Shown here piece by piece: positions 1-64,000 of a DNA stretch of 64,000 nucleotides. The notes below the pieces were generated by a model that worked only from the letters and a program-made list of their open reading frames with translations, made no database searches and had not been told where the DNA came from. A program made the position numbers and the translations under genes. The DNA is from Ruminococcus sp. (GTDB taxonomy: Bacteria > Bacillota > Clostridia > Oscillospirales > Acutalibacteraceae), in NCBI GenBank assembly GCA_017410265.1, contig JAFQRC010000001.1, positions 240,118 through 304,117 of the forward strand, written 5' to 3'. Numbering within the stretch: the first letter of the stretch is position 1; each line of letters starts with the position of its first letter.

Positions 1-1957
1 CTGCTAGCCACATCGGCGCAAAGCCTAAAGCTCCGAGCACTATGACAACAGTTTTTACAGCTAGTGCGAATACGATGTTTGCTTTGACTGTAGAGATTGC
101 TTTTCTGCTGATAGTAACAGCATCAGTGATAGGTGAGAGTGAATCACTGCACAGCACCACATCGGCAGCTTCTATAGCCGCATCAGAAGAAAGTCCCATC
201 GCAACCGAAACATCTGCCAAAGCCATAGTTGGCGCGTCGTTGATGCCGTCACCAATGTACATACAGGTGTTCTTGTCACCTTGAAGTTCTTTCATTATTT
301 CAAGCTTATCCTGTGGTAGAAGCTTTGAGTAACAATGGTCTATTCCTAAGCTTTCTGCTGTTTTTTCAGCGACAGCCTTGCTGTCACCTGTGAGCATAAC
401 AAGGTTATTAGCCCCTAGTTTTCTAAGTCTTTTGAGCACAGATGGAGCTTCTTTTCTCACAGTATCTGTGACAGTTATCGTGCCTATGAGCTTGTCGTTA
501 ATATACACACAGATGTCGCCTGTGTCTTTAGAAAAATTACCGCAACTGTAGGTGTTTTTACTATCACAGGCTGTTACCCCGAAGCCTGCCTTTTCGTTGA
601 AATCCTTCAGCTCTAAAAGCGCGAGATTTCGTTTTTGCGCCTCTGCTTTGATAGCTTTTGCTATCGGGTGCTGTGATAGGCTTTCGGTAGAAGCCGCGAT
701 AGAGAGGATTTCGTCCTCGCTGTAATCAGACAGAGCCTCGATTTTTGTCACGGACATCTTGCCTGTAGTTAGTGTTCCTGTTTTATCAAAGGCACAGCAG
801 TTTGCTTTACTTAACGCTTCAACATATTTTGAGCCTTTTATCAGCACGCCGTGAGATGAAGCTGAACCAATAGCGGAGAAAAACGCGAGCGGTACAGAGA
901 TGACTATTGCACATGGACACGATGAAACTAAACACACCAAAGCTCTGTAAATCCAGGTTGAAAAATCGCCTGTGATTAGCCCCGGTACGACAGCTATCAG
1001 TAGTGACAGCACGATGATGATAGGTGTGTAAACTTTAGCAAAGCGGGAGATGAATTTCTCTGAGTTGCCTTTGTTTTGTGCGGATTCTTCAATGAGCTTT
1101 AGTATTCTTGTAGCAGTGCTGTCTGAAAGCTCTTTTGTTGTTATAGCTTCTACCATATGCTCCTGGTTGAGCATACCGCTTAGAAGCTCTGTTTTAGCTT
1201 TTGCGTACATCGGAACACTCTCTCCAGTGAGAGCAGAGGTGTCAAAGTACGACTCGCCCTTTGTGATAACGCAGTCAAGTGGTACACGACTGTACGGCTT
1301 GATGACTATTGTTGAGCCGACACTTACTTTTTCTGCAGGAACATCGACTATATTGCCGTTTTCGTCGTAAATACAGGCGGTGTCTGCTTTGATTTTCGAG
1401 AGCTTTGAAATATCGCGTCGGGATTTGCTGACAGCAAGTTCTTCGAACATTTCGCCTAGTGCAAACAGCACGGTAACTGCACACGCTTCGACAAATTCGC
1501 CGAGTATTAAAGCGGCGATTACCGCTATTGTGAGCAGAGTTGTTTCGTCGATATTAAGTTTGAATATGGATTTGATGCCTTTTGTGAATATTTTATATCC
1601 TGAAAGTAGAGTCGCTACTATTGACAGCACGATAACTACTATCTGCGCTGTGTCAAAAAGATGCAGTACAAATGCTACTGCAAACAGTGCGATGGATATA
1701 TACAAAGGCAGATTGAAATTTCTTTTGGTTTTTGCCTTGGGTAAGTACTCGGATTTTACTGTGACACCGTCTTCAATGCTATCGACTATCTGCTGAATTT
1801 CAAATTTCGGATTTTCAATATCTGTGTTTAATATCAACTTTTTTGTCGCAAAGTTGAATGATACATTAGAAAATCTCTTATCAAGCGTGATTTTTTCTTC
1901 AATTTTACCTGCACAATGAGCACAGTTGAGTCCGTCCAAGATAAATGTGTACTTCAT
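1..1957 (-). CDS. cadA: Heavy-metal (Zn/Cd/Pb-type) P1B-ATPase, 3' end cut by window
   Basis: ATP-driven efflux pump for soft divalent metals in the cytoplasmic membrane. Reading leftwards from an ATG at 1957, about 652 residues are visible and the end lies outside the window. An N-terminal heavy-metal-associated domain carries NCAHC near residue 10. Then come membrane segments, the TGES actuator motif, the transmembrane CPC motif in SSCPCAIVISVP, the phosphorylation site DKTGTLT, an HP motif (SQHPIAKA) and the hinge GDGINDAP near 225-255. The CPC plus HP set is known for P1B-ATPases, and CPC with an ArsR partner favours Zn/Cd/Pb over copper. The start lies 2 bp after the stop of the ArsR gene, so the two are one operon controlled by the operator at 2330-2349. 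The exact metal is inference. Confidence 0.93.
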   Translation of the reverse strand, partial: MKYTFILDGLNCAHCAGKIEEKITLDKRFSNVSFNFATKKLILNTDIENPKFEIQQIVDSIEDGVTVKSEYLPKAKTKRNFNLPLYISIALFAVAFVLHLFDTAQIVVIVLSIVATLLSGYKIFTKGIKSIFKLNIDETTLLTIAVIAALILGEFVEACAVTVLFALGEMFEELAVSKSRRDISKLSKIKADTACIYDENGNIVDVPAEKVSVGSTIVIKPYSRVPLDCVITKGESYFDTSALTGESVPMYAKAKTELLSGMLNQEHMVEAITTKELSDSTATRILKLIEESAQNKGNSEKFISRFAKVYTPIIIVLSLLIAVVPGLITGDFSTWIYRALVCLVSSCPCAIVISVPLAFFSAIGSASSHGVLIKGSKYVEALSKANCCAFDKTGTLTTGKMSVTKIEALSDYSEDEILSIAASTESLSQHPIAKAIKAEAQKRNLALLELKDFNEKAGFGVTACDSKNTYSCGNFSKDTGDICVYINDKLIGTITVTDTVRKEAPSVLKRLRKLGANNLVMLTGDSKAVAEKTAESLGIDHCYSKLLPQDKLEIMKELQGDKNTCMYIGDGINDAPTMALADVSVAMGLSSDAAIEAADVVLCSDSLSPITDAVTISRKAISTVKANIVFALAVKTVVIVLGALGFAPMWLA

Positions 1958-1959
1958 AA

Positions 1960-2289
1960 TTACTCCGTGATGTGTTCAAGTCCCATTTCGAAAATCAGCT
2001 TGATGTGGTCATCGGCTAGGGAATAGTAGCTTTGCTTTCCGTCTTTTCTGACCTTGACGAGGTTTTCTCTGCGTAAGATGCGAAGCTGGTGGGAGATGGT
2101 GGACTGCTCCATATTAAGGCTTTCTGCAATACAGCAGACAGAAAGCTCCTGCTCAAAAAGCGCGCACATTATACGGATTCTGGTTGAGTCTGAGAAAACC
2201 TTGAAGAAGTCGGCTAAATCGAAAATTGTGTCCATATCGGGCATATTCTTAAGTGTTGCTTTGACAATTTTTTCGTGGTCGTGTGACAT
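1960..2289 (-). CDS. ArsR/SmtB-family metal-sensing repressor
   Basis: A 109-residue winged-helix repressor expected to leave its operator on binding metal and so induce the efflux ATPase downstream. The HTH lies around residues 55-75 (QSTISHQLRILR). Two candidate metal sites are visible: ELSVCC at 48-53, corresponding to the alpha-3N cysteine site of ArsR/CadC, and D93-x-H95 with H106-x-x-E109 separated by ten residues, which matches the alpha-5 zinc site of SmtB/CzrA. The alpha-5 set is complete, so zinc or cobalt sensing is the simplest reading, while the cysteines leave Cd/Pb possible. The start is supported by AAAGGGG upstream of ATG 2289. Confidence 0.93.
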   Translation of the reverse strand: MSHDHEKIVKATLKNMPDMDTIFDLADFFKVFSDSTRIRIMCALFEQELSVCCIAESLNMEQSTISHQLRILRRENLVKVRKDGKQSYYSLADDHIKLIFEMGLEHITE

Positions 2290-2329
2290 ATTGTATACCC
2301 CTTTCTTTGAGTGTTATTAACAACTGAAC

Positions 2330-2349
2330 ATATGAACACTTATTCATAT
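2330..2349 (-). promoter_or_regulatory. ArsR/SmtB-type operator
   Basis: ATATGAACA-CT-TATTCATAT is a 9-2-9 inverted repeat with one mismatch, close to the 12-2-12 operator known for SmtB/CzrA/CadC repressors. It sits just downstream of the promoter at 2359-2387 and upstream of the repressor start, so binding would block its own operon. Confidence 0.8.
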
Positions 2350-2358
2350 TACATGGGT

Positions 2359-2387
2359 ATAATATACTAAATCACAAGAAATGTCAA
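2359..2387 (-). promoter_or_regulatory. Sigma-A promoter of the arsR-ATPase operon
   Basis: On the minus strand, TTGACA (2387-2382) and TATTAT (2364-2359) are separated by exactly 17 bp. The operator begins about 10 bp downstream, near the expected transcription start. Confidence 0.8.
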
Positions 2388-2427
2388 GAGAAATATAAAA
2401 AGTTGAGCATTAGATAGACTGCATTGT

Positions 2428-2456
2428 AAAAGCCCTGAGCACACGCTCAGGGCTTT
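2428..2456 (-). terminator. Intrinsic terminator after dockerin gene
   Basis: A 13-bp stem AAAAGCCCTGAGC / GCTCAGGGCTTTT with a 4-nt loop, flanked by A/T runs. It lies 30 bp beyond the stop of the dockerin gene at 2486. Confidence 0.85.
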
Positions 2457-2485
2457 TGTATCAACTCAACGAGTATTTATTTTTA

Positions 2486-3157
2486 TTATTCTGTAGTGGC
2501 TGTGTTTTCTACTTTTGCAAGCTTCATCTGAATAGCGGTTGCGTCGAGGATAGTGCGCTCACCGTCACGATTAAAGTCGGAAAGGTAACTCAACTCACCT
2601 CTTAACGAATGATATCCCGGTGCTGTAAAGTCGTCTTGTATATCAAAATTACTCAACTGTACCAGAGCACGCTGGATAAATGTAGCATCTAATATATCTA
2701 ATTCTCTATCCATATTTGCATCACCAACAGGATAGCTAGCAATCTTTTTATGTAAAACATTCTCGAATTCACTATATACTGATGTTTCCTCGATATCACA
2801 CACATCAAAAAACTTATCTTGTTCAACATCAAATAAGCCATAACCTGTTGCTAGCGGATAAGAATAGCCCCCAAGATAGACACGGTCACCAAAAACTGCA
2901 TAATTAAAGCTTGGTGAATCTATGTAAGCACACCAGACAAGCACCCATTCAAGATTTTCGTCTTCGTTATAATGATAGTAGACTTCTTTATAATAATCAC
3001 GGCACATATATTCATTGTATCCATAACTATTCTTATACTGTTCTAAAAACTTTTCTAAAAATAAATTCTCGTGCGTAGTATCATCTGCAAACACCGAAAC
3101 TGCAGTTAAAGAGAACAGTAAACACATAACTAAAATAACGCTCAAAACTTTCTTCAT
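2486..3157 (-). CDS. Small exported dockerin protein of unknown function
   Basis: A 223-residue exported protein. A signal peptide (MKKVLSVILVMCLLFSLTA, cleavage near VFA-DD at 25) is followed by about 115 acidic, aromatic-rich residues that I do not recognise. A C-terminal dockerin (about residues 144-215) has two calcium-loop repeats, GDANMDRELDILDATFIQR and DFNRDGERTILDATAIQM, with an unusually long linker between them. Dockerins bind cohesins on a scaffoldin or cell wall, so the protein is probably displayed in an amylosome-like complex. The gene stands alone and carries upstream the conserved element found before two other dockerin genes. Function of the N-terminal part is unknown. Confidence 0.88.
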   Translation of the reverse strand: MKKVLSVILVMCLLFSLTAVSVFADDTTHENLFLEKFLEQYKNSYGYNEYMCRDYYKEVYYHYNEDENLEWVLVWCAYIDSPSFNYAVFGDRVYLGGYSYPLATGYGLFDVEQDKFFDVCDIEETSVYSEFENVLHKKIASYPVGDANMDRELDILDATFIQRALVQLSNFDIQDDFTAPGYHSLRGELSYLSDFNRDGERTILDATAIQMKLAKVENTATTE

Positions 3158-3227
3158 AATATCATCTCCTTAATATTAAAGTTTTCACACTTATATTTCA
3201 CCGTAAATATTCACAGCTAAATAAACT

Positions 3228-3269
3228 CCTTTCATATATAAAACACTTGAGAAGCCCAAAGTGTTTCAC
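3228..3269 (-). promoter_or_regulatory. Conserved dockerin-gene upstream element, copy A (ECF-like promoter)
   Basis: In gene direction it starts GTGAAACACTTTGGG, continues TTCTCAAGTGTTTTA and ends GAAAGG. TGAAAC and TGTTTT are 17 bp apart, a layout like Bacillus ECF-sigma promoters. Close relatives lie at 37873-37913 and 45647-45689, each upstream of another dockerin gene in the same orientation. Confidence 0.6.
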
Positions 3270-3324
3270 TAGTTTGAGAAAAAATCTTATTTTATTCTCG
3301 TTTTACGATTTGTTTTCTGATATC

Positions 3325-3354
3325 ATTATAGCTTGCGTTACCGATAACTTGCAA
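3325..3354 (-). promoter_or_regulatory. Sigma-A-like promoter for the dockerin gene
   Basis: Minus-strand TTGCAA (3354-3349) and TATAAT (3330-3325) with an 18-bp spacer that contains the small dyad GTTATCGGTAAC. It lies about 170 bp from the start codon, upstream of the conserved element. Confidence 0.5.
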
Positions 3355-3480
3355 TTGCTAGTATAGACATAAATTTCAGCTTCAATTTGTCTATTATAAC
3401 GAGAAGCCTTATAAAGGGAAAAGGGCGTCTTGATACAGGTGAATAAGACCTTTTTGTGCGTTGCTTTTGTTATATAAGAA

Positions 3481-3509
3481 AAGCGACACAGTAAAAAACT
3501 GTGTCGCTT
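3481..3509 (-). terminator. Terminator of the glgBCDA operon
   Basis: A 12-bp stem AAGCGACACAGT / ACTGTGTCGCTT, followed on the minus strand by TTTTCTTATA. It lies 35 bp beyond the glgA stop. Confidence 0.88.
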
Positions 3510-3543
3510 GAATGTTGTGTTGTGCTTGAACGCTTGGCGCTTC

Positions 3544-4971
3544 TTATAGCCAATTAAGTGTGTCTTGATATACGTTGATGTAGTCCTGAGCGGAGCGCTC
3601 CCAGCTGTTGTCGCTCATCATAGCGCGCCACATAAGCTGGTGCCAACCTTCGTTGTCGTAGATACCAGCTAAAGCACGCTTAACTGCGTTGCACATATCA
3701 GCGATATCGTAGTTTCTGAAGGTGAAGCCGTTGCCGTAGTTGTCGTAAGAATCAAAGACAGAGTCTTTAAGACCGCCGACTTCTCTGACAACAGGGATAG
3801 TGCCGTAGCGAAGAGCTATCATCTGGGACAGACCGCAAGGCTCCTGCTTAGATGGCATCAAAAAGATATCAGCACCTGAGTAAATCTTTCTAGCAAGTTC
3901 AGGCACAAAGCCCTGGCAGAAACGAACTCTGTCAGGATACTTCCACTGCATATCGCGGAAGAACTGCTCGTACTCTTCATCACCTGAACCCAAGATTACA
4001 AACTGCATTTTCTGGGTGTTGAGCAAATCCTCGAGTCCGCCTCGAACTAAGTCAAGACCCTTGTGAGATACAAGACGGGTGATCATAGCGACCATCGGAG
4101 TGTCCCAAGATTGTGGGAGGTTGAGTCTTTCCTGCAAAGCGCGTTTACATTCGCCCTTACCGCCCATATTTTCCTTAGTATAGTTGCAGTAAAGCTGATA
4201 GTCTGTAGCAGGGTCGTAGCTCATGCCATCAATTCCGTTTAAGATACCGCACAGCTTGTAGTGGTTGCGAATTAGCGAATGGTGCAGACCGTGGCTGTAC
4301 CACGGGTCTTTAATCTCAGCAGCGTAGCTCGGAGAAACTGTGGTAACTCTAGTTGAGCACTCGATAGCGCCCTTGAGCATATTGAGCTTGCCGTCCATCT
4401 CAAGGATTTTCTGCTCAGATTCAGGAATACCGACGCACTCTGTGTTTACATCCCAGCCGTACTTGCCCTGATACTGAATGTTGTGAATAGTGAAAACACT
4501 CTTGATGTTGTGATACCAAGGGTTCTTGGAATAGAAAAGATAGTAGTAGACAGGAACTAAAGCTGTCTGCCAGTCGTTAGTGTGGATAATGTCCGGATGG
4601 AAATCGATGTATGGAAGCATCTCGAGTATCGCTCTTGAGAAGAACGCAAATCTTTCAGCGTCATCGTAGAAGCCGTAGAGAGCGTTACGGTTAAAGTAGT
4701 ACTCGTTGTCAATGAAGTAGTATGTACAGTCGTTCCATCTTGCCCAGAAAAGTCCGCAGTACTGGTGACGCCACGCAACAGGAACAGTGAAGTTAGTGAT
4801 GAAGTTCATCTGGTTTTTTAAGTCCTGTGGGATAGTGCCGTACAGTGGCATAACGATTCTGCAGTCCTGACCCTTTCTGCATAAAGTGTGCGGTAAAGAG
4901 CCGGCTACATCAGCAAGTCCGCCACTTCCTGCAAAAGGATTGGCTTCACTTGCGCAGTATAAAATTTTCAT
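3544..4971 (-). CDS. glgA: Glycogen (starch) synthase, ADP-glucose-dependent
   Basis: GT5 glucosyltransferase that extends alpha-1,4-glucan from ADP-glucose in the cytoplasm. It is 475 residues long, the family's normal size, with both Rossmann halves: N-terminal SGGLADVAGSLP near residue 17 and the C-terminal EPCGLSQMIALRYGTIPVVR acceptor and nucleotide region. The family's usual KTGGL loop reads GSGGL here, so the lysine is replaced; similar variants are familiar to me in Clostridia GlgA, so I do not call it inactive. It is the last gene of glgBCDA, 14 bp after glgD, with GGAGGAG before the ATG. Confidence 0.95.
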   Translation of the reverse strand: MKILYCASEANPFAGSGGLADVAGSLPHTLCRKGQDCRIVMPLYGTIPQDLKNQMNFITNFTVPVAWRHQYCGLFWARWNDCTYYFIDNEYYFNRNALYGFYDDAERFAFFSRAILEMLPYIDFHPDIIHTNDWQTALVPVYYYLFYSKNPWYHNIKSVFTIHNIQYQGKYGWDVNTECVGIPESEQKILEMDGKLNMLKGAIECSTRVTTVSPSYAAEIKDPWYSHGLHHSLIRNHYKLCGILNGIDGMSYDPATDYQLYCNYTKENMGGKGECKRALQERLNLPQSWDTPMVAMITRLVSHKGLDLVRGGLEDLLNTQKMQFVILGSGDEEYEQFFRDMQWKYPDRVRFCQGFVPELARKIYSGADIFLMPSKQEPCGLSQMIALRYGTIPVVREVGGLKDSVFDSYDNYGNGFTFRNYDIADMCNAVKRALAGIYDNEGWHQLMWRAMMSDNSWERSAQDYINVYQDTLNWL

Positions 4972-4985
4972 AAAAACTCCTCCAA

Positions 4986-6095
4986 TCAGATAACTGAGCG
5001 CTTAGCGATATACATCGGGTGGGATTCACAGCCGATGATAGTCTTACCCTCACCGACGGTTACATCCTTGTCGATGATGATGTGGCTCAGCTCAGCGTTG
5101 TCACCGATAACGGTGTCCTGCATAATGATACAGTTTTTGATGTGAGCGCCTTTGCCGATGCGAACGCCCTTTGATATTATACTGTTTTCTACGATTCCGT
5201 CAATAGTACAGCCCTGAGCAATGAGAGAACCCTTGACTGAGCTTTTTAGTCCATAGCGACTCGGAATGTCATCTCTGACCTTAGTGTAGATAGGGTGCTT
5301 AGGGTTGAAAAGGTGGGCTCTGACTTCCGGATCCATAAGGTCCATGCTTGCTTTGAAGTAATCCTTCATTGAGGTGATGATAGCGCAGTAGCCTGTGTTT
5401 TCGTAAGCGTAGATATTGAGTTTTCCTACATTAGGCTGGAGGAAATCTCTTGTGAAATCGGTTTTGTTTTCAGCGACGAGATTTCTCACCATATTCATCA
5501 GCAAATCTTTCTTGATTAAGAATGCACCTGAAACATAGGTTGTATCATTGTCACAAATAGGAAGCAGAGCTTTTATTACCTTTCCGTTTTCGTCGATATC
5601 AAGCGCGGTGCCTTCTGCTTTTGTTTCGCAATCTCTGCTTCTCTTTGAGTAGATGAAGGTGATGTCAGCACCCTTTTGCTCGTGATATTCAAGAAGTTTT
5701 CTGTAGTTGAAGTTTGATACACAGCCTGCGTGGTCAATAAGCACATATTCTTCGGTTCCGTGTTCAATAAAGCCGTGCAGAGTGTAAAGAGTTTCAACGA
5801 TGCCGTCAAAGTTGTGTTCCTTATAAGGTGGGAGAATTGTCAGACCGCTTCTGCGTTTAGCTAAATCCCACGCATTACCTGTTCCAAGGTGGTCCATAAG
5901 AGACAAAAAGTTACTCTTTGTGATGATACCGACATTGTTGATACCTGAGTTGCTCATATTAGAGAGCGGAAAGTCAATCAGTCTGTACTTACCGCCGAAA
6001 GGCACAGAGCCCATAGTACGGCTAGAAGTGAGTTCAGGAAGATTGTCTTCAAATGTGTTGGCGAAAATTAAGCCTAAAATTCTGTTAGATCCCAT
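4986..6095 (-). CDS. glgD: GlgD, regulatory partner subunit of ADP-glucose pyrophosphorylase
   Basis: A 369-residue paralogue of GlgC. The substrate-side motif FGGKYRLIDFPLSN and the C-terminal left-handed beta-helix of hexapeptide repeats are kept. The N-terminal GGxGxRL pyrophosphate loop is missing and replaced by GLIFANTFED. This is the known pattern of Firmicutes GlgD, which is thought to modulate GlgC in a heterotetramer rather than catalyse by itself. ATG 6095 is chosen because GGAGG lies 7 nt upstream; a GTG two codons earlier overlaps the glgC stop and would sit too close to that site. The overlap implies translational coupling. Confidence 0.93.
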   Translation of the reverse strand: MGSNRILGLIFANTFEDNLPELTSSRTMGSVPFGGKYRLIDFPLSNMSNSGINNVGIITKSNFLSLMDHLGTGNAWDLAKRRSGLTILPPYKEHNFDGIVETLYTLHGFIEHGTEEYVLIDHAGCVSNFNYRKLLEYHEQKGADITFIYSKRSRDCETKAEGTALDIDENGKVIKALLPICDNDTTYVSGAFLIKKDLLMNMVRNLVAENKTDFTRDFLQPNVGKLNIYAYENTGYCAIITSMKDYFKASMDLMDPEVRAHLFNPKHPIYTKVRDDIPSRYGLKSSVKGSLIAQGCTIDGIVENSIISKGVRIGKGAHIKNCIIMQDTVIGDNAELSHIIIDKDVTVGEGKTIIGCESHPMYIAKRSVI

Positions 6096-6097
6096 AA

Positions 6098-7294
6098 TCA
6101 CACCTCCACATCTTTGTCAATCATCGCTTTTGGTTCGATGACAACATCATCGCCGATATTTAGTCCATCGCCGATGACGGTGATACCCCAGTCGTCGCGG
6201 TTTTCTACATCTGACGGATTCTTACCTATCTGAGCGTTTTTGCCGATAACTGTGTTTTCGGAAATGATAGAGAACTGAATGTTAGCTCCTTCTTTGATAA
6301 CAGCACCCGGCATAATGATAGAAGAATTGATAACAGCACCCTTGCCGATAGTAACACCCGGGAAGAGGATAGAAAACTCGAGCTTGCCGTCAACAATACA
6401 GCCGTCAGCGAGCATTGAGTTCTGGATTTCAGCGTCTTCTCCGACATAGTGTGGTGGCATCATAGGGTTGCGAGAATAAACATTCTTTAAGCTGAGAGTT
6501 ACTTTAGGGTCGAGCAGGTCCATATTAGCTTCCCACAGGCTGTCGATAGTGCCGACATCCTTCCAGTAGCCCTCAAAAGGATAAGCCATCATTTTCTCAC
6601 CTGCATTAAGCATAGCAGGGAGGACGTCTTTACCGAAGTCGTGGCTTGAGTTTTCTTTGAGCTCGTCTTCGATTAAGTACTTTTTCATAATGCTCCAGCT
6701 GAAAACATAGATACCCATAGAAGCATTTGTGCTCTTTGGAACTTCCGGCTTTTCATCGAACTCATAGATAGAGCCGTCTTCGTTTGTGTTGAGGATACCA
6801 AATCGTGAAGCCTCTTCAAGTGGTACATCTATAACAGCGATTGTACAAGCCGCGTTATTTTTCTTGTGATATTTAATCATATCAGCGTAGTTCATCTTGT
6901 AGATATGGTCACCTGAAAGAACAACAACATATTCAGGGTCATATCTGTCTACAAAGTCGATGTTCTGATAGATTGCGTTGGCAGTACCCGAGTACCAGTC
7001 GGAGCCTTCCTTTGACTCATACGGCTGAAGACAGGTAACGCCATTGTTCAGACCGTCGAGGTCCCACGGTTGACCGTTGCCGACATATTCGTTCAGGATA
7101 AGTGGCTGATACTGAGTCAGCACACCGACAGCCTCAATACCCGAGTTATTGCAGTTAGACAGCGGAAAATCGATGATTCTGTATTTACCGCCGAATGGCA
7201 CTGCAGGTTTAGCGAGCTTTTTGGTGAGCACGCCGAGTCTTGAGCCCTGTCCGCCTGCAAGAAGCATGGCAACGACTTCTTTTTTAGGGCGCAT
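6098..7294 (-). CDS. glgC: Glucose-1-phosphate adenylyltransferase, catalytic subunit
   Basis: Makes ADP-glucose from glucose-1-phosphate and ATP, the committed step of bacterial glycogen synthesis. 398 residues: N-terminal nucleotidyltransferase with AGGQGSRLG at 13-21, [14 protein letters not shown], and the catalytic-centre [10 protein letters not shown] near residue 128, then a C-terminal beta-helix of I-G-K-A type hexapeptide repeats. GGAGG precedes the ATG. It lies between glgB (76-bp gap holding a hairpin) and glgD (stop overlaps the upstream end of glgD). Confidence 0.95.
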
Positions 7295-7324
7295 TGCGTT
7301 TACCTCCGATATGTATTTGATTTT

Positions 7325-7346
7325 GGGCGGAGTGATTACCCCGCCC
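7325..7346 (-). other. Intercistronic hairpin between glgB and glgC
   Basis: GGGCGG / CCGCCC stem with an inner GT-AC extension. There is no U-run on the minus strand, so an mRNA-processing or stabilising role is likelier than termination. Confidence 0.5.
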
Positions 7347-7370
7347 AGATTTTATCATTGTAATATAGTT

Positions 7371-9563
7371 TTATTTGTCGGCTTTTGTATCCTTTTTAGC
7401 AGGAGCTTTTTTTGCAGGAGCTTTCTTTTCAGCCTTAGGCTCTGCTTTTTTAGCTGTAGCTTTTTTCTTAGGCTTTTCTTCAGCTTTTACTTCTGCTTTT
7501 GCTTCAGCTTCAGCCTTTTTAGCAGCTTCTTTTTCAGCCTTTTTCTTAGCTAAAGTAGCTCTTCTCTTTTCCAAAGCCTTTGCTTTCTTTTCGGCAGCAG
7601 CCTTTTCAGCAGCGATTCTTGCTCTTTCTTCAGCTTCCTTCTGTGCTCTGACTCTAGGATTCTCGCGCTTGTCAACACACTTTAAGAAGATAGCGCCCAT
7701 TGGTGGTACACAAAGCTTGATTGACTGCTCAAGACCGTGCATAGGCTCAACGGAAGCGTTGATTTTCTCAGGGTTGTTTGTGCAGTCATAACCGCCGTAC
7801 TGAGGGTCATCAGTGTTGAGCACGATAGAGTATACACCGAAATCAGGAACACCGATTGAGTATTCTTCTCTTCTGACAGGCTGGAAGTTGCACACAACGA
7901 TGAGGCTGTTGCCTTCCTTATCGATACGGCGGAAAGCGATGATGCTGTTTTGATAGTCATCGTGGTGAATCCAGTTAAAGCCTTCCCAAGAAAAGTCAAC
8001 CTGACTCATGCACTTGTTGTCAAGATAGAGTTTGTTGAGGTCCTTGATGAATGAGTTTAACTGCTGATGTCTTTCATACTGGAGTAAGCCCCACTGGAGC
8101 TCTTCGGTTGAATTCCACTCGTCAAACTGACCGAGCTCTGCACCCATGAAGGTGAGCTTCTTACCAGGGTGAGTCATCATATATGAAAGGAATACTCTGA
8201 CACCTGCGAACTTGTCGTTATAGTCGCCAGGCATTTTATTGATGAGAGAGCCCTTGCCGTAAACTACCTCGTCGTGGGAGATAGGGAGTAAGAAGTGCTC
8301 AGAGAAAGCGTACAGGAAGCTGAATGTGATGTTGTCGTGGTGATATGGTCTCCACAGCGGGTCAAGTGACATGTAAGAGAGCATATCGTTCATCCAACCC
8401 ATATTCCACTTGTAGTCAAAGCCAAGACCGCCGTCGTAAACAGGCTTTGAAACCATTGGCCATGATGTACTTTCTTCAGCAATCATCATAACCTCAGGGA
8501 AGTGGAGGTGAACAGCTGTGTTGAGTCTCTTTAAGAATTCAACAGCCTCTAAGTGCTCTCTGCCACCAAAGCAGTTAGCAACCCACTCGCCGTCGTTACG
8601 GTTGTAGTCAAGGTAGAGCATAGAAGCAACAGCGTCAACACGGATGCCGTCGATGTGGTATTTTTCAAGCCAGAACATAGCAGACGATACTAGGAAAGAG
8701 ATAACCTCGTATCTAGCGTAGTCGAATACATATGTACCCCACTCTTTGTGCTCGCCTTTTCTTGAATCCTCGTACTCATAGCAGTGAATACCGTCGAAAC
8801 GACCTAAACCGTGAGCATCCTTAGGGAAGTGAGCAGGTACCCAGTCAAGGATAACACCGACACCTTCCTGGTGGCATCTGTCTATAAATGTCATGAACTG
8901 GTCAGGGTTACCGTAACGGGAGGTAGGAGCAAAGTAACCTGTTACCTGATAGCCCCATGAACCGTCGTACGGATATTCTGTCATCGGCATAAACTCGATG
9001 TGAGTGTAACCCATTTCCTTTACATAAGGGATGAGCTCGTCAGCGAGCTTTTCGTATGAGAATACGTTGCCGTCTAAGTATTTTCTCCATGAACCTGCGT
9101 GAACTTCGTAGATGTTAAGAGGCTCTTCAAAGTGGTTCTTGCCCTTTTTAGCCTCAATCCACTCGTTGTCGTTCCAGATGTGGTTGTTAAGGTCGTAAAC
9201 AACGGAAGCGTTGTCAGGACGGGTCTGTGTATGGAAAGCATAAGGGTCAGATTTGAGCAACTTCTCAAACCAAGGTGTTTCTACACAGTACTTATAAATC
9301 TCGAAGTCGTACAGTCCCTCGATAAAGAGTTCCCATACACCGCCTTCGCTGATTTTGTACATATAGTTTGCGGTCTGGTCCCAGTTGTTGAAGTTACCAA
9401 CAACGGAAACAGTGAGTGCGTTTGGAGCCCAAACACGGAAAACAACACCATCTTTACCGTCCCAGTTGACTTTGTGAGCACCTAAGAAGTCGTAAGCGCG
9501 CACAGCGTCACCGCCGTGGAACAGCTCGAGAGGGGTTCTTTCGTCAAAAATCTGATAGTTCAT
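7371..9563 (-). CDS. glgB: 1,4-alpha-glucan branching enzyme with Lys/Ala-rich tail
   Basis: GH13 enzyme that introduces alpha-1,6 branches in glycogen. An N-terminal CBM48-like domain (VFRVWAPNALTVSVVGNFNNW) precedes the catalytic barrel with nucleophile Asp in DGIRVDAVAS (near residue 308), acid Glu in MIAEES (near 361) and the transition-state Asp in ISHDEVV (near 431). After the C-terminal beta domain, about residues 633-730 form an extension made almost entirely of Lys, Ala and Glu with AKKA/PAKK repeats, which is not part of the family. ATG 9563 is chosen because AGAGGAGAG precedes it; an in-frame upstream ATG lacks a site. First gene of the operon, with a promoter at 9621-9649. Confidence 0.95.
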   Translation of the reverse strand: MNYQIFDERTPLELFHGGDAVRAYDFLGAHKVNWDGKDGVVFRVWAPNALTVSVVGNFNNWDQTANYMYKISEGGVWELFIEGLYDFEIYKYCVETPWFEKLLKSDPYAFHTQTRPDNASVVYDLNNHIWNDNEWIEAKKGKNHFEEPLNIYEVHAGSWRKYLDGNVFSYEKLADELIPYVKEMGYTHIEFMPMTEYPYDGSWGYQVTGYFAPTSRYGNPDQFMTFIDRCHQEGVGVILDWVPAHFPKDAHGLGRFDGIHCYEYEDSRKGEHKEWGTYVFDYARYEVISFLVSSAMFWLEKYHIDGIRVDAVASMLYLDYNRNDGEWVANCFGGREHLEAVEFLKRLNTAVHLHFPEVMMIAEESTSWPMVSKPVYDGGLGFDYKWNMGWMNDMLSYMSLDPLWRPYHHDNITFSFLYAFSEHFLLPISHDEVVYGKGSLINKMPGDYNDKFAGVRVFLSYMMTHPGKKLTFMGAELGQFDEWNSTEELQWGLLQYERHQQLNSFIKDLNKLYLDNKCMSQVDFSWEGFNWIHHDDYQNSIIAFRRIDKEGNSLIVVCNFQPVRREEYSIGVPDFGVYSIVLNTDDPQYGGYDCTNNPEKINASVEPMHGLEQSIKLCVPPMGAIFLKCVDKRENPRVRAQKEAEERARIAAEKAAAEKKAKALEKRRATLAKKKAEKEAAKKAEAEAKAEVKAEEKPKKKATAKKAEPKAEKKAPAKKAPAKKDTKADK

Positions 9564-9620
9564 GAAAAATCTCTCCTCTGATATATTCAATAATATAATT
9601 TTGCATTATATATCGAGAAT

Positions 9621-9649
9621 ATAATATCATTTTTTTAGTACAAATTCAA
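9621..9649 (-). promoter_or_regulatory. Sigma-A promoter of glgBCDA
   Basis: Minus-strand TTGAAT (9649-9644) and TATTAT (9626-9621) with a 17-bp spacer, about 60 bp before the glgB start. Confidence 0.7.
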
Positions 9650-10207
9650 GCAAAAATGCAATTTTAATCACAAAGTTTTAGTGCAGAATTTATAAATATT
9701 GTCAATTTTATTGTTAATTTATACAAGATTTTATGATATTTTCATAAGAACTGACTAAAAGTAAGTTTTGGAAGAGAAATAATGAACAAAGAAAATAGTA
9801 TTTTTTGTCAGAAAAAGAGGGTGAGAATTTTCGGATACGGTGTCGACTTTGTGCAAAGCTCAGACTAAAAGAGAACGGAATTTATTTTTCCTATTATGAA
9901 ATATTTTTTATAAATAAGGCTCAAATTACCTTGACATTTATATTAGTATATATTAGAATTAACATGAGCATATGTGGTGTATGCTTGGAGCACTAAGTCA
10001 CACGGACCGTGTTCCTATTCACTTATTGGACTCTTTTAAGAGCCGTTATTCATAGATATTTTTTATTATTTTTATTATCATCTCTATTTTCGCTTTACGC
10101 GGTGTTTCTTTGGTGATAGATTTAAACTGAATATCTTATATTAACGGCACCCATGAGTTGAGTTTGATTAGTTTTTAACTAACAAAATCAAGGAGGTGTC
10201 AAATCAA
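9650..10207. other. Long AT-rich intergenic region, rny leader, no recognised gene
   Basis: No credible protein gene is seen. An open frame at 9805-9996 lacks a ribosome-binding site and is cysteine/isoleucine-rich noise. From the promoter at 9931 the region to rny is a leader of about 240 nt with small dyads at 10000-10012 (CACGGACCGTG core) and 10031-10042, then a T-rich tract at 10055-10080. It could contain a small RNA or attenuator, but I cannot name a family. Confidence 0.4.
9931..9959 (+). promoter_or_regulatory. Sigma-A promoter upstream of rny
   Basis: TTGACA (9931-9936), 17-bp spacer, TAGAAT (9954-9959). It predicts a start near 9966 and a leader of about 240 nt before rny. Confidence 0.7.
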
Positions 10208-11761
10208 ATGGACTTATGGTTACAGATCCTGTTGACTGTTGCTGCAGCTATCGTTGGTATCGTAGTCGGCGCTGTTGTTGGTGCTACTTACCGCAAAAAG
10301 GTCGCTGAAGCTGAAATAGGCAGTGCGGAACAGGAGGCTAAGCGTATCGTGTCAGACGCGATGAAAACCGCTGAAGCCAAGAAGAAAGAAGCCATCTTAG
10401 AGGGTAAGGACGAAGTTCACCGCCTCAGAAACGAAGCGGAAAAAGAGCTCTCTGACCGTCGTAAGGAGGTTCAGCGTCAGGAAAGACGCATCCAACAAAA
10501 GGAAGAATCCCTTGACAAGAAGTTAGACAACATCGAGTTAAAGGAAGAAAAAATTTCAAAGAAAATGAAAGAAGCCGAAGCGAAACTCGCTGAGGTTGAA
10601 ACCATCAAGAAAAGTCAGTTTGAAATGCTCGAGAGGATTTCGGGTTACACAGTTGAGCAGGCTAAGGCGTATTTGCTTGAGCAGTTAGAGCTCGAACTTG
10701 GCCACGAGAAATCTCTGAAAATTATGGAATTCGAGCAGCAGCTCAAGGACGAGCAGGAAAAGAAAGCAAGAAACATCATCTCGCTTGCTATCCAGCGTCT
10801 TGCAGCTGACCAGGTGGCTGAGGCTACAGTATCCGTAGTTCCGCTGCCAAACGACGAAATGAAAGGTCGTATCATCGGTAGAGAGGGTAGAAATATCCGC
10901 GCTATCGAAACACTCACAGGTGTTGACCTCATTATTGACGATACACCTGAGGCTATCACTCTCTCAAGCTTTGAGCCTGTTAGAAGAGAGATTGCCCGTC
11001 TTTCACTTGAAAAGCTCATCTCTGACGGACGAATTCATCCGGCTAGAGTTGAGGAAATGGTAGAAAAAGCTAAGCGCGAGGTTGAGGCTACCATTAAGCA
11101 CGAGGGTGAGCGCGCTGTTTTAGAAACAGGCATCAACGGTATCCACCCTGAGCTTATCAAACTTCTCGGTAGACTCAGATATCGTACAAGCTACGGTCAG
11201 AATGTACTTAACCACTCTTTAGAGGTTGCGTACCTTTCAGGTATGATTGCGTCTGAGCTTGGTATGGACCCGACAGTTGCTAAGCGTGCAGGTCTTCTTC
11301 ACGATATCGGTAAGGCTCTTGACCACGAAATCGAGGGTACTCACATCGAAATCGGTGTTGATATGGCTAGAAAGTACAAGGAAAGCGACGCTGTTATCCA
11401 CGCTATCCACGCTCATCACGGTGATATTGAAGCAAAGACAGTTGTTGCTTGTATCGTACAGGCAGCTGACGCTATCTCAGCAGCAAGACCGGGTGCAAGA
11501 AGAGAAAACCTCGAAAACTACATCAAGCGTCTGCAGAAGCTCGAAGAAGTCGCTTCATCATTCAACGGTGTTGAAACTTCATTCGCTATTCAGGCAGGTC
11601 GTGAAATCAGAATTATGGTTAAGCCTGAGGTTGTCACAGATGATAATATGGCATCTCTTGCTAGAGATATCTGTAAGAAGATTGAAGAGGACCTCGAGTA
11701 TCCTGGCCAGATTAAAGTCAATATTATTCGCGAAAGCAGAGCAATTGACTTTGCAAAATAA
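10208..11761 (+). CDS. rny: Ribonuclease Y
   Basis: Membrane-anchored endoribonuclease that initiates mRNA decay in Firmicutes. 517 residues: an N-terminal transmembrane helix ([20 protein letters not shown]), a long charged coiled coil (about 30-190), a KH domain ([22 protein letters not shown]), and a metal-dependent HD domain with [12 protein letters not shown] and HAHHGD. Length and order match the family. ATG 10208 is chosen: AAGGAGG lies 11 nt upstream, whereas the upstream GTG at 10196 is inside that site. Confidence 0.97.
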
Positions 11762-11789
11762 AATAGTAAATAAGCCTTCGGGCATAATT

Positions 11790-11818
11790 AAAGCCATCCG
11801 AGAAAATCGGATGGCTTT
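11790..11818. terminator. Bidirectional terminator, rny and pflX-like gene
   Basis: AAAGCCATCCGA / TCGGATGGCTTT, a 12-bp stem with a 5-nt loop, A-run before and T-run after. It sits between the convergent genes. Confidence 0.85.
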
Positions 11819-11824
11819 TGTTAT

Positions 11825-12691
11825 TTAGTATTCCCACTTTGGAATGTATGACTTATCGGCACTTTTCAGTTCCTGAGCAAAGCCGTCGAGTTCTAAGTTT
11901 AGTAAGTGGTCGAGTACCTTTTGGTACTCTCGCTTTGTGATTTTTCGGTTAATGTCAGGATAGTCTCTCGCCTTGCCAAAAGGAATGTACTGACCCATAA
12001 GGCTTAATAGCACATTATCGCCGAAGTTTTCTTTGATGATGTCTAAAACTTTGATGCTGTTTTTAGTGTGGTTAGGGAGCACCAGATGACGGACGATAAC
12101 ACCCTTTTGGACAATGCCGTTTTTATCAAATTCGAGTGTCGGGCATTGTCTGAGCATTTCGTTTATAGCTTTTGTTGCAACGCTTGTATAGTTATCACAT
12201 TTTGAGAGTTTTTTAGCGAGAGTATCGTCGCTGTATTTAAAGTCAGGCAGATACACATCGATGTATCCTGAGAGCTTTTTTAGCGTTTCTACGCTTTCAT
12301 AACCCGAGCTGTTGTAGATAAGCGGAACGCTTGGTTTGTAGAGTTTGAGCGTTTCAATCAGCTTGTCTACATACTGGGTAGCTGACACAAATTCTATCGT
12401 GTGAACACCTGCGTTTTCGAGCTCTCGTAGTTTTTTGGATAGTTCTTTTGGAGAAATAAAACGCCCGTTATTATCGTTAGAGATTTCGTAGTTCTGGCAG
12501 TAAACGCATTTGAGCGTACAGCCTGAGAAAAACACTGCTCCACAGCCGTTTTCTCCGCTGATGCACGGCTCTTCCCACAGGTGAGGAGCGATTCGCGCTA
12601 CCTTCATTTTATCTTCACATCTGCAAAAGCCCTCTGCCTTTGAGCTGTCACGAAATGCGTTGCATTTTCTAGGACAAAGATTGCATATCAT
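11825..12691 (-). CDS. Radical-SAM protein, PflX / pyruvate-formate-lyase-activase-like
   Basis: 288 residues, COG1313-like. A short N-terminal Cys cluster (CNLCPRKC at 3-10, FCRC) precedes the radical SAM 4Fe-4S motif C58-x3-C62-x2-C65 in GCTLKCVYCQNYE. The remainder fits a partial TIM barrel. Related proteins are annotated as PflA-like activases, but the substrate is not known and no glycyl-radical enzyme gene is adjacent. It begins 51 bp after the small gene upstream on the same strand, the gap holding a hairpin. Confidence 0.85.
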   Translation of the reverse strand: MICNLCPRKCNAFRDSSKAEGFCRCEDKMKVARIAPHLWEEPCISGENGCGAVFFSGCTLKCVYCQNYEISNDNNGRFISPKELSKKLRELENAGVHTIEFVSATQYVDKLIETLKLYKPSVPLIYNSSGYESVETLKKLSGYIDVYLPDFKYSDDTLAKKLSKCDNYTSVATKAINEMLRQCPTLEFDKNGIVQKGVIVRHLVLPNHTKNSIKVLDIIKENFGDNVLLSLMGQYIPFGKARDYPDINRKITKREYQKVLDHLLNLELDGFAQELKSADKSYIPKWEY

Positions 12692-12697
12692 AGTATC

Positions 12698-12742
12698 ACC
12701 GCACTTATTCTACCACAGTATAAAGTAAAATTAAAGTGCGGT
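12698..12742 (-). other. Intercistronic hairpin ACCGCACTT / AAGTGCGGT
   Basis: A 9-bp stem with a 27-nt loop, starting immediately after the stop of the upstream small gene. The same stem core occurs at 24774-24805. No U-run follows. Confidence 0.45.
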
Positions 12743-12970
12743 TTATATTTCAAAATCATAGAGAAAGTCCTCGATTGCATCGTAGAGATGACACACATCA
12801 AGCTCATAAATATTAAATTTTTCAATTATTTTTTCTACCGCAAATTTGTCAACCGAAATATCCGCAACGGTTATTGTGTTGTTATTATCAGCACATATTA
12901 TGCCATAAGAAATGTAGTCACCGATGCTTTCATCGTAGTGTTTTTGCGTGAGTAAAGAGTATTTTGCCAT
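12743..12970 (-). CDS. Small conserved-type protein, possibly DUF6514-like
   Basis: 75 residues, acidic, no signal peptide or membrane helix. The pattern of an N-terminal YSLL strand, DYISYGI and an alternating C-terminal helix (IIEKFNIYELDVCHLYDAIE) recalls the short DUF6514 family of Clostridia, but I am not sure of it. Function unknown. It lies upstream of the radical-SAM gene on the same strand and a large dyad lies 14 bp before its start. Confidence 0.65.
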   Translation of the reverse strand: MAKYSLLTQKHYDESIGDYISYGIICADNNNTITVADISVDKFAVEKIIEKFNIYELDVCHLYDAIEDFLYDFEI

Positions 12971-12983
12971 AAGAACCTCGGTG

Positions 12984-13014
12984 GTGAAAAATTGTCACTG
13001 TGACATTTTATCAC
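12984..13014. promoter_or_regulatory. 31-bp near-perfect dyad with core TGTCACTGTGACA
   Basis: The 13-bp core at 12993-13005 is a perfect odd palindrome, and the symmetry extends outwards to GGTG...CACC. It lies between divergent genes (12970 minus and 13190 plus) and looks like a repressor operator; which regulator binds is unknown. Confidence 0.5.
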
Positions 13015-13048
13015 CATATATTTTCTAAATCAAGGCATTTGACATAAC

Positions 13049-13064
13049 TGTAACTTAGGTTACA
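13049..13064. promoter_or_regulatory. Perfect inverted repeat TGTAAC-TTAG-GTTACA
   Basis: Two 6-bp arms around TTAG in the ABC-operon upstream region. The half site TGTAACTT recurs at 13096. This resembles operators of MerR- or GntR-class regulators, but no regulator gene is adjacent. Confidence 0.4.
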
Positions 13065-13189
13065 AAAGATTTGTATAGTTGACATTTTGCGACAGTGTAA
13101 CTTCGACACAAAAACGCAAAAATCTTCATTGAAATATGTTTTTCAGTATGTTATCCTAAACTTATAGGTCCTCATGGGGAGGTAATGTT

Positions 13190-14206
13190 ATGATTTATGT
13201 AAATGATTTGAGAAAAGAATTCAAAAAGGCAATCAAAGAGCCGGGACTTAAAGGCAGTATCAAAGCTCTCTTTAAGCCGAATAATGAGATTATCAAAGCG
13301 GTTGATGGTATCAGCTTTCATGTCGATAAGGGTGAGATGCTCGGCTTTATCGGTCCTAACGGCGCGGGTAAGAGTACTGTTATTAAAATGCTAACGGGTA
13401 TTCTGACTCCGACATCGGGCACCTGTGAAATAAACGGGCATATTCCGCAGGAAAACCGCCAGAAATATGTCAAGGAAATCGGCGTAGTTTTCGGACAGCG
13501 TACTCAGCTTTGGTGGGATTTAGCACTCAGAGAAACCTACTCTGTGTTAAAAGAAATCTACGATGTTCCTGATAAAGAATTCAAACAGCGAATGGCATTT
13601 TTAAACGAGGTGCTTGAGCTTGAGGATTTTATCTCCAGTCCTGTGCGTACCTTGTCACTTGGTCAGCGAATGCGTGCTGACATCGCGGCATCACTCTTAC
13701 ATAACCCGAAGGTGCTGTTTTTGGATGAGCCTACCATCGGACTCGATGTTGTTGTAAAGGATAATATACGAAACGCTATCCAGAAAATCAATGCAGAAGA
13801 GGGTACAACGGTTATTCTTACTACTCACGATTTGGCTGACATCGAGCTTTTGTGCAATCGAATTGTTATGATTGATAAAGGCAAAAAGGTTTTTGACGGA
13901 CAAATAAATGATTTGAAACGCGAGTTTGGACAGATGCGTGATTTAGGTTTTGAGCTTCAAAGTGCAGGAGATTTGTCAAAGCTTCAGTACCTTTCTGATT
14001 TAAATCTCAGTGCTGACGACATAGAGCTCAAAAACGAGGGAGCATCTGTTTCTGTCAGATTTGACAGCAATAAAGTGTCAGTTGAAGATATGCTTTCCTA
14101 CACTCTGTCGAAAGTTCACGTAAAGGACATTAACTTAAAAGACGCGGATATCGAAGAGATTATCCGCAGACTATACAGACGGGAAGTGAGCATAGATGAG
14201 GTTTAA
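13190..14206 (+). CDS. ABC-2-type transporter ATP-binding subunit
   Basis: 338-residue ATPase of an export-type ABC system (COG4586-like). Walker A GPNGAGKST at 55-63, signature LSLGQRMR, Walker B VLFLDEPTIGLD and the H-loop TTHDLAD are present. A family-typical N-terminal extension precedes the Walker A domain and a C-terminal about 110-residue domain follows it. GGGGAGGT lies before ATG 13190. The next permease gene overlaps its end by 11 bp, so the three genes form one operon. Substrate unknown. Confidence 0.92.
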   Translation: MIYVNDLRKEFKKAIKEPGLKGSIKALFKPNNEIIKAVDGISFHVDKGEMLGFIGPNGAGKSTVIKMLTGILTPTSGTCEINGHIPQENRQKYVKEIGVVFGQRTQLWWDLALRETYSVLKEIYDVPDKEFKQRMAFLNEVLELEDFISSPVRTLSLGQRMRADIAASLLHNPKVLFLDEPTIGLDVVVKDNIRNAIQKINAEEGTTVILTTHDLADIELLCNRIVMIDKGKKVFDGQINDLKREFGQMRDLGFELQSAGDLSKLQYLSDLNLSADDIELKNEGASVSVRFDSNKVSVEDMLSYTLSKVHVKDINLKDADIEEIIRRLYRREVSIDEV

Positions 14207-15020
14207 GAAATTTATGCGCACCTACTCTCCGTTTACTCGTGCAGGAATGCTCGAGTCAGTAGCCTACAGAGCGAACTTTTTCTGCTTTCTCATAGGCGAG
14301 ATTATGTCGTGCTTTATTATGTTTTTTGTGTGGAAAGCTGTGTTTATGAGCACTGACAGCGAAACCTTCATGGGATTTACTATGGAGGATATGGTGGTGT
14401 ATTTGTTTATCACTTTCCTGACAGGTTACCTGACTTATTCCGACGGCACCTACGCTATCGCCACAGAAATCCGCGACGGGTCGATTGCTATGCGAATGAT
14501 AAAGCCGTGTTCGTTTGATATGTGCTTTTTATTTCAGGAGCTTGGAAATAAGATAATCAATGTACTATGTATTTTCGCACCGCTTGTGCTCGGTGTTGAA
14601 GCGTATCGCTGGATAATCACAGGAGCGTGTCAGTTTGATGTGGTGCATTTTTTGCTTTATGTTGTGAGCCTTGTGCTTGCGTATCTGATATCCTTCTACT
14701 TTAATGTAAGCTACGGTTTTATGGCATTTTATCTGAAAAACCTGTGGGGAGCGGATATTCTGAAGGAGGTTATCATCAACTTCCTTTCAGGTGCTACCAT
14801 TCCACTTGCTTTTATGCCCAAGGCACTTGCGTCAGTGTTGAATTTTCTGCCGTTTTCGTCCCTTTCGTATACACCCGTTATGATATATATGGGAATGTAT
14901 TCTGGAGCTGAAATTGCACTCAGAATGACGATGCAGGTGTTCTGGCTTTGTGTGATGATACTTATCTCAAAAGTAATATGGAACCACGCTGTAAAGCGAC
15001 TTTGTTCACAGGGAGGTTAA
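14196..15020 (+). CDS. ABC-2 permease subunit (COG4587-like)
   Basis: 274-residue integral membrane protein with about six hydrophobic segments (for example FFCFLIGEIMSCFIMFFVW and FLLYVVSLVLAYLISFYF). It overlaps the ATPase gene by 11 bp and is followed after 3 bp by a second permease. The ATPase plus two dissimilar DUF990-type permeases is a recurrent three-gene export system of unknown substrate in Firmicutes. Confidence 0.88.
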   Translation: MRFKKFMRTYSPFTRAGMLESVAYRANFFCFLIGEIMSCFIMFFVWKAVFMSTDSETFMGFTMEDMVVYLFITFLTGYLTYSDGTYAIATEIRDGSIAMRMIKPCSFDMCFLFQELGNKIINVLCIFAPLVLGVEAYRWIITGACQFDVVHFLLYVVSLVLAYLISFYFNVSYGFMAFYLKNLWGADILKEVIINFLSGATIPLAFMPKALASVLNFLPFSSLSYTPVMIYMGMYSGAEIALRMTMQVFWLCVMILISKVIWNHAVKRLCSQGG

Positions 15021-15023
15021 GCT

Positions 15024-15815
15024 ATGAAAAGAATGCTAAGACTTCATCGGATATTTGTCGCTCAGTATATGAAAAACCTGATGGAATACAAGGTTGACTT
15101 CTTAACGGGAGCGGTGAGCTTTCTGCTCGGTCAGGTTATCCAGATTGCTTTTTTAGGTATCATTTTCAGCCAGATTCCGAATCTTATCGGTTGGGAGTTT
15201 AACGAGATACTTTTCATCTACGGCTTTTCGCTTCTTCCGAAGGGAATCGACCATCTGCTGTTTGATAACCTCTGGAGTGTGGGATATTTCATCGTCAGGA
15301 AAGGCGATTTCGATAAGTACCTGACCCGCCCGATAAACAGCCTGTTTTATGTAATCGCGGAGAAATTCTGCGTTGATGCTTTCGGCGAGCTTGCTATCGG
15401 ACTGATTCTGGTTGTATACAGCGTGATACAGCTCAAGCTCACTATCACATGGTATATGATACCGCTGTTTATAGTGGCTGTTGTATTTGCGACGCTGATT
15501 TATACTTCAATCAAAATCGCAACAGCTGCGATTGCTTTCTGGACAAAAGCATCGGGTCACATAACCCATATGTTTTATATGACAAATGACTTTTCAAAGT
15601 ACCCGACAACTATATATAATAAGTTTGTACGCACCTTTATTACATATATAATACCGTTTGCTTTCACAGCTTTTTATCCTGCGAGTTACTTCCTCACAGG
15701 AGAAAATCCGCTGTTTTGTATCGGCGGAACGGTTGTGGCATCAGTCCTTCTGTTTATAGTATCTGTGTGGATATGGAACAGAGGCATCAAAGCGTACGAA
15801 TCCGCAGGAAGCTAG
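15024..15815 (+). CDS. ABC-2 permease subunit (COG3694-like)
   Basis: 263-residue membrane protein with about six membrane segments, including LIGLILVVYSVIQL-like and FIVAVVFATLIYTSIKIATA helices. It has the conserved loop FDKYLTRPINSLF that DUF990-type permeases share. Starts 3 bp after the first permease and is translationally coupled (GGGAGGT before the ATG). Confidence 0.88.
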   Translation: MKRMLRLHRIFVAQYMKNLMEYKVDFLTGAVSFLLGQVIQIAFLGIIFSQIPNLIGWEFNEILFIYGFSLLPKGIDHLLFDNLWSVGYFIVRKGDFDKYLTRPINSLFYVIAEKFCVDAFGELAIGLILVVYSVIQLKLTITWYMIPLFIVAVVFATLIYTSIKIATAAIAFWTKASGHITHMFYMTNDFSKYPTTIYNKFVRTFITYIIPFAFTAFYPASYFLTGENPLFCIGGTVVASVLLFIVSVWIWNRGIKAYESAGS

Positions 15816-15838
15816 TTTGTTAAGCTAAGGAGAAAGCT

Positions 15839-16927
15839 ATGAGCAATCCTTTTTTATCTAATCTCAAAGACTCAAAAAGTGAATACTTAACACCTTTGTG
15901 CTCGCTTAACAAAGCGGTTATGGCAAAAGCTCCGATACTTGGGATTGACAACTCTTTAGAAGGGAAGAGCTTTCGCGATATCTTTTCGACTCAGCTTATA
16001 GTCGATGAGATAAAAAGAACAGCCCTTGAGTACAATATCGATATTTCGGGTTTTGATGATTATATGTTGCCGAAACTTCTCGACAGTGCTCTTATCAGCA
16101 ACGATATCAAGTACAACCGCTTTGCCGATAAAATAGCAAAGAAGTTTGGTGACAGACTCGGGCTTCTCCTTTTGACGCTAAAACTCGGTGAAAAGGAAAA
16201 CAGAGAAGCACGAGAAGACTGGAGTGATAGGCACTGGGAATACTGGGGAAATCTTGACACTGTGATTTTTGTCGGCGGACTTGCAAGCTCAATGCTTGGC
16301 AGACGCTTCAAAGAGCGTATTCAGGGCATTTTTGACAGAGCAAAGGCTAAGCCATACAATATTATGCTTTTTGATAATGCGACATATGTTGGTGTGATGG
16401 GCTGTGCCCGTCTTATGAAAGATAACTCTACCTCACTTGTTTTTGACTTTGGTCACACTAACTTAAAACGCTGTGTTATCACAAAGGGAGTAGACGAGAT
16501 TACGTATTTTACTCCGCTAGAAAGTGCGAAATCACTTTATGTCAGCAGAGTAAAAGACGACGAAAACATCTTAGAAGAAGCGCTGAAGCTTCATAAGCAT
16601 CTGGTCAAAACTATCGTTGACACCTACAGAGAGGGTGTGGGGAGATATGATTTGTCTGATGAGATTATCATCAGTATAGCAAACTACAACGCAGGCGGAG
16701 AGTTAAACTCTGTGCGAGGGGGATACGCAAAGCTTTCTTCTCTTGGGCGTGATTACTCGAAGATTCTGAGTGAGGATTTGTCGAGCGAACTTCATAGAAA
16801 GGTGAAAGTCCGACTTGTGCACGATGGTACAGCGAACGCGCTGTATTTCAAAGATGTCACAAATGCTGTCTGCGTTTCGCTTGGCACCGCTTTCGGAGTC
16901 GGCTTTACCGATATAAAAATTGAATAA
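15839..16927 (+). CDS. Actin-fold (ASKHA/ROK-like) protein of unknown function
   Basis: 362 residues, cytoplasmic. The middle has VFDFGHTNLKRCVI, resembling the phosphate-1 loop of sugar kinases and ROK proteins, and the C-terminus has VRLVHDGTANAL followed by AVCVSLGTAFGVGF, resembling the ROK DGxxxA and phosphate-2 loop. The first 120 residues are helical and unfamiliar. A sugar kinase or a kinase-derived regulator is plausible; the substrate is unknown. It starts 23 bp after the last ABC permease with AAGGAGAAAGCT upstream, so it is probably the fourth gene of that operon. Confidence 0.75.
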   Translation: MSNPFLSNLKDSKSEYLTPLCSLNKAVMAKAPILGIDNSLEGKSFRDIFSTQLIVDEIKRTALEYNIDISGFDDYMLPKLLDSALISNDIKYNRFADKIAKKFGDRLGLLLLTLKLGEKENREAREDWSDRHWEYWGNLDTVIFVGGLASSMLGRRFKERIQGIFDRAKAKPYNIMLFDNATYVGVMGCARLMKDNSTSLVFDFGHTNLKRCVITKGVDEITYFTPLESAKSLYVSRVKDDENILEEALKLHKHLVKTIVDTYREGVGRYDLSDEIIISIANYNAGGELNSVRGGYAKLSSLGRDYSKILSEDLSSELHRKVKVRLVHDGTANALYFKDVTNAVCVSLGTAFGVGFTDIKIE

Positions 16928-16933
16928 TACAGT

Positions 16934-17000
16934 CACCGCTTTTAATATTTTGATAGATGTTTTTTTGACCACAATATCTAGCGTATTATTAAAAGCGGTG
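16934..17000 (+). terminator. Terminator with long structured loop
   Basis: A 14-bp perfect stem CACCGCTTTTAATA / TATTAAAAGCGGTG encloses a 39-nt loop that can itself pair (TAGAT/ATCTA), followed by ATTTCTTTTT. It ends the ABC operon. Confidence 0.7.
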
Positions 17001-17078
17001 ATTTCTTTTTGGTATTTATACACAAAGAAATAGTGAAAAGATTGTGCAAAAAGCGTCCGTTAAATTTCGTTAATTTCA

Positions 17079-17107
17079 TTTATTATTTCTAAATAGTGTG
17101 GTATAAT
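17079..17107 (+). promoter_or_regulatory. Extended minus-ten promoter of the pullulanase gene
   Basis: TGGTATAAT (extended minus ten; hexamer 17102-17107) with a weak TTTATT 17 bp upstream. It is about 50 bp before the start codon. Confidence 0.6.
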
Positions 17108-17156
17108 GTCTACAACTGAAATTATGCGGTTAATTTTTAGAAAGAGAGGAATTTTA

Positions 17157-20100
17157 ATGAAATTACGCAGACTTATTTCATGTCTTCTTGTTCTTTGCTT
17201 GATGGTTACATCAGTCAGCTTCGCAGTTTCTGCTGCTGTTGTTGACGCTGCTCAGACAGGATACTACAACCAGAGTCACCTTGAGGATTACGCTCAGGCG
17301 GCTAAAAACACTGAGGGACTCGGTGCTACTTACTCAAAGAATTCTACTACCTTTAAGGTTTGGTCACCAACAGCTACTGCTGTTATGGTTAAGCTTTATT
17401 CAACAGGTACAGATGCTGAGTCAGGTGCTGCAGTGCTCGGTACACACGCAATGACAAAGAACGCTACTACAGGTGTCTGGACATTGACACTCAGCGGTGA
17501 TTACAAGGATGTTTACTACACATACCTGCTCACTATCGACGGTAGCACAGCTGAAACACAGGACCCATATGCTACTGCTGTCGGTGCTAACGGTGAGCGT
17601 TCAATGGTAGTTGACCTCGATTCTACTGACCCTGAGGGTTGGGAAGATGATAAGCATGTTGTTTTCGATTCTGCTGCACAGGCATCAGTATGGGAAGTTC
17701 ATGTTCGTGATTTCTCTATCTCAGAGTCATCAGGTGTTTCTGATGAATATAAAGGTAAGTACCTTGCTTTCACAGAAGGTAACACAACAGTTAACGGTGA
17801 GGGCGATATCGCTACTTGCGTTGACTATCTCGTAGAGCAGGGTATCAACTGTATCCAGCTCCTCCCAATCGCTGACTTCTCGGGTATTGACGAGACTAAC
17901 TCAGATCCACAGCGTAACTGGGGTTACAACCCTGTTAACTTCAATGTTCCTGACGGTGCATACGCTACTGACTGCTACGACGGTAACGCTAGAATCAAAG
18001 AGTTCAAGCAGCTCGTTCAGGCTTGCCACGACAGAGGCATCGCAGTTGTAATGGACGTTGTTTACAACCACACATATGTACTCGAGGGCTCAGCTCTCGC
18101 TAAGACTGTTCCTCAGTACTACCACAGAATGTCAAGTGCTCAGGACTACTACAACGGTTCTGGTCTTGGTAACTGCTTGTCAACAGAGAAAGCTATGACA
18201 TCTAAGTATGTTGTTGAATCTCTCAAATACTGGGTAGAAGAGTACCACATTGACGGTTTCCGTTTCGACCTTATGGGCGCACTCGACTGCGATACATTAA
18301 ACGCAGCAAGAGCAGAGCTTGATAAGATTGACAAGGGTATCCTCATGTGGGGTGAACCATGGGCAGGCGGCGACGCTGGTATCGCAAACGGTGCTACAAA
18401 CTCTAACTTCTCTAAGCTCAACGACCGTATCGGTGGTTTCAACCAGACATATGCTGAGAACTTAAAGGGTTCTGAATCTCTCATCACAGGTACATCAGGT
18501 GCGTTTGCACAGGGCGACACAACAAACGCTGCTATCTTAGATGCTGCTAAAGCTAACTTCACATACTTCAGAACAACAGCTACTTCAAAAGCGCTTAACT
18601 ATCTTGATAACCATGATAACCTCACACTTTACGATAAGCTCCTCAAAACTAACCAGGATGACCTTAAGTCAAAGTATGGTTATACTTTCACAACAAATAA
18701 AGACCTTGAGAACCTCTACAACCTCAACCAGACTGTAGCTAATACATACTACAAAGAGGTTGCTGATCAGCTCAAGTTATCATTAGTTTCTGTTATGACA
18801 GCTCAGGGTATTCCGTTCATGAATGCAGGTACTGAGTTTGCTCGTACAAAGTACGGTGACGGTAACTCTTATCGTACATCTGATAACATCAATGCTATCG
18901 ACTGGACCCGTCTCGAAAAATGGGGCGGTGAAGCTGACTATTATGCAGGACTCCAGCAGATTCGTCAGGCATTCACCCCGTTCACAGACGCTAAGGCTGA
19001 TACTATCACAACTATTTCTGCTAAGGATCCTGTTGCTTACTCAGTAAACAACACAACAGCAGGCGAGTGGAGCAAGATTCTTGTTATCATGAATAACAGC
19101 AAGACAGACTCAAAGACAGTTACACTTCCTGCAGGTACATGGACTGTTGTAGCTAACGCTGACAAAGCAGGTCTTGAATCACTAGGCACAGCTTCTGGCT
19201 CTTACACAGCTCCTGCTCATTCAGGTGCTATCCTTGTTCAGGGTACATATAACAAGCCAGCATCGGGCTATACAACACTCATAGCTGAGCACTATGTGCG
19301 CGATTCAGCTTCAGGCTCTTACAAGCTCGAGAAGTCAAACACAGCTAAGTACAAGGTTGGTCAGACATATCGTGCTATTACAGACACAAATATCCTCTTT
19401 GACCACAAACTCGACAAGTATGACAGCTCAACAGGTAAGCTTTCAGGTGAAGCTGTTGCTAACCAGAATATAACAGTTAAGTTCTACTACACAAGATACA
19501 TTGATTCTAACTACCTGACAGTTAACTTCCTCGACTCTAAATCAGGCGAGAAGGTTCGTCCTTACATCAAGTACAGACTCCGTGATGGCGATGAGTTCTC
19601 TATCCCTGCTACAGGTGTTCAGGGTTACTCACTCGATACTACTAAGTATCCTGCAGGCACTGTAGGCACATTCGATGCTTCTGCTCCACTTGTGTTTAAC
19701 TACTACTACAACGCTCTTACACATACTAAGACTGTAGTTCACTACTACAACTCTCATCCGAACTGGAACAACACAATTATCCAGTGTTACGCTTACTATG
19801 ACACATCAACTGAAGAACCACTCGGCAAGTGGACAGACAACAAAGCAGGTAACATGGCTAAAGACACAGCACTTGGCGATAACTGGTACACAGTTACTAT
19901 TCCTAATGTTCAGTCCTGTAGAGTAATGTTCCACCCATCGGGCGCAGTAAGTGGTGTTCAGCAGGAGCCTGGCCAGGGTGAAGCAGGTTACGAAGTTTCT
20001 GAGGAAGCTTGGATCAAGGATAAGATCCTCACATTCTCATGTAAGGTTGTAACAAGCTACATCGACCTCGCTACAGGTAAGCAGCTCGCTCCTGATCAGA

Positions 20101-21062
20101 TTAAGTCATACGAGAAGATTACATCTAACGGTATGTACAGCACATCAGCTAAGCCAGAGCTCGGCGGTTACATTACACCTGCTAACGCTTCTAACTTCTT
20201 CAAAGCTGGTACAACAAATGTTGTTTACCTCTATGACGGTTCAGATCCTGACACACCTGGTGATGCTATCACAATCGGTGACGTTGACCTCGACGGCACA
20301 GTAGCTGTAATGGACGCTACATTTACTCAGAGATATGTCGCTCAGCTTCAGACTTTGGCTGCTAACTCACTCAAGGCTGCTGATGCTAACAAAGACGGTG
20401 ATATTAACATTACAGACGCTACATACATCCAGAGATTCGTAGCTCAGCTCTCAGGTACTGCAAACGTAGGCGAGAAGCTCGGTGGCGGACAGACTCCTAC
20501 AGGCGAGCATACATTCTCAGAGCTCATCGATATGTACAACACACTTTCTGGTAAGTATGTTGCACTTCCATCTGATTACTATAAGGATGACGAAGGCTAC
20601 AAGGCTGCCGGTGTTGCTCTTGATACATACAAGGCTGTAACTCTCAATCCTCAGGCTGAGCCTGAGCTCATCGACGAAGCTTACGAAGCATTTGAGTCAG
20701 CTTACGAAGTAATCAAGGACTACGAAGAGACTATCGAGATTCCGGTTCCTGATTCAATTGACATCTACTTTACAAACAACATCGGTTGGAGTAAAGTCAA
20801 CTACTACTGCTGGGGTGCTACTAACATGACATGGCCTGGCGCTCAGATGACATGGGACAGCAAGAACGATATGGGTCAGGATGTTTACAAAGTAACTATC
20901 GATCCATCAGTTTACCAGAACATCATCTTCAACAGTGGTGCAAGTGGCGACGCTAACCAGACTGTAGATATCGTTATTGATACAACAAGTACAAAGATTG
21001 GTTATTACATCGCTAATCCTGAAACATCAGGTAAGAAGAGCGTTGGTACTTGGAATCCATAA
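17157..21062 (+). CDS. Secreted type I pullulanase with internal dockerin and starch-binding-like modules
   Basis: Cleaves alpha-1,6 branches of starch outside the cell; expected amylosome component. 1301 residues. Signal peptide (MKLRRLISCLLVLCLMVT), CBM48-like domain (about 45-150), GH13 barrel with the pullulanase motif NWGYNPVNF, VMDVVYNHT, nucleophile GFRFDLMG (about 367), acid MWGEPWAGG (about 398) and YLDNHDN (about 481). Two MucBP-like repeats (about 690-860) follow, then a possible starch-binding module (HYYNSHPNWNN), a dockerin (about 1038-1098), and a C-terminal CBM26-like module (IDIYFTNNIGWSKVNYYCW). The dockerin is internal rather than terminal. ATG 17157 is chosen because AGAGAGGA lies upstream and the signal peptide starts there. 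Single gene between two terminators. Confidence 0.94.
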   Translation: MKLRRLISCLLVLCLMVTSVSFAVSAAVVDAAQTGYYNQSHLEDYAQAAKNTEGLGATYSKNSTTFKVWSPTATAVMVKLYSTGTDAESGAAVLGTHAMTKNATTGVWTLTLSGDYKDVYYTYLLTIDGSTAETQDPYATAVGANGERSMVVDLDSTDPEGWEDDKHVVFDSAAQASVWEVHVRDFSISESSGVSDEYKGKYLAFTEGNTTVNGEGDIATCVDYLVEQGINCIQLLPIADFSGIDETNSDPQRNWGYNPVNFNVPDGAYATDCYDGNARIKEFKQLVQACHDRGIAVVMDVVYNHTYVLEGSALAKTVPQYYHRMSSAQDYYNGSGLGNCLSTEKAMTSKYVVESLKYWVEEYHIDGFRFDLMGALDCDTLNAARAELDKIDKGILMWGEPWAGGDAGIANGATNSNFSKLNDRIGGFNQTYAENLKGSESLITGTSGAFAQGDTTNAAILDAAKANFTYFRTTATSKALNYLDNHDNLTLYDKLLKTNQDDLKSKYGYTFTTNKDLENLYNLNQTVANTYYKEVADQLKLSLVSVMTAQGIPFMNAGTEFARTKYGDGNSYRTSDNINAIDWTRLEKWGGEADYYAGLQQIRQAFTPFTDAKADTITTISAKDPVAYSVNNTTAGEWSKILVIMNNSKTDSKTVTLPAGTWTVVANADKAGLESLGTASGSYTAPAHSGAILVQGTYNKPASGYTTLIAEHYVRDSASGSYKLEKSNTAKYKVGQTYRAITDTNILFDHKLDKYDSSTGKLSGEAVANQNITVKFYYTRYIDSNYLTVNFLDSKSGEKVRPYIKYRLRDGDEFSIPATGVQGYSLDTTKYPAGTVGTFDASAPLVFNYYYNALTHTKTVVHYYNSHPNWNNTIIQCYAYYDTSTEEPLGKWTDNKAGNMAKDTALGDNWYTVTIPNVQSCRVMFHPSGAVSGVQQEPGQGEAGYEVSEEAWIKDKILTFSCKVVTSYIDLATGKQLAPDQIKSYEKITSNGMYSTSAKPELGGYITPANASNFFKAGTTNVVYLYDGSDPDTPGDAITIGDVDLDGTVAVMDATFTQRYVAQLQTLAANSLKAADANKDGDINITDATYIQRFVAQLSGTANVGEKLGGGQTPTGEHTFSELIDMYNTLSGKYVALPSDYYKDDEGYKAAGVALDTYKAVTLNPQAEPELIDEAYEAFESAYEVIKDYEETIEIPVPDSIDIYFTNNIGWSKVNYYCWGATNMTWPGAQMTWDSKNDMGQDVYKVTIDPSVYQNIIFNSGASGDANQTVDIVIDTTSTKIGYYIANPETSGKKSVGTWNP

Positions 21063-21080
21063 TTGAATAACTTAAAAAAC

Positions 21081-21102
21081 GAGCAGGTCTTACGGCCTGC
21101 TC
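21081..21102 (+). terminator. Pullulanase terminator
   Basis: GAGCAGG / CCTGCTC stem followed by ATTTTTTG, 18 bp after the stop. Confidence 0.88.
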
Positions 21103-21198
21103 ATTTTTTGTGCATTACTTTAACAACAAAGCTTTCCTTAGCATATTATGCAGTAGGCTTTATTGTTTAAGCCAAAGAATACTAAGGAGAAATGAATT

Positions 21199-21396
21199 TT
21201 GGATACTATTGAAAAACTGATGTATCAGTACGGACTCTCTAGATTTCCGTCTGATACAGCTTACGCTATGGCGTATGTACCGTTCCAGCAGAATTCACCG
21301 AAGATGTACAGCCCTATGCATGGCTACGAGTGCGGCACGATTTTCGAAGATTTGAATAAGCCGTTCTGTCCCAAAGATTGTGAGGGACTCAGATGA
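21199..21396 (+). CDS. cotJA: Spore coat associated protein CotJA
   Basis: 65 residues. The pattern AMAYVPFQ...MYSPMHGYECGTIFEDLNKPF matches the CotJA family (AYVP-Q and GTIF-LxxPF motifs). In Bacillus the cotJ operon is transcribed in the mother cell under sigma-E and CotJA helps anchor CotJC to the coat. A TTG start is used, placed 9 nt after AAGGAG; the nearby ATG at 21192 is out of frame and stops at once. cotJB overlaps its stop. Confidence 0.9.
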   Translation: MDTIEKLMYQYGLSRFPSDTAYAMAYVPFQQNSPKMYSPMHGYECGTIFEDLNKPFCPKDCEGLR

Positions 21397-21650
21397 CTCA
21401 GCGTGAAATAATGCTCAAAAAAATCGGCACATACAAGTTTTATTTAAAAGACCTTCAGCTTTACCTTGACACCCACCCACGTGATGAAATGGCACTCTCT
21501 AAGTACGAGGAGTACAAAGCGATATTAAAACCACTCGTAAAAGAATTCGAGAGCAGATTTGGTCCGCTGACAGCCAGAAGCGGAGAGTTTGCAAACAAGT
21601 TTTTGTGGATAAATAACCCATGGCCGTGGGATTTGGAGGAGGATGACTGA
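21393..21650 (+). CDS. cotJB: Spore coat protein CotJB
   Basis: 85 residues. The DLQLYLDTHPRDEMAL core and the PWPWDLE C-terminal motif are diagnostic for CotJB, a small coat protein of the CotJ complex. Start ATG overlaps the cotJA stop and the stop overlaps the cotJC start, giving tight translational coupling. Confidence 0.93.
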   Translation: MTQREIMLKKIGTYKFYLKDLQLYLDTHPRDEMALSKYEEYKAILKPLVKEFESRFGPLTARSGEFANKFLWINNPWPWDLEEDD

Positions 21651-21847
21651 TGTTTGTATACGAAAAACAACTGCAATACCCAGTAAAGATTAAACGCCCT
21701 AACCCTCAGCTTGCAAAGGTTATCATCAGCCAGTTCGGCGGTCCTGATGGGGAGCTCGCGGCTTCTATGCGTTACCTGTCCCAGCGTTACAGTATGCCTG
21801 TCAAAGAGCTTAAGGCAACACTGACTGATATAGGTACTGAGGAATAA
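21650..21847 (+). pseudogene. cotJC: cotJC 5' fragment, interrupted by the element at 21834
   Basis: N-terminal third of the spore-coat manganese catalase CotJC. MFVYEKQLQYPVKIKRPNPQ and GPDGELAASMRYLSQRY are typical of the family, but the frame ends after 65 codons at TAA 21845-21847 instead of about 190-200. The last genuinely host codons are GAT ATA GG(T) at 21827-21834; ACT GAG GAA TAA comes from the inserted element. The rest of the protein is encoded at 31074-31503. Joining 21650-21834 to 31074-31503 gives 615 nt in frame, 204 residues, with D-I-G-V-E-E-L-N-H at the joint. I mark it as an interrupted, potentially restorable gene rather than a dead one. Confidence 0.93.
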
Positions 21848-21858
21848 AATTGATTATC
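21821..21858 (+). other. Left junction (attL): cotJC half plus element arm
   Basis: Host half CTGACTGATATAGG, then the element half TACT and the arm GAGGAATAAAATTGATTATC (21839-21858). The central GG is at 21833-21834. Confidence 0.82.
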
Positions 21859-21936
21859 TTATGCATTGATGTACGGCTGTATTCAAAGTGTTTTTACATT
21901 ACATATTTTTCGCAGAATACCATAGAGCATAAAAAA

Positions 21937-21966
21937 CACCCCTGAAAGCAGTTGCCTTCAGGGGTG
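21937..21966 (-). terminator. Terminator of the element's minus-strand cargo operon
   Basis: CACCCCTGAA / TTCAGGGGTG stem; on the minus strand it is followed by TTTTTT. It lies 40 bp past the stop at 22007. Confidence 0.87.
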
Positions 21967-22006
21967 AGTGCTATTTACTTATACTAAGCGTTTCTTATCA
22001 GATGAA

Positions 22007-24754
22007 TCAGAATTCTGTGATAATGTTTGCGACATATCTCTGTACGATAGTAGCATCCACAACATTCACGATACCGTTGAAGTCTACATCAGCAAGCTTG
22101 AGCTGTTCGTCTGATAAATCGCTGAGCTTAGCAACATGACGCTGAATTTCTGTAGCGTCGAATACAGATACTTCGCCGTCAAGTGTAACATCTCCGATTA
22201 TAGCAGTCTTTGCCATCTCGATATCGAGAGCGTTAATAAGCTGGTCTTTGATGTATGTGTGACCTGCCTGATTCGGATACAGACCATGCTTAGCCATAAC
22301 AGCACCTGCAAACTCAACGATATCCATAGGCTCGCCGTTGTTTACATTTTCAACATCCTCAGCTTCTACGAAAATTACATTTTCTGTGAGTGCGCTGTAT
22401 GCTCTGTCATGGATTGTAGTTGCTTTGACAACCTCATCGAGTATATCGCCGATAGCGAGTGTTTTTCCGTTGAACTCAAGGCTTCTGCCCTCAAACGGAT
22501 TGTATGTACCAACAACGAGCACCTTAGCGTCAGGGTTGATAGCAAGGATAGAGTTGACAAACTCAGGCATTGCCATAGCGTAAGCAAGAGCGTTGTAAGC
22601 ATAGTTTTCGATTACATCAAGAATGAAATTAGTTGTGTCAACTTCGAATGTAAAGATTCCGCCGATGGAATATTCGAAAGTACCGCTGATGCCTGATGCG
22701 ATAATTTCTTCACGAACCACCTGAAGGATATTCTCAACATAAACTACGCCTTCTTCTGTAACCAGAGTGCTCCAGTCGTAAGAAGGAGCCTGACCTGCAA
22801 CACCTGCTAGTGCTGCTTCGAGTGCTTTTTCCATAAGTGTCACATTACTGAAGCCCACAGTGATGAGGTCAGCTTTTGCGATGTCAGCTGCGTTTTGTGC
22901 AACGATAGCACCTGCGTCCTGAATCAGAAGACCGCTCTGTGCGAGATTCTTGTAATCAAGGTAGTTTTCTTTAGCAAACTGCTTAACATAATCGTTGTAA
23001 TCAGTTGATACAGCGGAGCCGTCACCGATAGCAACATAATATGAATCGTCAGTTACTTTGTAGTGGTTTGAATCCTGTGGACCGTATTTTTCAAGAGCTG
23101 TGAGAACCTTCTCGATAGCAATATTAATCTTCTCGTAAGAAGCCTCAGAAGCCATATAGCCGTTTTCGTATGAATCAACAATAGCCGCTGTCAGAGAATC
23201 GTGACCTGCAGCACTTGGGTGACAGCCGATACCGTTACCAACAAGCATTCTTGCAAAGAGATTGAGCAGACCAAAGATTGTTTCGTCTTCTGTGAGTACA
23301 TAACTCATACCGTCCGGTAGAGCTATTGTTTTATATACATCCTCTACAGCGACATCCATAGAGTGACGGAGCTTGAGGTAAGCAACAACAGTGCCAGCTA
23401 GGATTAAGTTGTCTGTGTCGTTTGGAGCATTTTCTGTGATGTGTGCCTCTACCTTTTCCTGTACACCGTTGAAAATTCCGCCGATACCGTCTGCAAGTTT
23501 GATTAAAGCATTTGCGTCGAGAACCTCGAGCTTTGTAGACTCTATGATAGCCTGCTCAAATGCAAGATATACTGTGATAGACATCAGCTTTGACTGGTTA
23601 GCGACAAAATACTCACCGTATGCTGATGTACCGCCTGCGACAGCTGTTTCATATGCTTCTACATCAGCGCGTGTGATGTCAACATATGTGCCCGGAGCCG
23701 AAGCGTTTAGCATAGGCCATACCATTTTCTGAACCTCTTCGATAACACGATCACGCAAAACTGAATCAGGATTATTAATCTGGTCAGCATATGTGTTTAC
23801 TACAACATCAACATCAGGAGATTCAGCGTAGTAGAATTTAGCCTCAGGGAATTTGTCGAGAAGCTGGAGAACAACCGGCTGGGTTGAAAGGTAGATGTTG
23901 ACAGCCTCAACAGCTTCGCCAACGATTTCACCGAGAGGAATAATGTTGCCTTCGTATGAAATGTCCATACCGGTGAATGTGTTCATAAGACCGATGATGA
24001 TAATCTCAGCATCTTCGTTGAGTTCAACGATACGCTCAACACAGCCTGCGTAGTTCATCATGAAGCTGACAACAGTATATGTAACAGCATTCTCGATAGG
24101 GTCGATGATTTCTTCTGAACCTTCAGGAACATATGAATAAAGCTTTTCTCTTAAATCAGCACGAATCTGACGGAGATACGCTTTTGTCGGCTCGTCGCAC
24201 TCCTGAATTGCATCTTCAAAATCAATCCATGCATCAGCAGAAGGGTCACCACCTAAAACGCCGAAAGCGTTGGTGATGCGTCCGAGTAAGAATACGCCGA
24301 AGTTTGCATTACCGATACCGAGTGTGATTACATCAGCTTCAGCTGTTGCACTCTGGTATACCTGAGCAGCGTTTTCAACGCCACCACAATCGTTTTTGAA
24401 ACGACCGTTAACAAACTCAGACTGAGTGTACTCATCTCCAGGATAAGCACCTTCTTTGCCATACTCGAGGATGTAGTGCAGGTCTTCTGCACGCATAGCG
24501 CTCATAGCGAGCTGGTGTGTAAGGTCCCAACCGAAGTGCTCAGCAAGCTTGTAAGGATAAGCATCAGGGGATTCTTCCAGATAGCCGTTTACATCGCCGT
24601 AGCCTGTAAGACCGTAGCCGTTAGCCATAGAGTCACCGAATGAGATGTACTTAACCTTTTTTTCGGTTTCTGCCGCAAAAACTGCAGGGCACATACCGAC
24701 TAAAAGACAAAGCACTATCACAATGGCGATGCTCTGTTTGAATAGTTTTTTCAT
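22007..24754 (-). CDS. Exported tandem SGNH-hydrolase-like protein with dockerin
   Basis: 915 residues. Signal peptide (IVIVLCLLVGMCPAVFAAE, cleaved near 28). The first SGNH/GDSL-like domain has block I SFGDSMANGYG (about 42-52), a GNAN block III and CHPSAAGH as block V. A second, more diverged copy from about residue 577 has AIGDGSAVS, VGFSN and LYPNQAGH. A C-terminal dockerin (about 851-915) has two calcium loops. SGNH enzymes are esterases or lipases, for example of acetylated glycans; the substrate here is unknown. It lies 87 bp downstream of an acyl-CoA ligase on the same strand, a pairing that could link ester release to activation. Inside the cotJC element. Confidence 0.87.
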   Translation of the reverse strand: MKKLFKQSIAIVIVLCLLVGMCPAVFAAETEKKVKYISFGDSMANGYGLTGYGDVNGYLEESPDAYPYKLAEHFGWDLTHQLAMSAMRAEDLHYILEYGKEGAYPGDEYTQSEFVNGRFKNDCGGVENAAQVYQSATAEADVITLGIGNANFGVFLLGRITNAFGVLGGDPSADAWIDFEDAIQECDEPTKAYLRQIRADLREKLYSYVPEGSEEIIDPIENAVTYTVVSFMMNYAGCVERIVELNEDAEIIIIGLMNTFTGMDISYEGNIIPLGEIVGEAVEAVNIYLSTQPVVLQLLDKFPEAKFYYAESPDVDVVVNTYADQINNPDSVLRDRVIEEVQKMVWPMLNASAPGTYVDITRADVEAYETAVAGGTSAYGEYFVANQSKLMSITVYLAFEQAIIESTKLEVLDANALIKLADGIGGIFNGVQEKVEAHITENAPNDTDNLILAGTVVAYLKLRHSMDVAVEDVYKTIALPDGMSYVLTEDETIFGLLNLFARMLVGNGIGCHPSAAGHDSLTAAIVDSYENGYMASEASYEKINIAIEKVLTALEKYGPQDSNHYKVTDDSYYVAIGDGSAVSTDYNDYVKQFAKENYLDYKNLAQSGLLIQDAGAIVAQNAADIAKADLITVGFSNVTLMEKALEAALAGVAGQAPSYDWSTLVTEEGVVYVENILQVVREEIIASGISGTFEYSIGGIFTFEVDTTNFILDVIENYAYNALAYAMAMPEFVNSILAINPDAKVLVVGTYNPFEGRSLEFNGKTLAIGDILDEVVKATTIHDRAYSALTENVIFVEAEDVENVNNGEPMDIVEFAGAVMAKHGLYPNQAGHTYIKDQLINALDIEMAKTAIIGDVTLDGEVSVFDATEIQRHVAKLSDLSDEQLKLADVDFNGIVNVVDATIVQRYVANIITEF

Positions 24755-24773
24755 AGTTTTACCTCCTAGTAGA

Positions 24774-24805
24774 ATTACCGCACTAGCTTTCTAAAGTGCG
24801 GTAAT
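24774..24805 (-). other. Intercistronic hairpin ATTACCGCACT / AGTGCGGTAAT
   Basis: An 11-bp stem with a 10-nt loop between ligase and SGNH genes. No U-run follows on the minus strand. It shares the ACCGCACT/AGTGCGGT core with 12698-12742. Confidence 0.5.
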
Positions 24806-24841
24806 CAGTTTTATACTCAACCGTAAATACGGGTTAAAGCC

Positions 24842-26578
24842 TTATTTATCTGCTTTTGGATTCCATGAGGTGTAGTCAAAGTCAGAGTAGATTGCTTCCA
24901 GCGCTTTAGCGTCGTTTTTGCCCATACCTGTCAGCGGGATTTCGTCCATAGAAAGTACGGCAACAGGCTTACCACGCTCTTCAAGCTGTTCATCACAGTA
25001 TGCAAAAATCTCTGCACAAGCAGTTTCTTTGTCAACGCCGGGAACAAGCTCTACTATCGCAAGTGGATACTGGCCTTGAGAATGCTCTTTGTCGTTAACA
25101 CCGATTACCGAGCAGTTTTTGACTTCTTTTCTTCCGCTGATGAGACCCTCCATATTGATAGGGAAGACCTTGTGACCGTCAAAACGGGTTATCATACGCT
25201 TTATGCGACCTTTGATAAACAAAAATCCGTCGTCGTCCATATAACCGATATCGCCCGAGTGTATCCACATCTGACCATCATCATGCTTGCGCATAATGAT
25301 ATCTGTTTCCTCTTTGGCATTGAAATAGCCTTTCATCATCGACGGACCTGTCACACAAACCTCGCCAATTTCGTTGTATCCGAGCTCTTCACCTGTTTCA
25401 GGGTCGAAGATGCTGACGGTTGTCGTCAGTGAAGGAATACCAACACTGCCACGCTTGTACACAGTGTTAACACAGAAAGAAGCAGCAGCAGAAAGCTCTG
25501 TCATTCCGTAACCCTGTGCGAGCGGGAACTTCATATTATGTTCTTTCATAAACTCGTTAAGCTTCTTTTCCAGACCTTCGTTCATTGTGTCTCCGCCTGA
25601 AGCCAGAGTGTAAAGGAACGAAAGGTCCATATTCTTAACCTCTTTGCTGTTAATAAGCAACTCAATAAACACAGGAGTGCTGATAATAACCTGAGGTTTA
25701 AATTGTTTAACAAGCTTACCGATTGTGTTTGGAACAAACTTTGGTATCGGAACAAGGGTATGTCTCATACAAAGCGGCATATGCATACCGCAAACCATTC
25801 CATAAGCAGAGAATATCGGAATGATACCAAGATATCTGTCGTTATCGTTCATATACGCATCACAATACATAAAGTTGATAACAACTGCGTTCATAGAATC
25901 GTTTGTGAGCATTGTGCCTTTTGGAATACCTGTAGTACCGCCTGTGTATGTAATAGCAACGGTAGCATCGCCTTCATATGGTACTTCCTCAGCTTTGACA
26001 CCCTCACCTTTACTAAGGAAGGTGCTCCACTTCATCAGATTATCGCTATATTCAATATTTGTCTTTACAGCAAGCTTCATAGCGATTTTCTTGAAAAACG
26101 GCAGTGAATTTGCGGCAGACTGAACAATGATTATGTCAGGGTTGATTTCGTTTTTGATTTTTTCAACCTTAGGGAAAGCGACATCAATTGTGACAAGAAT
26201 GTTAGAATCTGATGCATTTATCATCTTCTTGATAGTGTTGATATCCATTCTCGGGTCAATAGTGTTAGCTGCGGCACCGATTTTGTTGAGAGCATAAACA
26301 GCGGCTATTGTTTCAGGAACGGCAACAGACAAAAATGATACGATATCACCTTTCTTTACACCCATAGCAACAAAAGCACTGGCACATTCTTCGATGCGTT
26401 GCCAAAGCTCGCGGTGGGTAATGTCAGAGCCGTAATAGTGAAGTGCAGGCTTGTCCAGACGATCTTTGTTGCGTTCTCTCAGATACTGATATGCGGTACA
26501 CTGGGGGAATTTTTCGCTCAAAGCTTCCTTTGAATAATATTTCAACCAGACCTTATTATCAGAAATTTTCATTTTCAT
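24842..26578 (-). CDS. AMP-binding acyl-CoA synthetase-like ligase
   Basis: 578-residue member of the ANL superfamily, forming acyl-adenylate and then probably acyl-CoA. Adenylation motifs seen: TYTGGTTGIPKGTML (about 211), QGYGMTELSA, and the hinge region GDIGYMDDDGFLFIKGRIKRM. Length is normal for fatty-acid or medium-chain acyl-CoA ligases. It has no signal peptide, so it is cytoplasmic. Substrate not predictable. AAGGAGG lies 4 nt before ATG 26578 and a second ATG follows two codons later. First gene of the minus-strand cargo operon in the cotJC element; such metabolic cargo is unusual for skin-type elements. Confidence 0.9.
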   Translation of the reverse strand: MKMKISDNKVWLKYYSKEALSEKFPQCTAYQYLRERNKDRLDKPALHYYGSDITHRELWQRIEECASAFVAMGVKKGDIVSFLSVAVPETIAAVYALNKIGAAANTIDPRMDINTIKKMINASDSNILVTIDVAFPKVEKIKNEINPDIIIVQSAANSLPFFKKIAMKLAVKTNIEYSDNLMKWSTFLSKGEGVKAEEVPYEGDATVAITYTGGTTGIPKGTMLTNDSMNAVVINFMYCDAYMNDNDRYLGIIPIFSAYGMVCGMHMPLCMRHTLVPIPKFVPNTIGKLVKQFKPQVIISTPVFIELLINSKEVKNMDLSFLYTLASGGDTMNEGLEKKLNEFMKEHNMKFPLAQGYGMTELSAAASFCVNTVYKRGSVGIPSLTTTVSIFDPETGEELGYNEIGEVCVTGPSMMKGYFNAKEETDIIMRKHDDGQMWIHSGDIGYMDDDGFLFIKGRIKRMITRFDGHKVFPINMEGLISGRKEVKNCSVIGVNDKEHSQGQYPLAIVELVPGVDKETACAEIFAYCDEQLEERGKPVAVLSMDEIPLTGMGKNDAKALEAIYSDFDYTSWNPKADK

Positions 26579-26914
26579 TTTCCCTCCTTTAAAATTAAAG
26601 CGGAAGATATGTTTAATTTATTACTCTATACTACATTATAATGTAATATATATCAAAACAATATATTGTATTATACAACAAAACAAATACTATATCAACA
26701 TTTTTTTGAGTTTCTCCTCTGAAGTTGCCTTTGTAGTGGTAAAATTTGCAAAAAACACGGCTTGCTTCGGTTGAATTTTTGCCTAATTATAAATAAATTG
26801 TGCAAGATGCACAAAAAGTGTTTTTTAAGTTTGTTATAATTTGGTTTGATTTTGTGAGAATTTAGTGTTAATATATAGATGCCAGAAATTGATATTTTTC
26901 AAGGAGGAAATAAT
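26579..26914. other. Divergent promoter region inside the element
   Basis: No gene. A very AT-rich spacer between the ligase (left) and the dockerin gene (right). It contains the palindrome TGTGCA-AGA-TGCACA at 26799-26813 and a TATAAT-containing stretch around 26830-26840 for the rightward gene. The minus-thirty-five regions are weak, which would suit an activated promoter. Confidence 0.5.
26799..26813. promoter_or_regulatory. Palindrome TGTGCA-AGA-TGCACA
   Basis: Perfect 6-3-6 inverted repeat just upstream of the rightward promoter, in the divergent region between two cargo transcripts. Candidate operator; the regulator is unknown. Confidence 0.4.
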
Positions 26915-28963
26915 ATGAAAAGATTTTTAGCGATTGTTCTCGCTCTTGTAATGGTTCTTTCTGTTACTGTTGGTGTTTCAGCACAGAATGCTCCTATTAC
27001 ATATGAATGTGAGAATGGTTACACAGCGACTAAGATTTCTATGCCTGAGGCAGGCGAAGGCGAAGTTGACGGTCTTATTGGCGACAGATCACAGAACTAC
27101 GCTTGGTCTTCTGTAGGTTATGGTGACTATGTTTATGTAGGCACCAGCTTTGGCGTTGTTTACACAGCATTAAAGGTTATCGCAAATGAAAAGGGTCTGG
27201 ATTTTGCTAATCTCAAGCTCTATGTTGATGCTTTATTCAACGGCAAGCTCTACACAGGCGACGAGGGAGAAGTTGACACTCCTCCAAGAAGCGTTATTGC
27301 TAAGATCAACACAAAAACATACGAAACAGAAGTTGTAGAAACTTACGATGGTGTGGTTGGTTTCCGTGCTGCTACAAAGCTCAATGATAAGCTTTATTTT
27401 GCTGCAGCAACAGCTAACCAGCCTTACATTCTCGAGATTGATCCTGAAAACGCTGACGCAGCAAACATCGTATGCTACAGCGAGACTACAACAGATCCTT
27501 CTGTTTCAACAGGTATCCGTGGTCTTACAACATACAAGGATATGTTGGTTGCTACACTTATCGGTGATGACGGTGCTTACATGGTAGCTTCAAGCGACCC
27601 AAGCGCTGGTCAGGATTCTTTCGAAGTTATTTGCACACAGGAAGATCTCTTTGACTACCCTGCTTACCACTATATGGACAGCATTTTCGGCGGTAGCATC
27701 TGGGATCTCGTTGAGTACAACGGCAAACTCTACATCTCTGTAGTTACAGGTAAAAACGGTAGCAAGCAGCCATTCGCTCTCTTCAGCGGTGAAGTTGATG
27801 AAAATGGTGAATGGACATATGACCTCATCGTTGGTAATGAGGCTGATGGCGCTGAATATCCATTCGGTTTAGGTTCAGACCGTTCAGGCGCTGCTAACCT
27901 TGCAGTACATGACGGCTATCTCTACATCGGTGGTTTCAACGATCCAATGATCGCTCTTCCATCTATCTTAAAGGGCAGCTTTGAGGATCTTTACAAAGAC
28001 CTCAGCTCTCCAGTTTGCTTATGGAGACTTGATGCTGACAACAACATCGAGATGGTAGCAGGCGAAGCTAATGAAGTATTCCCTGAAGGTCCTATCGGTA
28101 ACATGGGCGCAGGTTTTGGTAGCAACATGAACCAGTATGTATGGCGTATGGCAAGCTACGATGGAAAGCTCTTCTTAGGTACATTTGATGTTACAGGTCT
28201 TGTTCGTCCTATCGCACAGTTCACAAACGGCGATATCTTCGAGATGACAAAAGAAGAGTGGATGTCACAGCTTGACTATATCAGACAGGTTCTCGAGTCT
28301 TTAGGCGTTCCTGCAAGTGATAAGGATATCGCTGCTACAGGCGCAAGCGTTGAGCTCGCAGCTATCGAGGATAACCTTGATACTCTCGAAGACCTCAGCG
28401 TATACTTTGAGGATTCTGATGTTACTTTAGAGTACAGACAGAAGTTCTATGATCTTCTCCTCGAACTCAAGGATCAGTACATCAAGGTTAGAGATTATCT
28501 CTCAGCTGAAGCTAAGGAAAGAATCGACGCATTCTTTGCTAATGAAAAGGTTCAGAACTTCGGTTACTTCGTAGGTTGCTTATGCTACATGAGCAAGTCT
28601 GAAGAAGGTTATGACCTCTTTGTAAGCCATGATGGTATCAACTTCGATACATTGACACGTGACGGTATGGGCGATCGTTACAACTACGGTTCTCGCGTAT
28701 TCGCTATCACAGATAACGGTCTTTGCATCGGTACAGCTAACCCATTCTACGGCGCACAGGTATGGCTCCTCGAAGACACTATCATCGGTGACGTTAACTT
28801 TGACGGCAAAGTAAATGTATTTGACGCAACTTACATCCAGAGACATATCGCTAAGCTCGAAACTCTCAGCGATGCAGCTCTCGAAGTTGCTGATTTCGAT
28901 GGCAACGGTATCGTAAATATCTTTGATGCTACTGCTATCCAGATGTATATTTCTAAGCTCTGA
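26915..28963 (+). CDS. Exported beta-propeller-like protein with dockerin
   Basis: 682 residues. Signal peptide (MKRFLAIVLALVMVLSVTVGVSA). The main part (about 40-470) has recurring blade-like segments such as YVYVGTSFG, KLYFAAAT, KLYISVVTG, GYLYIGGFN and KLFLGTFD, so a beta-propeller is likely, possibly sugar binding. A helical insertion (about 450-540) follows, and a further strand region LCYMSKSEEGYDLFVSHDG. The dockerin is at about 623-682 with loops DVNFDGKVNVFDATYIQR and DFDGNGIVNIFDATAIQ. ATG 26915 follows AAGGAGGAAATAAT. No catalytic motif recognised. Inside the cotJC element, expressed divergently from the ligase operon. Confidence 0.86.
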   Translation: MKRFLAIVLALVMVLSVTVGVSAQNAPITYECENGYTATKISMPEAGEGEVDGLIGDRSQNYAWSSVGYGDYVYVGTSFGVVYTALKVIANEKGLDFANLKLYVDALFNGKLYTGDEGEVDTPPRSVIAKINTKTYETEVVETYDGVVGFRAATKLNDKLYFAAATANQPYILEIDPENADAANIVCYSETTTDPSVSTGIRGLTTYKDMLVATLIGDDGAYMVASSDPSAGQDSFEVICTQEDLFDYPAYHYMDSIFGGSIWDLVEYNGKLYISVVTGKNGSKQPFALFSGEVDENGEWTYDLIVGNEADGAEYPFGLGSDRSGAANLAVHDGYLYIGGFNDPMIALPSILKGSFEDLYKDLSSPVCLWRLDADNNIEMVAGEANEVFPEGPIGNMGAGFGSNMNQYVWRMASYDGKLFLGTFDVTGLVRPIAQFTNGDIFEMTKEEWMSQLDYIRQVLESLGVPASDKDIAATGASVELAAIEDNLDTLEDLSVYFEDSDVTLEYRQKFYDLLLELKDQYIKVRDYLSAEAKERIDAFFANEKVQNFGYFVGCLCYMSKSEEGYDLFVSHDGINFDTLTRDGMGDRYNYGSRVFAITDNGLCIGTANPFYGAQVWLLEDTIIGDVNFDGKVNVFDATYIQRHIAKLETLSDAALEVADFDGNGIVNIFDATAIQMYISKL

Positions 28964-29024
28964 TCCGTATAAGGAAAGCTGAAATATAAGTCATTTAGTA
29001 TACAAAATCTATTTAATAAATGAG

Positions 29025-29056
29025 AATAACGGATATCCGCTTGGGTATCCGTTATT
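29025..29056. terminator. Terminator between convergent cargo and recombinase genes
   Basis: AATAACGGATA / TATCCGTTATT, 11-bp stem, followed by TTTATTG. Mainly serves the dockerin gene; it also lies past the recombinase stop. Confidence 0.8.
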
Positions 29057-29096
29057 TTTATTGTCAGAAAACTTTTAGAATACTTTTTCTGACTTC

Positions 29097-30833
29097 TTAT
29101 TCATTTTTCGGTGCGGATTTAAGGAGAGAGATAACCTCTTCTTTTTTTAGAACATCAAACTCGGCTGTGTAGTTATCTGCCCTGCCTTTTGTCTTGTACT
29201 GCAGATATATAGGAGCGCTCATAAACGAAAAGTGAAATTCCAGAATATTCAGTGGATGAACAACTATTTTTTTAATTATCCTCTCATAAAAGTTAAGGTT
29301 AAGGGTTTCGTTATCTAACGAGATTATCTCATCTGTTTTTGATTTCACTATTTTAAGAAAGGTGCTTTCACCAGCTTTGTTTTGTGGTTTACTAAGCTCT
29401 TTGATTTGATTTTGCAAAGCATTTTTCTCTTTTTCTTTATCACTTTTGAGTTCAATATATATGTCTAAAGGTATTAGCTCTTTAATCATTTTGTCAGTTA
29501 GTGTTCTGAGCTCTTTATTTATGTCGCTTAGTCTTCTTTCGATGTCTGCTATTGTTGTGTCATTACTCTCAGGTAAAAATTCATTTTCTGCTTTTTTGAG
29601 AATAGCGGTGAGAATTTCTTCTTTCATCGGGTTAATAACCTCTGATATTATGTCGTAAAGGATGGTTTTCAGTACCTTGTCGTTCACCCTGAGAGCGTTG
29701 CAACCTACATAGACTTTCTCGCCAGAGAGGGTTTCTGCCTGTTTGTACCTACCGTTTCTGTTTTTTTCTGCACATATCCAGGCTTTGTAGGGAAGATTAG
29801 GGTGTGCTTTTTTTATGCTGACATATCTCTTGTTGCATAAGCCGCAGGTGATTTTTCCGCTTAACCAGTATTTTCCCGAGTGCATTGTCCGAGGCTTTTT
29901 TTGAGCTTCTTTTTCTTTGAGTAGTTTTTGTACCCTGTTCCACAAATCGCGGTCTATTATAGCGCTTTCGGGATGATGGTCTGTGGTATGTACTCTGTAC
30001 GATTGACCGCGATTGTACTTTTTCTTATGGGTGAGTGCGTCGGGAGTGTAAGTCTTTCCCTGTTCAAGGTCACCCACATATTTTTCGTTTCTTAAAATAC
30101 GGAGAATAACAGTGCTTGACCAACCGTTTTTGTATTGCATTGGTCTGATATCTGCTTTTGTCAGTTTTTCTGCAATTGTGAAGGTTCCTTCGCCACTTGC
30201 GTACAGCTCGAATATTTGTCTTATAATTCTGGCTTCATCCTCAACTACTTCGAAATGTTGTTTTCCGCTTTTATCGTTTACGATGTTGTAGCCGTACATT
30301 CTTCTGCGGCCGAAAACTACTCCGTTTTCCATTTGTTGCTGCTGACCCCATTTTACACGACGGGAGGTTCTCAGGCTTTCCTGTTCAGCGTTGAGTGCTA
30401 TCTGAGTCAGTTTTTCGCGATAGTGGTCATCTTGTGTGTTTATATCATCAGCCAGAAACCAGATGTATACACCAATATTTCTCAGCTCTTCTACTATTTT
30501 CAGTAAATCAAGTACATTTCTTGAAAAACGGGACACCTCTTTTGTCAGGATAATTTCCACCTTTCCCCGATGAGCATAGCTCAGCATTTTTTTGAAATCT
30601 TCTCTTTTTTCAAGAGAAGTTCCACTTAACCCCTCGTCTGCAAAAATTCCGATATTAACCCAGTTGCTTTTTCTCTCGAAATATTTTTCAAAGAAGTTTT
30701 TCTGGGAAGCAAGCGAGTTTTTCTGGTCTTCTTCAACAGTTGAAACACGACAGTATGCACAGACATTATGAGGTTTGTTGTCCTGTGTTTTAAAAGTGAT
30801 ATTATCAGGATTGGTGGTCTTCGTTTTGTACAC
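29097..30833 (-). CDS. Large serine recombinase, probable excisionase of the cotJC element
   Basis: 578 residues. N-terminal resolvase domain with catalytic Ser31 in CAYCRVSTVEEDQ, the conserved EVSRFSRNVLDLL arginine helix and ADDINTQDD; the recombinase domain runs about 180-300 (FGRRRMYGYNI). Next come a zinc ribbon (CGLCNKRY ... CAEKN ... VGCNAL) and a C-terminal coiled coil (about 400-500). This is the layout of integrases such as SpoIVCA, SprA and phage serine integrases. The start is GTG 30833 with AAAGGAG 7 nt upstream. Its start is about 215 bp inside the right att site, as usual for such elements. Its target is inferred to be the att sites at 21833 and 31072. Confidence 0.93.
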   Translation of the reverse strand: MYKTKTTNPDNITFKTQDNKPHNVCAYCRVSTVEEDQKNSLASQKNFFEKYFERKSNWVNIGIFADEGLSGTSLEKREDFKKMLSYAHRGKVEIILTKEVSRFSRNVLDLLKIVEELRNIGVYIWFLADDINTQDDHYREKLTQIALNAEQESLRTSRRVKWGQQQQMENGVVFGRRRMYGYNIVNDKSGKQHFEVVEDEARIIRQIFELYASGEGTFTIAEKLTKADIRPMQYKNGWSSTVILRILRNEKYVGDLEQGKTYTPDALTHKKKYNRGQSYRVHTTDHHPESAIIDRDLWNRVQKLLKEKEAQKKPRTMHSGKYWLSGKITCGLCNKRYVSIKKAHPNLPYKAWICAEKNRNGRYKQAETLSGEKVYVGCNALRVNDKVLKTILYDIISEVINPMKEEILTAILKKAENEFLPESNDTTIADIERRLSDINKELRTLTDKMIKELIPLDIYIELKSDKEKEKNALQNQIKELSKPQNKAGESTFLKIVKSKTDEIISLDNETLNLNFYERIIKKIVVHPLNILEFHFSFMSAPIYLQYKTKGRADNYTAEFDVLKKEEVISLLKSAPKNE

Positions 30834-30954
30834 TGTCTGACTCCTTTTTTATGCTTTGCATATCAAGTGTATCTGTGATGAATTTTGTAAGCTGAAACAT
30901 CAGAGAAGCTCTTTCCTCTTTGCTTATGTGTAAATCATTCGGATTATTTATCAA
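30805..30954 (-). CDS. 49-residue ORF overlapping the recombinase start
   Basis: A TTG start at 30954 lies 9 nt after GGAGG and the frame ends at TGA 30807-30805, overlapping the recombinase by 29 nt. The product is hydrophilic (begins MINNPNDLHI, then SKEERASLMFQLTKF). Overlap and a clear ribosome site suggest translational coupling. A small partner such as a recombination directionality factor is possible by analogy with SprB, which is small and linked to SprA; there is no sequence evidence for that role. Confidence 0.55.
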   Translation of the reverse strand: MINNPNDLHISKEERASLMFQLTKFITDTLDMQSIKKESDSVQNEDHQS

Positions 30955-31000
30955 GTGCGTCTGCCTCCGTTAACAGGTGATATAAGATTATATGTTTCGG

Positions 31001-31014
31001 CTTAATATCGTATG
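31001..31014 (-). promoter_or_regulatory. Candidate sigma-E/sigma-K minus ten for the recombinase operon
   Basis: On the minus strand CATACGATATTA (from 31014) fits the sigma-E minus ten CATACnaT and the sigma-K CATAnnnTA. GTATAAA lies 10 bp upstream in place of a sigma-E minus thirty-five. A sigma-A alternative is TTGACT with CATACG 17 bp away. Mother-cell control is inference. Confidence 0.4.
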
Positions 31015-31047
31015 AAAGACATTTTTTATACAGTCAAAGTAACATCT

Positions 31048-31084
31048 GATAATCATTTTTATTCCTCTATAGGTGTAGAGGAGC
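31048..31084 (+). other. Right junction (attR): element arm plus cotJC half
   Basis: Element arm GATAATCATTTTTATTCCTC (31048-31067), then TATAGG with the central GG at 31072-31073, then the cotJC half TGTAGAGGAGC. The arm is the reverse complement of the left arm at 19 of 20 positions. Confidence 0.82.
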
Positions 31085-31503
31085 TCAACCATCTGGAAAT
31101 GGTCGGCACTATCGTTTATCAGCTTACTAGAAATCTCTCTGAAGAAGAGATTAAGAAGTCAGGCTTTGACGCTTACTTTGTAGACCACACAACAGGTATT
31201 TATCCGTCGTCTGCGGCAGGTGTTCCGTTTACAGCGGCATATCTGCAGTCAAAGGGCGACCCAATTACAGATTTGCACGAGGATATGGCGGCTGAGCAGA
31301 AGGCTCGTACCACCTACGATAACATCCTGCGTCTGTGCGATGACCCTGATGTCAAGGACCCTATCCGTTTCTTAAGAGCGCGAGAGGTTGTGCACTATCA
31401 GCGTTTCGGCGAAAATCTTAGAATACTAACCGACAAGCTCGATTCAAAGAACTACTACCAGTTCAACCCGAGCTTTGACAAAAAATGCTTCAAAAACAAG
31501 TGA
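31074..31503 (+). pseudogene. cotJC: cotJC 3' fragment, right of the element
   Basis: Encodes the C-terminal two thirds of CotJC: VEELNHLEMVGTIVYQL at the joint, then GVPFTAAYLQSKGD, DLHEDMAAEQKARTTYDNI and REVVHYQRFGENL. These include the EExxH and the second ExxH-like metal-ligand helices of manganese catalases (REVVHYQ). The in-frame ATG at 31012 lies in element sequence and has no ribosome-binding site, so the fragment is probably not translated alone. It lacks the first metal-ligand helix, which is in the 21650 fragment. Function depends on excision of the element. Confidence 0.92.
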
Positions 31504-31540
31504 TAAAATTCTAATTTAGAATAATAAATCAGAGAATAAA

Positions 31541-31568
31541 GCGTCCGAGGGGATTGCCTTTCGGACGC
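31541..31568 (+). terminator. cotJ operon terminator
   Basis: GCGTCCGA / TCGGACGC stem followed by TGTTTTTTTC, 37 bp after the cotJC stop. It would end the restored cotJABC transcript. Confidence 0.83.
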
Positions 31569-31669
31569 TGTTTTTTTCTAAAAAAATCTTTATATTTCTA
31601 ATTTGCTATAATTTTTAGTGCTTTGTGTGATATATCTAATAGTGTATTTTCTATTAGCAGGTGAATGAT

Positions 31670-33151
31670 ATGAAGATTGGCTTTGATAATGACAAATATT
31701 TGAGTATGCAGTCCCAGCATATCCGAGACAGAATCTCTAAATTCGGCGGTAAGCTCTACCTTGAATTCGGTGGCAAGCTTTTTGATGATTACCACGCATC
31801 CCGTGTGCTTCCGGGCTTTAAGCCTGACAGTAAGCTTCAGATGCTTTTACAGCTCAAAGAGCAGGCTGAGATTGTTATTGTTGTCAACGCTGACGATATA
31901 GAGAAGAATAAAGTCAGAGGCGACTTAGGCATCACCTACGACCTTGATACCTTGCGCCTTATCGATGTTTTCAAGAGTATCGGTCTGTATGTAGGAAGTG
32001 TTGTGCTCACCCGCTATGCTGACCAGCAGGCAGCGGTGAAATTCCAGAAAAAGCTCGAGGAAAACGGAATTAAGGTTTATCACCATTTTTCTATCGAACG
32101 CTATCCTCAGGATATCGACCTTATCGTATCTGATGATGGTTACGGAAAGAACGACTTTATAGAAACAGAAAGAGAGCTCGTTGTTATTACTGCACCAGGT
32201 CCGGGTAGTGGTAAGATGGCTGTGTGCCTTTCTCAGCTATATCACGAAAATAAACGCGGTATCAGAGCAGGCTATGCTAAATTTGAGACTTTCCCAATCT
32301 GGAATTTACCACTCAAGCACCCTGTAAATGTTGCTTACGAAGCGGCTACTGCCGACTTAAACGATGTCAATATGATTGACCCGTTCCACCTTGATGCTTA
32401 CGGCGAAACCACCGTAAACTACAACCGTGATATCGAGATTTTCCCTGTGCTCAACACTATTTTTGAGCAGATTCTGGGTGAATCACCGTACAAGTCACCG
32501 ACTGATATGGGTGTTAATATGGTCGGCAATTGTATTGTTGACGACGAGGCTGTCATAGATGCGGCTAATCAGGAGATTATCCGCCGTTACTATAACGCTC
32601 TTTGTAATAACAAAAAGGGTAACTCACCTGACAGCGAGGTCTATGCGCTCGAACTTATTATGAAACAGAGCAAGCTCACCAGTGCCGACAGAGCGGTTAT
32701 AGCTCCTGCCGTGAAAAAGGCTGAAGAAACAGGAGCTCCTGCGGCTGCTATCGAGCTTAGTGACGGCACAATTGTGACAGGAAAAACCTCGTCACTTTTA
32801 GGCGCCTGTGCCGCTATGCTTTTAAATGCGCTGAAGACTATGGGTGGCATTGATGACAGCGTTCACCTCATTTCGCCTGAGGTTATCGAGCCTATCCAGA
32901 AACTCAAGACTCATCATCTTGGCAATGTTAACCCTCGACTTCACATAGACGAGGTGCTCTTAGCACTTTCTATCTCGGCTGTCACCAGCGAACACGCTCA
33001 GAAGGCGATGGACCAGCTCGAGAAACTTAGGGGACTAGAGGCTCATTCGTCAGTAATTTTGTCACAGGTTGACACTATGATGTTCAAAAAGCTCGGTATC
33101 AACCTCACCTGTGAGCCATATTATCAGACAAAGAAATTGTATCAGAAATAA
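31670..33151 (+). CDS. DUF1846 family protein
   Basis: 493-residue cytoplasmic protein. The opening KIGFDNDKYLSMQSQHIRDRI and the block ITAPGPGSGKMAVCLSQLYHE are hallmarks of DUF1846, a widespread Firmicutes family with a crystal structure but no established role known to me. The GPGSGKM segment resembles a nucleotide loop. Full family length. ATG 31670 is preferred to the GTG at 31661, which falls within the weak AGGTGA site. Single gene ended by a hairpin at 33158-33180. Confidence 0.93.
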   Translation: MKIGFDNDKYLSMQSQHIRDRISKFGGKLYLEFGGKLFDDYHASRVLPGFKPDSKLQMLLQLKEQAEIVIVVNADDIEKNKVRGDLGITYDLDTLRLIDVFKSIGLYVGSVVLTRYADQQAAVKFQKKLEENGIKVYHHFSIERYPQDIDLIVSDDGYGKNDFIETERELVVITAPGPGSGKMAVCLSQLYHENKRGIRAGYAKFETFPIWNLPLKHPVNVAYEAATADLNDVNMIDPFHLDAYGETTVNYNRDIEIFPVLNTIFEQILGESPYKSPTDMGVNMVGNCIVDDEAVIDAANQEIIRRYYNALCNNKKGNSPDSEVYALELIMKQSKLTSADRAVIAPAVKKAEETGAPAAAIELSDGTIVTGKTSSLLGACAAMLLNALKTMGGIDDSVHLISPEVIEPIQKLKTHHLGNVNPRLHIDEVLLALSISAVTSEHAQKAMDQLEKLRGLEAHSSVILSQVDTMMFKKLGINLTCEPYYQTKKLYQK

Positions 33152-33157
33152 TTATTG

Positions 33158-33180
33158 TGGCACTCTGAATAAGGGTGCCA
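33158..33180 (+). terminator. Terminator after DUF1846 gene
   Basis: TGGCACTC / GGGTGCCA stem, then TTGTTTTG. It is immediately before the next gene, so it may only attenuate. Confidence 0.65.
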
Positions 33181-33196
33181 TTGTTTTGGAGTTTAT

Positions 33197-34090
33197 ATGA
33201 AAACCTCAGTTAAAGCAAAAATCGAGCTTGCCTCTGCTTTTTTAGTGTGGGGCAGTATCGGCGTTTTTGTAAAGCTCATTCCATTTAACAGTGGAGTGAT
33301 TGCTTTTGACCGTTCTATAGTCGGTATGCTGTTTTTGATAGTTGTTAAGCTGTGTATGGGCAGAAAATTTGATATTAAGAATATGAAAAGTGAGTTTTTA
33401 ACCTTGTGCATCAACGGTGCGTTGCTTGGCATAAACTGGATTTTGCTTTTCGAGTCGTATAACTATGTAAGTGTTGCGACCTCTACTATCTGCTACAACA
33501 TCGGACCGATGATTGTTGTTGCGCTTTCTCCGCTTATTTTCAAAGAGCGACTGACTTTTGTTAAAGTGCTGTGCGTTTTAGTGTCACTTTTCGGAGTAGT
33601 GTGTGTGTCGGGTGTATTCGGTGAGTCGGGTGTAGGAGAGAGGGGAGCGGTCGGTGTGCTCTTAGGACTTTTGGCAGCTGTGGTTTACGCTGTCACAGTT
33701 ATTGTCAACAAGCGACTTCATAAAACTCAGCCGCTTGATAAAGCTATCACTCAGTTTGCGGCGTCTTCTGTTGTTATGCTTGTTTACTGCCTGTTTACTA
33801 CAAGTAAAGAAGAGCTTGTTTTTTCAACGCAGACGGTAGTTTTGCTAATAATAGTCGGTGTTGTTCATACAGGTGTTGCATATACTTTGTACTTCAAATC
33901 ACTCAAAAATGTAACGAGCCAGAATGTAGCTGTTTTTGCATACATAGACCCTGTTGTTGCGGTGCTGTTATCTGCACTTGTTCTGCGCGAAAGTCTGAGC
34001 TTTTTTACATTACTTGGCGCAGTGCTTGTTATCGCTTCGGCACTATTCAGCGAATTATATGATAATAAGCAAAAGAAAAGCACATTGTAG
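33197..34090 (+). CDS. EamA/DMT-superfamily transporter
   Basis: 297 residues with ten hydrophobic segments in two EamA repeats (first begins LASAFLVWGSIGVFVKL, second GAVGVLLGLLAAVVYAVTV). It is a drug/metabolite-type inner-membrane exporter or carrier; the substrate is not predictable. Start ATG after GGAGTTTAT. Stands between a weak terminator and the GAPDH promoters. Confidence 0.9.
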   Translation: MKTSVKAKIELASAFLVWGSIGVFVKLIPFNSGVIAFDRSIVGMLFLIVVKLCMGRKFDIKNMKSEFLTLCINGALLGINWILLFESYNYVSVATSTICYNIGPMIVVALSPLIFKERLTFVKVLCVLVSLFGVVCVSGVFGESGVGERGAVGVLLGLLAAVVYAVTVIVNKRLHKTQPLDKAITQFAASSVVMLVYCLFTTSKEELVFSTQTVVLLIIVGVVHTGVAYTLYFKSLKNVTSQNVAVFAYIDPVVAVLLSALVLRESLSFFTLLGAVLVIASALFSELYDNKQKKSTL

Positions 34091-34106
34091 AGCGATTATG
34101 TATATT

Positions 34107-34167
34107 TTGACAAAAATTTATCAATTGGTAAAATCTACTTGATTTATATTAAAAAGAGTAGTAAAAT
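34107..34167 (+). promoter_or_regulatory. Tandem sigma-A promoters of the GAPDH gene
   Basis: P1: TTGACA (34107-34112), 16 bp, TAAAAT (34129-34134). P2: TTGATT (34139-34144), 17 bp, TAAAAT (34162-34167). A small dyad ACTAT-TGGT-ATAGT follows in the leader near 34184-34197. Two promoters suit a highly expressed glycolytic gene. Confidence 0.7.
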
Positions 34168-34232
34168 GATAAAGGTATATACTAACTATTGGTATAGTCC
34201 AAAGTTAACATATTTTTTAGGAGGTAATTCCA

Positions 34233-35246
34233 ATGGCAGTAAAAGTAGGTATTAACGGTTTTGGTAGAATCGGTAGACTTGCATTCAGACAGATGTTCTC
34301 AGCAGAGGGTTATGAGGTAGTTGCTATCAACGACCTTACAGCTCCTAAGATGCTCGCTCATCTTCTTAAGTACGACTCAGCTCAGGGCAAATACGCTCTC
34401 GCTGACAAGGTAGAGGCTAAAGAGAGCTCTATCGTAGTAGACGGTAAAGAGATCACAATCTACAAAGAGCCTGACGCAAACAACATTCCTTGGGGCGAGC
34501 TCGGTGTAGACGTAGTTTTAGAGTGTACAGGTTTCTACTGCTCAAAAGAAAAGTCAATGGCACACATCAACGCTGGTGCTAAGAAGGTTGTTATTTCTGC
34601 TCCTGCAGGCAACGACCTCAAGACAGTTGTATTCTCAGTTAACGAGGGTATCCTCACAGCTGACGACCAGATTATTTCAGCTGCTTCTTGTACAACAAAC
34701 TGTCTCGCTCCTATGGCTAAGGCATTAAACGACCTAGCTGAAATCCAGAGCGGTATCATGGCTACAATCCACGCTTACACAGGCGACCAGATGATCCTCG
34801 ACGGTCCTCACAGAAAGGGTGACTTAAGAAGAGCTAGAGCTGGTGCTGTAAATATCGTTCCTAACTCAACAGGTGCTGCTAAGGCTATCGGTCTTGTTAT
34901 CCCAGAGTTAAACGGCAAGCTCATCGGCGCTGCTCAGCGTGTTCCTGTTCCAACAGGTTCTACAACTATCCTTACAGCTGTTGTTAAGGGTGAGGTTACA
35001 AAAGAGCAGATCAACGCTGCTATGAAGGCTGCTGCTTCTGAGTCATACGGCTACAACGAGGACGAAATCGTTTCTTCTGACGTTATCGGTATGACATACG
35101 GCTCACTTTTCGATGCTACTCAGACTATGGCAACATATATGCCTGAGACAAACACAACTCAGGTTCAGGTTGTTTCATGGTATGACAACGAGAACTCTTA
35201 CACATCACAGATGGTAAGAACTATCAAGTACTTCGCTGAGCTGTAA
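34233..35246 (+). CDS. gap: Glyceraldehyde-3-phosphate dehydrogenase
   Basis: Glycolytic NAD-dependent oxidation and phosphorylation of glyceraldehyde-3-phosphate. 337 residues with the Rossmann start [16 protein letters not shown], catalytic Cys in [17 protein letters not shown] (about 152) and the C-terminal [20 protein letters not shown] lies before the ATG, and codon use is strongly biased as expected for high expression. Monocistronic, between tandem promoters and a strong terminator. Confidence 0.97.
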
Positions 35247-35266
35247 TTTTATATTAAGCTGAAAAT

Positions 35267-35293
35267 CAGCCGACTGTGTTTTGCAGTCGGCTG
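35267..35293 (+). terminator. GAPDH terminator
   Basis: CAGCCGACTG / CAGTCGGCTG 10-bp stem, then seven T. Confidence 0.92.
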
Positions 35294-35333
35294 TTTTTTT
35301 GTCTTTTACCACTTTAGCATACAAAAGTTTTAA

Positions 35334-35362
35334 TTGACAAGTTTTTCAGTTTGTAGTATAAT
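35334..35362 (+). promoter_or_regulatory. Consensus sigma-A promoter of the amino-acid ABC operon
   Basis: TTGACA (35334-35339), exactly 17 bp, TATAAT (35357-35362): a perfect consensus. Confidence 0.9.
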
Positions 35363-35421
35363 CAATGTGTTATTTGTATCCTAAAATGGATGCTTAGTTT
35401 ATTTTTAAAGGAGATATGAAA

Positions 35422-36183
35422 ATGAAAAAGATTTTTGCGCTTATTCTTGCTATCCTTATGGTAGCATCTTTAGCTGCTTGTGGCACAACAACTGATGCTA
35501 CAGCTGACGAGGCTAAGGTTTACACAATTGTTTCTGACAACGCTTTTGCTCCATTCGAGTCATACGACTCTGAAACAGGCGAGTATGTTGGTATCGATAT
35601 GGATATCATGGCTGCTGTTGCTGAGGATCAGGGCTTTGAGTACAACATGATGAATGTTGGTTTTGACCCTGCTCTTGCTAAGGTTCAGGCTGGTCAGGCT
35701 GACGCTGTTATCGCAGGTATGACAATCACAGACGAGAGAAAAGAAATCTTCGATTTCTCTGAAGGTTACTTCGAAGACGGTCAGGTAATGGTTGTTGCTA
35801 AGGACAGTGACATCGATTCACTTGATGACTTAGCTGGCAAGGTTGTTGCTACAAAGAACGGTACAATGGGCGCTGAGTACGCTAACTCAAACAAAGACCA
35901 GTACGGCTACACAACAAAGGCTTTCGAGGGTTCTAACGAGCAGTATCAGGCTATCATCAACGGCAACTGTGACGCTTGCTTTGAGGACTACACAGTTATC
36001 GGCGACGCTATCAAGAACGGCGTAGAGCTCAAGACTGTTGGCGAGAAGATTAATCCAAGCTTCTATGGCTTTGCTGTTAAGAAGGGTCAGAACGCTGAGC
36101 TTATCGAGATGTTCAACGCAGGTCTTGCTAACATCAAGGCAAACGGCAAGTACGACGAGATTCTTGCTAAATACGGAATGTAA
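35422..36183 (+). CDS. Polar amino-acid ABC transporter, substrate-binding lipoprotein
   Basis: 253-residue periplasmic-binding-protein-type lipoprotein (SBP family 3, GlnH/HisJ-like). The lipobox LAAC lies near residue 20 after a short signal, then VSDNAFAPFESYD and the family signature region GIDMDIMAAVAEDQGF; DAVIAGMTITDERKEIFDFS holds the ligand-contact arginine. Likely substrate glutamine, cystine or another polar amino acid. ATG 35422 is chosen over 35416 because GGAG is 8 nt away rather than 2. A hairpin separates it from the permease. Confidence 0.93.
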   Translation: MKKIFALILAILMVASLAACGTTTDATADEAKVYTIVSDNAFAPFESYDSETGEYVGIDMDIMAAVAEDQGFEYNMMNVGFDPALAKVQAGQADAVIAGMTITDERKEIFDFSEGYFEDGQVMVVAKDSDIDSLDDLAGKVVATKNGTMGAEYANSNKDQYGYTTKAFEGSNEQYQAIINGNCDACFEDYTVIGDAIKNGVELKTVGEKINPSFYGFAVKKGQNAELIEMFNAGLANIKANGKYDEILAKYGM

Positions 36184-36220
36184 TTTATTCCCGTTTATTT
36201 TTACTTATTAAAACTACCGA

Positions 36221-36248
36221 TTTAGCACGGTAATTTTACCGTGCTAAA
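36221..36248 (+). terminator. Partial terminator between binding protein and permease
   Basis: A 13-bp perfect stem TTTAGCACGGTAA / TTACCGTGCTAAA with a 2-nt nominal loop, followed by ATTTTGATT. It would lower permease and ATPase expression relative to the binding protein, a common arrangement. Confidence 0.7.
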
Positions 36249-36269
36249 ATTTTGATTAGAGATGATTTT

Positions 36270-36947
36270 ATGGATTTTGCTTTAGTGCTTAAACAGGCAT
36301 GGCCTATGCTTATGCAGGGCTTGAAGCTGACTGTTGAGATTTCTCTCATATCTATCGCTATAGGTATGGTTATCGGTCTTGTTTCTTGTCTTATGGGCCT
36401 TTCTAAACTTAAGATTCTGAACGCTATTTCTGCAGTTTATGTATGGATTATCCGTGGTACTCCTATGATTGTTCAGGCGTTCATCGTATACTATGGTATT
36501 CCGATTGTTGTTCAGCAGTTTAACCCTGCTTTCGTTATTTCCGAATTTTTGGCAGGTGTTATTACACTTAGCCTGAATGCCGGTGCGTACCTTTCTGAAA
36601 TCTTCAGAAGTGGTATCCAGGCGGTTGACAACGGACAGGTTGAAGCTTCCCGTAGTCTTGGTATTCCGTCAGGTAAGACTATGTTCAAGGTTGTTTTACC
36701 TCAGGCGTTTAAAATCACTATTCCGTCTATCGTTAACCAGTTTATTATCACAATCAAAGACACTTCCATTCTTTCTGTTATTTCGCTCGCTGAGCTTTGT
36801 AACCAGGCAAAGCAGTATTCAGCCAGCACATACCGTTTCTTTGAGGTTTACATCATCATCGGTGTGCTCTACCTCATAATCATCTCATTGTTGATGATTC
36901 TTTCAAAATATGTTGAGAAGAAGGTTAGTTATGACAGAACCAAGTAA
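36270..36947 (+). CDS. Polar amino-acid ABC transporter permease
   Basis: 225-residue HisM/GlnP-type inner-membrane subunit with about five helices and the EAA loop [20 protein letters not shown] that contacts the ATPase. ATG 36270 is chosen over an upstream TTG inside the hairpin tail. The ATPase gene overlaps its end by 17 bp. Confidence 0.93.
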
Positions 36948-37668
36948 AGTAAAAGTTACCAACCTACACAAATATTTTGGTAAACTGGAAGTGTTAAAAG
37001 GAATTGATATGACTGTTTCAGAGGGCGAGGTTGTGTGCCTTATCGGACCGTCAGGTTCAGGTAAGTCAACGCTCCTTCGTTGCCTCAATAAGCTCGAAGA
37101 GTCTACAAAGGGCGATATTATCGTTGACGGTTATCTGATTTCCGATAAGAAGACTGATATCAACAAAGTCAGAGAAAATATCGGTATGGTGTTTCAGCAG
37201 TTCAATCTCTTTGCTCATATGAGTGTACTAAAGAACATTATGTTCGCACCTGTTGAGCTCAAGATTATGAACAAAGCACAGGCTAAGGAAAAGGCTATGG
37301 CTTTGCTTGAGAGAGTAGGTCTTGCTGATAAAGCAGATGCTTATCCTCACCAGCTTTCAGGTGGTCAGAAACAGCGTGTGGCTATTGCCAGAGCGCTCGC
37401 TATGAACCCTGATATTATGCTCTTTGATGAGCCAACTTCTGCGCTTGACCCTGAGATGGTCGGTGAAGTTCTGCAGGTTATGAAAGAGCTTGCTGCAGAG
37501 GGTATGACGATGGTTGTCGTTACTCACGAAATGGGCTTTGCCAGAGAAGTTGCTGACAGAGTGCTGTTTATGGACGAGGGCGTTATCTGTGAACAGGGCA
37601 CACCCGAAGAAGTTTTCGGTAACCCTCAGCAGGAGCGTACTAAGGACTTTTTACGCAAAGTGCTGTAA
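36931..37668 (+). CDS. Polar amino-acid ABC transporter ATPase (GlnQ-type)
   Basis: 245 residues with Walker [11 protein letters not shown]-loop VFQQFNLF, signature [15 protein letters not shown], Walker [15 protein letters not shown] and H-loop VTHEMGFA. The length fits the GlnQ/ArtP group. Start ATG 36931 follows AAGG and overlaps the permease; the upstream ATG at 36910 lacks a site. Last gene before the terminator at 37697. Confidence 0.95.
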
Positions 37669-37696
37669 AATCATCTATCAATATTATTGTTTTTAG

Positions 37697-37719
37697 AGGC
37701 TGTTCCTTTCGGGACAGCC
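37697..37719 (+). terminator. Terminator of the amino-acid ABC operon
   Basis: AGGCTGTTCC / GGGACAGCCT stem, then TTTTTTATTTT. Confidence 0.9.
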
Positions 37720-37872
37720 TTTTTTATTTTGTGTGCTGTATGTAGCTTCGTAGCTTTGCATAAGTACTTGTTGGAATATTTGTGTATTTTACCGCTGTTT
37801 TATCTGAATTTTGTGTGCTAAAATGAAAGTGTGGTAAAATGTATTTGAATGTATCAAAATTTTTTCTTATGA

Positions 37873-37913
37873 GTGAAACATTTTGGCGTTCTCAGGCGTT
37901 TTATTAGTGAAGG
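37873..37913 (+). promoter_or_regulatory. Conserved dockerin-gene upstream element, copy B
   Basis: GTGAAACATTTTGGCG, TTCTCAGGCGTTTTATTAG and GAAGG. TGAAAC and CGTTTT are 17 bp apart. It lies 51 bp before ATG 37964 and matches copies A (3228-3269) and C (45647-45689), with TCAGGCGTTTTATTAGT identical to C. Confidence 0.65.
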
Positions 37914-37963
37914 AATATACAGCAATATTCTATATAGGAAATAAAAATTTAGGAGGCGAGATT

Positions 37964-39136
37964 ATGAAGAGATTAAGAATATTATCTGTTTTTATAGTGT
38001 TATCGCTTATTTTGAGTATGCACTTGACCGCTTTTGCAGCTCATGCACATGATGAGTTTTTTGAAAACATTGACGAGATGCAAGCCTGGATTGATGAGTA
38101 CACAAAAATCTATCCAAACGTTCAGTATTCGTATGGTGGATTAGTTGTAGAGCCAAAAGGCTATGAACTAATGCAGAAGGATTTTATTGTTGTTACTATT
38201 GATAATCCTGATTATACAATGGATTTACTCTGTTGTGGTGAGAGTAGGTATAACTACGGAATTGACCATACCTATAGCTCTTACGTTAAAAATAACGGCT
38301 ATACTGATGTTGGAATACAAGTGTATTATGATCTTACAGAAGATGTTGTAACAGCATCACTCGACAGACTTGAATCAAATCCTGACGATGGTGCGCTATA
38401 TACCGGAGAAATTTCAGGTTATCGTTATGTTGTATGTGATATCGGTTGGGACGATGGCAGTACGGATTGTACATATAAGATTGCTGTTGGTGATGTGTTG
38501 ATTAATATTCACTCCAACGGTGCTTTTGATAGAGCGTTGCTTGAGAATCTGGTTATTGAGAAAAGTGGAACAAAGCTTCCAGTCTTAGTTGAGTTACCTG
38601 AAGAGGTGATAGCTGTTTCTGATGAAATGTTAGAGGCAGTGAAAGAGGATTATAATAACGATAGTATATCTAAGGAAGATATACATATAACAGATCATGA
38701 AACAATAGATGAAACAAAGAAGCTTGTTAGGTTTTTTGTATCAAATTATGGATATACCTGTGATGTTGTTGAACAGCGAATCGGTGATTACTTATTATAT
38801 GTGCCACAAAGACCACTTCCGCAGATTCTGAAAGAGGCTGTGTTGTACGATTTAGACGAAGCGTACGAGTCGGGAATAATAGATGATGAAGACCTGAGAA
38901 AAATATCCTGGTACTCGTCAAAGCATTTCCGACTTGAAAAGTACGAAGAGATATACGGCGATGTAAACGGCGATAAGAAAATCACAATTCTCGATGCAGC
39001 TTATGTTCAAAGATATCTCGCAGGATTCAGAGATGCTGAAATAAAATATCAGTTTGCTGACTTCGACGAAGATGGCGAGATTACAGTATTTGACGCAACA
39101 GCTATCCAGAGAAAGATAGCAGGACTAGCGGATTAA
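37964..39136 (+). CDS. Exported dockerin protein of unknown function
   Basis: 390 residues. Signal peptide (FIVLSLILSMHLTAFAAHAHD) followed by about 300 residues I do not recognise: an acidic alpha/beta region with VQYSYGGLVVEPKGYELM and a later part in which repeated EEVIAVSDEMLEAVKEDY-type helices occur. The dockerin is at about 331-390 (GDVNGDKKITILDAAYVQR and DFDEDGEITVFDATAIQR). ATG 37964 is chosen because TTTAGGAGGCGAG lies just before and the signal peptide begins there. Monocistronic. Confidence 0.87.
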   Translation: MKRLRILSVFIVLSLILSMHLTAFAAHAHDEFFENIDEMQAWIDEYTKIYPNVQYSYGGLVVEPKGYELMQKDFIVVTIDNPDYTMDLLCCGESRYNYGIDHTYSSYVKNNGYTDVGIQVYYDLTEDVVTASLDRLESNPDDGALYTGEISGYRYVVCDIGWDDGSTDCTYKIAVGDVLINIHSNGAFDRALLENLVIEKSGTKLPVLVELPEEVIAVSDEMLEAVKEDYNNDSISKEDIHITDHETIDETKKLVRFFVSNYGYTCDVVEQRIGDYLLYVPQRPLPQILKEAVLYDLDEAYESGIIDDEDLRKISWYSSKHFRLEKYEEIYGDVNGDKKITILDAAYVQRYLAGFRDAEIKYQFADFDEDGEITVFDATAIQRKIAGLAD

Positions 39137-39163
39137 AATACTAATTAACTTAATATAGGATAG

Positions 39164-39189
39164 AGCCCGTCTGTGAAAGCAGGCGGGCT
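39164..39189 (+). terminator. Terminator after dockerin gene
   Basis: AGCCCGTCTG / CAGGCGGGCT (one G-U pair), then TATTCTGTTTT. Confidence 0.85.
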
Positions 39190-39241
39190 TATTCTGTTTT
39201 AGGGGTAATTGTTAACAATTTTTTAAAAGTAAAATTAGACC

Positions 39242-39295
39242 TTGACTTTCTTTGACTTTCGTTTATAATATAATTAAAGGTCAAACAAAGTCAAA
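39242..39295 (+). promoter_or_regulatory. ctsR operon promoter with two CtsR operators
   Basis: TTGACT (39242-39247), 16 bp, TATAAT (39264-39269). GGTCAAACAAAGTCAAA at 39279-39295 is a textbook CtsR heptad direct repeat, and an inverted second box, reverse complement of AAGTCAAAGAAAGTCAA, lies at 39242-39258 over the minus thirty-five. The operon is therefore autorepressed and heat-inducible. Confidence 0.93.
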
Positions 39296-39349
39296 GATTT
39301 ATCAAATCAAAAGACTTTTTGTAAATCCAAAGTATAAGGAATTGATGTT

Positions 39350-39799
39350 ATGCGTATGAGTGATATAGTAGCTCAGTATATTTCGGAGATGTTAGACGAG
39401 CGCGACGGCAACGCTGAGATTCAGCGAAACGAGCTTGCGTCTGTCTTAGGCTGTGTGCCGAGCCAGATTAACTATGTAATAACCTCGCGATTTACTCCCG
39501 AGCAGGGATATATTGTTGAGAGTAGGCGAGGCGGTGGCGGATACATCCGCATTACAAGAATCAACACAGCGCCACAGAACGCGATTATGCATATCGTGAA
39601 TTCAATCGGCAAGCGCCTTGATAAGGTCAGCGCAGAAATTATGATTAACAATATGCTCTCACGGTCAATAATAAACGAGAGCACCGCGCGCCTCTTGGCT
39701 GCTGCTATGAGTGAACGCTCATACCTTGATATTCCTCAGCAGTATCGCGATTATCTCAGGGCATCGATTTTCAAAAATATGTTGTTAACTCTAGTGTAA
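39350..39799 (+). CDS. ctsR: CtsR, class III heat-shock repressor
   Basis: 149 residues, the family's length. Winged HTH (ELASVLGCVPSQINYVITSRF) and the glycine-rich wing ESRRGGGGYIRI that contacts the operator and senses heat. Represses clp genes through the heptad repeats seen upstream. First gene of the ctsR-mcsA-mcsB-clpC operon, 12 bp before mcsA. Confidence 0.97.
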   Translation: MRMSDIVAQYISEMLDERDGNAEIQRNELASVLGCVPSQINYVITSRFTPEQGYIVESRRGGGGYIRITRINTAPQNAIMHIVNSIGKRLDKVSAEIMINNMLSRSIINESTARLLAAAMSERSYLDIPQQYRDYLRASIFKNMLLTLV

Positions 39800-39811
39800 G
39801 GAGGAATTTAT

Positions 39812-40324
39812 ATGTTGTGTCAGAAATGTAAGAAAAACGAAGCAAATACCCATGTAAAGTCTGTTGTAAACGGAGAGTACGAGGAGTATATGCTGTGTAG
39901 TGAGTGCGCAAAAGAGATGGGTTACACAAATCTCTTTTCTGATATGCACTCTGATTTCAATTCGATTTTAGGTTCATTTTTCTCAAATGCTCTGCCTGAA
40001 AAAAGCCAGACAACCCGTTGCTCTGTGTGTTCTAGCACCTATCACGATATCGCTAAATCTGGTCAGGTGGGTTGCGCTAACTGCTACGAGCTCTTTTTGT
40101 CAGAGCTTATGCCGTCGATAAGAAGAATCCACGGCAACACCACTCACTGCGGCAAACGCCCGAAATTAGTCGAAAAAGTTGAGGCAGAAATACCGGAAAT
40201 TAAAAGCGAAGCATCAGCTCTCGATAAACTCAAAGTTGAGCTTCAGGCTTCAATTGAGGAGCAGAACTTCGAGCTTGCCGCAGAGCTTAGGGATAAAATA
40301 AAGGAAATGGAGGAGTCAAAATGA
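39812..40324 (+). CDS. mcsA: McsA, activator of the McsB arginine kinase
   Basis: 170 residues with four zinc-type CxxC pairs (CQKCKKNEAN, CSECAKEMG, CSVCSSTYHD, GCANCYE) and a C-terminal UVR motif (EEQNFELAAELRDKIKEM). Binds zinc and stimulates McsB. Overlaps mcsB by 4 bp. Confidence 0.95.
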   Translation: MLCQKCKKNEANTHVKSVVNGEYEEYMLCSECAKEMGYTNLFSDMHSDFNSILGSFFSNALPEKSQTTRCSVCSSTYHDIAKSGQVGCANCYELFLSELMPSIRRIHGNTTHCGKRPKLVEKVEAEIPEIKSEASALDKLKVELQASIEEQNFELAAELRDKIKEMEESK

Positions 40325-41295
40325 GCGAAGTAGCAGTATCAACCAGAATCCGTCTTGCACGAAACTTAGAGGACTTCCCGTTTCCAACAAGACTTTCTGA
40401 AAAAGATAAGAAAGCTCTGTGCGATAAGGTATCAGAGGTAGCAAAATCTATTATGGATTTTGACAGAATTGATATGGAAAACCTCACTAAAACTCAGGCT
40501 GTATCCTTAGTGGAACAGCACCTGATAAGTCCTGAGTTTATCTCTTCTCCTGTTGGGAAAACTCTGCTTTTGAGTAAGGACAGAGAAGTCAGCGTTATGT
40601 TAAACGAGGAAGACCACATTCGTCTTCAGGTGATAAAAAGCGGTCTGTGCCTAAGTGAAGCTTTTGCACTCGCTGACGAAATCGATACAAAGCTGTCAGA
40701 AAAACTGAAGTTTGCTTTCTCAGAAAAGCTCGGTTACCTCACACAGTGCCCGACCAACTTAGGCACGGGTATGAGAGCTTCCGTTATGCTTCATCTGCCT
40801 GCTCTTCAAAAAAGCCGTGCGCTAGGAAGAATCAGCTCAAATCTCTCAAAACTCGGTCTTACTATCCGTGGTATTTACGGCGAGAGTACTGAACCTGCGG
40901 GAGCACTATATCAGCTTTCAAATCAGGTGTCACTGGGTATCAGCGAGAAATCAGCTATTGATAATCTTAAGAATATCACAACAGAGCTTGTCACTCAGGA
41001 AGTGAAAGCAAGGGACAGAATTCTGTCAGATATTGAAGTTGTTGACACTGTTTCGCGTAGTCTTGGAATCCTCAAAACCGCACGACTTATCAACCACAGT
41101 GAGGCGATGAATCTGCTTTCCAATATACGACTAGGTGTTGCGCATAAGCTTATCGACTCGCTTTCCACCGATAGCATTGACAGGCTCATCTGCGAAATTC
41201 AGCCTGCCAGTATCTTGGAACGCTACGGTGATGATATTACTGTCAGAGAGCGTGACATAAAGCGTGCGGATTTTCTCAGAGAAAGACTCAACTGA
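40321..41295 (+). CDS. mcsB: McsB, protein-arginine kinase
   Basis: 324 residues with the phosphagen-kinase fold: N-terminal STRIRLARN, the catalytic CPTNLGTGMRAS loop (about 142-153) with the active-site Cys, and RGIYGEST. Phosphorylates arginines and so marks proteins, including CtsR, for ClpCP. Slightly shorter than Bacillus McsB. Third gene of the operon. Confidence 0.96.
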   Translation: MSEVAVSTRIRLARNLEDFPFPTRLSEKDKKALCDKVSEVAKSIMDFDRIDMENLTKTQAVSLVEQHLISPEFISSPVGKTLLLSKDREVSVMLNEEDHIRLQVIKSGLCLSEAFALADEIDTKLSEKLKFAFSEKLGYLTQCPTNLGTGMRASVMLHLPALQKSRALGRISSNLSKLGLTIRGIYGESTEPAGALYQLSNQVSLGISEKSAIDNLKNITTELVTQEVKARDRILSDIEVVDTVSRSLGILKTARLINHSEAMNLLSNIRLGVAHKLIDSLSTDSIDRLICEIQPASILERYGDDITVRERDIKRADFLRERLN

Positions 41296-41350
41296 TTTTA
41301 TATTTATAGTAATTACAGTCAAAAATATATGTGAAAGGAAGGTAATGTAA

Positions 41351-43804
41351 ATGTACAATTTCAAAGGTTTTACGAGCAAGGCTAACACTGCCTTGAACTT
41401 AGCGCTGACGTTTGCGCAGGAGCTTGGCCACACTTATGTGGGCACAGAACATATTTTGTTAGGTTTAGTTAAAGAAAACACAGGCGTTGCGGCGGTGGTA
41501 CTGAAAGAATGTGGACTTAATGAAGACACGCTTTATAACCACATCGCTGATTCAATCGGAAAGGGTAACACTACCGTGCTGACACCCGATGATTTTACAC
41601 CGCGTACAAAACGCGTGATGCAGATGGCTGTCCTTAATTCTGCGAAAATGGGACACAACTATGTCGGCACAGAGCATTTGCTTATATCGCTCCTTTCCGA
41701 GCGTGACAGCTATGCTGTGCGGTTTTTAAGCGAATTGGGGATTAACCCTGTTTCGGTAATAACTGCGCTCAAAGCAAGTCTTAACGACGAAAACGGTTCT
41801 GCTGAGGATGCTCAGTACGGCTACACTGACCAAAAGAACGGTACCGTGAAATCAAAGTCAGATACAAAAACTCTCTCTCAGTACGGTAGAGATCTCAGCG
41901 AAAGTGCTGAAAAGGGCGAGATTGACCCTGTTATTGGTCGTGATGATGAGATAGCGCGAATTATCCAGATTTTGTCGCGTAGAACTAAGAACAACCCTGT
42001 ACTGATTGGTGAACCCGGTGTCGGCAAAACTGCTGTAGCAGAGGGTTTAGCGCTGAAAATCGCTAACGGCGAGGTGCCTGAACATTTAAAAACAAAGCGT
42101 GTATTCTCACTTGACTTAACCTCAATGATAGCGGGTACTAAATACCGCGGTGACTTTGAGGACAGAATAAAAAATGCTATAGATGAAGTCAAAAAGTCCG
42201 ATGATATTATTCTTTTTATCGACGAGCTCCACACTATTATCGGAGCAGGTTCAGCAGAGGGCTCTGCTGATGCGGCGAATATTTTGAAGCCTAGCTTAGC
42301 GCGAGGTGATTTTCAGGTAATCGGCGCGACAACTCTCGAGGAATACAGAAAATACATCGAAAAAGATGCGGCACTTGAGCGAAGATTCCAGCCTGTTACC
42401 GTGCTTGAGCCGAATAAGGAAGACGCAGTAGCAATCCTCAAGGGCTTGCGCGACAGATACGAAGCTCACCACAAGGTTAAAATCACAGATGAAGCAATAG
42501 AGTCAGCAGTTGAGCTATCCTCGCGATATATCGCAGACCGCTACCTGCCCGACAAAGCAATCGATTTGATTGACGAGGCGGCTTCGAAAGTCAGACTCAG
42601 CACTCTCACCGCACCTCCTGAAATCAAAGACCTCGAAGAAAAGGTCGAGTCGCTCGAGCAGGAGAAGTCAAGTGCTGTCAACGAACAGGACTTTGAGCGT
42701 GCAGCGAAAATCCGCGATGAGCAGAAAGCTACAAAAGCGGAGCTGGAAGAGCTGAAAACCAAGTGGCAGGAAAGCTCAAACGGTGTAAACGGCGAGGTTG
42801 TAAAAGAAGATATCGCAAAAATAATCTCCGACTGGACGAAAATTCCTGTAGTCGAACTGACAAAAGAAGAGTCAGACAGACTCCTAAATATGGAAGCTAT
42901 TCTCCACGACAGAGTAGTCGGTCAGAGTGAGGCGGTTACAGCAGTTGCGAAAGCTATCAGACGCGGTAGAGCAGGGATAAAAGACCCTAACCGTCCGATG
43001 GGCTCGTTCATATTCTTAGGACCGACAGGTGTCGGAAAAACCGAGCTGTGCAAAGCTTTAGCCAGCGCTATGTTTGGTGATGAAAACGCGATGCTCAGAC
43101 TTGATATGAGTGAGTATATGGAAAAGCACACTGTGTCGCGACTTGTCGGCTCACCTCCGGGATATGTAGGTTATGAGGAGGGCGGTCAGCTTACTGAAAA
43201 GGTACGACGCAAGCCGTATTCTGTGGTACTCTTTGACGAAATTGAGAAAGCTCACCCCGATGTTTTTAATATGCTTTTACAAATTTTAGAAGACGGTCGC
43301 CTCACAGATTCTCAAGGTCGCACGGTTGACTTCAAGAACACCGTCATCATTATGACCTCGAACGTCGGCGCACGACTAATCGTTGATAAACAGCACAGCT
43401 TAGGCTTTACCGAAAACGCAAGCGATAATTCTAACATCAAAGAAACCGTTATCGCTGAGCTGAAAAAGGTTTTCCGTCCCGAGTTTTTGAATCGTGTTGA
43501 CGATATCATCGTTTTCTCAAAGCTTACTAAAGATGAAATCAAGGAGATTGCGGGCAAGATGCTGAAAAATCTTTCAAACCGCGTGAAGACATTGAAAATC
43601 GACCTTGAGTTTACCGATGCGGTTGTTGAGAAAATCGCAGACGAAGGCTTTGACGAAACCTATGGAGCACGACCGCTACGCAGAGCGATTGTATCAAACA
43701 TCGAAGATAAGCTCTCCGAAAAACTCCTCGATGGCACATTCACCGAAAACGACAAGGTGCTGTGCGATTACAAAGACAGTGAGTATGTTTTCAGCAAAGA
43801 ATAA
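41351..43804 (+). CDS. clpC: ClpC, AAA+ unfoldase of the Clp protease
   Basis: 817 residues. Two Clp-N repeats (GHTYVGTEHILLGL and GHNYVGTEHLLISL), AAA-1 Walker A GEPGVGKT (about 218), middle-domain UVR motif (EQDFERAAKIRDEQ, about 444) that takes McsB/MecA signals, and AAA-2 with GPTGVGKTE (about 557). GGAAGG precedes the ATG. Last gene of the operon. Confidence 0.97.
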   Translation: MYNFKGFTSKANTALNLALTFAQELGHTYVGTEHILLGLVKENTGVAAVVLKECGLNEDTLYNHIADSIGKGNTTVLTPDDFTPRTKRVMQMAVLNSAKMGHNYVGTEHLLISLLSERDSYAVRFLSELGINPVSVITALKASLNDENGSAEDAQYGYTDQKNGTVKSKSDTKTLSQYGRDLSESAEKGEIDPVIGRDDEIARIIQILSRRTKNNPVLIGEPGVGKTAVAEGLALKIANGEVPEHLKTKRVFSLDLTSMIAGTKYRGDFEDRIKNAIDEVKKSDDIILFIDELHTIIGAGSAEGSADAANILKPSLARGDFQVIGATTLEEYRKYIEKDAALERRFQPVTVLEPNKEDAVAILKGLRDRYEAHHKVKITDEAIESAVELSSRYIADRYLPDKAIDLIDEAASKVRLSTLTAPPEIKDLEEKVESLEQEKSSAVNEQDFERAAKIRDEQKATKAELEELKTKWQESSNGVNGEVVKEDIAKIISDWTKIPVVELTKEESDRLLNMEAILHDRVVGQSEAVTAVAKAIRRGRAGIKDPNRPMGSFIFLGPTGVGKTELCKALASAMFGDENAMLRLDMSEYMEKHTVSRLVGSPPGYVGYEEGGQLTEKVRRKPYSVVLFDEIEKAHPDVFNMLLQILEDGRLTDSQGRTVDFKNTVIIMTSNVGARLIVDKQHSLGFTENASDNSNIKETVIAELKKVFRPEFLNRVDDIIVFSKLTKDEIKEIAGKMLKNLSNRVKTLKIDLEFTDAVVEKIADEGFDETYGARPLRRAIVSNIEDKLSEKLLDGTFTENDKVLCDYKDSEYVFSKE

Positions 43805-43849
43805 TAATTCTATATTAGAATTCTAAATTAGAATAATAAACACAAGCAA

Positions 43850-43876
43850 AGCACCCGCGAATTTTTCGCGGGTGCT
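43850..43876. terminator. Bidirectional terminator, clpC and LRR-dockerin gene
   Basis: AGCACCCGCGAA / TTCGCGGGTGCT 12-bp stem with a TTT loop. Confidence 0.85.
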
Positions 43877-43911
43877 ACTCTTTATATATACAGATATTTG
43901 CTCAGAATATT

Positions 43912-45492
43912 TTATCCGAGTTCCATTTTGCCTACCAAGTACATCTGGATAAGTGATGCATCCAATACAGAAATCTCGCTATCACAGTCTGCATCTGCAG
44001 CGAAAAAAGCTTCGTCAGAGATTTCTTTCTCGCCAACTAAGTACATCTGGATTAAAGAAGCATCCATTACAGAAACTTCACCGTCACTGTCTGCATCGCC
44101 GAGTATATACTCGTCAAGCACTACAAATTCGTTGCCAAATTCTTGTGCATATGACTGGGCTAGTGAATTTTCATATCCGTAGATTACTGTTGATAAAGGC
44201 ATACTCGGACAAGGAGGATAAATTAATCCATCAACCATAATGTGACACATTGGATTTAAGACGTAAAGGTCTGTGAGTGCTGAACCGTCAAATGCATAAT
44301 ATCCAGTAGTTTGTGTAGCACGCGGTAAAGTTAACTCTGTTAAAGATTTACAGTTTGTAAACGCTCCCCAACCAATGCTTCTAAGATTTTTTGGAAGTTT
44401 TACATTGGTTAATTTTTCGCATTTATAAAAAGCATATTCGCTGATATATGTAACATTTCCAAAGTTGACAGTTTCAAGATTGATGCATTCACTAAACATA
44501 TATTCGCTTACTGTTTCAAGATTTTCAGGCAAGGTAATTTCTTTTAGGTTTTCACAATATCTAAATGCTTCGCGACCGATTTTTGTAACCGAATCTGGAA
44601 TTTCAATGGTTTCAAATTTACGATTTGTGAATGCTGCGGTGCCAATTTCTACAACGCTCTCAGGGATAATGGTATCTGTACAGCCTCTTAAAAGCTTGTT
44701 TGTTTTTGTTTCTATAAGTGCATTTGAGTTGTTTCTTGCATCAAAAAAATTGTTGTTTTCATTAACTGTGATTTGTTCTATTGAGTCACAGTAGCTAAAT
44801 ACATCAAAGCTGATTGATGAAACATTGCTTGGGATATGAATTGATGTGAGTGATTTGCAATTGTAGAAAGCTCGGTGTTCGATAGATTTCAAAGTATCAG
44901 GAAGAGTGATTTCTTTGAGTGCTTTACAACCGCTAAATGCGGATGGACCAATCGTTTCTAAATTCTTGGACATCGTTACATTTTCAAGCGCGTTACAATC
45001 AAGGAAAGCATATTCGCCAATGGTTTTTACGCTGTCCGGTATAGTAAGTTGTTTAAGGTTGTAACAACGACAAAAAGCCATTTCGCCGATTGATTCTATT
45101 CCGTAAGGGAGGGTGATGTTTTCAAGCGCTGAGCAATAGTAGAAAGCCATATCATCTATAAATTCCACAGTTTCGGGGATGTTTATCGTTTTAAGACTCT
45201 CGCATCCATCAAATGCACGCGTACCGATGCTTGTAACACTTTGAGGTATTGTGACCTCTGTCACATCATTACAGGTGTAAAACGCTGCGTGACCAAGGCT
45301 TGTAACAGGCATAGAGTCAATAGTCTCCGGTATCTTAACAACAGTATCTTTGCCGTTATATCGTAGGATTTCGACAGTGTTGTCATCAAGCACTCTGTAG
45401 CTGTAAAGCTGTTTAGCAGCACCTATAGGTGTTATGCATAGAGAAGTAACCATCATCAACATAGCAATAAATATGCATAATATTTTTTTCAT
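43912..45492 (-). CDS. Exported BspA-type leucine-rich-repeat protein with dockerin
   Basis: 526 residues. Signal peptide (ILCIFIAMLMMVTSLCITPIGA). About 15 LRR_5 repeats of the form AFYxCxxLxxIxIPxxVxxIG occupy about 55-430, the Treponema/BspA type known for adhesion and protein-protein contact. The dockerin is at about 462-526 (GDADSDGEVSVMDASLIQM and DADCDSEISVLDASLIQM); its two segments are unusually similar to each other (both DASLIQMYLVG). It could dock an adhesion module on the amylosome. The conserved element copy C is upstream. Confidence 0.92.
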   Translation of the reverse strand: MKKILCIFIAMLMMVTSLCITPIGAAKQLYSYRVLDDNTVEILRYNGKDTVVKIPETIDSMPVTSLGHAAFYTCNDVTEVTIPQSVTSIGTRAFDGCESLKTINIPETVEFIDDMAFYYCSALENITLPYGIESIGEMAFCRCYNLKQLTIPDSVKTIGEYAFLDCNALENVTMSKNLETIGPSAFSGCKALKEITLPDTLKSIEHRAFYNCKSLTSIHIPSNVSSISFDVFSYCDSIEQITVNENNNFFDARNNSNALIETKTNKLLRGCTDTIIPESVVEIGTAAFTNRKFETIEIPDSVTKIGREAFRYCENLKEITLPENLETVSEYMFSECINLETVNFGNVTYISEYAFYKCEKLTNVKLPKNLRSIGWGAFTNCKSLTELTLPRATQTTGYYAFDGSALTDLYVLNPMCHIMVDGLIYPPCPSMPLSTVIYGYENSLAQSYAQEFGNEFVVLDEYILGDADSDGEVSVMDASLIQMYLVGEKEISDEAFFAADADCDSEISVLDASLIQMYLVGKMELG

Positions 45493-45646
45493 AAAATCGC
45501 CTCCTGTGTTTTATTCTCTACTTTTATTATAATCACAGCAGAAAAACGCATCAACTGTGATACATCACTAAATAATTTATATTTATTTGTGAAAAATAAC
45601 AAGCGCTTAAATATAATTCCGAATTAGAAATATAATAAAAGTTAAC

Positions 45647-45689
45647 CCTTCTACTAATAAAACGCCTGAAACCCTATAAAGTGTTTCAC
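45647..45689 (-). promoter_or_regulatory. Conserved dockerin-gene upstream element, copy C
   Basis: In gene direction GTGAAACACTTTATAGGG, TTTCAGGCGTTTTATTAG and GAAGG. TGAAAC and CGTTTT are 18 bp apart. It ends about 155 bp before the LRR-dockerin start. Confidence 0.6.
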
Positions 45690-45726
45690 TGTTTTGAAAA
45701 ATTTTCTGTTTTTTGTTACAAAACAA

Positions 45727-45752
45727 AAAGCCTGAGGATATCCTCAGGCTTT
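45727..45752 (-). terminator. Terminator of the ireB transcript
   Basis: AAAGCCTGAGGA / TCCTCAGGCTTT 12-bp stem, followed on the minus strand by TTTGTTTT-type sequence. Confidence 0.85.
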
Positions 45753-45763
45753 AGTGTTATAGA

Positions 45764-46048
45764 TTACATTTTGAGTGCTCTTTCGAGCCATACATCTGCA
45801 ATATCGAGTGCAAGATACAGACCATTCTTCTCACTTGCTTTAACAAGCTGTTTTCTCGGGCTTAAATCAGGGTCAGTGCAAAGGAGCTGGATAGCAACCT
45901 TATCAGCAACCTGTAAGCCGTTGACTTCCTTTTTAGTCTTAATCTGCATTCTTATTACAAAGCGTTCCTCCATACTGCCGTAGTAAAGCTCGTCACCACA
46001 GCGTACGAGAGGCTTGCCCTTATAGGTGGAAAACTCTTTTTCAGCCAC
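45764..46048 (-). CDS. Small conserved protein of unknown function
   Basis: 94 residues, no signal peptide or membrane helix. EFSTYKGKPLVRCGDELYYG and the C-terminal KNGLYLALDIADVWLERAL look like a conserved small cytoplasmic protein, but I cannot name a family. The GTG start at 46048 has AAAGGA 9 nt upstream; an upstream TTG sits directly on that site. It lies 16 bp after ireB on the same strand, so they are co-transcribed. Confidence 0.7.
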   Translation of the reverse strand: MAEKEFSTYKGKPLVRCGDELYYGSMEERFVIRMQIKTKKEVNGLQVADKVAIQLLCTDPDLSPRKQLVKASEKNGLYLALDIADVWLERALKM

Positions 46049-46064
46049 TGTATTCAATCCTTTC

Positions 46065-46310
46065 TCAGATGTTAAGGTAAGATTTTACAAGTGCTTCCAA
46101 AAGGTCATCTCTATCAATCTTGCTGATGATATTGCGCGCGTTGTTGTAGGTAGTGATGTAGGTCGGGTCCTCTGAAAGAATATAGCCGACAATCTGGTTG
46201 ATAGGGTTGTAGCCCTTTTTACGCAGAGCATCATAAACTGTAGTCAGCGCAGTTTTAATTTCATCATCTCTGTCTCCGCCGAGGGAGAAAATCATAGTTT
46301 TATCTAACAT
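46065..46310 (-). CDS. ireB: IreB-family regulatory phosphoprotein (UPF0297)
   Basis: 81 residues. TTVYDALRKKGYNPINQIVGYILSEDPTYIT is the family core, with NNARNIISKIDRDDLLEALV at the C-terminus. In Enterococcus IreB is a substrate of the IreK Ser/Thr kinase and affects cephalosporin resistance. ATG 46310 follows GGAGGTG; upstream in-frame starts have no site. It heads a two-gene transcript with the 94-residue protein. Confidence 0.95.
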   Translation of the reverse strand: MLDKTMIFSLGGDRDDEIKTALTTVYDALRKKGYNPINQIVGYILSEDPTYITTYNNARNIISKIDRDDLLEALVKSYLNI

Positions 46311-46375
46311 GGAAACACCTCCGATTAAAAGCATTGTACCATATAGCGAAAATTAATTCAAGTGTTATTTAACGA

Positions 46376-48736
46376 TTAACCCTTTAGAGAGATTCCCTGA
46401 GTTTTCAGGTCGTCAATAATAGCGTTAGCGACATCCTGTACTTCCTCACGCTTTAGAGTCTTTTCAGGGTGAGAGAAAGTAAGGCGTGTTGTGATACTCT
46501 TTGAGCTTTCGTCCTCGTAGATATCCACAACCTCGATTTTCTTGATAAGCTCGCAGTTTTGCTTTTCTATAGCTTTTTTGATAGGTGCGAAAGTATCTGT
46601 TACGAAAGAAAGGTCGATGTCCATACTCGGGAACTTTGATGGCTCAACATAAGAAATAGAGTCGTTTTTGATGGAAGCGAGCACTTCCATATCAATCTGC
46701 ATGAATACGATAGCAGCACGCTTGTCGATGTTTTTGCTAACTGTCGGGTGAGCAATACCGATAAAGCCGAGCTCTTTTGAGTCACATATGATAGCGTTGT
46801 AGTTGATAGGATGCTCATAGTTTGATCTAGGCTCTGCTTTTTCAAAAGCAACCGTCTTATGCTTTAACTCGTCAACAACAGTTTCGATGATGTCTTTGAG
46901 CTCGAAATAAAGTGTCTTTACATCTTTTGTCTTGCTGTAAAGTGTAGTGCCTAAGAACTTTTTCTCTATACAGAGATTGTTCTCGTCAATTCCTGTGACA
47001 GCGCGACCGATTTCGAAAATACCGAAGTTTGGTGCGAAGCCGACATTTGTCTTCACCTGACAGAGCTGAGTCGGAATGAGGCTTTCTCTGATAGTTTCGA
47101 TATTAGGGTTAGAAGCGTTGAGTAACTTGATAACACCTTTGTTTTCGATGCCTAAAGCCTTGAGCTCATCAAAGTAGTTCCATACATATGAGTGAACCTC
47201 GTGGAGGTTGTAACGCTTGACGAGCATATCCTTAACGCGCTCTTCGTCACACTTTTCCTGCTCCATATTGACAGGGAAGAGAGGAGACTTAGCTGTGTTT
47301 ACATCAAAGTTGTCGTAGCCGTAAATACGGGTGATTTCTTCGATGATATCAGCTTTGATAGTAACATCCTTTGTAGCTCTCCATGACGGTACTTTAACAG
47401 TGAAATCGTCTGAGCTGACTGTAGCAGTAAAGCCGAGCTTATTAAGAGTGTTGATAATAGTGTCGTTTGAAATTTCTATACCTGTGTACTTGTCAACATA
47501 AGCTTTGTCAAAGTTGAGTGTTACTTCAGGATAGTGAAAAGCGTACTCGTCAGTAAGGCTTGACACGATAGTAACGCCCTCGTCGTAGTCTTTTAATAGC
47601 TTTACAAATCTAGCGATAGCAAGTGTAGTAAGCTCAGGGTCGAGTGACTTTTCGTAACGGATAGAAGCGTCAGTTCTGTGAGAGAGTCTGACAGTTGATT
47701 TACGGATAGAAGCAGCGTCGAATGTAGCTGACTCCAATGTAAGAGTTGTAGTGTCCTCTACGATTTCTGAATCCAAGCCACCCATAATACCTGCGATAGC
47801 AACAGGAGTGTTGTCGTTGCATATCATAAGAGTGTTCTCGTCGATGTTGCGCTCAACAGAGTCGAGTGTAGTGAAAGTCTGAGGAGCGTCAAATCTCTTG
47901 ATTCTGATTTTGCCGACTTTTCTTGAGTCGAAAGCGTGCATTGGCTGACCAACCTCAAGCATGAGATAGTTAGTCATATCAGCTAAGAAGTTGATAGAAC
48001 GCATACCACAGTAGAAAAGACGGATTTTCATATTGACAGGGCTGACAGTCCTCTTGATGTTTTCAAACTGTAAGCATGAATATCTCTGGCACAGCGGGTC
48101 CTCAATTTTCATATCAACCTGTGGCAGGTCGTTGTATTTACTAAGGTCATCGATATCGAGAGCCTTGAGCGGTCTGCCGGAAATAGCAGAAAATTCTCTT
48201 GCTATACCGTAGTGGCTCCATAAGTCAGGGCGGTTAGTGAGTGATTTGTTGTCAACCTCGAAAACGATGTCATCAATAGCGAAGATATCTTTAACATCTG
48301 TGCCATTAGCTACCGTAGGATCGATGTCCATAATGCCTGAGTTGTCGTCAGAAATGCCGAGCTCTGCTTCAGAGCAGCACATACCAAATGACTCAAAGCC
48401 AGCTAGCGGACGAGGAGCGATAGTGATATCACCAATCTGAGCACCAACCTTAGCAAAAGCGGTCTTCATACCAACTCTTACATTCGGTGCACCACAGACA
48501 ACATCGGTTAATTTGCCGTCGCCTGCATCAACCTTTAAGAGATGAAGCTTCTTTGATTCAGGGTGGTCTTCGACAGATTTGATTTCTGCGACAACGATTC
48601 CGCTGATATCAGAGCCTTTGAAGAAAATTTCGTTTTCAACCTCAGCAGTAGAGAGGGAAAACTGTGAAATAAGCTTTAGTGTATCAAGTCCTTCTAAATC
48701 CACGAAGTCCTTAATCCAGTTCATAGAAATAAACAT
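46376..48736 (-). CDS. pheT: Phenylalanyl-tRNA synthetase beta chain
   Basis: 786 residues, usual bacterial size. N-terminal tRNA-binding domain (DISGIVVAEIKSVEDHPESKKLHLLKVDAG), B3/B4 editing domain, B5, catalytic-like core and C-terminal FDX-ACB anticodon-binding domain (YVEPSKFPSMDIDLSFV). Forms the alpha2-beta2 enzyme with PheS. Starts 14 bp after pheS, AAGGAGGGATTACACT before the ATG, and is under the T-box. Confidence 0.97.
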   Translation of the reverse strand: MFISMNWIKDFVDLEGLDTLKLISQFSLSTAEVENEIFFKGSDISGIVVAEIKSVEDHPESKKLHLLKVDAGDGKLTDVVCGAPNVRVGMKTAFAKVGAQIGDITIAPRPLAGFESFGMCCSEAELGISDDNSGIMDIDPTVANGTDVKDIFAIDDIVFEVDNKSLTNRPDLWSHYGIAREFSAISGRPLKALDIDDLSKYNDLPQVDMKIEDPLCQRYSCLQFENIKRTVSPVNMKIRLFYCGMRSINFLADMTNYLMLEVGQPMHAFDSRKVGKIRIKRFDAPQTFTTLDSVERNIDENTLMICNDNTPVAIAGIMGGLDSEIVEDTTTLTLESATFDAASIRKSTVRLSHRTDASIRYEKSLDPELTTLAIARFVKLLKDYDEGVTIVSSLTDEYAFHYPEVTLNFDKAYVDKYTGIEISNDTIINTLNKLGFTATVSSDDFTVKVPSWRATKDVTIKADIIEEITRIYGYDNFDVNTAKSPLFPVNMEQEKCDEERVKDMLVKRYNLHEVHSYVWNYFDELKALGIENKGVIKLLNASNPNIETIRESLIPTQLCQVKTNVGFAPNFGIFEIGRAVTGIDENNLCIEKKFLGTTLYSKTKDVKTLYFELKDIIETVVDELKHKTVAFEKAEPRSNYEHPINYNAIICDSKELGFIGIAHPTVSKNIDKRAAIVFMQIDMEVLASIKNDSISYVEPSKFPSMDIDLSFVTDTFAPIKKAIEKQNCELIKKIEVVDIYEDESSKSITTRLTFSHPEKTLKREEVQDVANAIIDDLKTQGISLKG

Positions 48737-48750
48737 AGTGTAATCCCTCC

Positions 48751-49803
48751 TTATTCGTCGTCAGTAAACTGTGAAAGCGCTTTAAGGCTACCCGAGTTTA
48801 AATCTCTGATATCTTTTACGCCGTATTTCATCATAGCAAGTCGTGTAAGACCCAAGCCAAATGCAAAGCCTGTGTACTCATCAGGGTCGATACCACCCTC
48901 GCGCAGTACCTCAGGGTGAATCATACCACATGGGCAAAGCTCGAGCCAACCTGAGTGCTTACATGAAGGACAGCCCTCGCCACCGCAGATAAGACAGCTG
49001 ATGTCAAGCTCGAAGCCCGGTTCAACAAACGGGAAGAAACCCGGTCTGAGTCTTACTTTGATATCCTTTTTGAAAACTTCAGAAAGCATTGTTTTCATAA
49101 AGTAGATGAGATTAGAGATAGAAATATCCTTGTCTACCATCATACCTTCCATCTGGAAGAAGGTGTTTTCGTGACACGCGTCAGTAGCTTCGTTTCTGAA
49201 GCATCTGCCCGGGAAGATAGCCTTGATAGGCTTACCTTCTTTTTTGAGCGCATCGCCGTATTTCTTAAGAATTGCATTCTGTGCAGCAGAAGTCTGGCTC
49301 TTTAAGAGCTGACCGTTTTCTAAGTAGTATGTGTCCTGCATATCTCTTGCAGGGTGATTTTTAGGAATGTTAACTGACTCGAAGCACTCGTAGTCAGTAA
49401 CAACCTCTGAGTAGTCCTCAACAGTAAAGCCCATTGATTTGAAGATGCTCTCACACTCACGCTGTACAAGCGTAATCGGGTGGTATGAGCCTCTGTCAAG
49501 ATTAGTAGGAAGTGAAACATCGAAAACAGGCATACTCTCGATTTCTTTTTTAATCTGAGCCTGTTTTAACTCCTCGATTTTGTCTGTGATGCTGTTTGAA
49601 GCTTCCTGCTTGAGTTCGTTGACAAGTGCGCCGACAGCCTTTCTCTCGTCATTTGATAAATCTTTCATACCTTTTAAAAGGTCGGTGATAAGACCTTTCT
49701 TTCCAAGGTACTTGACTCTGATGTTGTCAAGTTCCTGTAAGTCGTTTACCAAAGCTAATTCTTCTTTCAGATTAAGCTTCAGCTGTTCAATCTGTTCTCT
49801 CAT
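48751..49803 (-). CDS. pheS: Phenylalanyl-tRNA synthetase alpha chain
   Basis: 350 residues. N-terminal coiled coil (EQIEQLKLNLKEELALVNDL), class II motif 2 region FRNEATDACHENTFFQMEG and motif 3 GFAFGLGLTRLAMMKYG. Charges tRNA-Phe with PheT. ATG 49803 is preferred (AGGAGG-type site TCGGAGGAATTT); the longer frame upstream runs into the T-box RNA. Confidence 0.97.
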   Translation of the reverse strand: MREQIEQLKLNLKEELALVNDLQELDNIRVKYLGKKGLITDLLKGMKDLSNDERKAVGALVNELKQEASNSITDKIEELKQAQIKKEIESMPVFDVSLPTNLDRGSYHPITLVQRECESIFKSMGFTVEDYSEVVTDYECFESVNIPKNHPARDMQDTYYLENGQLLKSQTSAAQNAILKKYGDALKKEGKPIKAIFPGRCFRNEATDACHENTFFQMEGMMVDKDISISNLIYFMKTMLSEVFKKDIKVRLRPGFFPFVEPGFELDISCLICGGEGCPSCKHSGWLELCPCGMIHPEVLREGGIDPDEYTGFAFGLGLTRLAMMKYGVKDIRDLNSGSLKALSQFTDDE

Positions 49804-49821
49804 AAATTCCTCCGATAAAAT

Positions 49822-50063
49822 AAAAAAATCCCGTCCACAAAAGGGACGGGAGAAATTCCGCGGTACCACCCTAATTTCCGTATTAACGGACACTCAAGGT
49901 AACATGTAACGGTGTCAACCGTCAAAGCCTACTGTAAAAATTTCAGCCTTGCCACTCGAAAGGGAACTTCGCTGCCAGATTTTGGTCCTCCGCTTTCAGC
50001 CCGTGGCGGAAAATCTCTTTGCAAAAACCGTTTGACAGTTACTTCCTTTGTCATTGTGTTATC
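49822..50063 (-). ncRNA. T-box leader controlling pheST
   Basis: On the minus strand, the T-box sequence AGGGTGGTACCGCGG lies at 49872-49858 and a terminator (CCCGTCC / GGACGGG stem, 49851-49829, then seven T) follows before pheS. Upstream lies the expected stem I with an AGAGA motif and GCGAAGTTCCCTTTCG, where TTC (Phe) is a likely specifier. Uncharged tRNA-Phe is expected to stabilise the antiterminator and raise pheST expression. Confidence 0.95.
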
Positions 50064-50069
50064 CTCCTG

Positions 50070-50098
50070 ATTTTATCACTAATGTGTAAATTTTGCAA
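50070..50098 (-). promoter_or_regulatory. Promoter of T-box pheST
   Basis: Minus-strand TTGCAA (50098-50093) and TAAAAT (50075-50070), 17-bp spacer; start expected near 50063. Confidence 0.75.
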
Positions 50099-50167
50099 GA
50101 GTTTTATTGAAAAATCCTCAGCTTTGTGCTATTGTAACAGTATAAGTTTACGGAAGGTCGGTTAGTT

Positions 50168-50707
50168 ATGGATATTTTAGTAGAACAGGTTGTAAAAAGA
50201 GAGAAAAACCCGAAGTACTATGTGAACATTTTTCTCATCATCATTGGCGCGATAATGATTCCTGTGACGATTTTCGCACTTGCTATGATTTTAAAGCAGG
50301 CATATGTTATCTATATCGCTCTTTTTGTTGGTCTTTTCTGCATTTACGGCGCGTGGATGTTTATTACGGGTCTTAACATCGAGTACGAATATTCCTCGCT
50401 CGGTGGTACATTCAGAGTTGATAAGATTATCGCTAAGCGCAACCGCAAAAATGTCATAAAGCTTGATATCAAGACTATCGACGATATTTTCAAATACAGC
50501 GACGACGAAATGAGCAAGCGTAGTTTTAATAAAATTTACAATTTAGGTGCTACCGACTACAGCGAAGATAACTTCGTTTTCACATTCCACTCTGAAGCAA
50601 AAGGCAAATGTGCTGTTGTATTTTCTCCAAAAGAAAAAACGCTCGAGGGTATCAGACCATATTTAAAGCACGATGTTGCAAGAAAGCTCTATCTTTCTAA
50701 AAAATAA
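50168..50707 (+). CDS. Membrane protein with two helices, function unknown
   Basis: 179 residues. Two adjacent membrane segments (VNIFLIIIGAIMIPVTIFALAMI and YVIYIALFVGLFCIYGAWMF, about 20-68), then a beta-rich cytoplasmic part (YEYSSLGGTFRVDKIIAKRNRK) that resembles a PH-like domain. Not recognised as a named family. The next gene starts 3 bp downstream, so it is probably co-transcribed with nnrD. Confidence 0.8.
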   Translation: MDILVEQVVKREKNPKYYVNIFLIIIGAIMIPVTIFALAMILKQAYVIYIALFVGLFCIYGAWMFITGLNIEYEYSSLGGTFRVDKIIAKRNRKNVIKLDIKTIDDIFKYSDDEMSKRSFNKIYNLGATDYSEDNFVFTFHSEAKGKCAVVFSPKEKTLEGIRPYLKHDVARKLYLSKK

Positions 50708-50710
50708 GCT

Positions 50711-51580
50711 ATGAAAACTTTAACGCAGGATTTTGTAAAAGAAAATTTACCTAAAAGACCCATAGACGCTAACAAGGGCACGATGGGCACTTTGCTTAAT
50801 ATCAGTGGAAGCTATTCTATGGCAGGTGCGTGTGTACTGTCGTCACTTTCTGCGCTTAAAAGCGGAGTAGGACTTCTCAAAGTTGCCTTGCCTCAGAGTA
50901 TTTATCCTATAGTAGCGTCATCAGTTTTTGAGGCAGTGTATCTTCCTGTCAAAGACAGCGACAGCGGTACTGTTGATATTACATCTCTTGATTTTCTTTT
51001 GGATAATTCAAAGAGCTGTAGTGCTGTAGTAATTGGTTGCGGACTGAAAATGTGTGATGAAACTACTCACTTTGTCAGAGAATTTGTAATGGCGAATATA
51101 AAACCGATACTCATAGACGCTGATGGCATAAATGCACTTTCAAGGAATATAAATATACTAAAAAGTGTGAACTCTGATGTTGTACTCACTCCTCACCCGA
51201 AGGAGATGTCGCGACTGACATCTTTGAGTGTTGAGTATATTCAGGAAAACAGGGTAGAGGTAGCAGAAAAATTTGCAAAAGAGTACGGTGTTACAGTAGT
51301 CCTCAAAGGAAAGGACACAGTAGTCACAAACGGCGAGAACACTTTCATCAATCCGACAGGAAATGTGGGTATGGCGAAAGGTGGCTCGGGCGATGTGCTC
51401 TCGGGAATTATAGGCTCGCTTATAGCTCAGGGAGTAGGAGTTTTTGAGGCATCGTGTTGCGGAGTGTTTATCCACGGGATGTCGGGTGATTTGGCAGCAA
51501 AAGAGCTATCAAAAACCTCGATGCTACCGTCAGACATAGTGAGCTTTTTGCCACAAGTGTTCAAAGAACTTGAAAAGTAA
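50711..51580 (+). CDS. nnrD: ADP-dependent NAD(P)H-hydrate dehydratase
   Basis: 289 residues, C-terminal YjeF/carbohydrate-kinase fold. Repairs hydrated NAD(P)H. Motifs: KGTMGTLLNISGSYSMAGA, VVIGCGLK, VLTPHPKEMSRL and the nucleotide-site GGSGDVLSG (about 223). No fused epimerase (NnrE) domain and no nnrE is seen nearby, so the epimerase would have to be elsewhere. Confidence 0.93.
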   Translation: MKTLTQDFVKENLPKRPIDANKGTMGTLLNISGSYSMAGACVLSSLSALKSGVGLLKVALPQSIYPIVASSVFEAVYLPVKDSDSGTVDITSLDFLLDNSKSCSAVVIGCGLKMCDETTHFVREFVMANIKPILIDADGINALSRNINILKSVNSDVVLTPHPKEMSRLTSLSVEYIQENRVEVAEKFAKEYGVTVVLKGKDTVVTNGENTFINPTGNVGMAKGGSGDVLSGIIGSLIAQGVGVFEASCCGVFIHGMSGDLAAKELSKTSMLPSDIVSFLPQVFKELEK

Positions 51581-51627
51581 ATACTAAAAATACAGGAATT
51601 GCAAGAGAGATAATTTCGGAGGTTTTT

Positions 51628-52134
51628 ATGAAAAAACTGATAGCGTCGCTTCTTGCGATTTCTTTTTTTATGCTTATTTTCTGTGGTTGTGAAAAAGCGG
51701 GTGCAGTAACACCCGTGACCATTTTTTCAGCTGATGCAGAAATAATAACAGCTGATAACACCATAAACGCTACGGTAGAATCAATTTCAGCAGATAATGT
51801 GAGAGTGATCGTAAATTCTCCAAAAGAATTAAAAGAACTTTCATATGAGCGGGTGAATTCTAACCTGTATATTGAATACCATGCCATGAAATGTACCGCG
51901 GACAGCGATTATCTGCCATCGTTTGACCCATTTGATGTGTTGATAGATTCGCTTGTTTCGTTGAATTCCACACAACTTGTTTTCGAACAAAGTGAAAGTG
52001 GCTGTGATGTTTATTCGGGATTTACTGATGCCGGAAAATACCGTGCGTATTTTGACTCAGCGAGTGGGATTTTAGAAAAGCTGGAACCAGCTTTTGCAGA
52101 TTTAGAAATCACCTTTTCCAATGTCGAAATATAG
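51628..52134 (+). CDS. Small lipoprotein, function unknown
   Basis: 168 residues with a lipobox (LIFCGC, Cys near 20) after a hydrophobic signal. The rest is beta-rich (YRAYFDSASGILEKLE), and its fold may resemble LolA-type lipoproteins, but I cannot assign it. CGGAGG precedes the ATG. It is 47 bp after nnrD and followed by a terminator. Confidence 0.75.
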   Translation: MKKLIASLLAISFFMLIFCGCEKAGAVTPVTIFSADAEIITADNTINATVESISADNVRVIVNSPKELKELSYERVNSNLYIEYHAMKCTADSDYLPSFDPFDVLIDSLVSLNSTQLVFEQSESGCDVYSGFTDAGKYRAYFDSASGILEKLEPAFADLEITFSNVEI

Positions 52135-52151
52135 TTTTAGACAAAATAAAC

Positions 52152-52183
52152 AACCCATCAGCTATCGTTAAAGCTGATGGGTT
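52152..52183. terminator. Bidirectional terminator
   Basis: AACCCATCAGCT / AGCTGATGGGTT 12-bp stem between the lipoprotein gene and the convergent gene at 52190, with TTGTTCTTTAT after. Confidence 0.83.
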
Positions 52184-52189
52184 TGTTCT

Positions 52190-53959
52190 TTATAAGAAAA
52201 ATAAATCGCAAATATTAACAAGAAAGTTGTACGAAATATCACTTGCGTACATTCCGATGAAGATTTCCTCTTTTTCGTTTTTCAGGTAGCACCGCTTCAA
52301 CAAGCTTGAGTCAAATGCAGAGCGCTCAACATTCTTAGGTAACGAGTGGTCAAAGTGTATTTCTCTCAACGCATCACAACCGAGAAAAGCATTTTTTCCG
52401 ACGGTGTCGATAGTAGCAGGAATTGTGACACAGCACATCGTCTGGTTGTCCTTGAAAGCTTCTTCGGCAATTTTGCTTACCTTGTCAAATTCAGCAGGGA
52501 AAACGACATTTTCATCAGTGCCGACATAGCTTAAAAGCTCTGTCGCATCATTTGAAAAGTTGAACGCTAGTTGCCAGTGAGCTCTGAAGGTAACAGCCCC
52601 ATCATAGGTGAGCTTTGAAACCTCCTGAGAGTCAGAGAAAACATACGGCGTTTCTACATCTTTTTCTTTGAGCCAGCTCGGAGTAGTCTGGTCTTTTTGG
52701 AAACCGTAGACCTTGTTATCAAAATCCCTGATAGCTGTCCAACCTGTGAAAATGTAGCCTTGTCTTGTCATGTTGTGAGTATCGATTTTGAATATCTCAT
52801 CGTACCCGACAGTGCGCGGTGGAAGCTCACCCTCACCACCGTTGTTATCGTAATTTACGGTGTATTTTTCAGCTATCCAGAACGCCTTTGCTGTGATGTT
52901 ACCAAGATTTGTTGTCTTGCTGACTTTGGAATTGTCAGCATAAAGTGAGTATTCGTACAAATCTTTTGAAGAAAGCCACTCTGTTTTACTATACGGAGTT
53001 TTCTTTCCGCTGGTTGTTTTGTAGCTGTTTCTGGTCATAATCCAACCGCCGAAAAAGTAGTTCTCTTTTTCGAAAGCACATTTTGTCAGCTTTTGCTCTT
53101 TGCCGTAGGTGACAGTCTGATTTTCCATACTACCGCTACCACCGTTTTTATCGTATTTGATAGTAAATTTGATAGCAGTTGAGTCATTTAGCCCCAGCCT
53201 GTAAATATAGTTTCCATAGTAGTGCAATGTTGTGAAAAATGTTTTGCCTACATGAAAAATATTCTCGACCTCGTAGGATTTATTCACGGAAACCGTGTCA
53301 ACGAGCTTTCCTGACCAGTCGTAAATGACGATAAGATTACCGCCACTACCGCTTTGAACAAAATACAGGTAGTCGTCATCACAGTCACAGCCCTGTCTTA
53401 GCAATCCGCTTTTATAGCCCTCGTATTTTTCAATTTTCTTGAATTTGTTGTCGAGAATGATGAAGTCGTAGCCACCACTAAGTCCGCAGACATATTTGTT
53501 GTACTTTGAGTTGTAGCTGATAGAGTAGATTTTGTACTTGATTTTCTGTGTTTTGACAATAGTCAGAGTTTCGGGGTCAACAAAAGAAATTGTGTCGAAA
53601 TTTGGCGAGTTGTTTGCCACAACCAACAAATCCGAATTTGGGTTATAGGTCATATCATTTGCGTGGTCTAGGGCAAGAGGCTCGCTTTTTTTCTTTAGCT
53701 CCCAGGTGTTTACATCATATTTTAAAATTGTAGTGTAGCCGTTGTTCACGGCGATATAAGCGTATTTTTGGTCTGTGCAGGCACCTTGTACGGTGACATG
53801 GTTTCCGAATTTGCCGTCTTTTTCTATGTGGTTTCTGATAGCGACCATAGTTGCAGTATCATAGAAATCGTCTGCTGCGTCTGCAGTTACTATATTCGCG
53901 GGTATCAGCAACAAGAGGCATAGCACAAGCGAAGCTATACACATCAAAGTTCTTTTCAT
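52190..53959 (-). CDS. Exported protein with propeller-like, InlB-B and LRR repeats
   Basis: 589 residues. Signal peptide (LVLCLLLLIPANIVTADA). A propeller-like region (about 35-270; blades such as YAYIAVNNGYTTILKYD and SDLLVVANN) precedes two Listeria-Bacteroides InlB B-repeats (IKYDKNGGSGSMENQTV near 270 and VNYDNNGGEGELPPRTV near 370, both ending GGW or TGW). Then come LRR_5 units (AFKDNQTMCCVTIPATIDTVG) to the C-terminus. There is no dockerin, sortase signal or C-terminal membrane anchor. Likely a surface or secreted binding protein. Promoter at 53988-54016. Confidence 0.85.
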   Translation of the reverse strand: MKRTLMCIASLVLCLLLLIPANIVTADAADDFYDTATMVAIRNHIEKDGKFGNHVTVQGACTDQKYAYIAVNNGYTTILKYDVNTWELKKKSEPLALDHANDMTYNPNSDLLVVANNSPNFDTISFVDPETLTIVKTQKIKYKIYSISYNSKYNKYVCGLSGGYDFIILDNKFKKIEKYEGYKSGLLRQGCDCDDDYLYFVQSGSGGNLIVIYDWSGKLVDTVSVNKSYEVENIFHVGKTFFTTLHYYGNYIYRLGLNDSTAIKFTIKYDKNGGSGSMENQTVTYGKEQKLTKCAFEKENYFFGGWIMTRNSYKTTSGKKTPYSKTEWLSSKDLYEYSLYADNSKVSKTTNLGNITAKAFWIAEKYTVNYDNNGGEGELPPRTVGYDEIFKIDTHNMTRQGYIFTGWTAIRDFDNKVYGFQKDQTTPSWLKEKDVETPYVFSDSQEVSKLTYDGAVTFRAHWQLAFNFSNDATELLSYVGTDENVVFPAEFDKVSKIAEEAFKDNQTMCCVTIPATIDTVGKNAFLGCDALREIHFDHSLPKNVERSAFDSSLLKRCYLKNEKEEIFIGMYASDISYNFLVNICDLFFL

Positions 53960-53987
53960 AATTTCTCCTCAAAAAACAAGTACCCTT

Positions 53988-54016
53988 ATTTTATCTTTTT
54001 ATTATAAAACAGTCAA
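53988..54016 (-). promoter_or_regulatory. Promoter of the InlB/LRR gene
   Basis: Minus-strand TTGACT (54016-54011) and TAAAAT (53993-53988), 17-bp spacer. Confidence 0.75.
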
Positions 54017-54091
54017 GCGAGTCGGTTATAGTATTTGCTGAAGCTCAGAGCTTTTGCGTGGTAGATGTATGAAATACAAGGATAAAAAGAA

Positions 54092-54122
54092 ATCCCACTC
54101 AGCATTTTGAGCCGAATGGGAT
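54092..54122 (-). terminator. Terminator of the 7TM-LuxR gene
   Basis: ATCCCA / TGGGAT outer stem with inner CTCA/TGAG pairs, then TTCTTTTT on the minus strand. Confidence 0.75.
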
Positions 54123-54158
54123 GTGTAGTTTGATTATTCAGTAAAGCGAATGCAAAGG

Positions 54159-55148
54159 TTATCCTATATAGTTTTTTGTCATCTCAAAAAGCTCTGAGCG
54201 GCTACCGATACCGAGCTTTTTGTAAATGCTGGAGGTGTGCTTTTTGATTGTACTTTCTGTAACAAACAGCTCGATAGCTATATCCTTACGTTTTTTGTTT
54301 TGCAGTATCAATCTCAAAACCTCTTTTTCTCTGGCAGAAAGGCAACTCACACCACAATGGTTTTCAAAGAAACTATTAATCTGTTCGACGTTTAGGAATC
54401 TGATTTCAGTACTGTTTTCGCTGTAATCGTTAAGAGATGAATCCCTAATTAGCGTATCACCGTCTTGAACAAGGGTGTGTACATCAGTCAGACCGTAATC
54501 CTGAAGTATTCCGTAGAGGAAGAGGATAAGCCCTTCGGTGATTATGTAAGATACCGACATAAATTCAAAGCCTGCGTTTATGCTGTTTTCTATAAGCCAG
54601 ATAACGATATTTCCGATAACGACAAACGCAAGAAAAACCGAGTGCTTTATAGATACGACAGTCTTTTTCAGAGATGTATATATGATAACAGCTATCATAC
54701 CGGCAAAGTAGCCGAACAAGAAAACCTTGTACAGATTGTGGAGTGGACCATATTCCTTGATGAGCACGCCGACTCCGTTTGATATTTCAAACGAAATGTC
54801 CTTATAGTATATCGGGAGGTACCCGCCACTTGTTACGATGAACAGCATCACGATATTGACAGCTATCAACGCACGCGGTAGAAGTTTAGGATAACTTAGT
54901 CTGCACAGATTCATAATCATCATGAGGATTGAATACGGCAGGAACACATTTCCTAAATACGCTACCCTGTTAGCCCATAGTGCGAAATCCAGCGTTTTTG
55001 ATACAGATAAGAGGAAATAACCAAGATCGCATATAGCGACGCAAGAAAAGATGAGCAGCATCCACACATCACGCTTTTTATCGACTAAAAAATATACTCC
55101 TATCATCAGAAGTGATACGATAAAAACAACACCATAAAGAGCGGTCAT
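54159..55148 (-). CDS. Membrane-bound LuxR-type regulator with 7TM sensor
   Basis: 329 residues. About seven hydrophobic segments (about 5-220) in the style of the histidine-kinase N-terminal 7TM domain are followed directly by a LuxR/FixJ HTH (LSAREKEVLRLILQNKKRK and VTESTIKKHTSSIYKKLGI). No kinase or receiver domain lies between them. It is therefore probably a one-component regulator that senses at the membrane and binds DNA from there. ATG 55148 is chosen because GGAGG lies 7 nt upstream. Target genes may be the exported proteins next to it, which is inference. Confidence 0.85.
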   Translation of the reverse strand: MTALYGVVFIVSLLMIGVYFLVDKKRDVWMLLIFSCVAICDLGYFLLSVSKTLDFALWANRVAYLGNVFLPYSILMMIMNLCRLSYPKLLPRALIAVNIVMLFIVTSGGYLPIYYKDISFEISNGVGVLIKEYGPLHNLYKVFLFGYFAGMIAVIIYTSLKKTVVSIKHSVFLAFVVIGNIVIWLIENSINAGFEFMSVSYIITEGLILFLYGILQDYGLTDVHTLVQDGDTLIRDSSLNDYSENSTEIRFLNVEQINSFFENHCGVSCLSAREKEVLRLILQNKKRKDIAIELFVTESTIKKHTSSIYKKLGIGSRSELFEMTKNYIG

Positions 55149-55279
55149 ATTATTCCTCCTTTTTCTCAAACTTTAGATAAATATATCATAAATCGCAGTT
55201 AGTGTCAATTTTCGTGATGAGATTGGGTGGATGCACATTCTTTGTGCAACATAAACTAAAATATATGAGCTTTTTTGGC

Positions 55280-55331
55280 ATGGTAGCCCTAATGGTAGCC
55301 CTATATTACACAAATTATCCCGTAGGGCTAC
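55280..55331 (+). repeat. 12-bp tandem repeat with inverted third copy
   Basis: ATGGTAGCCCTA occurs twice in tandem (55280-55291, 55292-55303) and TAGGGCTAC, the inverse of its core, lies at 55323-55331, so either copy can pair with it. It lies about 75 bp upstream of the zinc-ribbon gene. TCCCGT/ACGGGA arms add a second possible stem. Confidence 0.6.
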
Positions 55332-55405
55332 TTAAATTACAACGGGAGAAAAAGTAAAATGATATTAATGTAATATAATACATCTTAATTTTAAGGAGGT
55401 TTATT

Positions 55406-56239
55406 ATGGGACTTTTTGATAAGAAGTATTGTGATATCTGTGGAGGTAAAATTGGTCTTTTAGGCAACAGAAAACTCGAAGACGGAAATATGTGCAAGGA
55501 TTGCGCAAAAAAGCTGTCACCGCATTTCAGTGACAGAAGACGCTCGACAGTTGCCGAAATCAAGAATCAGCTTGCCTACAGAGAACAGAACAAGCAGGTT
55601 TTGGCATCTTTTTCTCCTGCGATGACTTACGGTGACAACGAAAAGATTTATGTTGATACTATGAAAGGAAACTTTGTTGTGTCACGCAGAACTCCGGGTA
55701 ACTGGAGCGAAGAGAATCCTGATGTTATTCCGATTTCAAGTGTGATGAGCTGTAACCTCAGAATTGACGAAGACAGAGATGAGATTTATATCGAGGGTAG
55801 GGATGGCGAAAGAAGAAGCTACAACCCTCCGAGATATAATTTCTACTACAATTTTATTCTCGAAATCAAAGTCAACAATCCGTACTTTGATGAAATCGAA
55901 GTCAGACTCAACAGCTCCCAGGTTGACGGACTGGGCACTTTGGAGTATAACCGCTATCAGCAGATGGCTATGCAGGTTACCAATACCCTTACACAAAGCG
56001 CGAATGTCGGCTTTAATAACGGCTTCAACCAGCCTATGAATCAGGGCTACGCTCAGCCAATGAATCAAGGTTACGCTCAGCCTATGAATCAGGGTTATGC
56101 TCAGCCTGTAAACCAGGGCTACAACCAGCCTGCACAGCCTGCGGCTCCTGTGTCACAGTCGTGGTTTTGCACAAACTGCGGAGCAAAGAACGAATCTGGT
56201 AAATTCTGTGAATCCTGCGGTACTCAAAGAGGTAACTGA
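55406..56239 (+). CDS. Zinc-ribbon protein with NQGYAQP repeats
   Basis: 277 residues, cytoplasmic or loosely membrane associated. N-terminal DUF4428-like zinc ribbon with C9xxC12 and C30xxC33. A middle beta domain follows (VISSVMSCNLRIDEDRDEIYIEGRDG), then an Asn/Gln/Gly-rich linker with four 8-residue repeats (NQGYAQPM type, DNA repeats at 56036-56131) and a C-terminal zinc ribbon CTNCGAKNESGKFCESCG. AAGGAGG precedes the ATG. Function unknown. A tiny membrane protein overlaps its stop. Confidence 0.85.
   Translation: MGLFDKKYCDICGGKIGLLGNRKLEDGNMCKDCAKKLSPHFSDRRRSTVAEIKNQLAYREQNKQVLASFSPAMTYGDNEKIYVDTMKGNFVVSRRTPGNWSEENPDVIPISSVMSCNLRIDEDRDEIYIEGRDGERRSYNPPRYNFYYNFILEIKVNNPYFDEIEVRLNSSQVDGLGTLEYNRYQQMAMQVTNTLTQSANVGFNNGFNQPMNQGYAQPMNQGYAQPMNQGYAQPVNQGYNQPAQPAAPVSQSWFCTNCGAKNESGKFCESCGTQRGN
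56036..56131 (+). repeat. Four tandem 24-bp coding repeats
   Basis: Units beginning ATGAATCAGGGCTACGCTCA, three close copies and a diverged fourth, encoding MNQGYAQP. Length variation between strains is likely. Confidence 0.8.
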
Positions 56240-56403
56240 TGAAAGGCAAAATTATTATTGCTTTAGTCGTTCTTTTGATTTTAGCGGTTATAATCGGAGT
56301 AGTTTATTATGTGAAAAACATTATGATTGTCCGGGATAAAGACGGAATGGTCTATGATTTTCAGGATAATGTGACAACACAGACAGAAACTAAAGATGAT
56401 TAA
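56239..56403 (+). CDS. 54-residue single-helix membrane protein
   Basis: The ATG at 56239 overlaps the stop of the zinc-ribbon gene (TGATG). The product opens MKGK and then a 20-residue hydrophobic helix (IIIALVVLLILAVIIGVVYY), ending in a short hydrophilic tail (TTQTETKDD). Translational coupling suggests it works with the zinc-ribbon protein. Function unknown. Confidence 0.7.
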   Translation: MKGKIIIALVVLLILAVIIGVVYYVKNIMIVRDKDGMVYDFQDNVTTQTETKDD

Positions 56404-56463
56404 ACTGCCATAAGTTGTACCCCTAAAAACACAGTGAAAATACATACAGCGAGGAGATTTATT

Positions 56464-57876
56464 ATGAAAAAATTATTAGCATTAGCACTTGTACTTGTTA
56501 TGCTTCTTTCTTTGACCGCTTGTGGCGGCAAGGATGACAACACTACAGACACACCAACAGGTGGTTCTGCAATTGAAACAGGGTTATTTACCCTTAACTA
56601 TGACGCAGGTGTCTGGACTTACTATGAAGAAGAAACATCAAACGAAGAAGACTACTGCAGTGTCCTTCTACAGATTCCTGACCCTGAAGACTCTGAGTAT
56701 TACCTCATTGAAGCTGAAATCGAGGTTTCAATTGACGAGCCTTACGATTTCAGAGAAGACCTCGTATATTACGGCTTTGACCAGTATGAGTATGAAGTCA
56801 ACAAAAAGTACGAGACTGTCAGCATCGGCGGAGTAGATTTACTCAAATATGATGATGGCTACACTCTCAAGTATTTCAACCGTATCGAAAATGCCGGTGC
56901 AACAGTGGAGATTGATATCGATGCTGATGATTCATCTGATGCTCGTATCGCAGACCTCTTAAACGGAATTAAATTTAACTTAACCGATATCGGCAACGAA
57001 GATGGTCCATGGGAGTGGGAGGGAACTCCATTCTCAGCAAGTGCTAAGAGTGCTCCGGCAGGTTCTCTCACTATTGAGTCTAACTGGATTGAACTTGATG
57101 AGTACATCTCAACCTATGAAACATTTGACCATTCAGTAGCTGCTGTTAAAGATACTGTTTACCTTCTTGTAGACGGTGAACTCAGAAAGTACACACTCTC
57201 AGGTGGCAAATTAACTTTTGTAAACACAATCACACTTGATGAGGACGATTATACAAGCGTTGAGGCTACAAGTGACGGAACACTGTGGCTGAGTGGCTCA
57301 ATGAACGATATCGTTTGCCTGAAAAACGACACAGTTTCAGCAACTTATGAAGATATCGATGACCTTGCTATGCACCCATCAGGCAGCTGGGGTATCGACT
57401 ATTTCACATCAAGCGAGTGCGAGAAAATTACATTCAGTGGCGGTACATACACAGCTACTGCTATGAATTTTGCAGAAGTAGATACAATTATGCATCTGAA
57501 TGTTGATGAGAACAATATCTATGTTTGCGGTAGCGACGCTGATTCAAACCACAAGGTTTTCGTTTACGGCGCAGACGGCAAGCTTAAGACCACACTGTGT
57601 GACGCTGAGGGCGAGAGCTTAGGCAGCATCACATTTATGGCACAGAGCAAAAACGGCTATATCGGCTTTGATGGTAATATGAGAGATGTTCTTTTGTGGG
57701 ATAACAACGGCAAATTCGTCGCTGAAATCTCAGACAGCGACTTATTCTCAACATCTTATCCATGGTTCTGCAATTCAGCATTGCTTTCTGACGGAAGTAT
57801 TGTTACAATAATGACAGAGGAGCGCGAAGACAGATCTGCAACAGAGCTGATTGTCTTCACAGTAAAAGGCTTCTGA
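56464..57876 (+). CDS. Exported lipoprotein with propeller-like C-terminus
   Basis: 470 residues. Lipobox LTAC (Cys near 20) after MKKLLALALVLVMLLS. An acidic N-terminal alpha/beta domain (about 40-165) precedes propeller-like blades (about 210-470; LWLSGSMNDIVCLK, NIYVCGSDADSNHKVFVYG). Not a recognised family. ATG 56464 follows GAGGAG; the upstream ATG lacks a site. It starts a likely operon with the two dockerin genes, each gap being 32 bp. Confidence 0.8.
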   Translation: MKKLLALALVLVMLLSLTACGGKDDNTTDTPTGGSAIETGLFTLNYDAGVWTYYEEETSNEEDYCSVLLQIPDPEDSEYYLIEAEIEVSIDEPYDFREDLVYYGFDQYEYEVNKKYETVSIGGVDLLKYDDGYTLKYFNRIENAGATVEIDIDADDSSDARIADLLNGIKFNLTDIGNEDGPWEWEGTPFSASAKSAPAGSLTIESNWIELDEYISTYETFDHSVAAVKDTVYLLVDGELRKYTLSGGKLTFVNTITLDEDDYTSVEATSDGTLWLSGSMNDIVCLKNDTVSATYEDIDDLAMHPSGSWGIDYFTSSECEKITFSGGTYTATAMNFAEVDTIMHLNVDENNIYVCGSDADSNHKVFVYGADGKLKTTLCDAEGESLGSITFMAQSKNGYIGFDGNMRDVLLWDNNGKFVAEISDSDLFSTSYPWFCNSALLSDGSIVTIMTEEREDRSATELIVFTVKGF

Positions 57877-57908
57877 TAAGATGTTTTACCCTATGGAGGA
57901 ATTGTTTT

Positions 57909-59846
57909 ATGAAAAGACTTCTGTCTGTGATTTTATGTATTCTGATTGTCGTAGGCTCGTTTTCGATGCTGTCAACCTTAGTTTCAGCTAAAGAGATTGG
58001 TTTAGCTCAAACCGGCTATCAGATACTTGTTACTGACTATCAGCAACTCAAAAACCTGCTTTACAATTCGCAAAATGGTGAGTATTTAATCTTACAAAAC
58101 GATATTATCATCGATGACAACGATAACGATAATGAGCTTATACTCAGCCTGTTTACTAATTGTGCGCTTGACTTAAATGGCTACACCTTGAGTCGTTCTA
58201 CAAGAGGTGTTGATGCATGTCTCATTAGAGTGAATAACGGCGCAAACTTTTATGTTTATGATTCATCAGATGAGAAAAGCGGTGCGATGATATTCAGTAG
58301 TGGCAACTACGCGGGCACAAGCTCTGTTATCATTGCTAACGGTAATGTCGATATCTATGGTGGTAATTTTGAGATAAAAACTCCGTATCAGGTTGGTGGC
58401 GGTGTTGTCTTTTTAGCAGAAACAGGTTACCTCGAAATTTTTGATGGTGTGTTTGATTCTCACACCGCCTTTGGCGGAGATACTATTGAGCTACGCCATA
58501 ACGCATATATGTACGATGTGCCACACTGTAATATCTATGATGGTACATTCTACGGAAAAATCTCTAACTTTGAGGTTTCATCTTTCAGTGATTTTTCGTC
58601 ATATGGTTGTATGTATCCTAGCGTTTATGTTTTTGACGGCGAGTTTTATATAGCACAGCCTGATGATGAGTACGCAGGCTTTGCTTACTGTAACAACGGT
58701 TGGGGTAATGTTTTCGTTGCAGGTGGTACAACCTACTATAAATGCCTTAATAGTAGGGACCAGGATTATCTTGAAGGCGTAAGCAAAAATCTCACTACAA
58801 TCGAGTACGAGGGCAAAAAAGGCTACTACTATGAAATAACTCCTCCTACTATGATAGGTAGTGAGGACCTAACCCTTACTGACCGCCTGAGTATAGAATT
58901 GATGAAAATGGAAGTATCCTTCTACAGCAAAAAAGGTGCTGTTTATCAGAATAACCAGGAGATGTTTGATGCTATCCTGAGCTATACTGATACGATTGAA
59001 GTTCCTGCAGCTATAGAAGAATCTCCTCTTTTGTGGGTTGAAAACACAGATAATGTAAAAACAGTTTCGTGGTATATGAGTGATCAAGAGCATTTCGACG
59101 GCAAGAATACCCTATGGTCAGAGCTCGGTGATTACAGAGGAAGTGTACTACCTTTCCGTTTTGACTTTCGACCACAGGAAGATACAACACTCTACATCCG
59201 CTGCCTTATCACAACAGATGATGGAAAAGAGCTTGAGGATGTAATCGCGATTCACTACGAAGAATTCAAACCAAATCCTCCTATAGCTTCAGTTGAAGTC
59301 GCAGGAGTTACCGCTCCAAGTGTAGGAGCTAAACCCGACTTCTCGGTTGATGATACCCAGATGTATTACATTAACGGTGTTTACTGGACAGATGTTACAA
59401 CCTCATCACATATTAACCTCAAAGAAACAGATGTTTTCGAAGCAGGACATACATACGAGCTTCAGGTATGGCTTCGAGCAAATGATGGATATAAATTCAG
59501 TACAGATTCAGACGATTGGCTTGACATTACCGCTACAATAGGTGGCAAAGAAGCAGAGGCTATTGGTAATGAAATTGCAGCAATACTTACTGTGACATAT
59601 ACATTAAGTGATGAAGAAAAACCGACAGAGTCACAGGATCCGGAAGAATATCTTCTCGGCGATGTTGACGGCGACGGTAAAGTAAGCGTAGTGGACGCAA
59701 CTCTCGTTCAGCGCCATGTTGCTAAGCTTACAACCCTTGAAGCAACTCAGCTTTTAGCAGCTGACACATACAAAGACGGCGAAATTACAGTAGTTGACGC
59801 AACTACTATCCAGCGCTTTGTCGCAAAGCTGATTACTGAGTTTTAA
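57909..59846 (+). CDS. Exported beta-helix protein with repeat module and dockerin
   Basis: 645 residues. Signal peptide (LLSVILCILIVVGSFSML). A parallel beta-helix-like region (about 40-300; ALDLNGYTLSRS, GNVDIYGGNFEI) suggests polysaccharide binding or lyase-like ancestry, without visible catalytic residues. A repeat module at about 458-570 (VEVAGVTAPSVGAKPDF ... YYINGVYWTDVTT) recurs in the next gene. The dockerin is at about 581-645 (GDVDGDGKVSVVDATLVQR and DTYKDGEITVVDATTIQR). GGAGG precedes the ATG. Confidence 0.87.
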   Translation: MKRLLSVILCILIVVGSFSMLSTLVSAKEIGLAQTGYQILVTDYQQLKNLLYNSQNGEYLILQNDIIIDDNDNDNELILSLFTNCALDLNGYTLSRSTRGVDACLIRVNNGANFYVYDSSDEKSGAMIFSSGNYAGTSSVIIANGNVDIYGGNFEIKTPYQVGGGVVFLAETGYLEIFDGVFDSHTAFGGDTIELRHNAYMYDVPHCNIYDGTFYGKISNFEVSSFSDFSSYGCMYPSVYVFDGEFYIAQPDDEYAGFAYCNNGWGNVFVAGGTTYYKCLNSRDQDYLEGVSKNLTTIEYEGKKGYYYEITPPTMIGSEDLTLTDRLSIELMKMEVSFYSKKGAVYQNNQEMFDAILSYTDTIEVPAAIEESPLLWVENTDNVKTVSWYMSDQEHFDGKNTLWSELGDYRGSVLPFRFDFRPQEDTTLYIRCLITTDDGKELEDVIAIHYEEFKPNPPIASVEVAGVTAPSVGAKPDFSVDDTQMYYINGVYWTDVTTSSHINLKETDVFEAGHTYELQVWLRANDGYKFSTDSDDWLDITATIGGKEAEAIGNEIAAILTVTYTLSDEEKPTESQDPEEYLLGDVDGDGKVSVVDATLVQRHVAKLTTLEATQLLAADTYKDGEITVVDATTIQRFVAKLITEF

Positions 59847-59878
59847 TCAGAGAATTTGTTTTTGAAAGGTTAAAGACT

Positions 59879-61621
59879 ATGAAAAGAATATTTAAAACCG
59901 TTTTGTGCTTGGCACTCGTTGTGATGCTCCTTGTATCCTCAACACTCTGTGCTTTTGCAGCTAACTCAAAAGACGCAATAATCATTTATGACATTAATCT
60001 GACAAATGTCCAGACTCCTTATGTTGGAGAAACCCCAAAATACGATGTTAAGCTTAATACAGACGCATACTATCTTGATGAACAGATCGATGACGATTAT
60101 GATGTTATAAACGGGCAGTGGTGGTATGACGAAACAACACAGAGTGTTGTACAGCCTGATGAAACATTTATCGAAGGTCATGTTTATACTATAAGCATAC
60201 TTTTATGCGCATCAGACGGCTATGAGTTCAGAGTTGACGAGGATAATAGTCCACTTGTAAAGGCAACAGTAAATGGTGAAACAGCTACTATCGATGAAGA
60301 TTATGGAAAGTACAGACAGTTTGTAGAATACACTTTTGAACCTTGCTATGAAAACCCGATTATAAACGAAGTAGAGTTGGATGTCACCGAGCCTGTCCCG
60401 GGTGAGTACCCTGATTTCTATCCTGAGCTTTTAACTGAAGGTGTTACTTTCGGCGATAGCGACTCCCCTTACTATATCGAGGGTGTTGCTTGGTACGACT
60501 ACACAACACAGACTTTTATGAATTTTAGCGATAAATTCGAAGAAGGTCATGTTTACGAGATAAATATCGTGATTGAAGCTTTAGGCGATACATATTTCCC
60601 TACAGATGTCAATGATAATTGTGAACTTGTAGGTTATGTAAATGGTAATAAAGCTACAACTGAAACAGCTGGTAAAAATAATAAATACTATGCAAGAATA
60701 TGCTATGCTTTCGGCGATAAAAGACGAGAGGTTTCACACGTTGATGTGACAGGAGTCACAGTACCAAGCGTAGGTGCAACCCCTGATTTTACTGTTGCAG
60801 ATACAGCAATGTACTACATAAACGGCGTGTACTGGACGGATGTAACAACATCAGAACACATTAACCTCAAAGAAACAGATGTTTTCCTTGCAGGCCATAC
60901 ATATGAGCTTGAGGTGTGGCTGAGAACACACGATGATTACAAATTTAAGACAGATTCAGACGGCTGGATTGATATCACCGCTACTGTGGGTGGAAAGAAT
61001 GCAGAAGTCGTTTTACCTGGCGCAGAGATAGCTGCGATGCTTTCTGTTACTTATACACTGAACGCACCACAGGTGGTGTCCTTTGTAGACATAGGAGAAG
61101 TGGTCGAGCCTATTGCTGGCAAAACTCCTGATATGGAAGCTTACTGCTATACAAACGGCTGTAATGTGGACGAGGTTTCGTGGTACGATATCACAGATTC
61201 AAAGGCTGTAAAGCTTGATGCCGATTCGAAATTTGAGGCTGGCAGAAAATATCGTGTTGCAGTAGGTGTAGTAGCTGAAGGTAACACCACATTCTATATG
61301 GTAGACGGTTACAACGAAGCTACTGGTGCTATAAACGGTGAGCAGGCAAATGCATTCGGCTCTCACGATGATAAGTTTGTTGAGTTTTATTACGACTTCG
61401 CACCATGCAAAGCTTCGGACGACATAATGCTCGGCGATGTTGACGGTGACGGCAAAGTAAGCGTAGTGGACGCAACTCTCGTTCAGCGCCATGTCGCTAA
61501 GCTTACAACCCTTGAATTGACCCAGCTTTTAGCAGCTGACACATACAAAGACGGCGAAATTACAGTAGTTGACGCTACTACTATCCAGCGCTTTGTCGCA
61601 AAGCTGATAACTGAATTTTAG
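59879..61621 (+). CDS. Exported protein of four repeat modules with dockerin
   Basis: 580 residues. Signal peptide (TVLCLALVVMLLVSSTLCAFA). Four copies of an about 115-residue beta module (starts near 32, 162, 288 and 400) share the pattern VxPxxGxxPDF, xGVxWxD-TT, FEEGHVYEI and an end with GGKNA or NGEQA. The dockerin at about 517-580 is nearly identical to the upstream gene's at DNA level. The modules may bind carbohydrate or protein; I know no family name. It lies 32 bp after 57909-59846. Confidence 0.86.
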   Translation: MKRIFKTVLCLALVVMLLVSSTLCAFAANSKDAIIIYDINLTNVQTPYVGETPKYDVKLNTDAYYLDEQIDDDYDVINGQWWYDETTQSVVQPDETFIEGHVYTISILLCASDGYEFRVDEDNSPLVKATVNGETATIDEDYGKYRQFVEYTFEPCYENPIINEVELDVTEPVPGEYPDFYPELLTEGVTFGDSDSPYYIEGVAWYDYTTQTFMNFSDKFEEGHVYEINIVIEALGDTYFPTDVNDNCELVGYVNGNKATTETAGKNNKYYARICYAFGDKRREVSHVDVTGVTVPSVGATPDFTVADTAMYYINGVYWTDVTTSEHINLKETDVFLAGHTYELEVWLRTHDDYKFKTDSDGWIDITATVGGKNAEVVLPGAEIAAMLSVTYTLNAPQVVSFVDIGEVVEPIAGKTPDMEAYCYTNGCNVDEVSWYDITDSKAVKLDADSKFEAGRKYRVAVGVVAEGNTTFYMVDGYNEATGAINGEQANAFGSHDDKFVEFYYDFAPCKASDDIMLGDVDGDGKVSVVDATLVQRHVAKLTTLELTQLLAADTYKDGEITVVDATTIQRFVAKLITEF

Positions 61622-61644
61622 TCAGATTTATTTATAGTAAAACT

Positions 61645-61684
61645 AATGCCCTGATTATGAAGCTGATTTCATAGTCTGGGCATT
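61645..61684 (+). terminator. Terminator after the dockerin pair
   Basis: AATGCCC / GGGCATT outer stem with inner TATGAA/TTCATA, then TTTGTTTG. Confidence 0.82.
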
Positions 61685-61821
61685 TTGTTTGTGATATGAA
61701 TATTATGCAAAGCTTTTGTTTGAACAAATACTTTATATAAAATGAGTTGAAGAAAGACAACTTCAACAAAAACACGAATATAAATGTGTGACTTTTGCTA
61801 ATAGTTACGAATATGTTAAAG

Positions 61822-61830
61822 TGCTATAAT
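61822..61830 (+). promoter_or_regulatory. Extended minus-ten promoter of the last gene
   Basis: TGCTATAAT (hexamer 61825-61830), with no clear minus thirty-five, about 35 bp before the start codon. Confidence 0.55.
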
Positions 61831-61866
61831 TGTAAGGTAAGAGTTTAATCTTGAGGAGGATCAATG

Positions 61867-64000
61867 ATGAAAAGAATTATAAGTGTTGTTTTGTCGTTGC
61901 TGATAATGCTTACTTCACTTCCTGCGATAGCATTATCTGCATCTGCAGCTGAAGTTGAAGACGGCATTATCCTTGGTGTCGATAATGCGCTGACAAGAGC
62001 CGAGTGGCTTCACAATCTGGTAGAGACATTCGATATGTATGTTGAAGAAGAGGCTATGCCTGACAACTACTTTTCTGATTTAGATGAATCTCATAATTAT
62101 TACGAAGACATCATCTTAGCAGTAGAGTTCGGTGTAGTCAATATTCCTGCCGGAGAAGAGCTCAAGCCCGATGACCCTGTAAACAGAGATTTTGCGGTAT
62201 CGACTCTTAATTTCTGTCTGGGCTATCAGCTTGAAGGAGGCACAGAGTATACATTTACTGACTACGAGCTTTGTTCTGACCCCGACAGCGCGCAGGTAGC
62301 CGTTAATCGTGGTTGGGTAACTTTAGCAGGAACCCTTTTCCGTCCTGACCTTGAGATAACTGATACAGAAATCACAGCGATGATGAAGGATGCTGCCTCA
62401 GTTTTAGAAGGTCAGATAGTTGACCCTGACTACGAGAGTGAGTATACATACGCTGAAGATGTTATCGTTATTCCAGCCAATATCCCTGCCGTTATTGATT
62501 CAAATGGTACCGTTACTATTACAAACTACAGCAAAACCATCAACGAAGGAGACACCTTTGCTGTATACATAAACGGCATACCGGATATATATACAGCAGA
62601 ATCTGTAACGACATCAGGTAACGTAACTACCATTGCTACTGTAGATACAGTATATGATGAAGCTATTGTAAGTGCTGATGCGCAAGGCACAACAGAAGTT
62701 ATTGACAGTTACTTTGAGCTTGCAGAAGGCGTAAAACTGGTAGATGAAGAGCTGGAAGACTTAACCTATAATAGCAAGGCAACCGCTTCAACTGGCACGT
62801 CTGCAGATCTGTCGGCACTTGGACTGGAGGGCTCAAAAGCTGTCAAATCCAAAACTCTTTCCAAAAGCTTAAACCTTGGAGATATAAATGTCAGCTTAAC
62901 GGTTGCCCTCTCTAATCTCTCTGTTAGTTATATTGCTGACAAGAAAGCAGATCATTATATGGTACAGCTTAATGGTGATGCTTATATTTCAACCAGTGCG
63001 TCATCATCAGATTTGCTTAGTGCTATCGGAGACTCGTGCTCTATTGATTTAGCTAGTTATTCCGTTCCTGGTGTAGGAAAAGTAGCCATTTCAATCTATG
63101 TTTCTACCCAAGGCAACTTAACGCTCAATTACGACACTATGTTTTCTGTAGGTATCGACTACACAAAAGTTGGTGGTTGTCGTATGATCAAAAATTTCGC
63201 CAAAAAAAGCTTTACTATAGTCGCCAATGTTTCTATTGATATAGGTTTGAAACTATATGCAAAAGTTAATCTCATCAATCTGCTCAAAGGCGAAGTTTAC
63301 GCGTCCTCTGGAGCCAAAGCTACTATAGACTCCAACACATATACTGACGGAAAATCCCCTAAAGTATGTACAACGATAAAATCGTGGTGGTATGTTACAT
63401 TAGGATATAGTGCAACTATCGTTAAGAAAACATTCAGTGATTCTCTTTCTGTATTTCACGAAAACAACAGTCCCGCTCGTCTATACGCACACTTTGAAGA
63501 CGGCAAAGAAATAGCATCCTGTAGCAGAAACCATTCTTCTGTAAAGTACACAAGTCCACCAACCACCAAATATGGTAGTGTTTCTGCTCCTATAAGCGTA
63601 GGAAGCGGAGATTCTAGTTTTGATATTGATTATGGTGAAACTATTATCAATAAAAGTCTGACCTTAACCTCAAATCGCCAGGTTTATGGTGACCTATACT
63701 TAAGTAGTGGTACACTTGATCTCAACGGCTACACTCTTACTGTTCACGGCAACCTAATTCAATCAAGTGGAGATATGGTCATAAACCACGGAACGCTAAA
63801 CGTCGGAAAAGATTACCGCATTCAAACAAAGCTTTCAAATGGCGATTTCACTTCTTCTTATGGTAGCATAAAAATGAAATATAATGATGATCTAGTTATT
63901 GTTAAAGGTGACTTCGTTATGCAAAGTCAAACTAATAATGTGAGATATAATACGCTATCTGCAGGTACTATAAAAATCAGTGGAGATTTTTACCAATATA
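61867..64000 (+). CDS. Large exported SLH-like surface protein, 3' end beyond window
   Basis: At least 711 residues, open to the window edge with no stop in frame. Signal peptide (MKRIISVVLSLLIMLTSLPA), then a diverged S-layer-homology-like region (about 38-120: LTRAEWLHNLVETFDMY, YFSDLDESHNYYEDI, EFGVV). A long Ser/Thr-rich region follows, and near 600 a beta-roll stretch LDLNGYTLTVHGNLIQSSG, of the type repeated in large clostridial surface proteins. ATG 61867 is chosen because AGGAGG is 8 nt upstream; ATG 61864 is also possible. A C-terminal dockerin could lie beyond the window. Confidence 0.8.
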   Translation, partial: MKRIISVVLSLLIMLTSLPAIALSASAAEVEDGIILGVDNALTRAEWLHNLVETFDMYVEEEAMPDNYFSDLDESHNYYEDIILAVEFGVVNIPAGEELKPDDPVNRDFAVSTLNFCLGYQLEGGTEYTFTDYELCSDPDSAQVAVNRGWVTLAGTLFRPDLEITDTEITAMMKDAASVLEGQIVDPDYESEYTYAEDVIVIPANIPAVIDSNGTVTITNYSKTINEGDTFAVYINGIPDIYTAESVTTSGNVTTIATVDTVYDEAIVSADAQGTTEVIDSYFELAEGVKLVDEELEDLTYNSKATASTGTSADLSALGLEGSKAVKSKTLSKSLNLGDINVSLTVALSNLSVSYIADKKADHYMVQLNGDAYISTSASSSDLLSAIGDSCSIDLASYSVPGVGKVAISIYVSTQGNLTLNYDTMFSVGIDYTKVGGCRMIKNFAKKSFTIVANVSIDIGLKLYAKVNLINLLKGEVYASSGAKATIDSNTYTDGKSPKVCTTIKSWWYVTLGYSATIVKKTFSDSLSVFHENNSPARLYAHFEDGKEIASCSRNHSSVKYTSPPTTKYGSVSAPISVGSGDSSFDIDYGETIINKSLTLTSNRQVYGDLYLSSGTLDLNGYTLTVHGNLIQSSGDMVINHGTLNVGKDYRIQTKLSNGDFTSSYGSIKMKYNDDLVIVKGDFVMQSQTNNVRYNTLSAGTIKISGDFYQY

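Follow-up and report, generated by a model that had tools for sequence, protein, structure and literature searches.

By sequence comparison, the spore-coat gene cotJC is a recurrent landing gene of large serine recombinases (LSRs), whose elements enter it at the exact codons 31, 62, 65 and 136 in genomes of one order and of other orders of its class. In the window, by which we mean the whole analysed stretch of 64,000 nucleotides from a Ruminococcus sp. genome, cotJC is split by a 9,239-bp segment. We consider it likely that this segment is a gene-intervening element of the skin/gin type, which its own recombinase would remove by a crossover at the GG of codon 62, presumably in the mother cell during sporulation, thereby making the gene whole again. 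This reading is built on the split itself, the core common to both ends, the symmetry of the attP, the LSR encoded inside, a product that stays in frame, natural one-piece alleles whose residue at the joint is the predicted one, and selection in relatives.

Two intact genes precede the split one, namely cotJA (21199..21396, plus strand, TTG start; PF11007, E 4.7e-16) and cotJB (21393..21650, plus strand; PF12652, E 1.4e-26). The 5' piece of cotJC comprises 65 codons (21650..21847, plus strand) and matches positions 1-66 of PF05067 (E 3.3e-22); its host codons extend to the crossover GG at 21833-21834 and are followed by four element-encoded codons and a stop. The 3' piece (31074..31503, plus strand) runs to the stop codon and matches positions 60-199 of the same family (E 1.6e-32). 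These Pfam matches agree with an earlier note on this DNA, which had described whole cotJA and cotJB genes and a cotJC cut after 65 codons, with the remainder starting at 31074. The intervening element (21835..31073) has a GC content of 41.5%, compared to 42-43% in its flanks. Its left end (21829..21858) is composed of the core TATAGGT (21829-21835) and the attP right arm GAGGAATAAAATTGATTATC (21839-21858), its right end (31048..31074) of the attP left arm GATAATCATTTTTATTCCTC (31048-31067) and a second copy of the core TATAGGT (31068-31074). The joint had been placed inside a shared ATAGGT, which is contained in this common core. Deletion of 21835-31073 in silico reproduces, to the base, the in-frame gene given in the earlier note: a stop-free cotJC of 615 nt with 204 codons and a product of 204 residues.

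The crossover dinucleotide common to both ends is GG (21833-21834 and 31072-31073), located in cotJC codon 62. The predicted circular form carries the attP GATAATCATTTTTATTCCTC-TATAGGTACT-GAGGAATAAAATTGATTATC, and the attB predicted after excision is GATATAGGTGTAGAGGAG. The attP is an inverted repeat with 19 of 23 arm pairs and the core GG as its centre, while the next-best offset scores 9; its dyad of 22/26 was equalled in none of 300 shuffles. An alternative joint at a common GAGGA would remove the same 9,239 bp and place T for V at a single residue. The GG crossover product reads DIGVEEL, where the family consensus is DIGTEEL. P0001, a natural one-piece CotJC of 205 aa that is 99% identical to the joined protein and present in 8 contigs of up to 159,553 bp, carries DIGVEELNH. 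Thus, V is native to the lineage and the predicted product corresponds to a real allele. Since both the attP dyad centre and the V in P0001 point to it, the GG joint is favoured over the GAGGA joint, and the joint position as first given is backed. Given the shuffles, the LSR inside the element, and the same anatomy in many other genomes, the split goes beyond chance. No second, intact cotJC joint representing the excised junction is present in the window's own assembly, and a search of viral contigs with the attP pattern gave no match.

The element encodes an LSR of 578 aa (29097..30833, minus strand, GTG start; PF00239 E 1.2e-28, PF07508 E 1.4e-20, weak PF13408), which is predicted to catalyse both excision and integration. 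Its closest NCBIfam models are CcrB and XisF, with scores under the cut-off. A 49-aa ORF (30805..30954, minus strand, TTG start behind GGAGG) overlaps the LSR start and is a candidate directionality factor by position only. It has no Pfam match and is unrelated by HMM to the small ORFs of other elements at codon 62 (site B); small ORFs preceding the LSR are mutually related in 12 of 22 site-B elements, a group that does not include this ORF. Pfam and HMM comparison of small ORFs thus recognised no directionality factor in the element, and Pfam no phage structural families among its four large ORFs; the element is not classed here with the prophage-like ones.

The remaining three large ORFs form the cargo. 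The first encodes a secreted-type protein of 915 aa (22007..24754, minus strand) with a dockerin (PF00404, E 9e-10) and a weak GDSL-lipase-like match (PF13472, E 9.4e-7, under the Pfam cut-off), the second an AMP-forming acyl-CoA-ligase-like protein of 578 aa (24842..26578, minus strand; PF00501, E 1.9e-70), whose closest NCBIfam models are fatty-acid CoA ligases, every one under its cut-off, and the third a secreted-type protein of 694 aa with a C-terminal dockerin (26879..28963, plus strand; PF00404, E 1.1e-10). The same three-gene cluster was found in the genomes G040 (71, 84, and 74% identity) and G011 (65, 82, and 69%), where the stretches examined near the clusters contain no match to the window LSR; G040 possesses an intact cotJC elsewhere in its genome. 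The GDSL-dockerin protein is full-length in 3 of 59 relatives, the window counted, the other two being G040 and G011. Because the cluster occurs in G040 and G011 with no match to the window LSR in the stretches examined, and G040 has an intact cotJC, the cargo seems to be a chromosomal accessory cluster of the genus that was taken up by an LSR module. The dockerins suggest a cellulosome- or amylosome-like system. The gene immediately 5' of cotJA (window 17106-21062) codes for a pullulanase-like protein that has a dockerin besides CBM26 and CBM48 and probably belongs to a starch-degrading complex.

No relative of the window LSR was found in IMG/VR, and in the sequence listing it occurs on one contig only, of 2,821 bp. 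A scan of genome contigs revealed two loci, one of which, L004 from a roe-deer MAG (55% identity), likewise lies beside cotJA and cotJB. The window's genome encodes a second LSR with 29% identity (L163 6182-8083; G000:C9:109182-111083), which is located in a mobile-looking island and adjoins a dockerin gene; no host gene split around it was recognised.

The earlier note had suggested looking for empty sites in the cotJ loci of related genomes. Three such sites were found, in G016, G040, and G014, which have a one-piece cotJC and the same gene order as the window (pullulanase, cotJA, cotJB, cotJC, DUF1846); CotJC of G016 and the joined protein of the window share 93% identity. Relatives are therefore not uniformly split, and their interrupted copies are undecayed, the opposite of one of the two outcomes that the earlier note had named as grounds for abandoning its reading. 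Split genes are known from the genus, order, and class samples, with genus and order counts taken from search tables by eye and orthology checked for the genus. Among 36 genomes of the genus, including the window's, 16 have a one-piece orthologue, 13 at least two complementary pieces, five no match, and one (G005) a single partial piece, with G023 outside the check. Within the order, a CotJC match was obtained in 234 of 295 genomes, and 70 of these, chosen for a partial or weak best match, were searched again. This gave at least two complementary pieces in 59 genomes and one partial piece in 10, while G320 is ambiguous among the matches listed. Hence, cotJC looks split in at least 59 of the 295 order genomes, where pieces on different contigs may reflect contig breaks only; in 26 of the 59, two or more pieces share a contig, and G203 and G277 are single-contig, near-complete genomes. 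In the class sample, 106 of 157 genomes have a CotJC match. Two complementary pieces occur in at least 14 genomes of other orders, and an LSR adjoins a cotJC piece in 12 of the 13 such genomes examined. No LSR was found in the stretches examined for G005, G018, G048, G058, and G462.

The reading frame is open across the joint in 38 of 39 tested junctions (the exception being G224-D), but joints were picked for best fit to intact proteins and open frames there are no independent test. The dyad was computed from both flanks at 31 offsets per junction, such that chance agreement amounts to one in 31. The dyad set of 43 junctions consists of the 39 tested ones without G224-D, G329-D, and G266-B, the latter two left out for bad alignment at the joint, plus seven from other orders; G480 was left out for lack of a clear joint. 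The attP is centred on residue 31 in all 13 junctions of site A, on residue 62 in 15 of 18 at site B (misses G009, G208, and G267), on residue 65 in all four at site B2, and on residue 136 in six of eight at site C (misses G015 and G070). Overall, 38 of 43 centres coincide with the fixed codon of their site and five miss it. At every site the centre lies between the first two codon bases, which are GG (31), GG (62), GA (65), and GA (136). There is probably a fifth landing place, site D, near residue 176, which has its own LSRs but whose joints did not resolve.

The recombinases are partitioned by site. A tree was built from 55 cotJC-junction LSR ORFs (those of the window and of L004, the other 53 from genomes of the genus and the order) together with 14 further LSRs. 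In it, the junction LSRs form one clade per site: A with 18 members, B with 22 including G035, C with nine, D with four, and B2 with two. Six site changes, the smallest number possible, are required on this tree, versus 40.1 in shuffles, none of 200 being as low. Once LSRs from other orders were added, a quick tree of 80 rows still showed C and D as clades, and A as well except for G387, whose LSR falls outside; B is no longer one clade, and the B2 clade is enlarged by G365, G376, and G467. The LSRs of G001 and G045 (L056, L074) are near-identical (dS 0.25) while the cotJC pieces of these genomes are saturated at synonymous sites, which suggests a recent transfer between species.

Several genes carry more than one element. 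Two are found within cotJC of G009 (A and B), G059 (A and B2), and G213 and G064 (both B and C). In G070, elements at B and C are accompanied by an LSR of the D type that follows the last piece, and one contig of G266 has pieces covering residues 1-35, to 65, 65-133, and 133-175 alongside LSRs that belong to clades A, B, B2, and C. It is an evenly balanced proposition that cotJC is, across the Clostridia, a gene with removable DNA introns, in which at least four recombinase lineages own one codon each (31, 62, 65, 136, and probably one near 176), many species harbour a single element and others two or three, and the mother cell rebuilds the gene for each spore by several independent excisions. 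The skin-like rebuilding proposed in the earlier note stands as far as a serine-recombinase element in cotJC and its exact restoration on paper are concerned; its scope of one element in one gut lineage was too narrow, given several LSR lineages with fixed codons in the order and in other orders of the class.

Two genomes have additional copies of the 3' third of cotJC. In G048 (L064), cotJC is complete and its part from codon 136 onwards is repeated 2.8 kb downstream; G018 (L084) has two such copies. The copies begin at the site-C core and follow the gene or one another, with no LSR located in between. Elements may thus bring their own 3' end, as SCC elements do.

The cotJ operon is expressed in the mother cell. 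In the proposed course of events, the element would stay in cotJC of vegetative cells and the forespore and be inherited. We infer that in the sporulating mother cell a directionality factor triggers the LSR to excise the element at the core GG of codon 62, which would join the cotJC halves to a complete spore-coat gene; loss of the element would be confined to the mother cell, a cell destined to die. In Clostridia, cotJC would have become a common landing site through several LSR lineages that each use a codon of their own. As to the host, Spo0A and SpoIVA are present (the latter in 38 of 39 genomes), as are two uninterrupted SigK/SigE-like factors with scores under the cut-off of the model. 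Judged on the DNA, the segment shares with skin and gin a mother-cell sporulation gene as target, a serine recombinase, a direct repeat with an inverted-repeat attP, a gene restored on paper, and selection in relatives.

This last point bears on a different explanation, which we consider unlikely: an ordinary integrative element inactivated a dispensable coat gene, and the pieces are remnants. Loss of cotJC might be tolerated, as the window's genome has an intact Mn-catalase paralogue (G000:C2:163388; such paralogues are about 36-38% identical to CotJC), and B. subtilis spores without CotJC are described as having no apparent defect in the accessible part of PMC12122855. Selection was measured on the copies of relatives. 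G047 and G049 have one site-A element in common over its full length (four blocks of 92.6-95.5% nucleotide identity), so that their cotJC was most likely split before the species parted. Their 3' piece of 179 codons shows 33 synonymous and one non-synonymous change (dN/dS 0.007), less than cotJA (0.016), cotJB (0.057), and the LSR (0.135). In the second pair, G127 and G059, the common element measures 3.2 kb (89.9% nucleotide identity), and non-synonymous versus synonymous changes are 1 vs 1 in the 5', 0 vs 5 in the middle, and 8.5 vs 50.5 in the 3' piece (dN/dS 0.028). Interrupted cotJC thus appears to be under strong selection in both pairs, a pattern that a dead gene would hardly show. Moreover, stop codons are absent from all 56 pieces of 26 split genes, and splits are frequent but their joints are in frame.

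Two observations lean the other way. At 74 columns that do not vary among 22 intact genes, the split ones differ in 2.4 positions on average versus 0.7 in intact genes (leave-one-out), which counts against a rebuilt gene but has little weight because most of the intact genes come from one genus, those in the split set are drawn more widely, and the joins dropped or doubled residues at several joints. Furthermore, the cotJC pieces of G143, a single contig of 2.69 Mb, lie 675 kb apart in the wrong order (L133/L134), and those of G223 lie 108 kb apart on opposite strands (L135/L136). Due to this order and orientation, simple excision would not mend either gene, and thus some copies may be lost or rearranged; the arrangement points to rearrangement between elements.

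Excision might also occur constitutively at a low rate, giving a mixed population of split and intact genes in which sporulation exerts no control. We regard this as quite improbable, even though yin in yabG was excised at every time point in the part of PMC10747680 available to us and near-identical intact CotJC alleles exist in 8 contigs. These alleles may stem from never-invaded strains, considering that the window LSR is listed from its single short contig only. Published excision of skin, SPbeta, and gin, as far as the accessible text of these reports goes, is under sporulation control (PMC5025042, PMC4191935, PMC5595907), and by analogy excision of the window element would likely take place during sporulation. 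A test of promoter boxes gave nothing sporulation-specific. Two CATANNAT boxes resembling the box before cotJA precede the window LSR (30987..31014, minus strand), and as many were obtained in 54 of 2,000 shuffles. All 21 loci have the box before cotJA, against an expected 1.9, and it precedes cotJC LSRs in 22 cases (7.0 expected); other LSRs (10 vs 3.3 expected) and the reversed motif (12 vs 4.1) are equally enriched. As the controls match the enrichment, it is not evidence of sporulation control, and the box was dropped as an indication of a mother-cell promoter.

That the halves of cotJC are made as separate proteins and then assemble is very improbable. The 3' piece of the window has an in-frame ATG at 31012, but nine of 29 downstream pieces lack an in-frame ATG, GTG, or TTG before the conserved part, which makes separate translation of these nine unlikely, and several LSR stop codons lie a few bases 5' of the 3' piece. 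An assembly artefact is hardly credible: most genomes are drafts of many contigs and pieces on different contigs may be contig breaks, but the window's pieces share a contig, as do those of 26 order genomes including the single-contig G203 and G277.

An excisable element in cotJC resembles several known systems. The closest parallel is gin, a 28.6-kb element with three recombinases in gerE of Bacillus cereus ATCC10987, for which excision by GirC and GirX was demonstrated (PMC5595907). According to the accessible part of that paper, both have no recognised phage genes, a serine recombinase, a short core in a small mother-cell sporulation gene, inverted-repeat att sites, and exact restoration, which for cotJC is on paper. 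Unlike gin, the cotJC element has one LSR, dockerin and CoA-ligase-like cargo, and another target, and its excision is predicted from sequence. Skin in sigK of Clostridioides difficile and B. subtilis is likewise an LSR-encoding element in a mother-cell gene that is rebuilt by excision, as predicted for cotJC; however, in the text available of PMC5025042 its target is a sigma factor, and it is prophage-like with the directionality factor CD1234, whereas in the cotJC element neither phage genes nor such a factor were recognised. SPbeta in spsM, vfbin in spoVFB, and vrin in spoVR (PMC4191935) as well as yin in yabG (PMC10747680) also split sporulation genes. These are other genes and prophages or prophage-like elements, and repeated use of several codons of one gene is not described in the accessible portions of these reports. 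Convergence of distantly related LSRs on one coding site is reported for a prolyl isomerase and a Mg-chelatase (PMC10083194, consulted in part), the main text of which does not contain the term cotJ. Diverse LSRs on one target gene are common to both situations, but in cotJC separate LSR clades use separate codons, and the gene could be repaired by excision.

No account of cotJC as an interrupted and rebuilt gene was found in the literature searched, subscription papers and supplements being outside it; the accessible text of PMC5025042 mentions cotJ once, its context left aside. New here are cotJC as the target and a cargo that is not of phage type, but most of all that separate recombinase lineages enter this one coat gene again and again, each at an exact codon of a conserved stretch. 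Excision-rebuilt genes have so far been single cases (sigK, spsM, spoVFB, spoVR, gerE, and yabG). If the reading of cotJC as a gene with removable introns is true, it would be a safe harbour for non-phage elements at no germ-line cost, and a testable general rule would be that mobile elements settle where programmed excision mends the damage. The junctions supply natural collections of LSRs, paired with their att sites, that target one gene, and element insertion would account for cotJC being annotated as broken in many gut genomes. The question arises whether one cell can assemble a gene from three or more pieces.

Beyond cotJC, an LSR element may have split a further sporulation gene, spoIVA. 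In L164 (1441-4500; G028:C4), this gene lacks its first approximately 19 residues and begins with GVVGPVRTGKST, and an LSR ORF ends 30 nt upstream.
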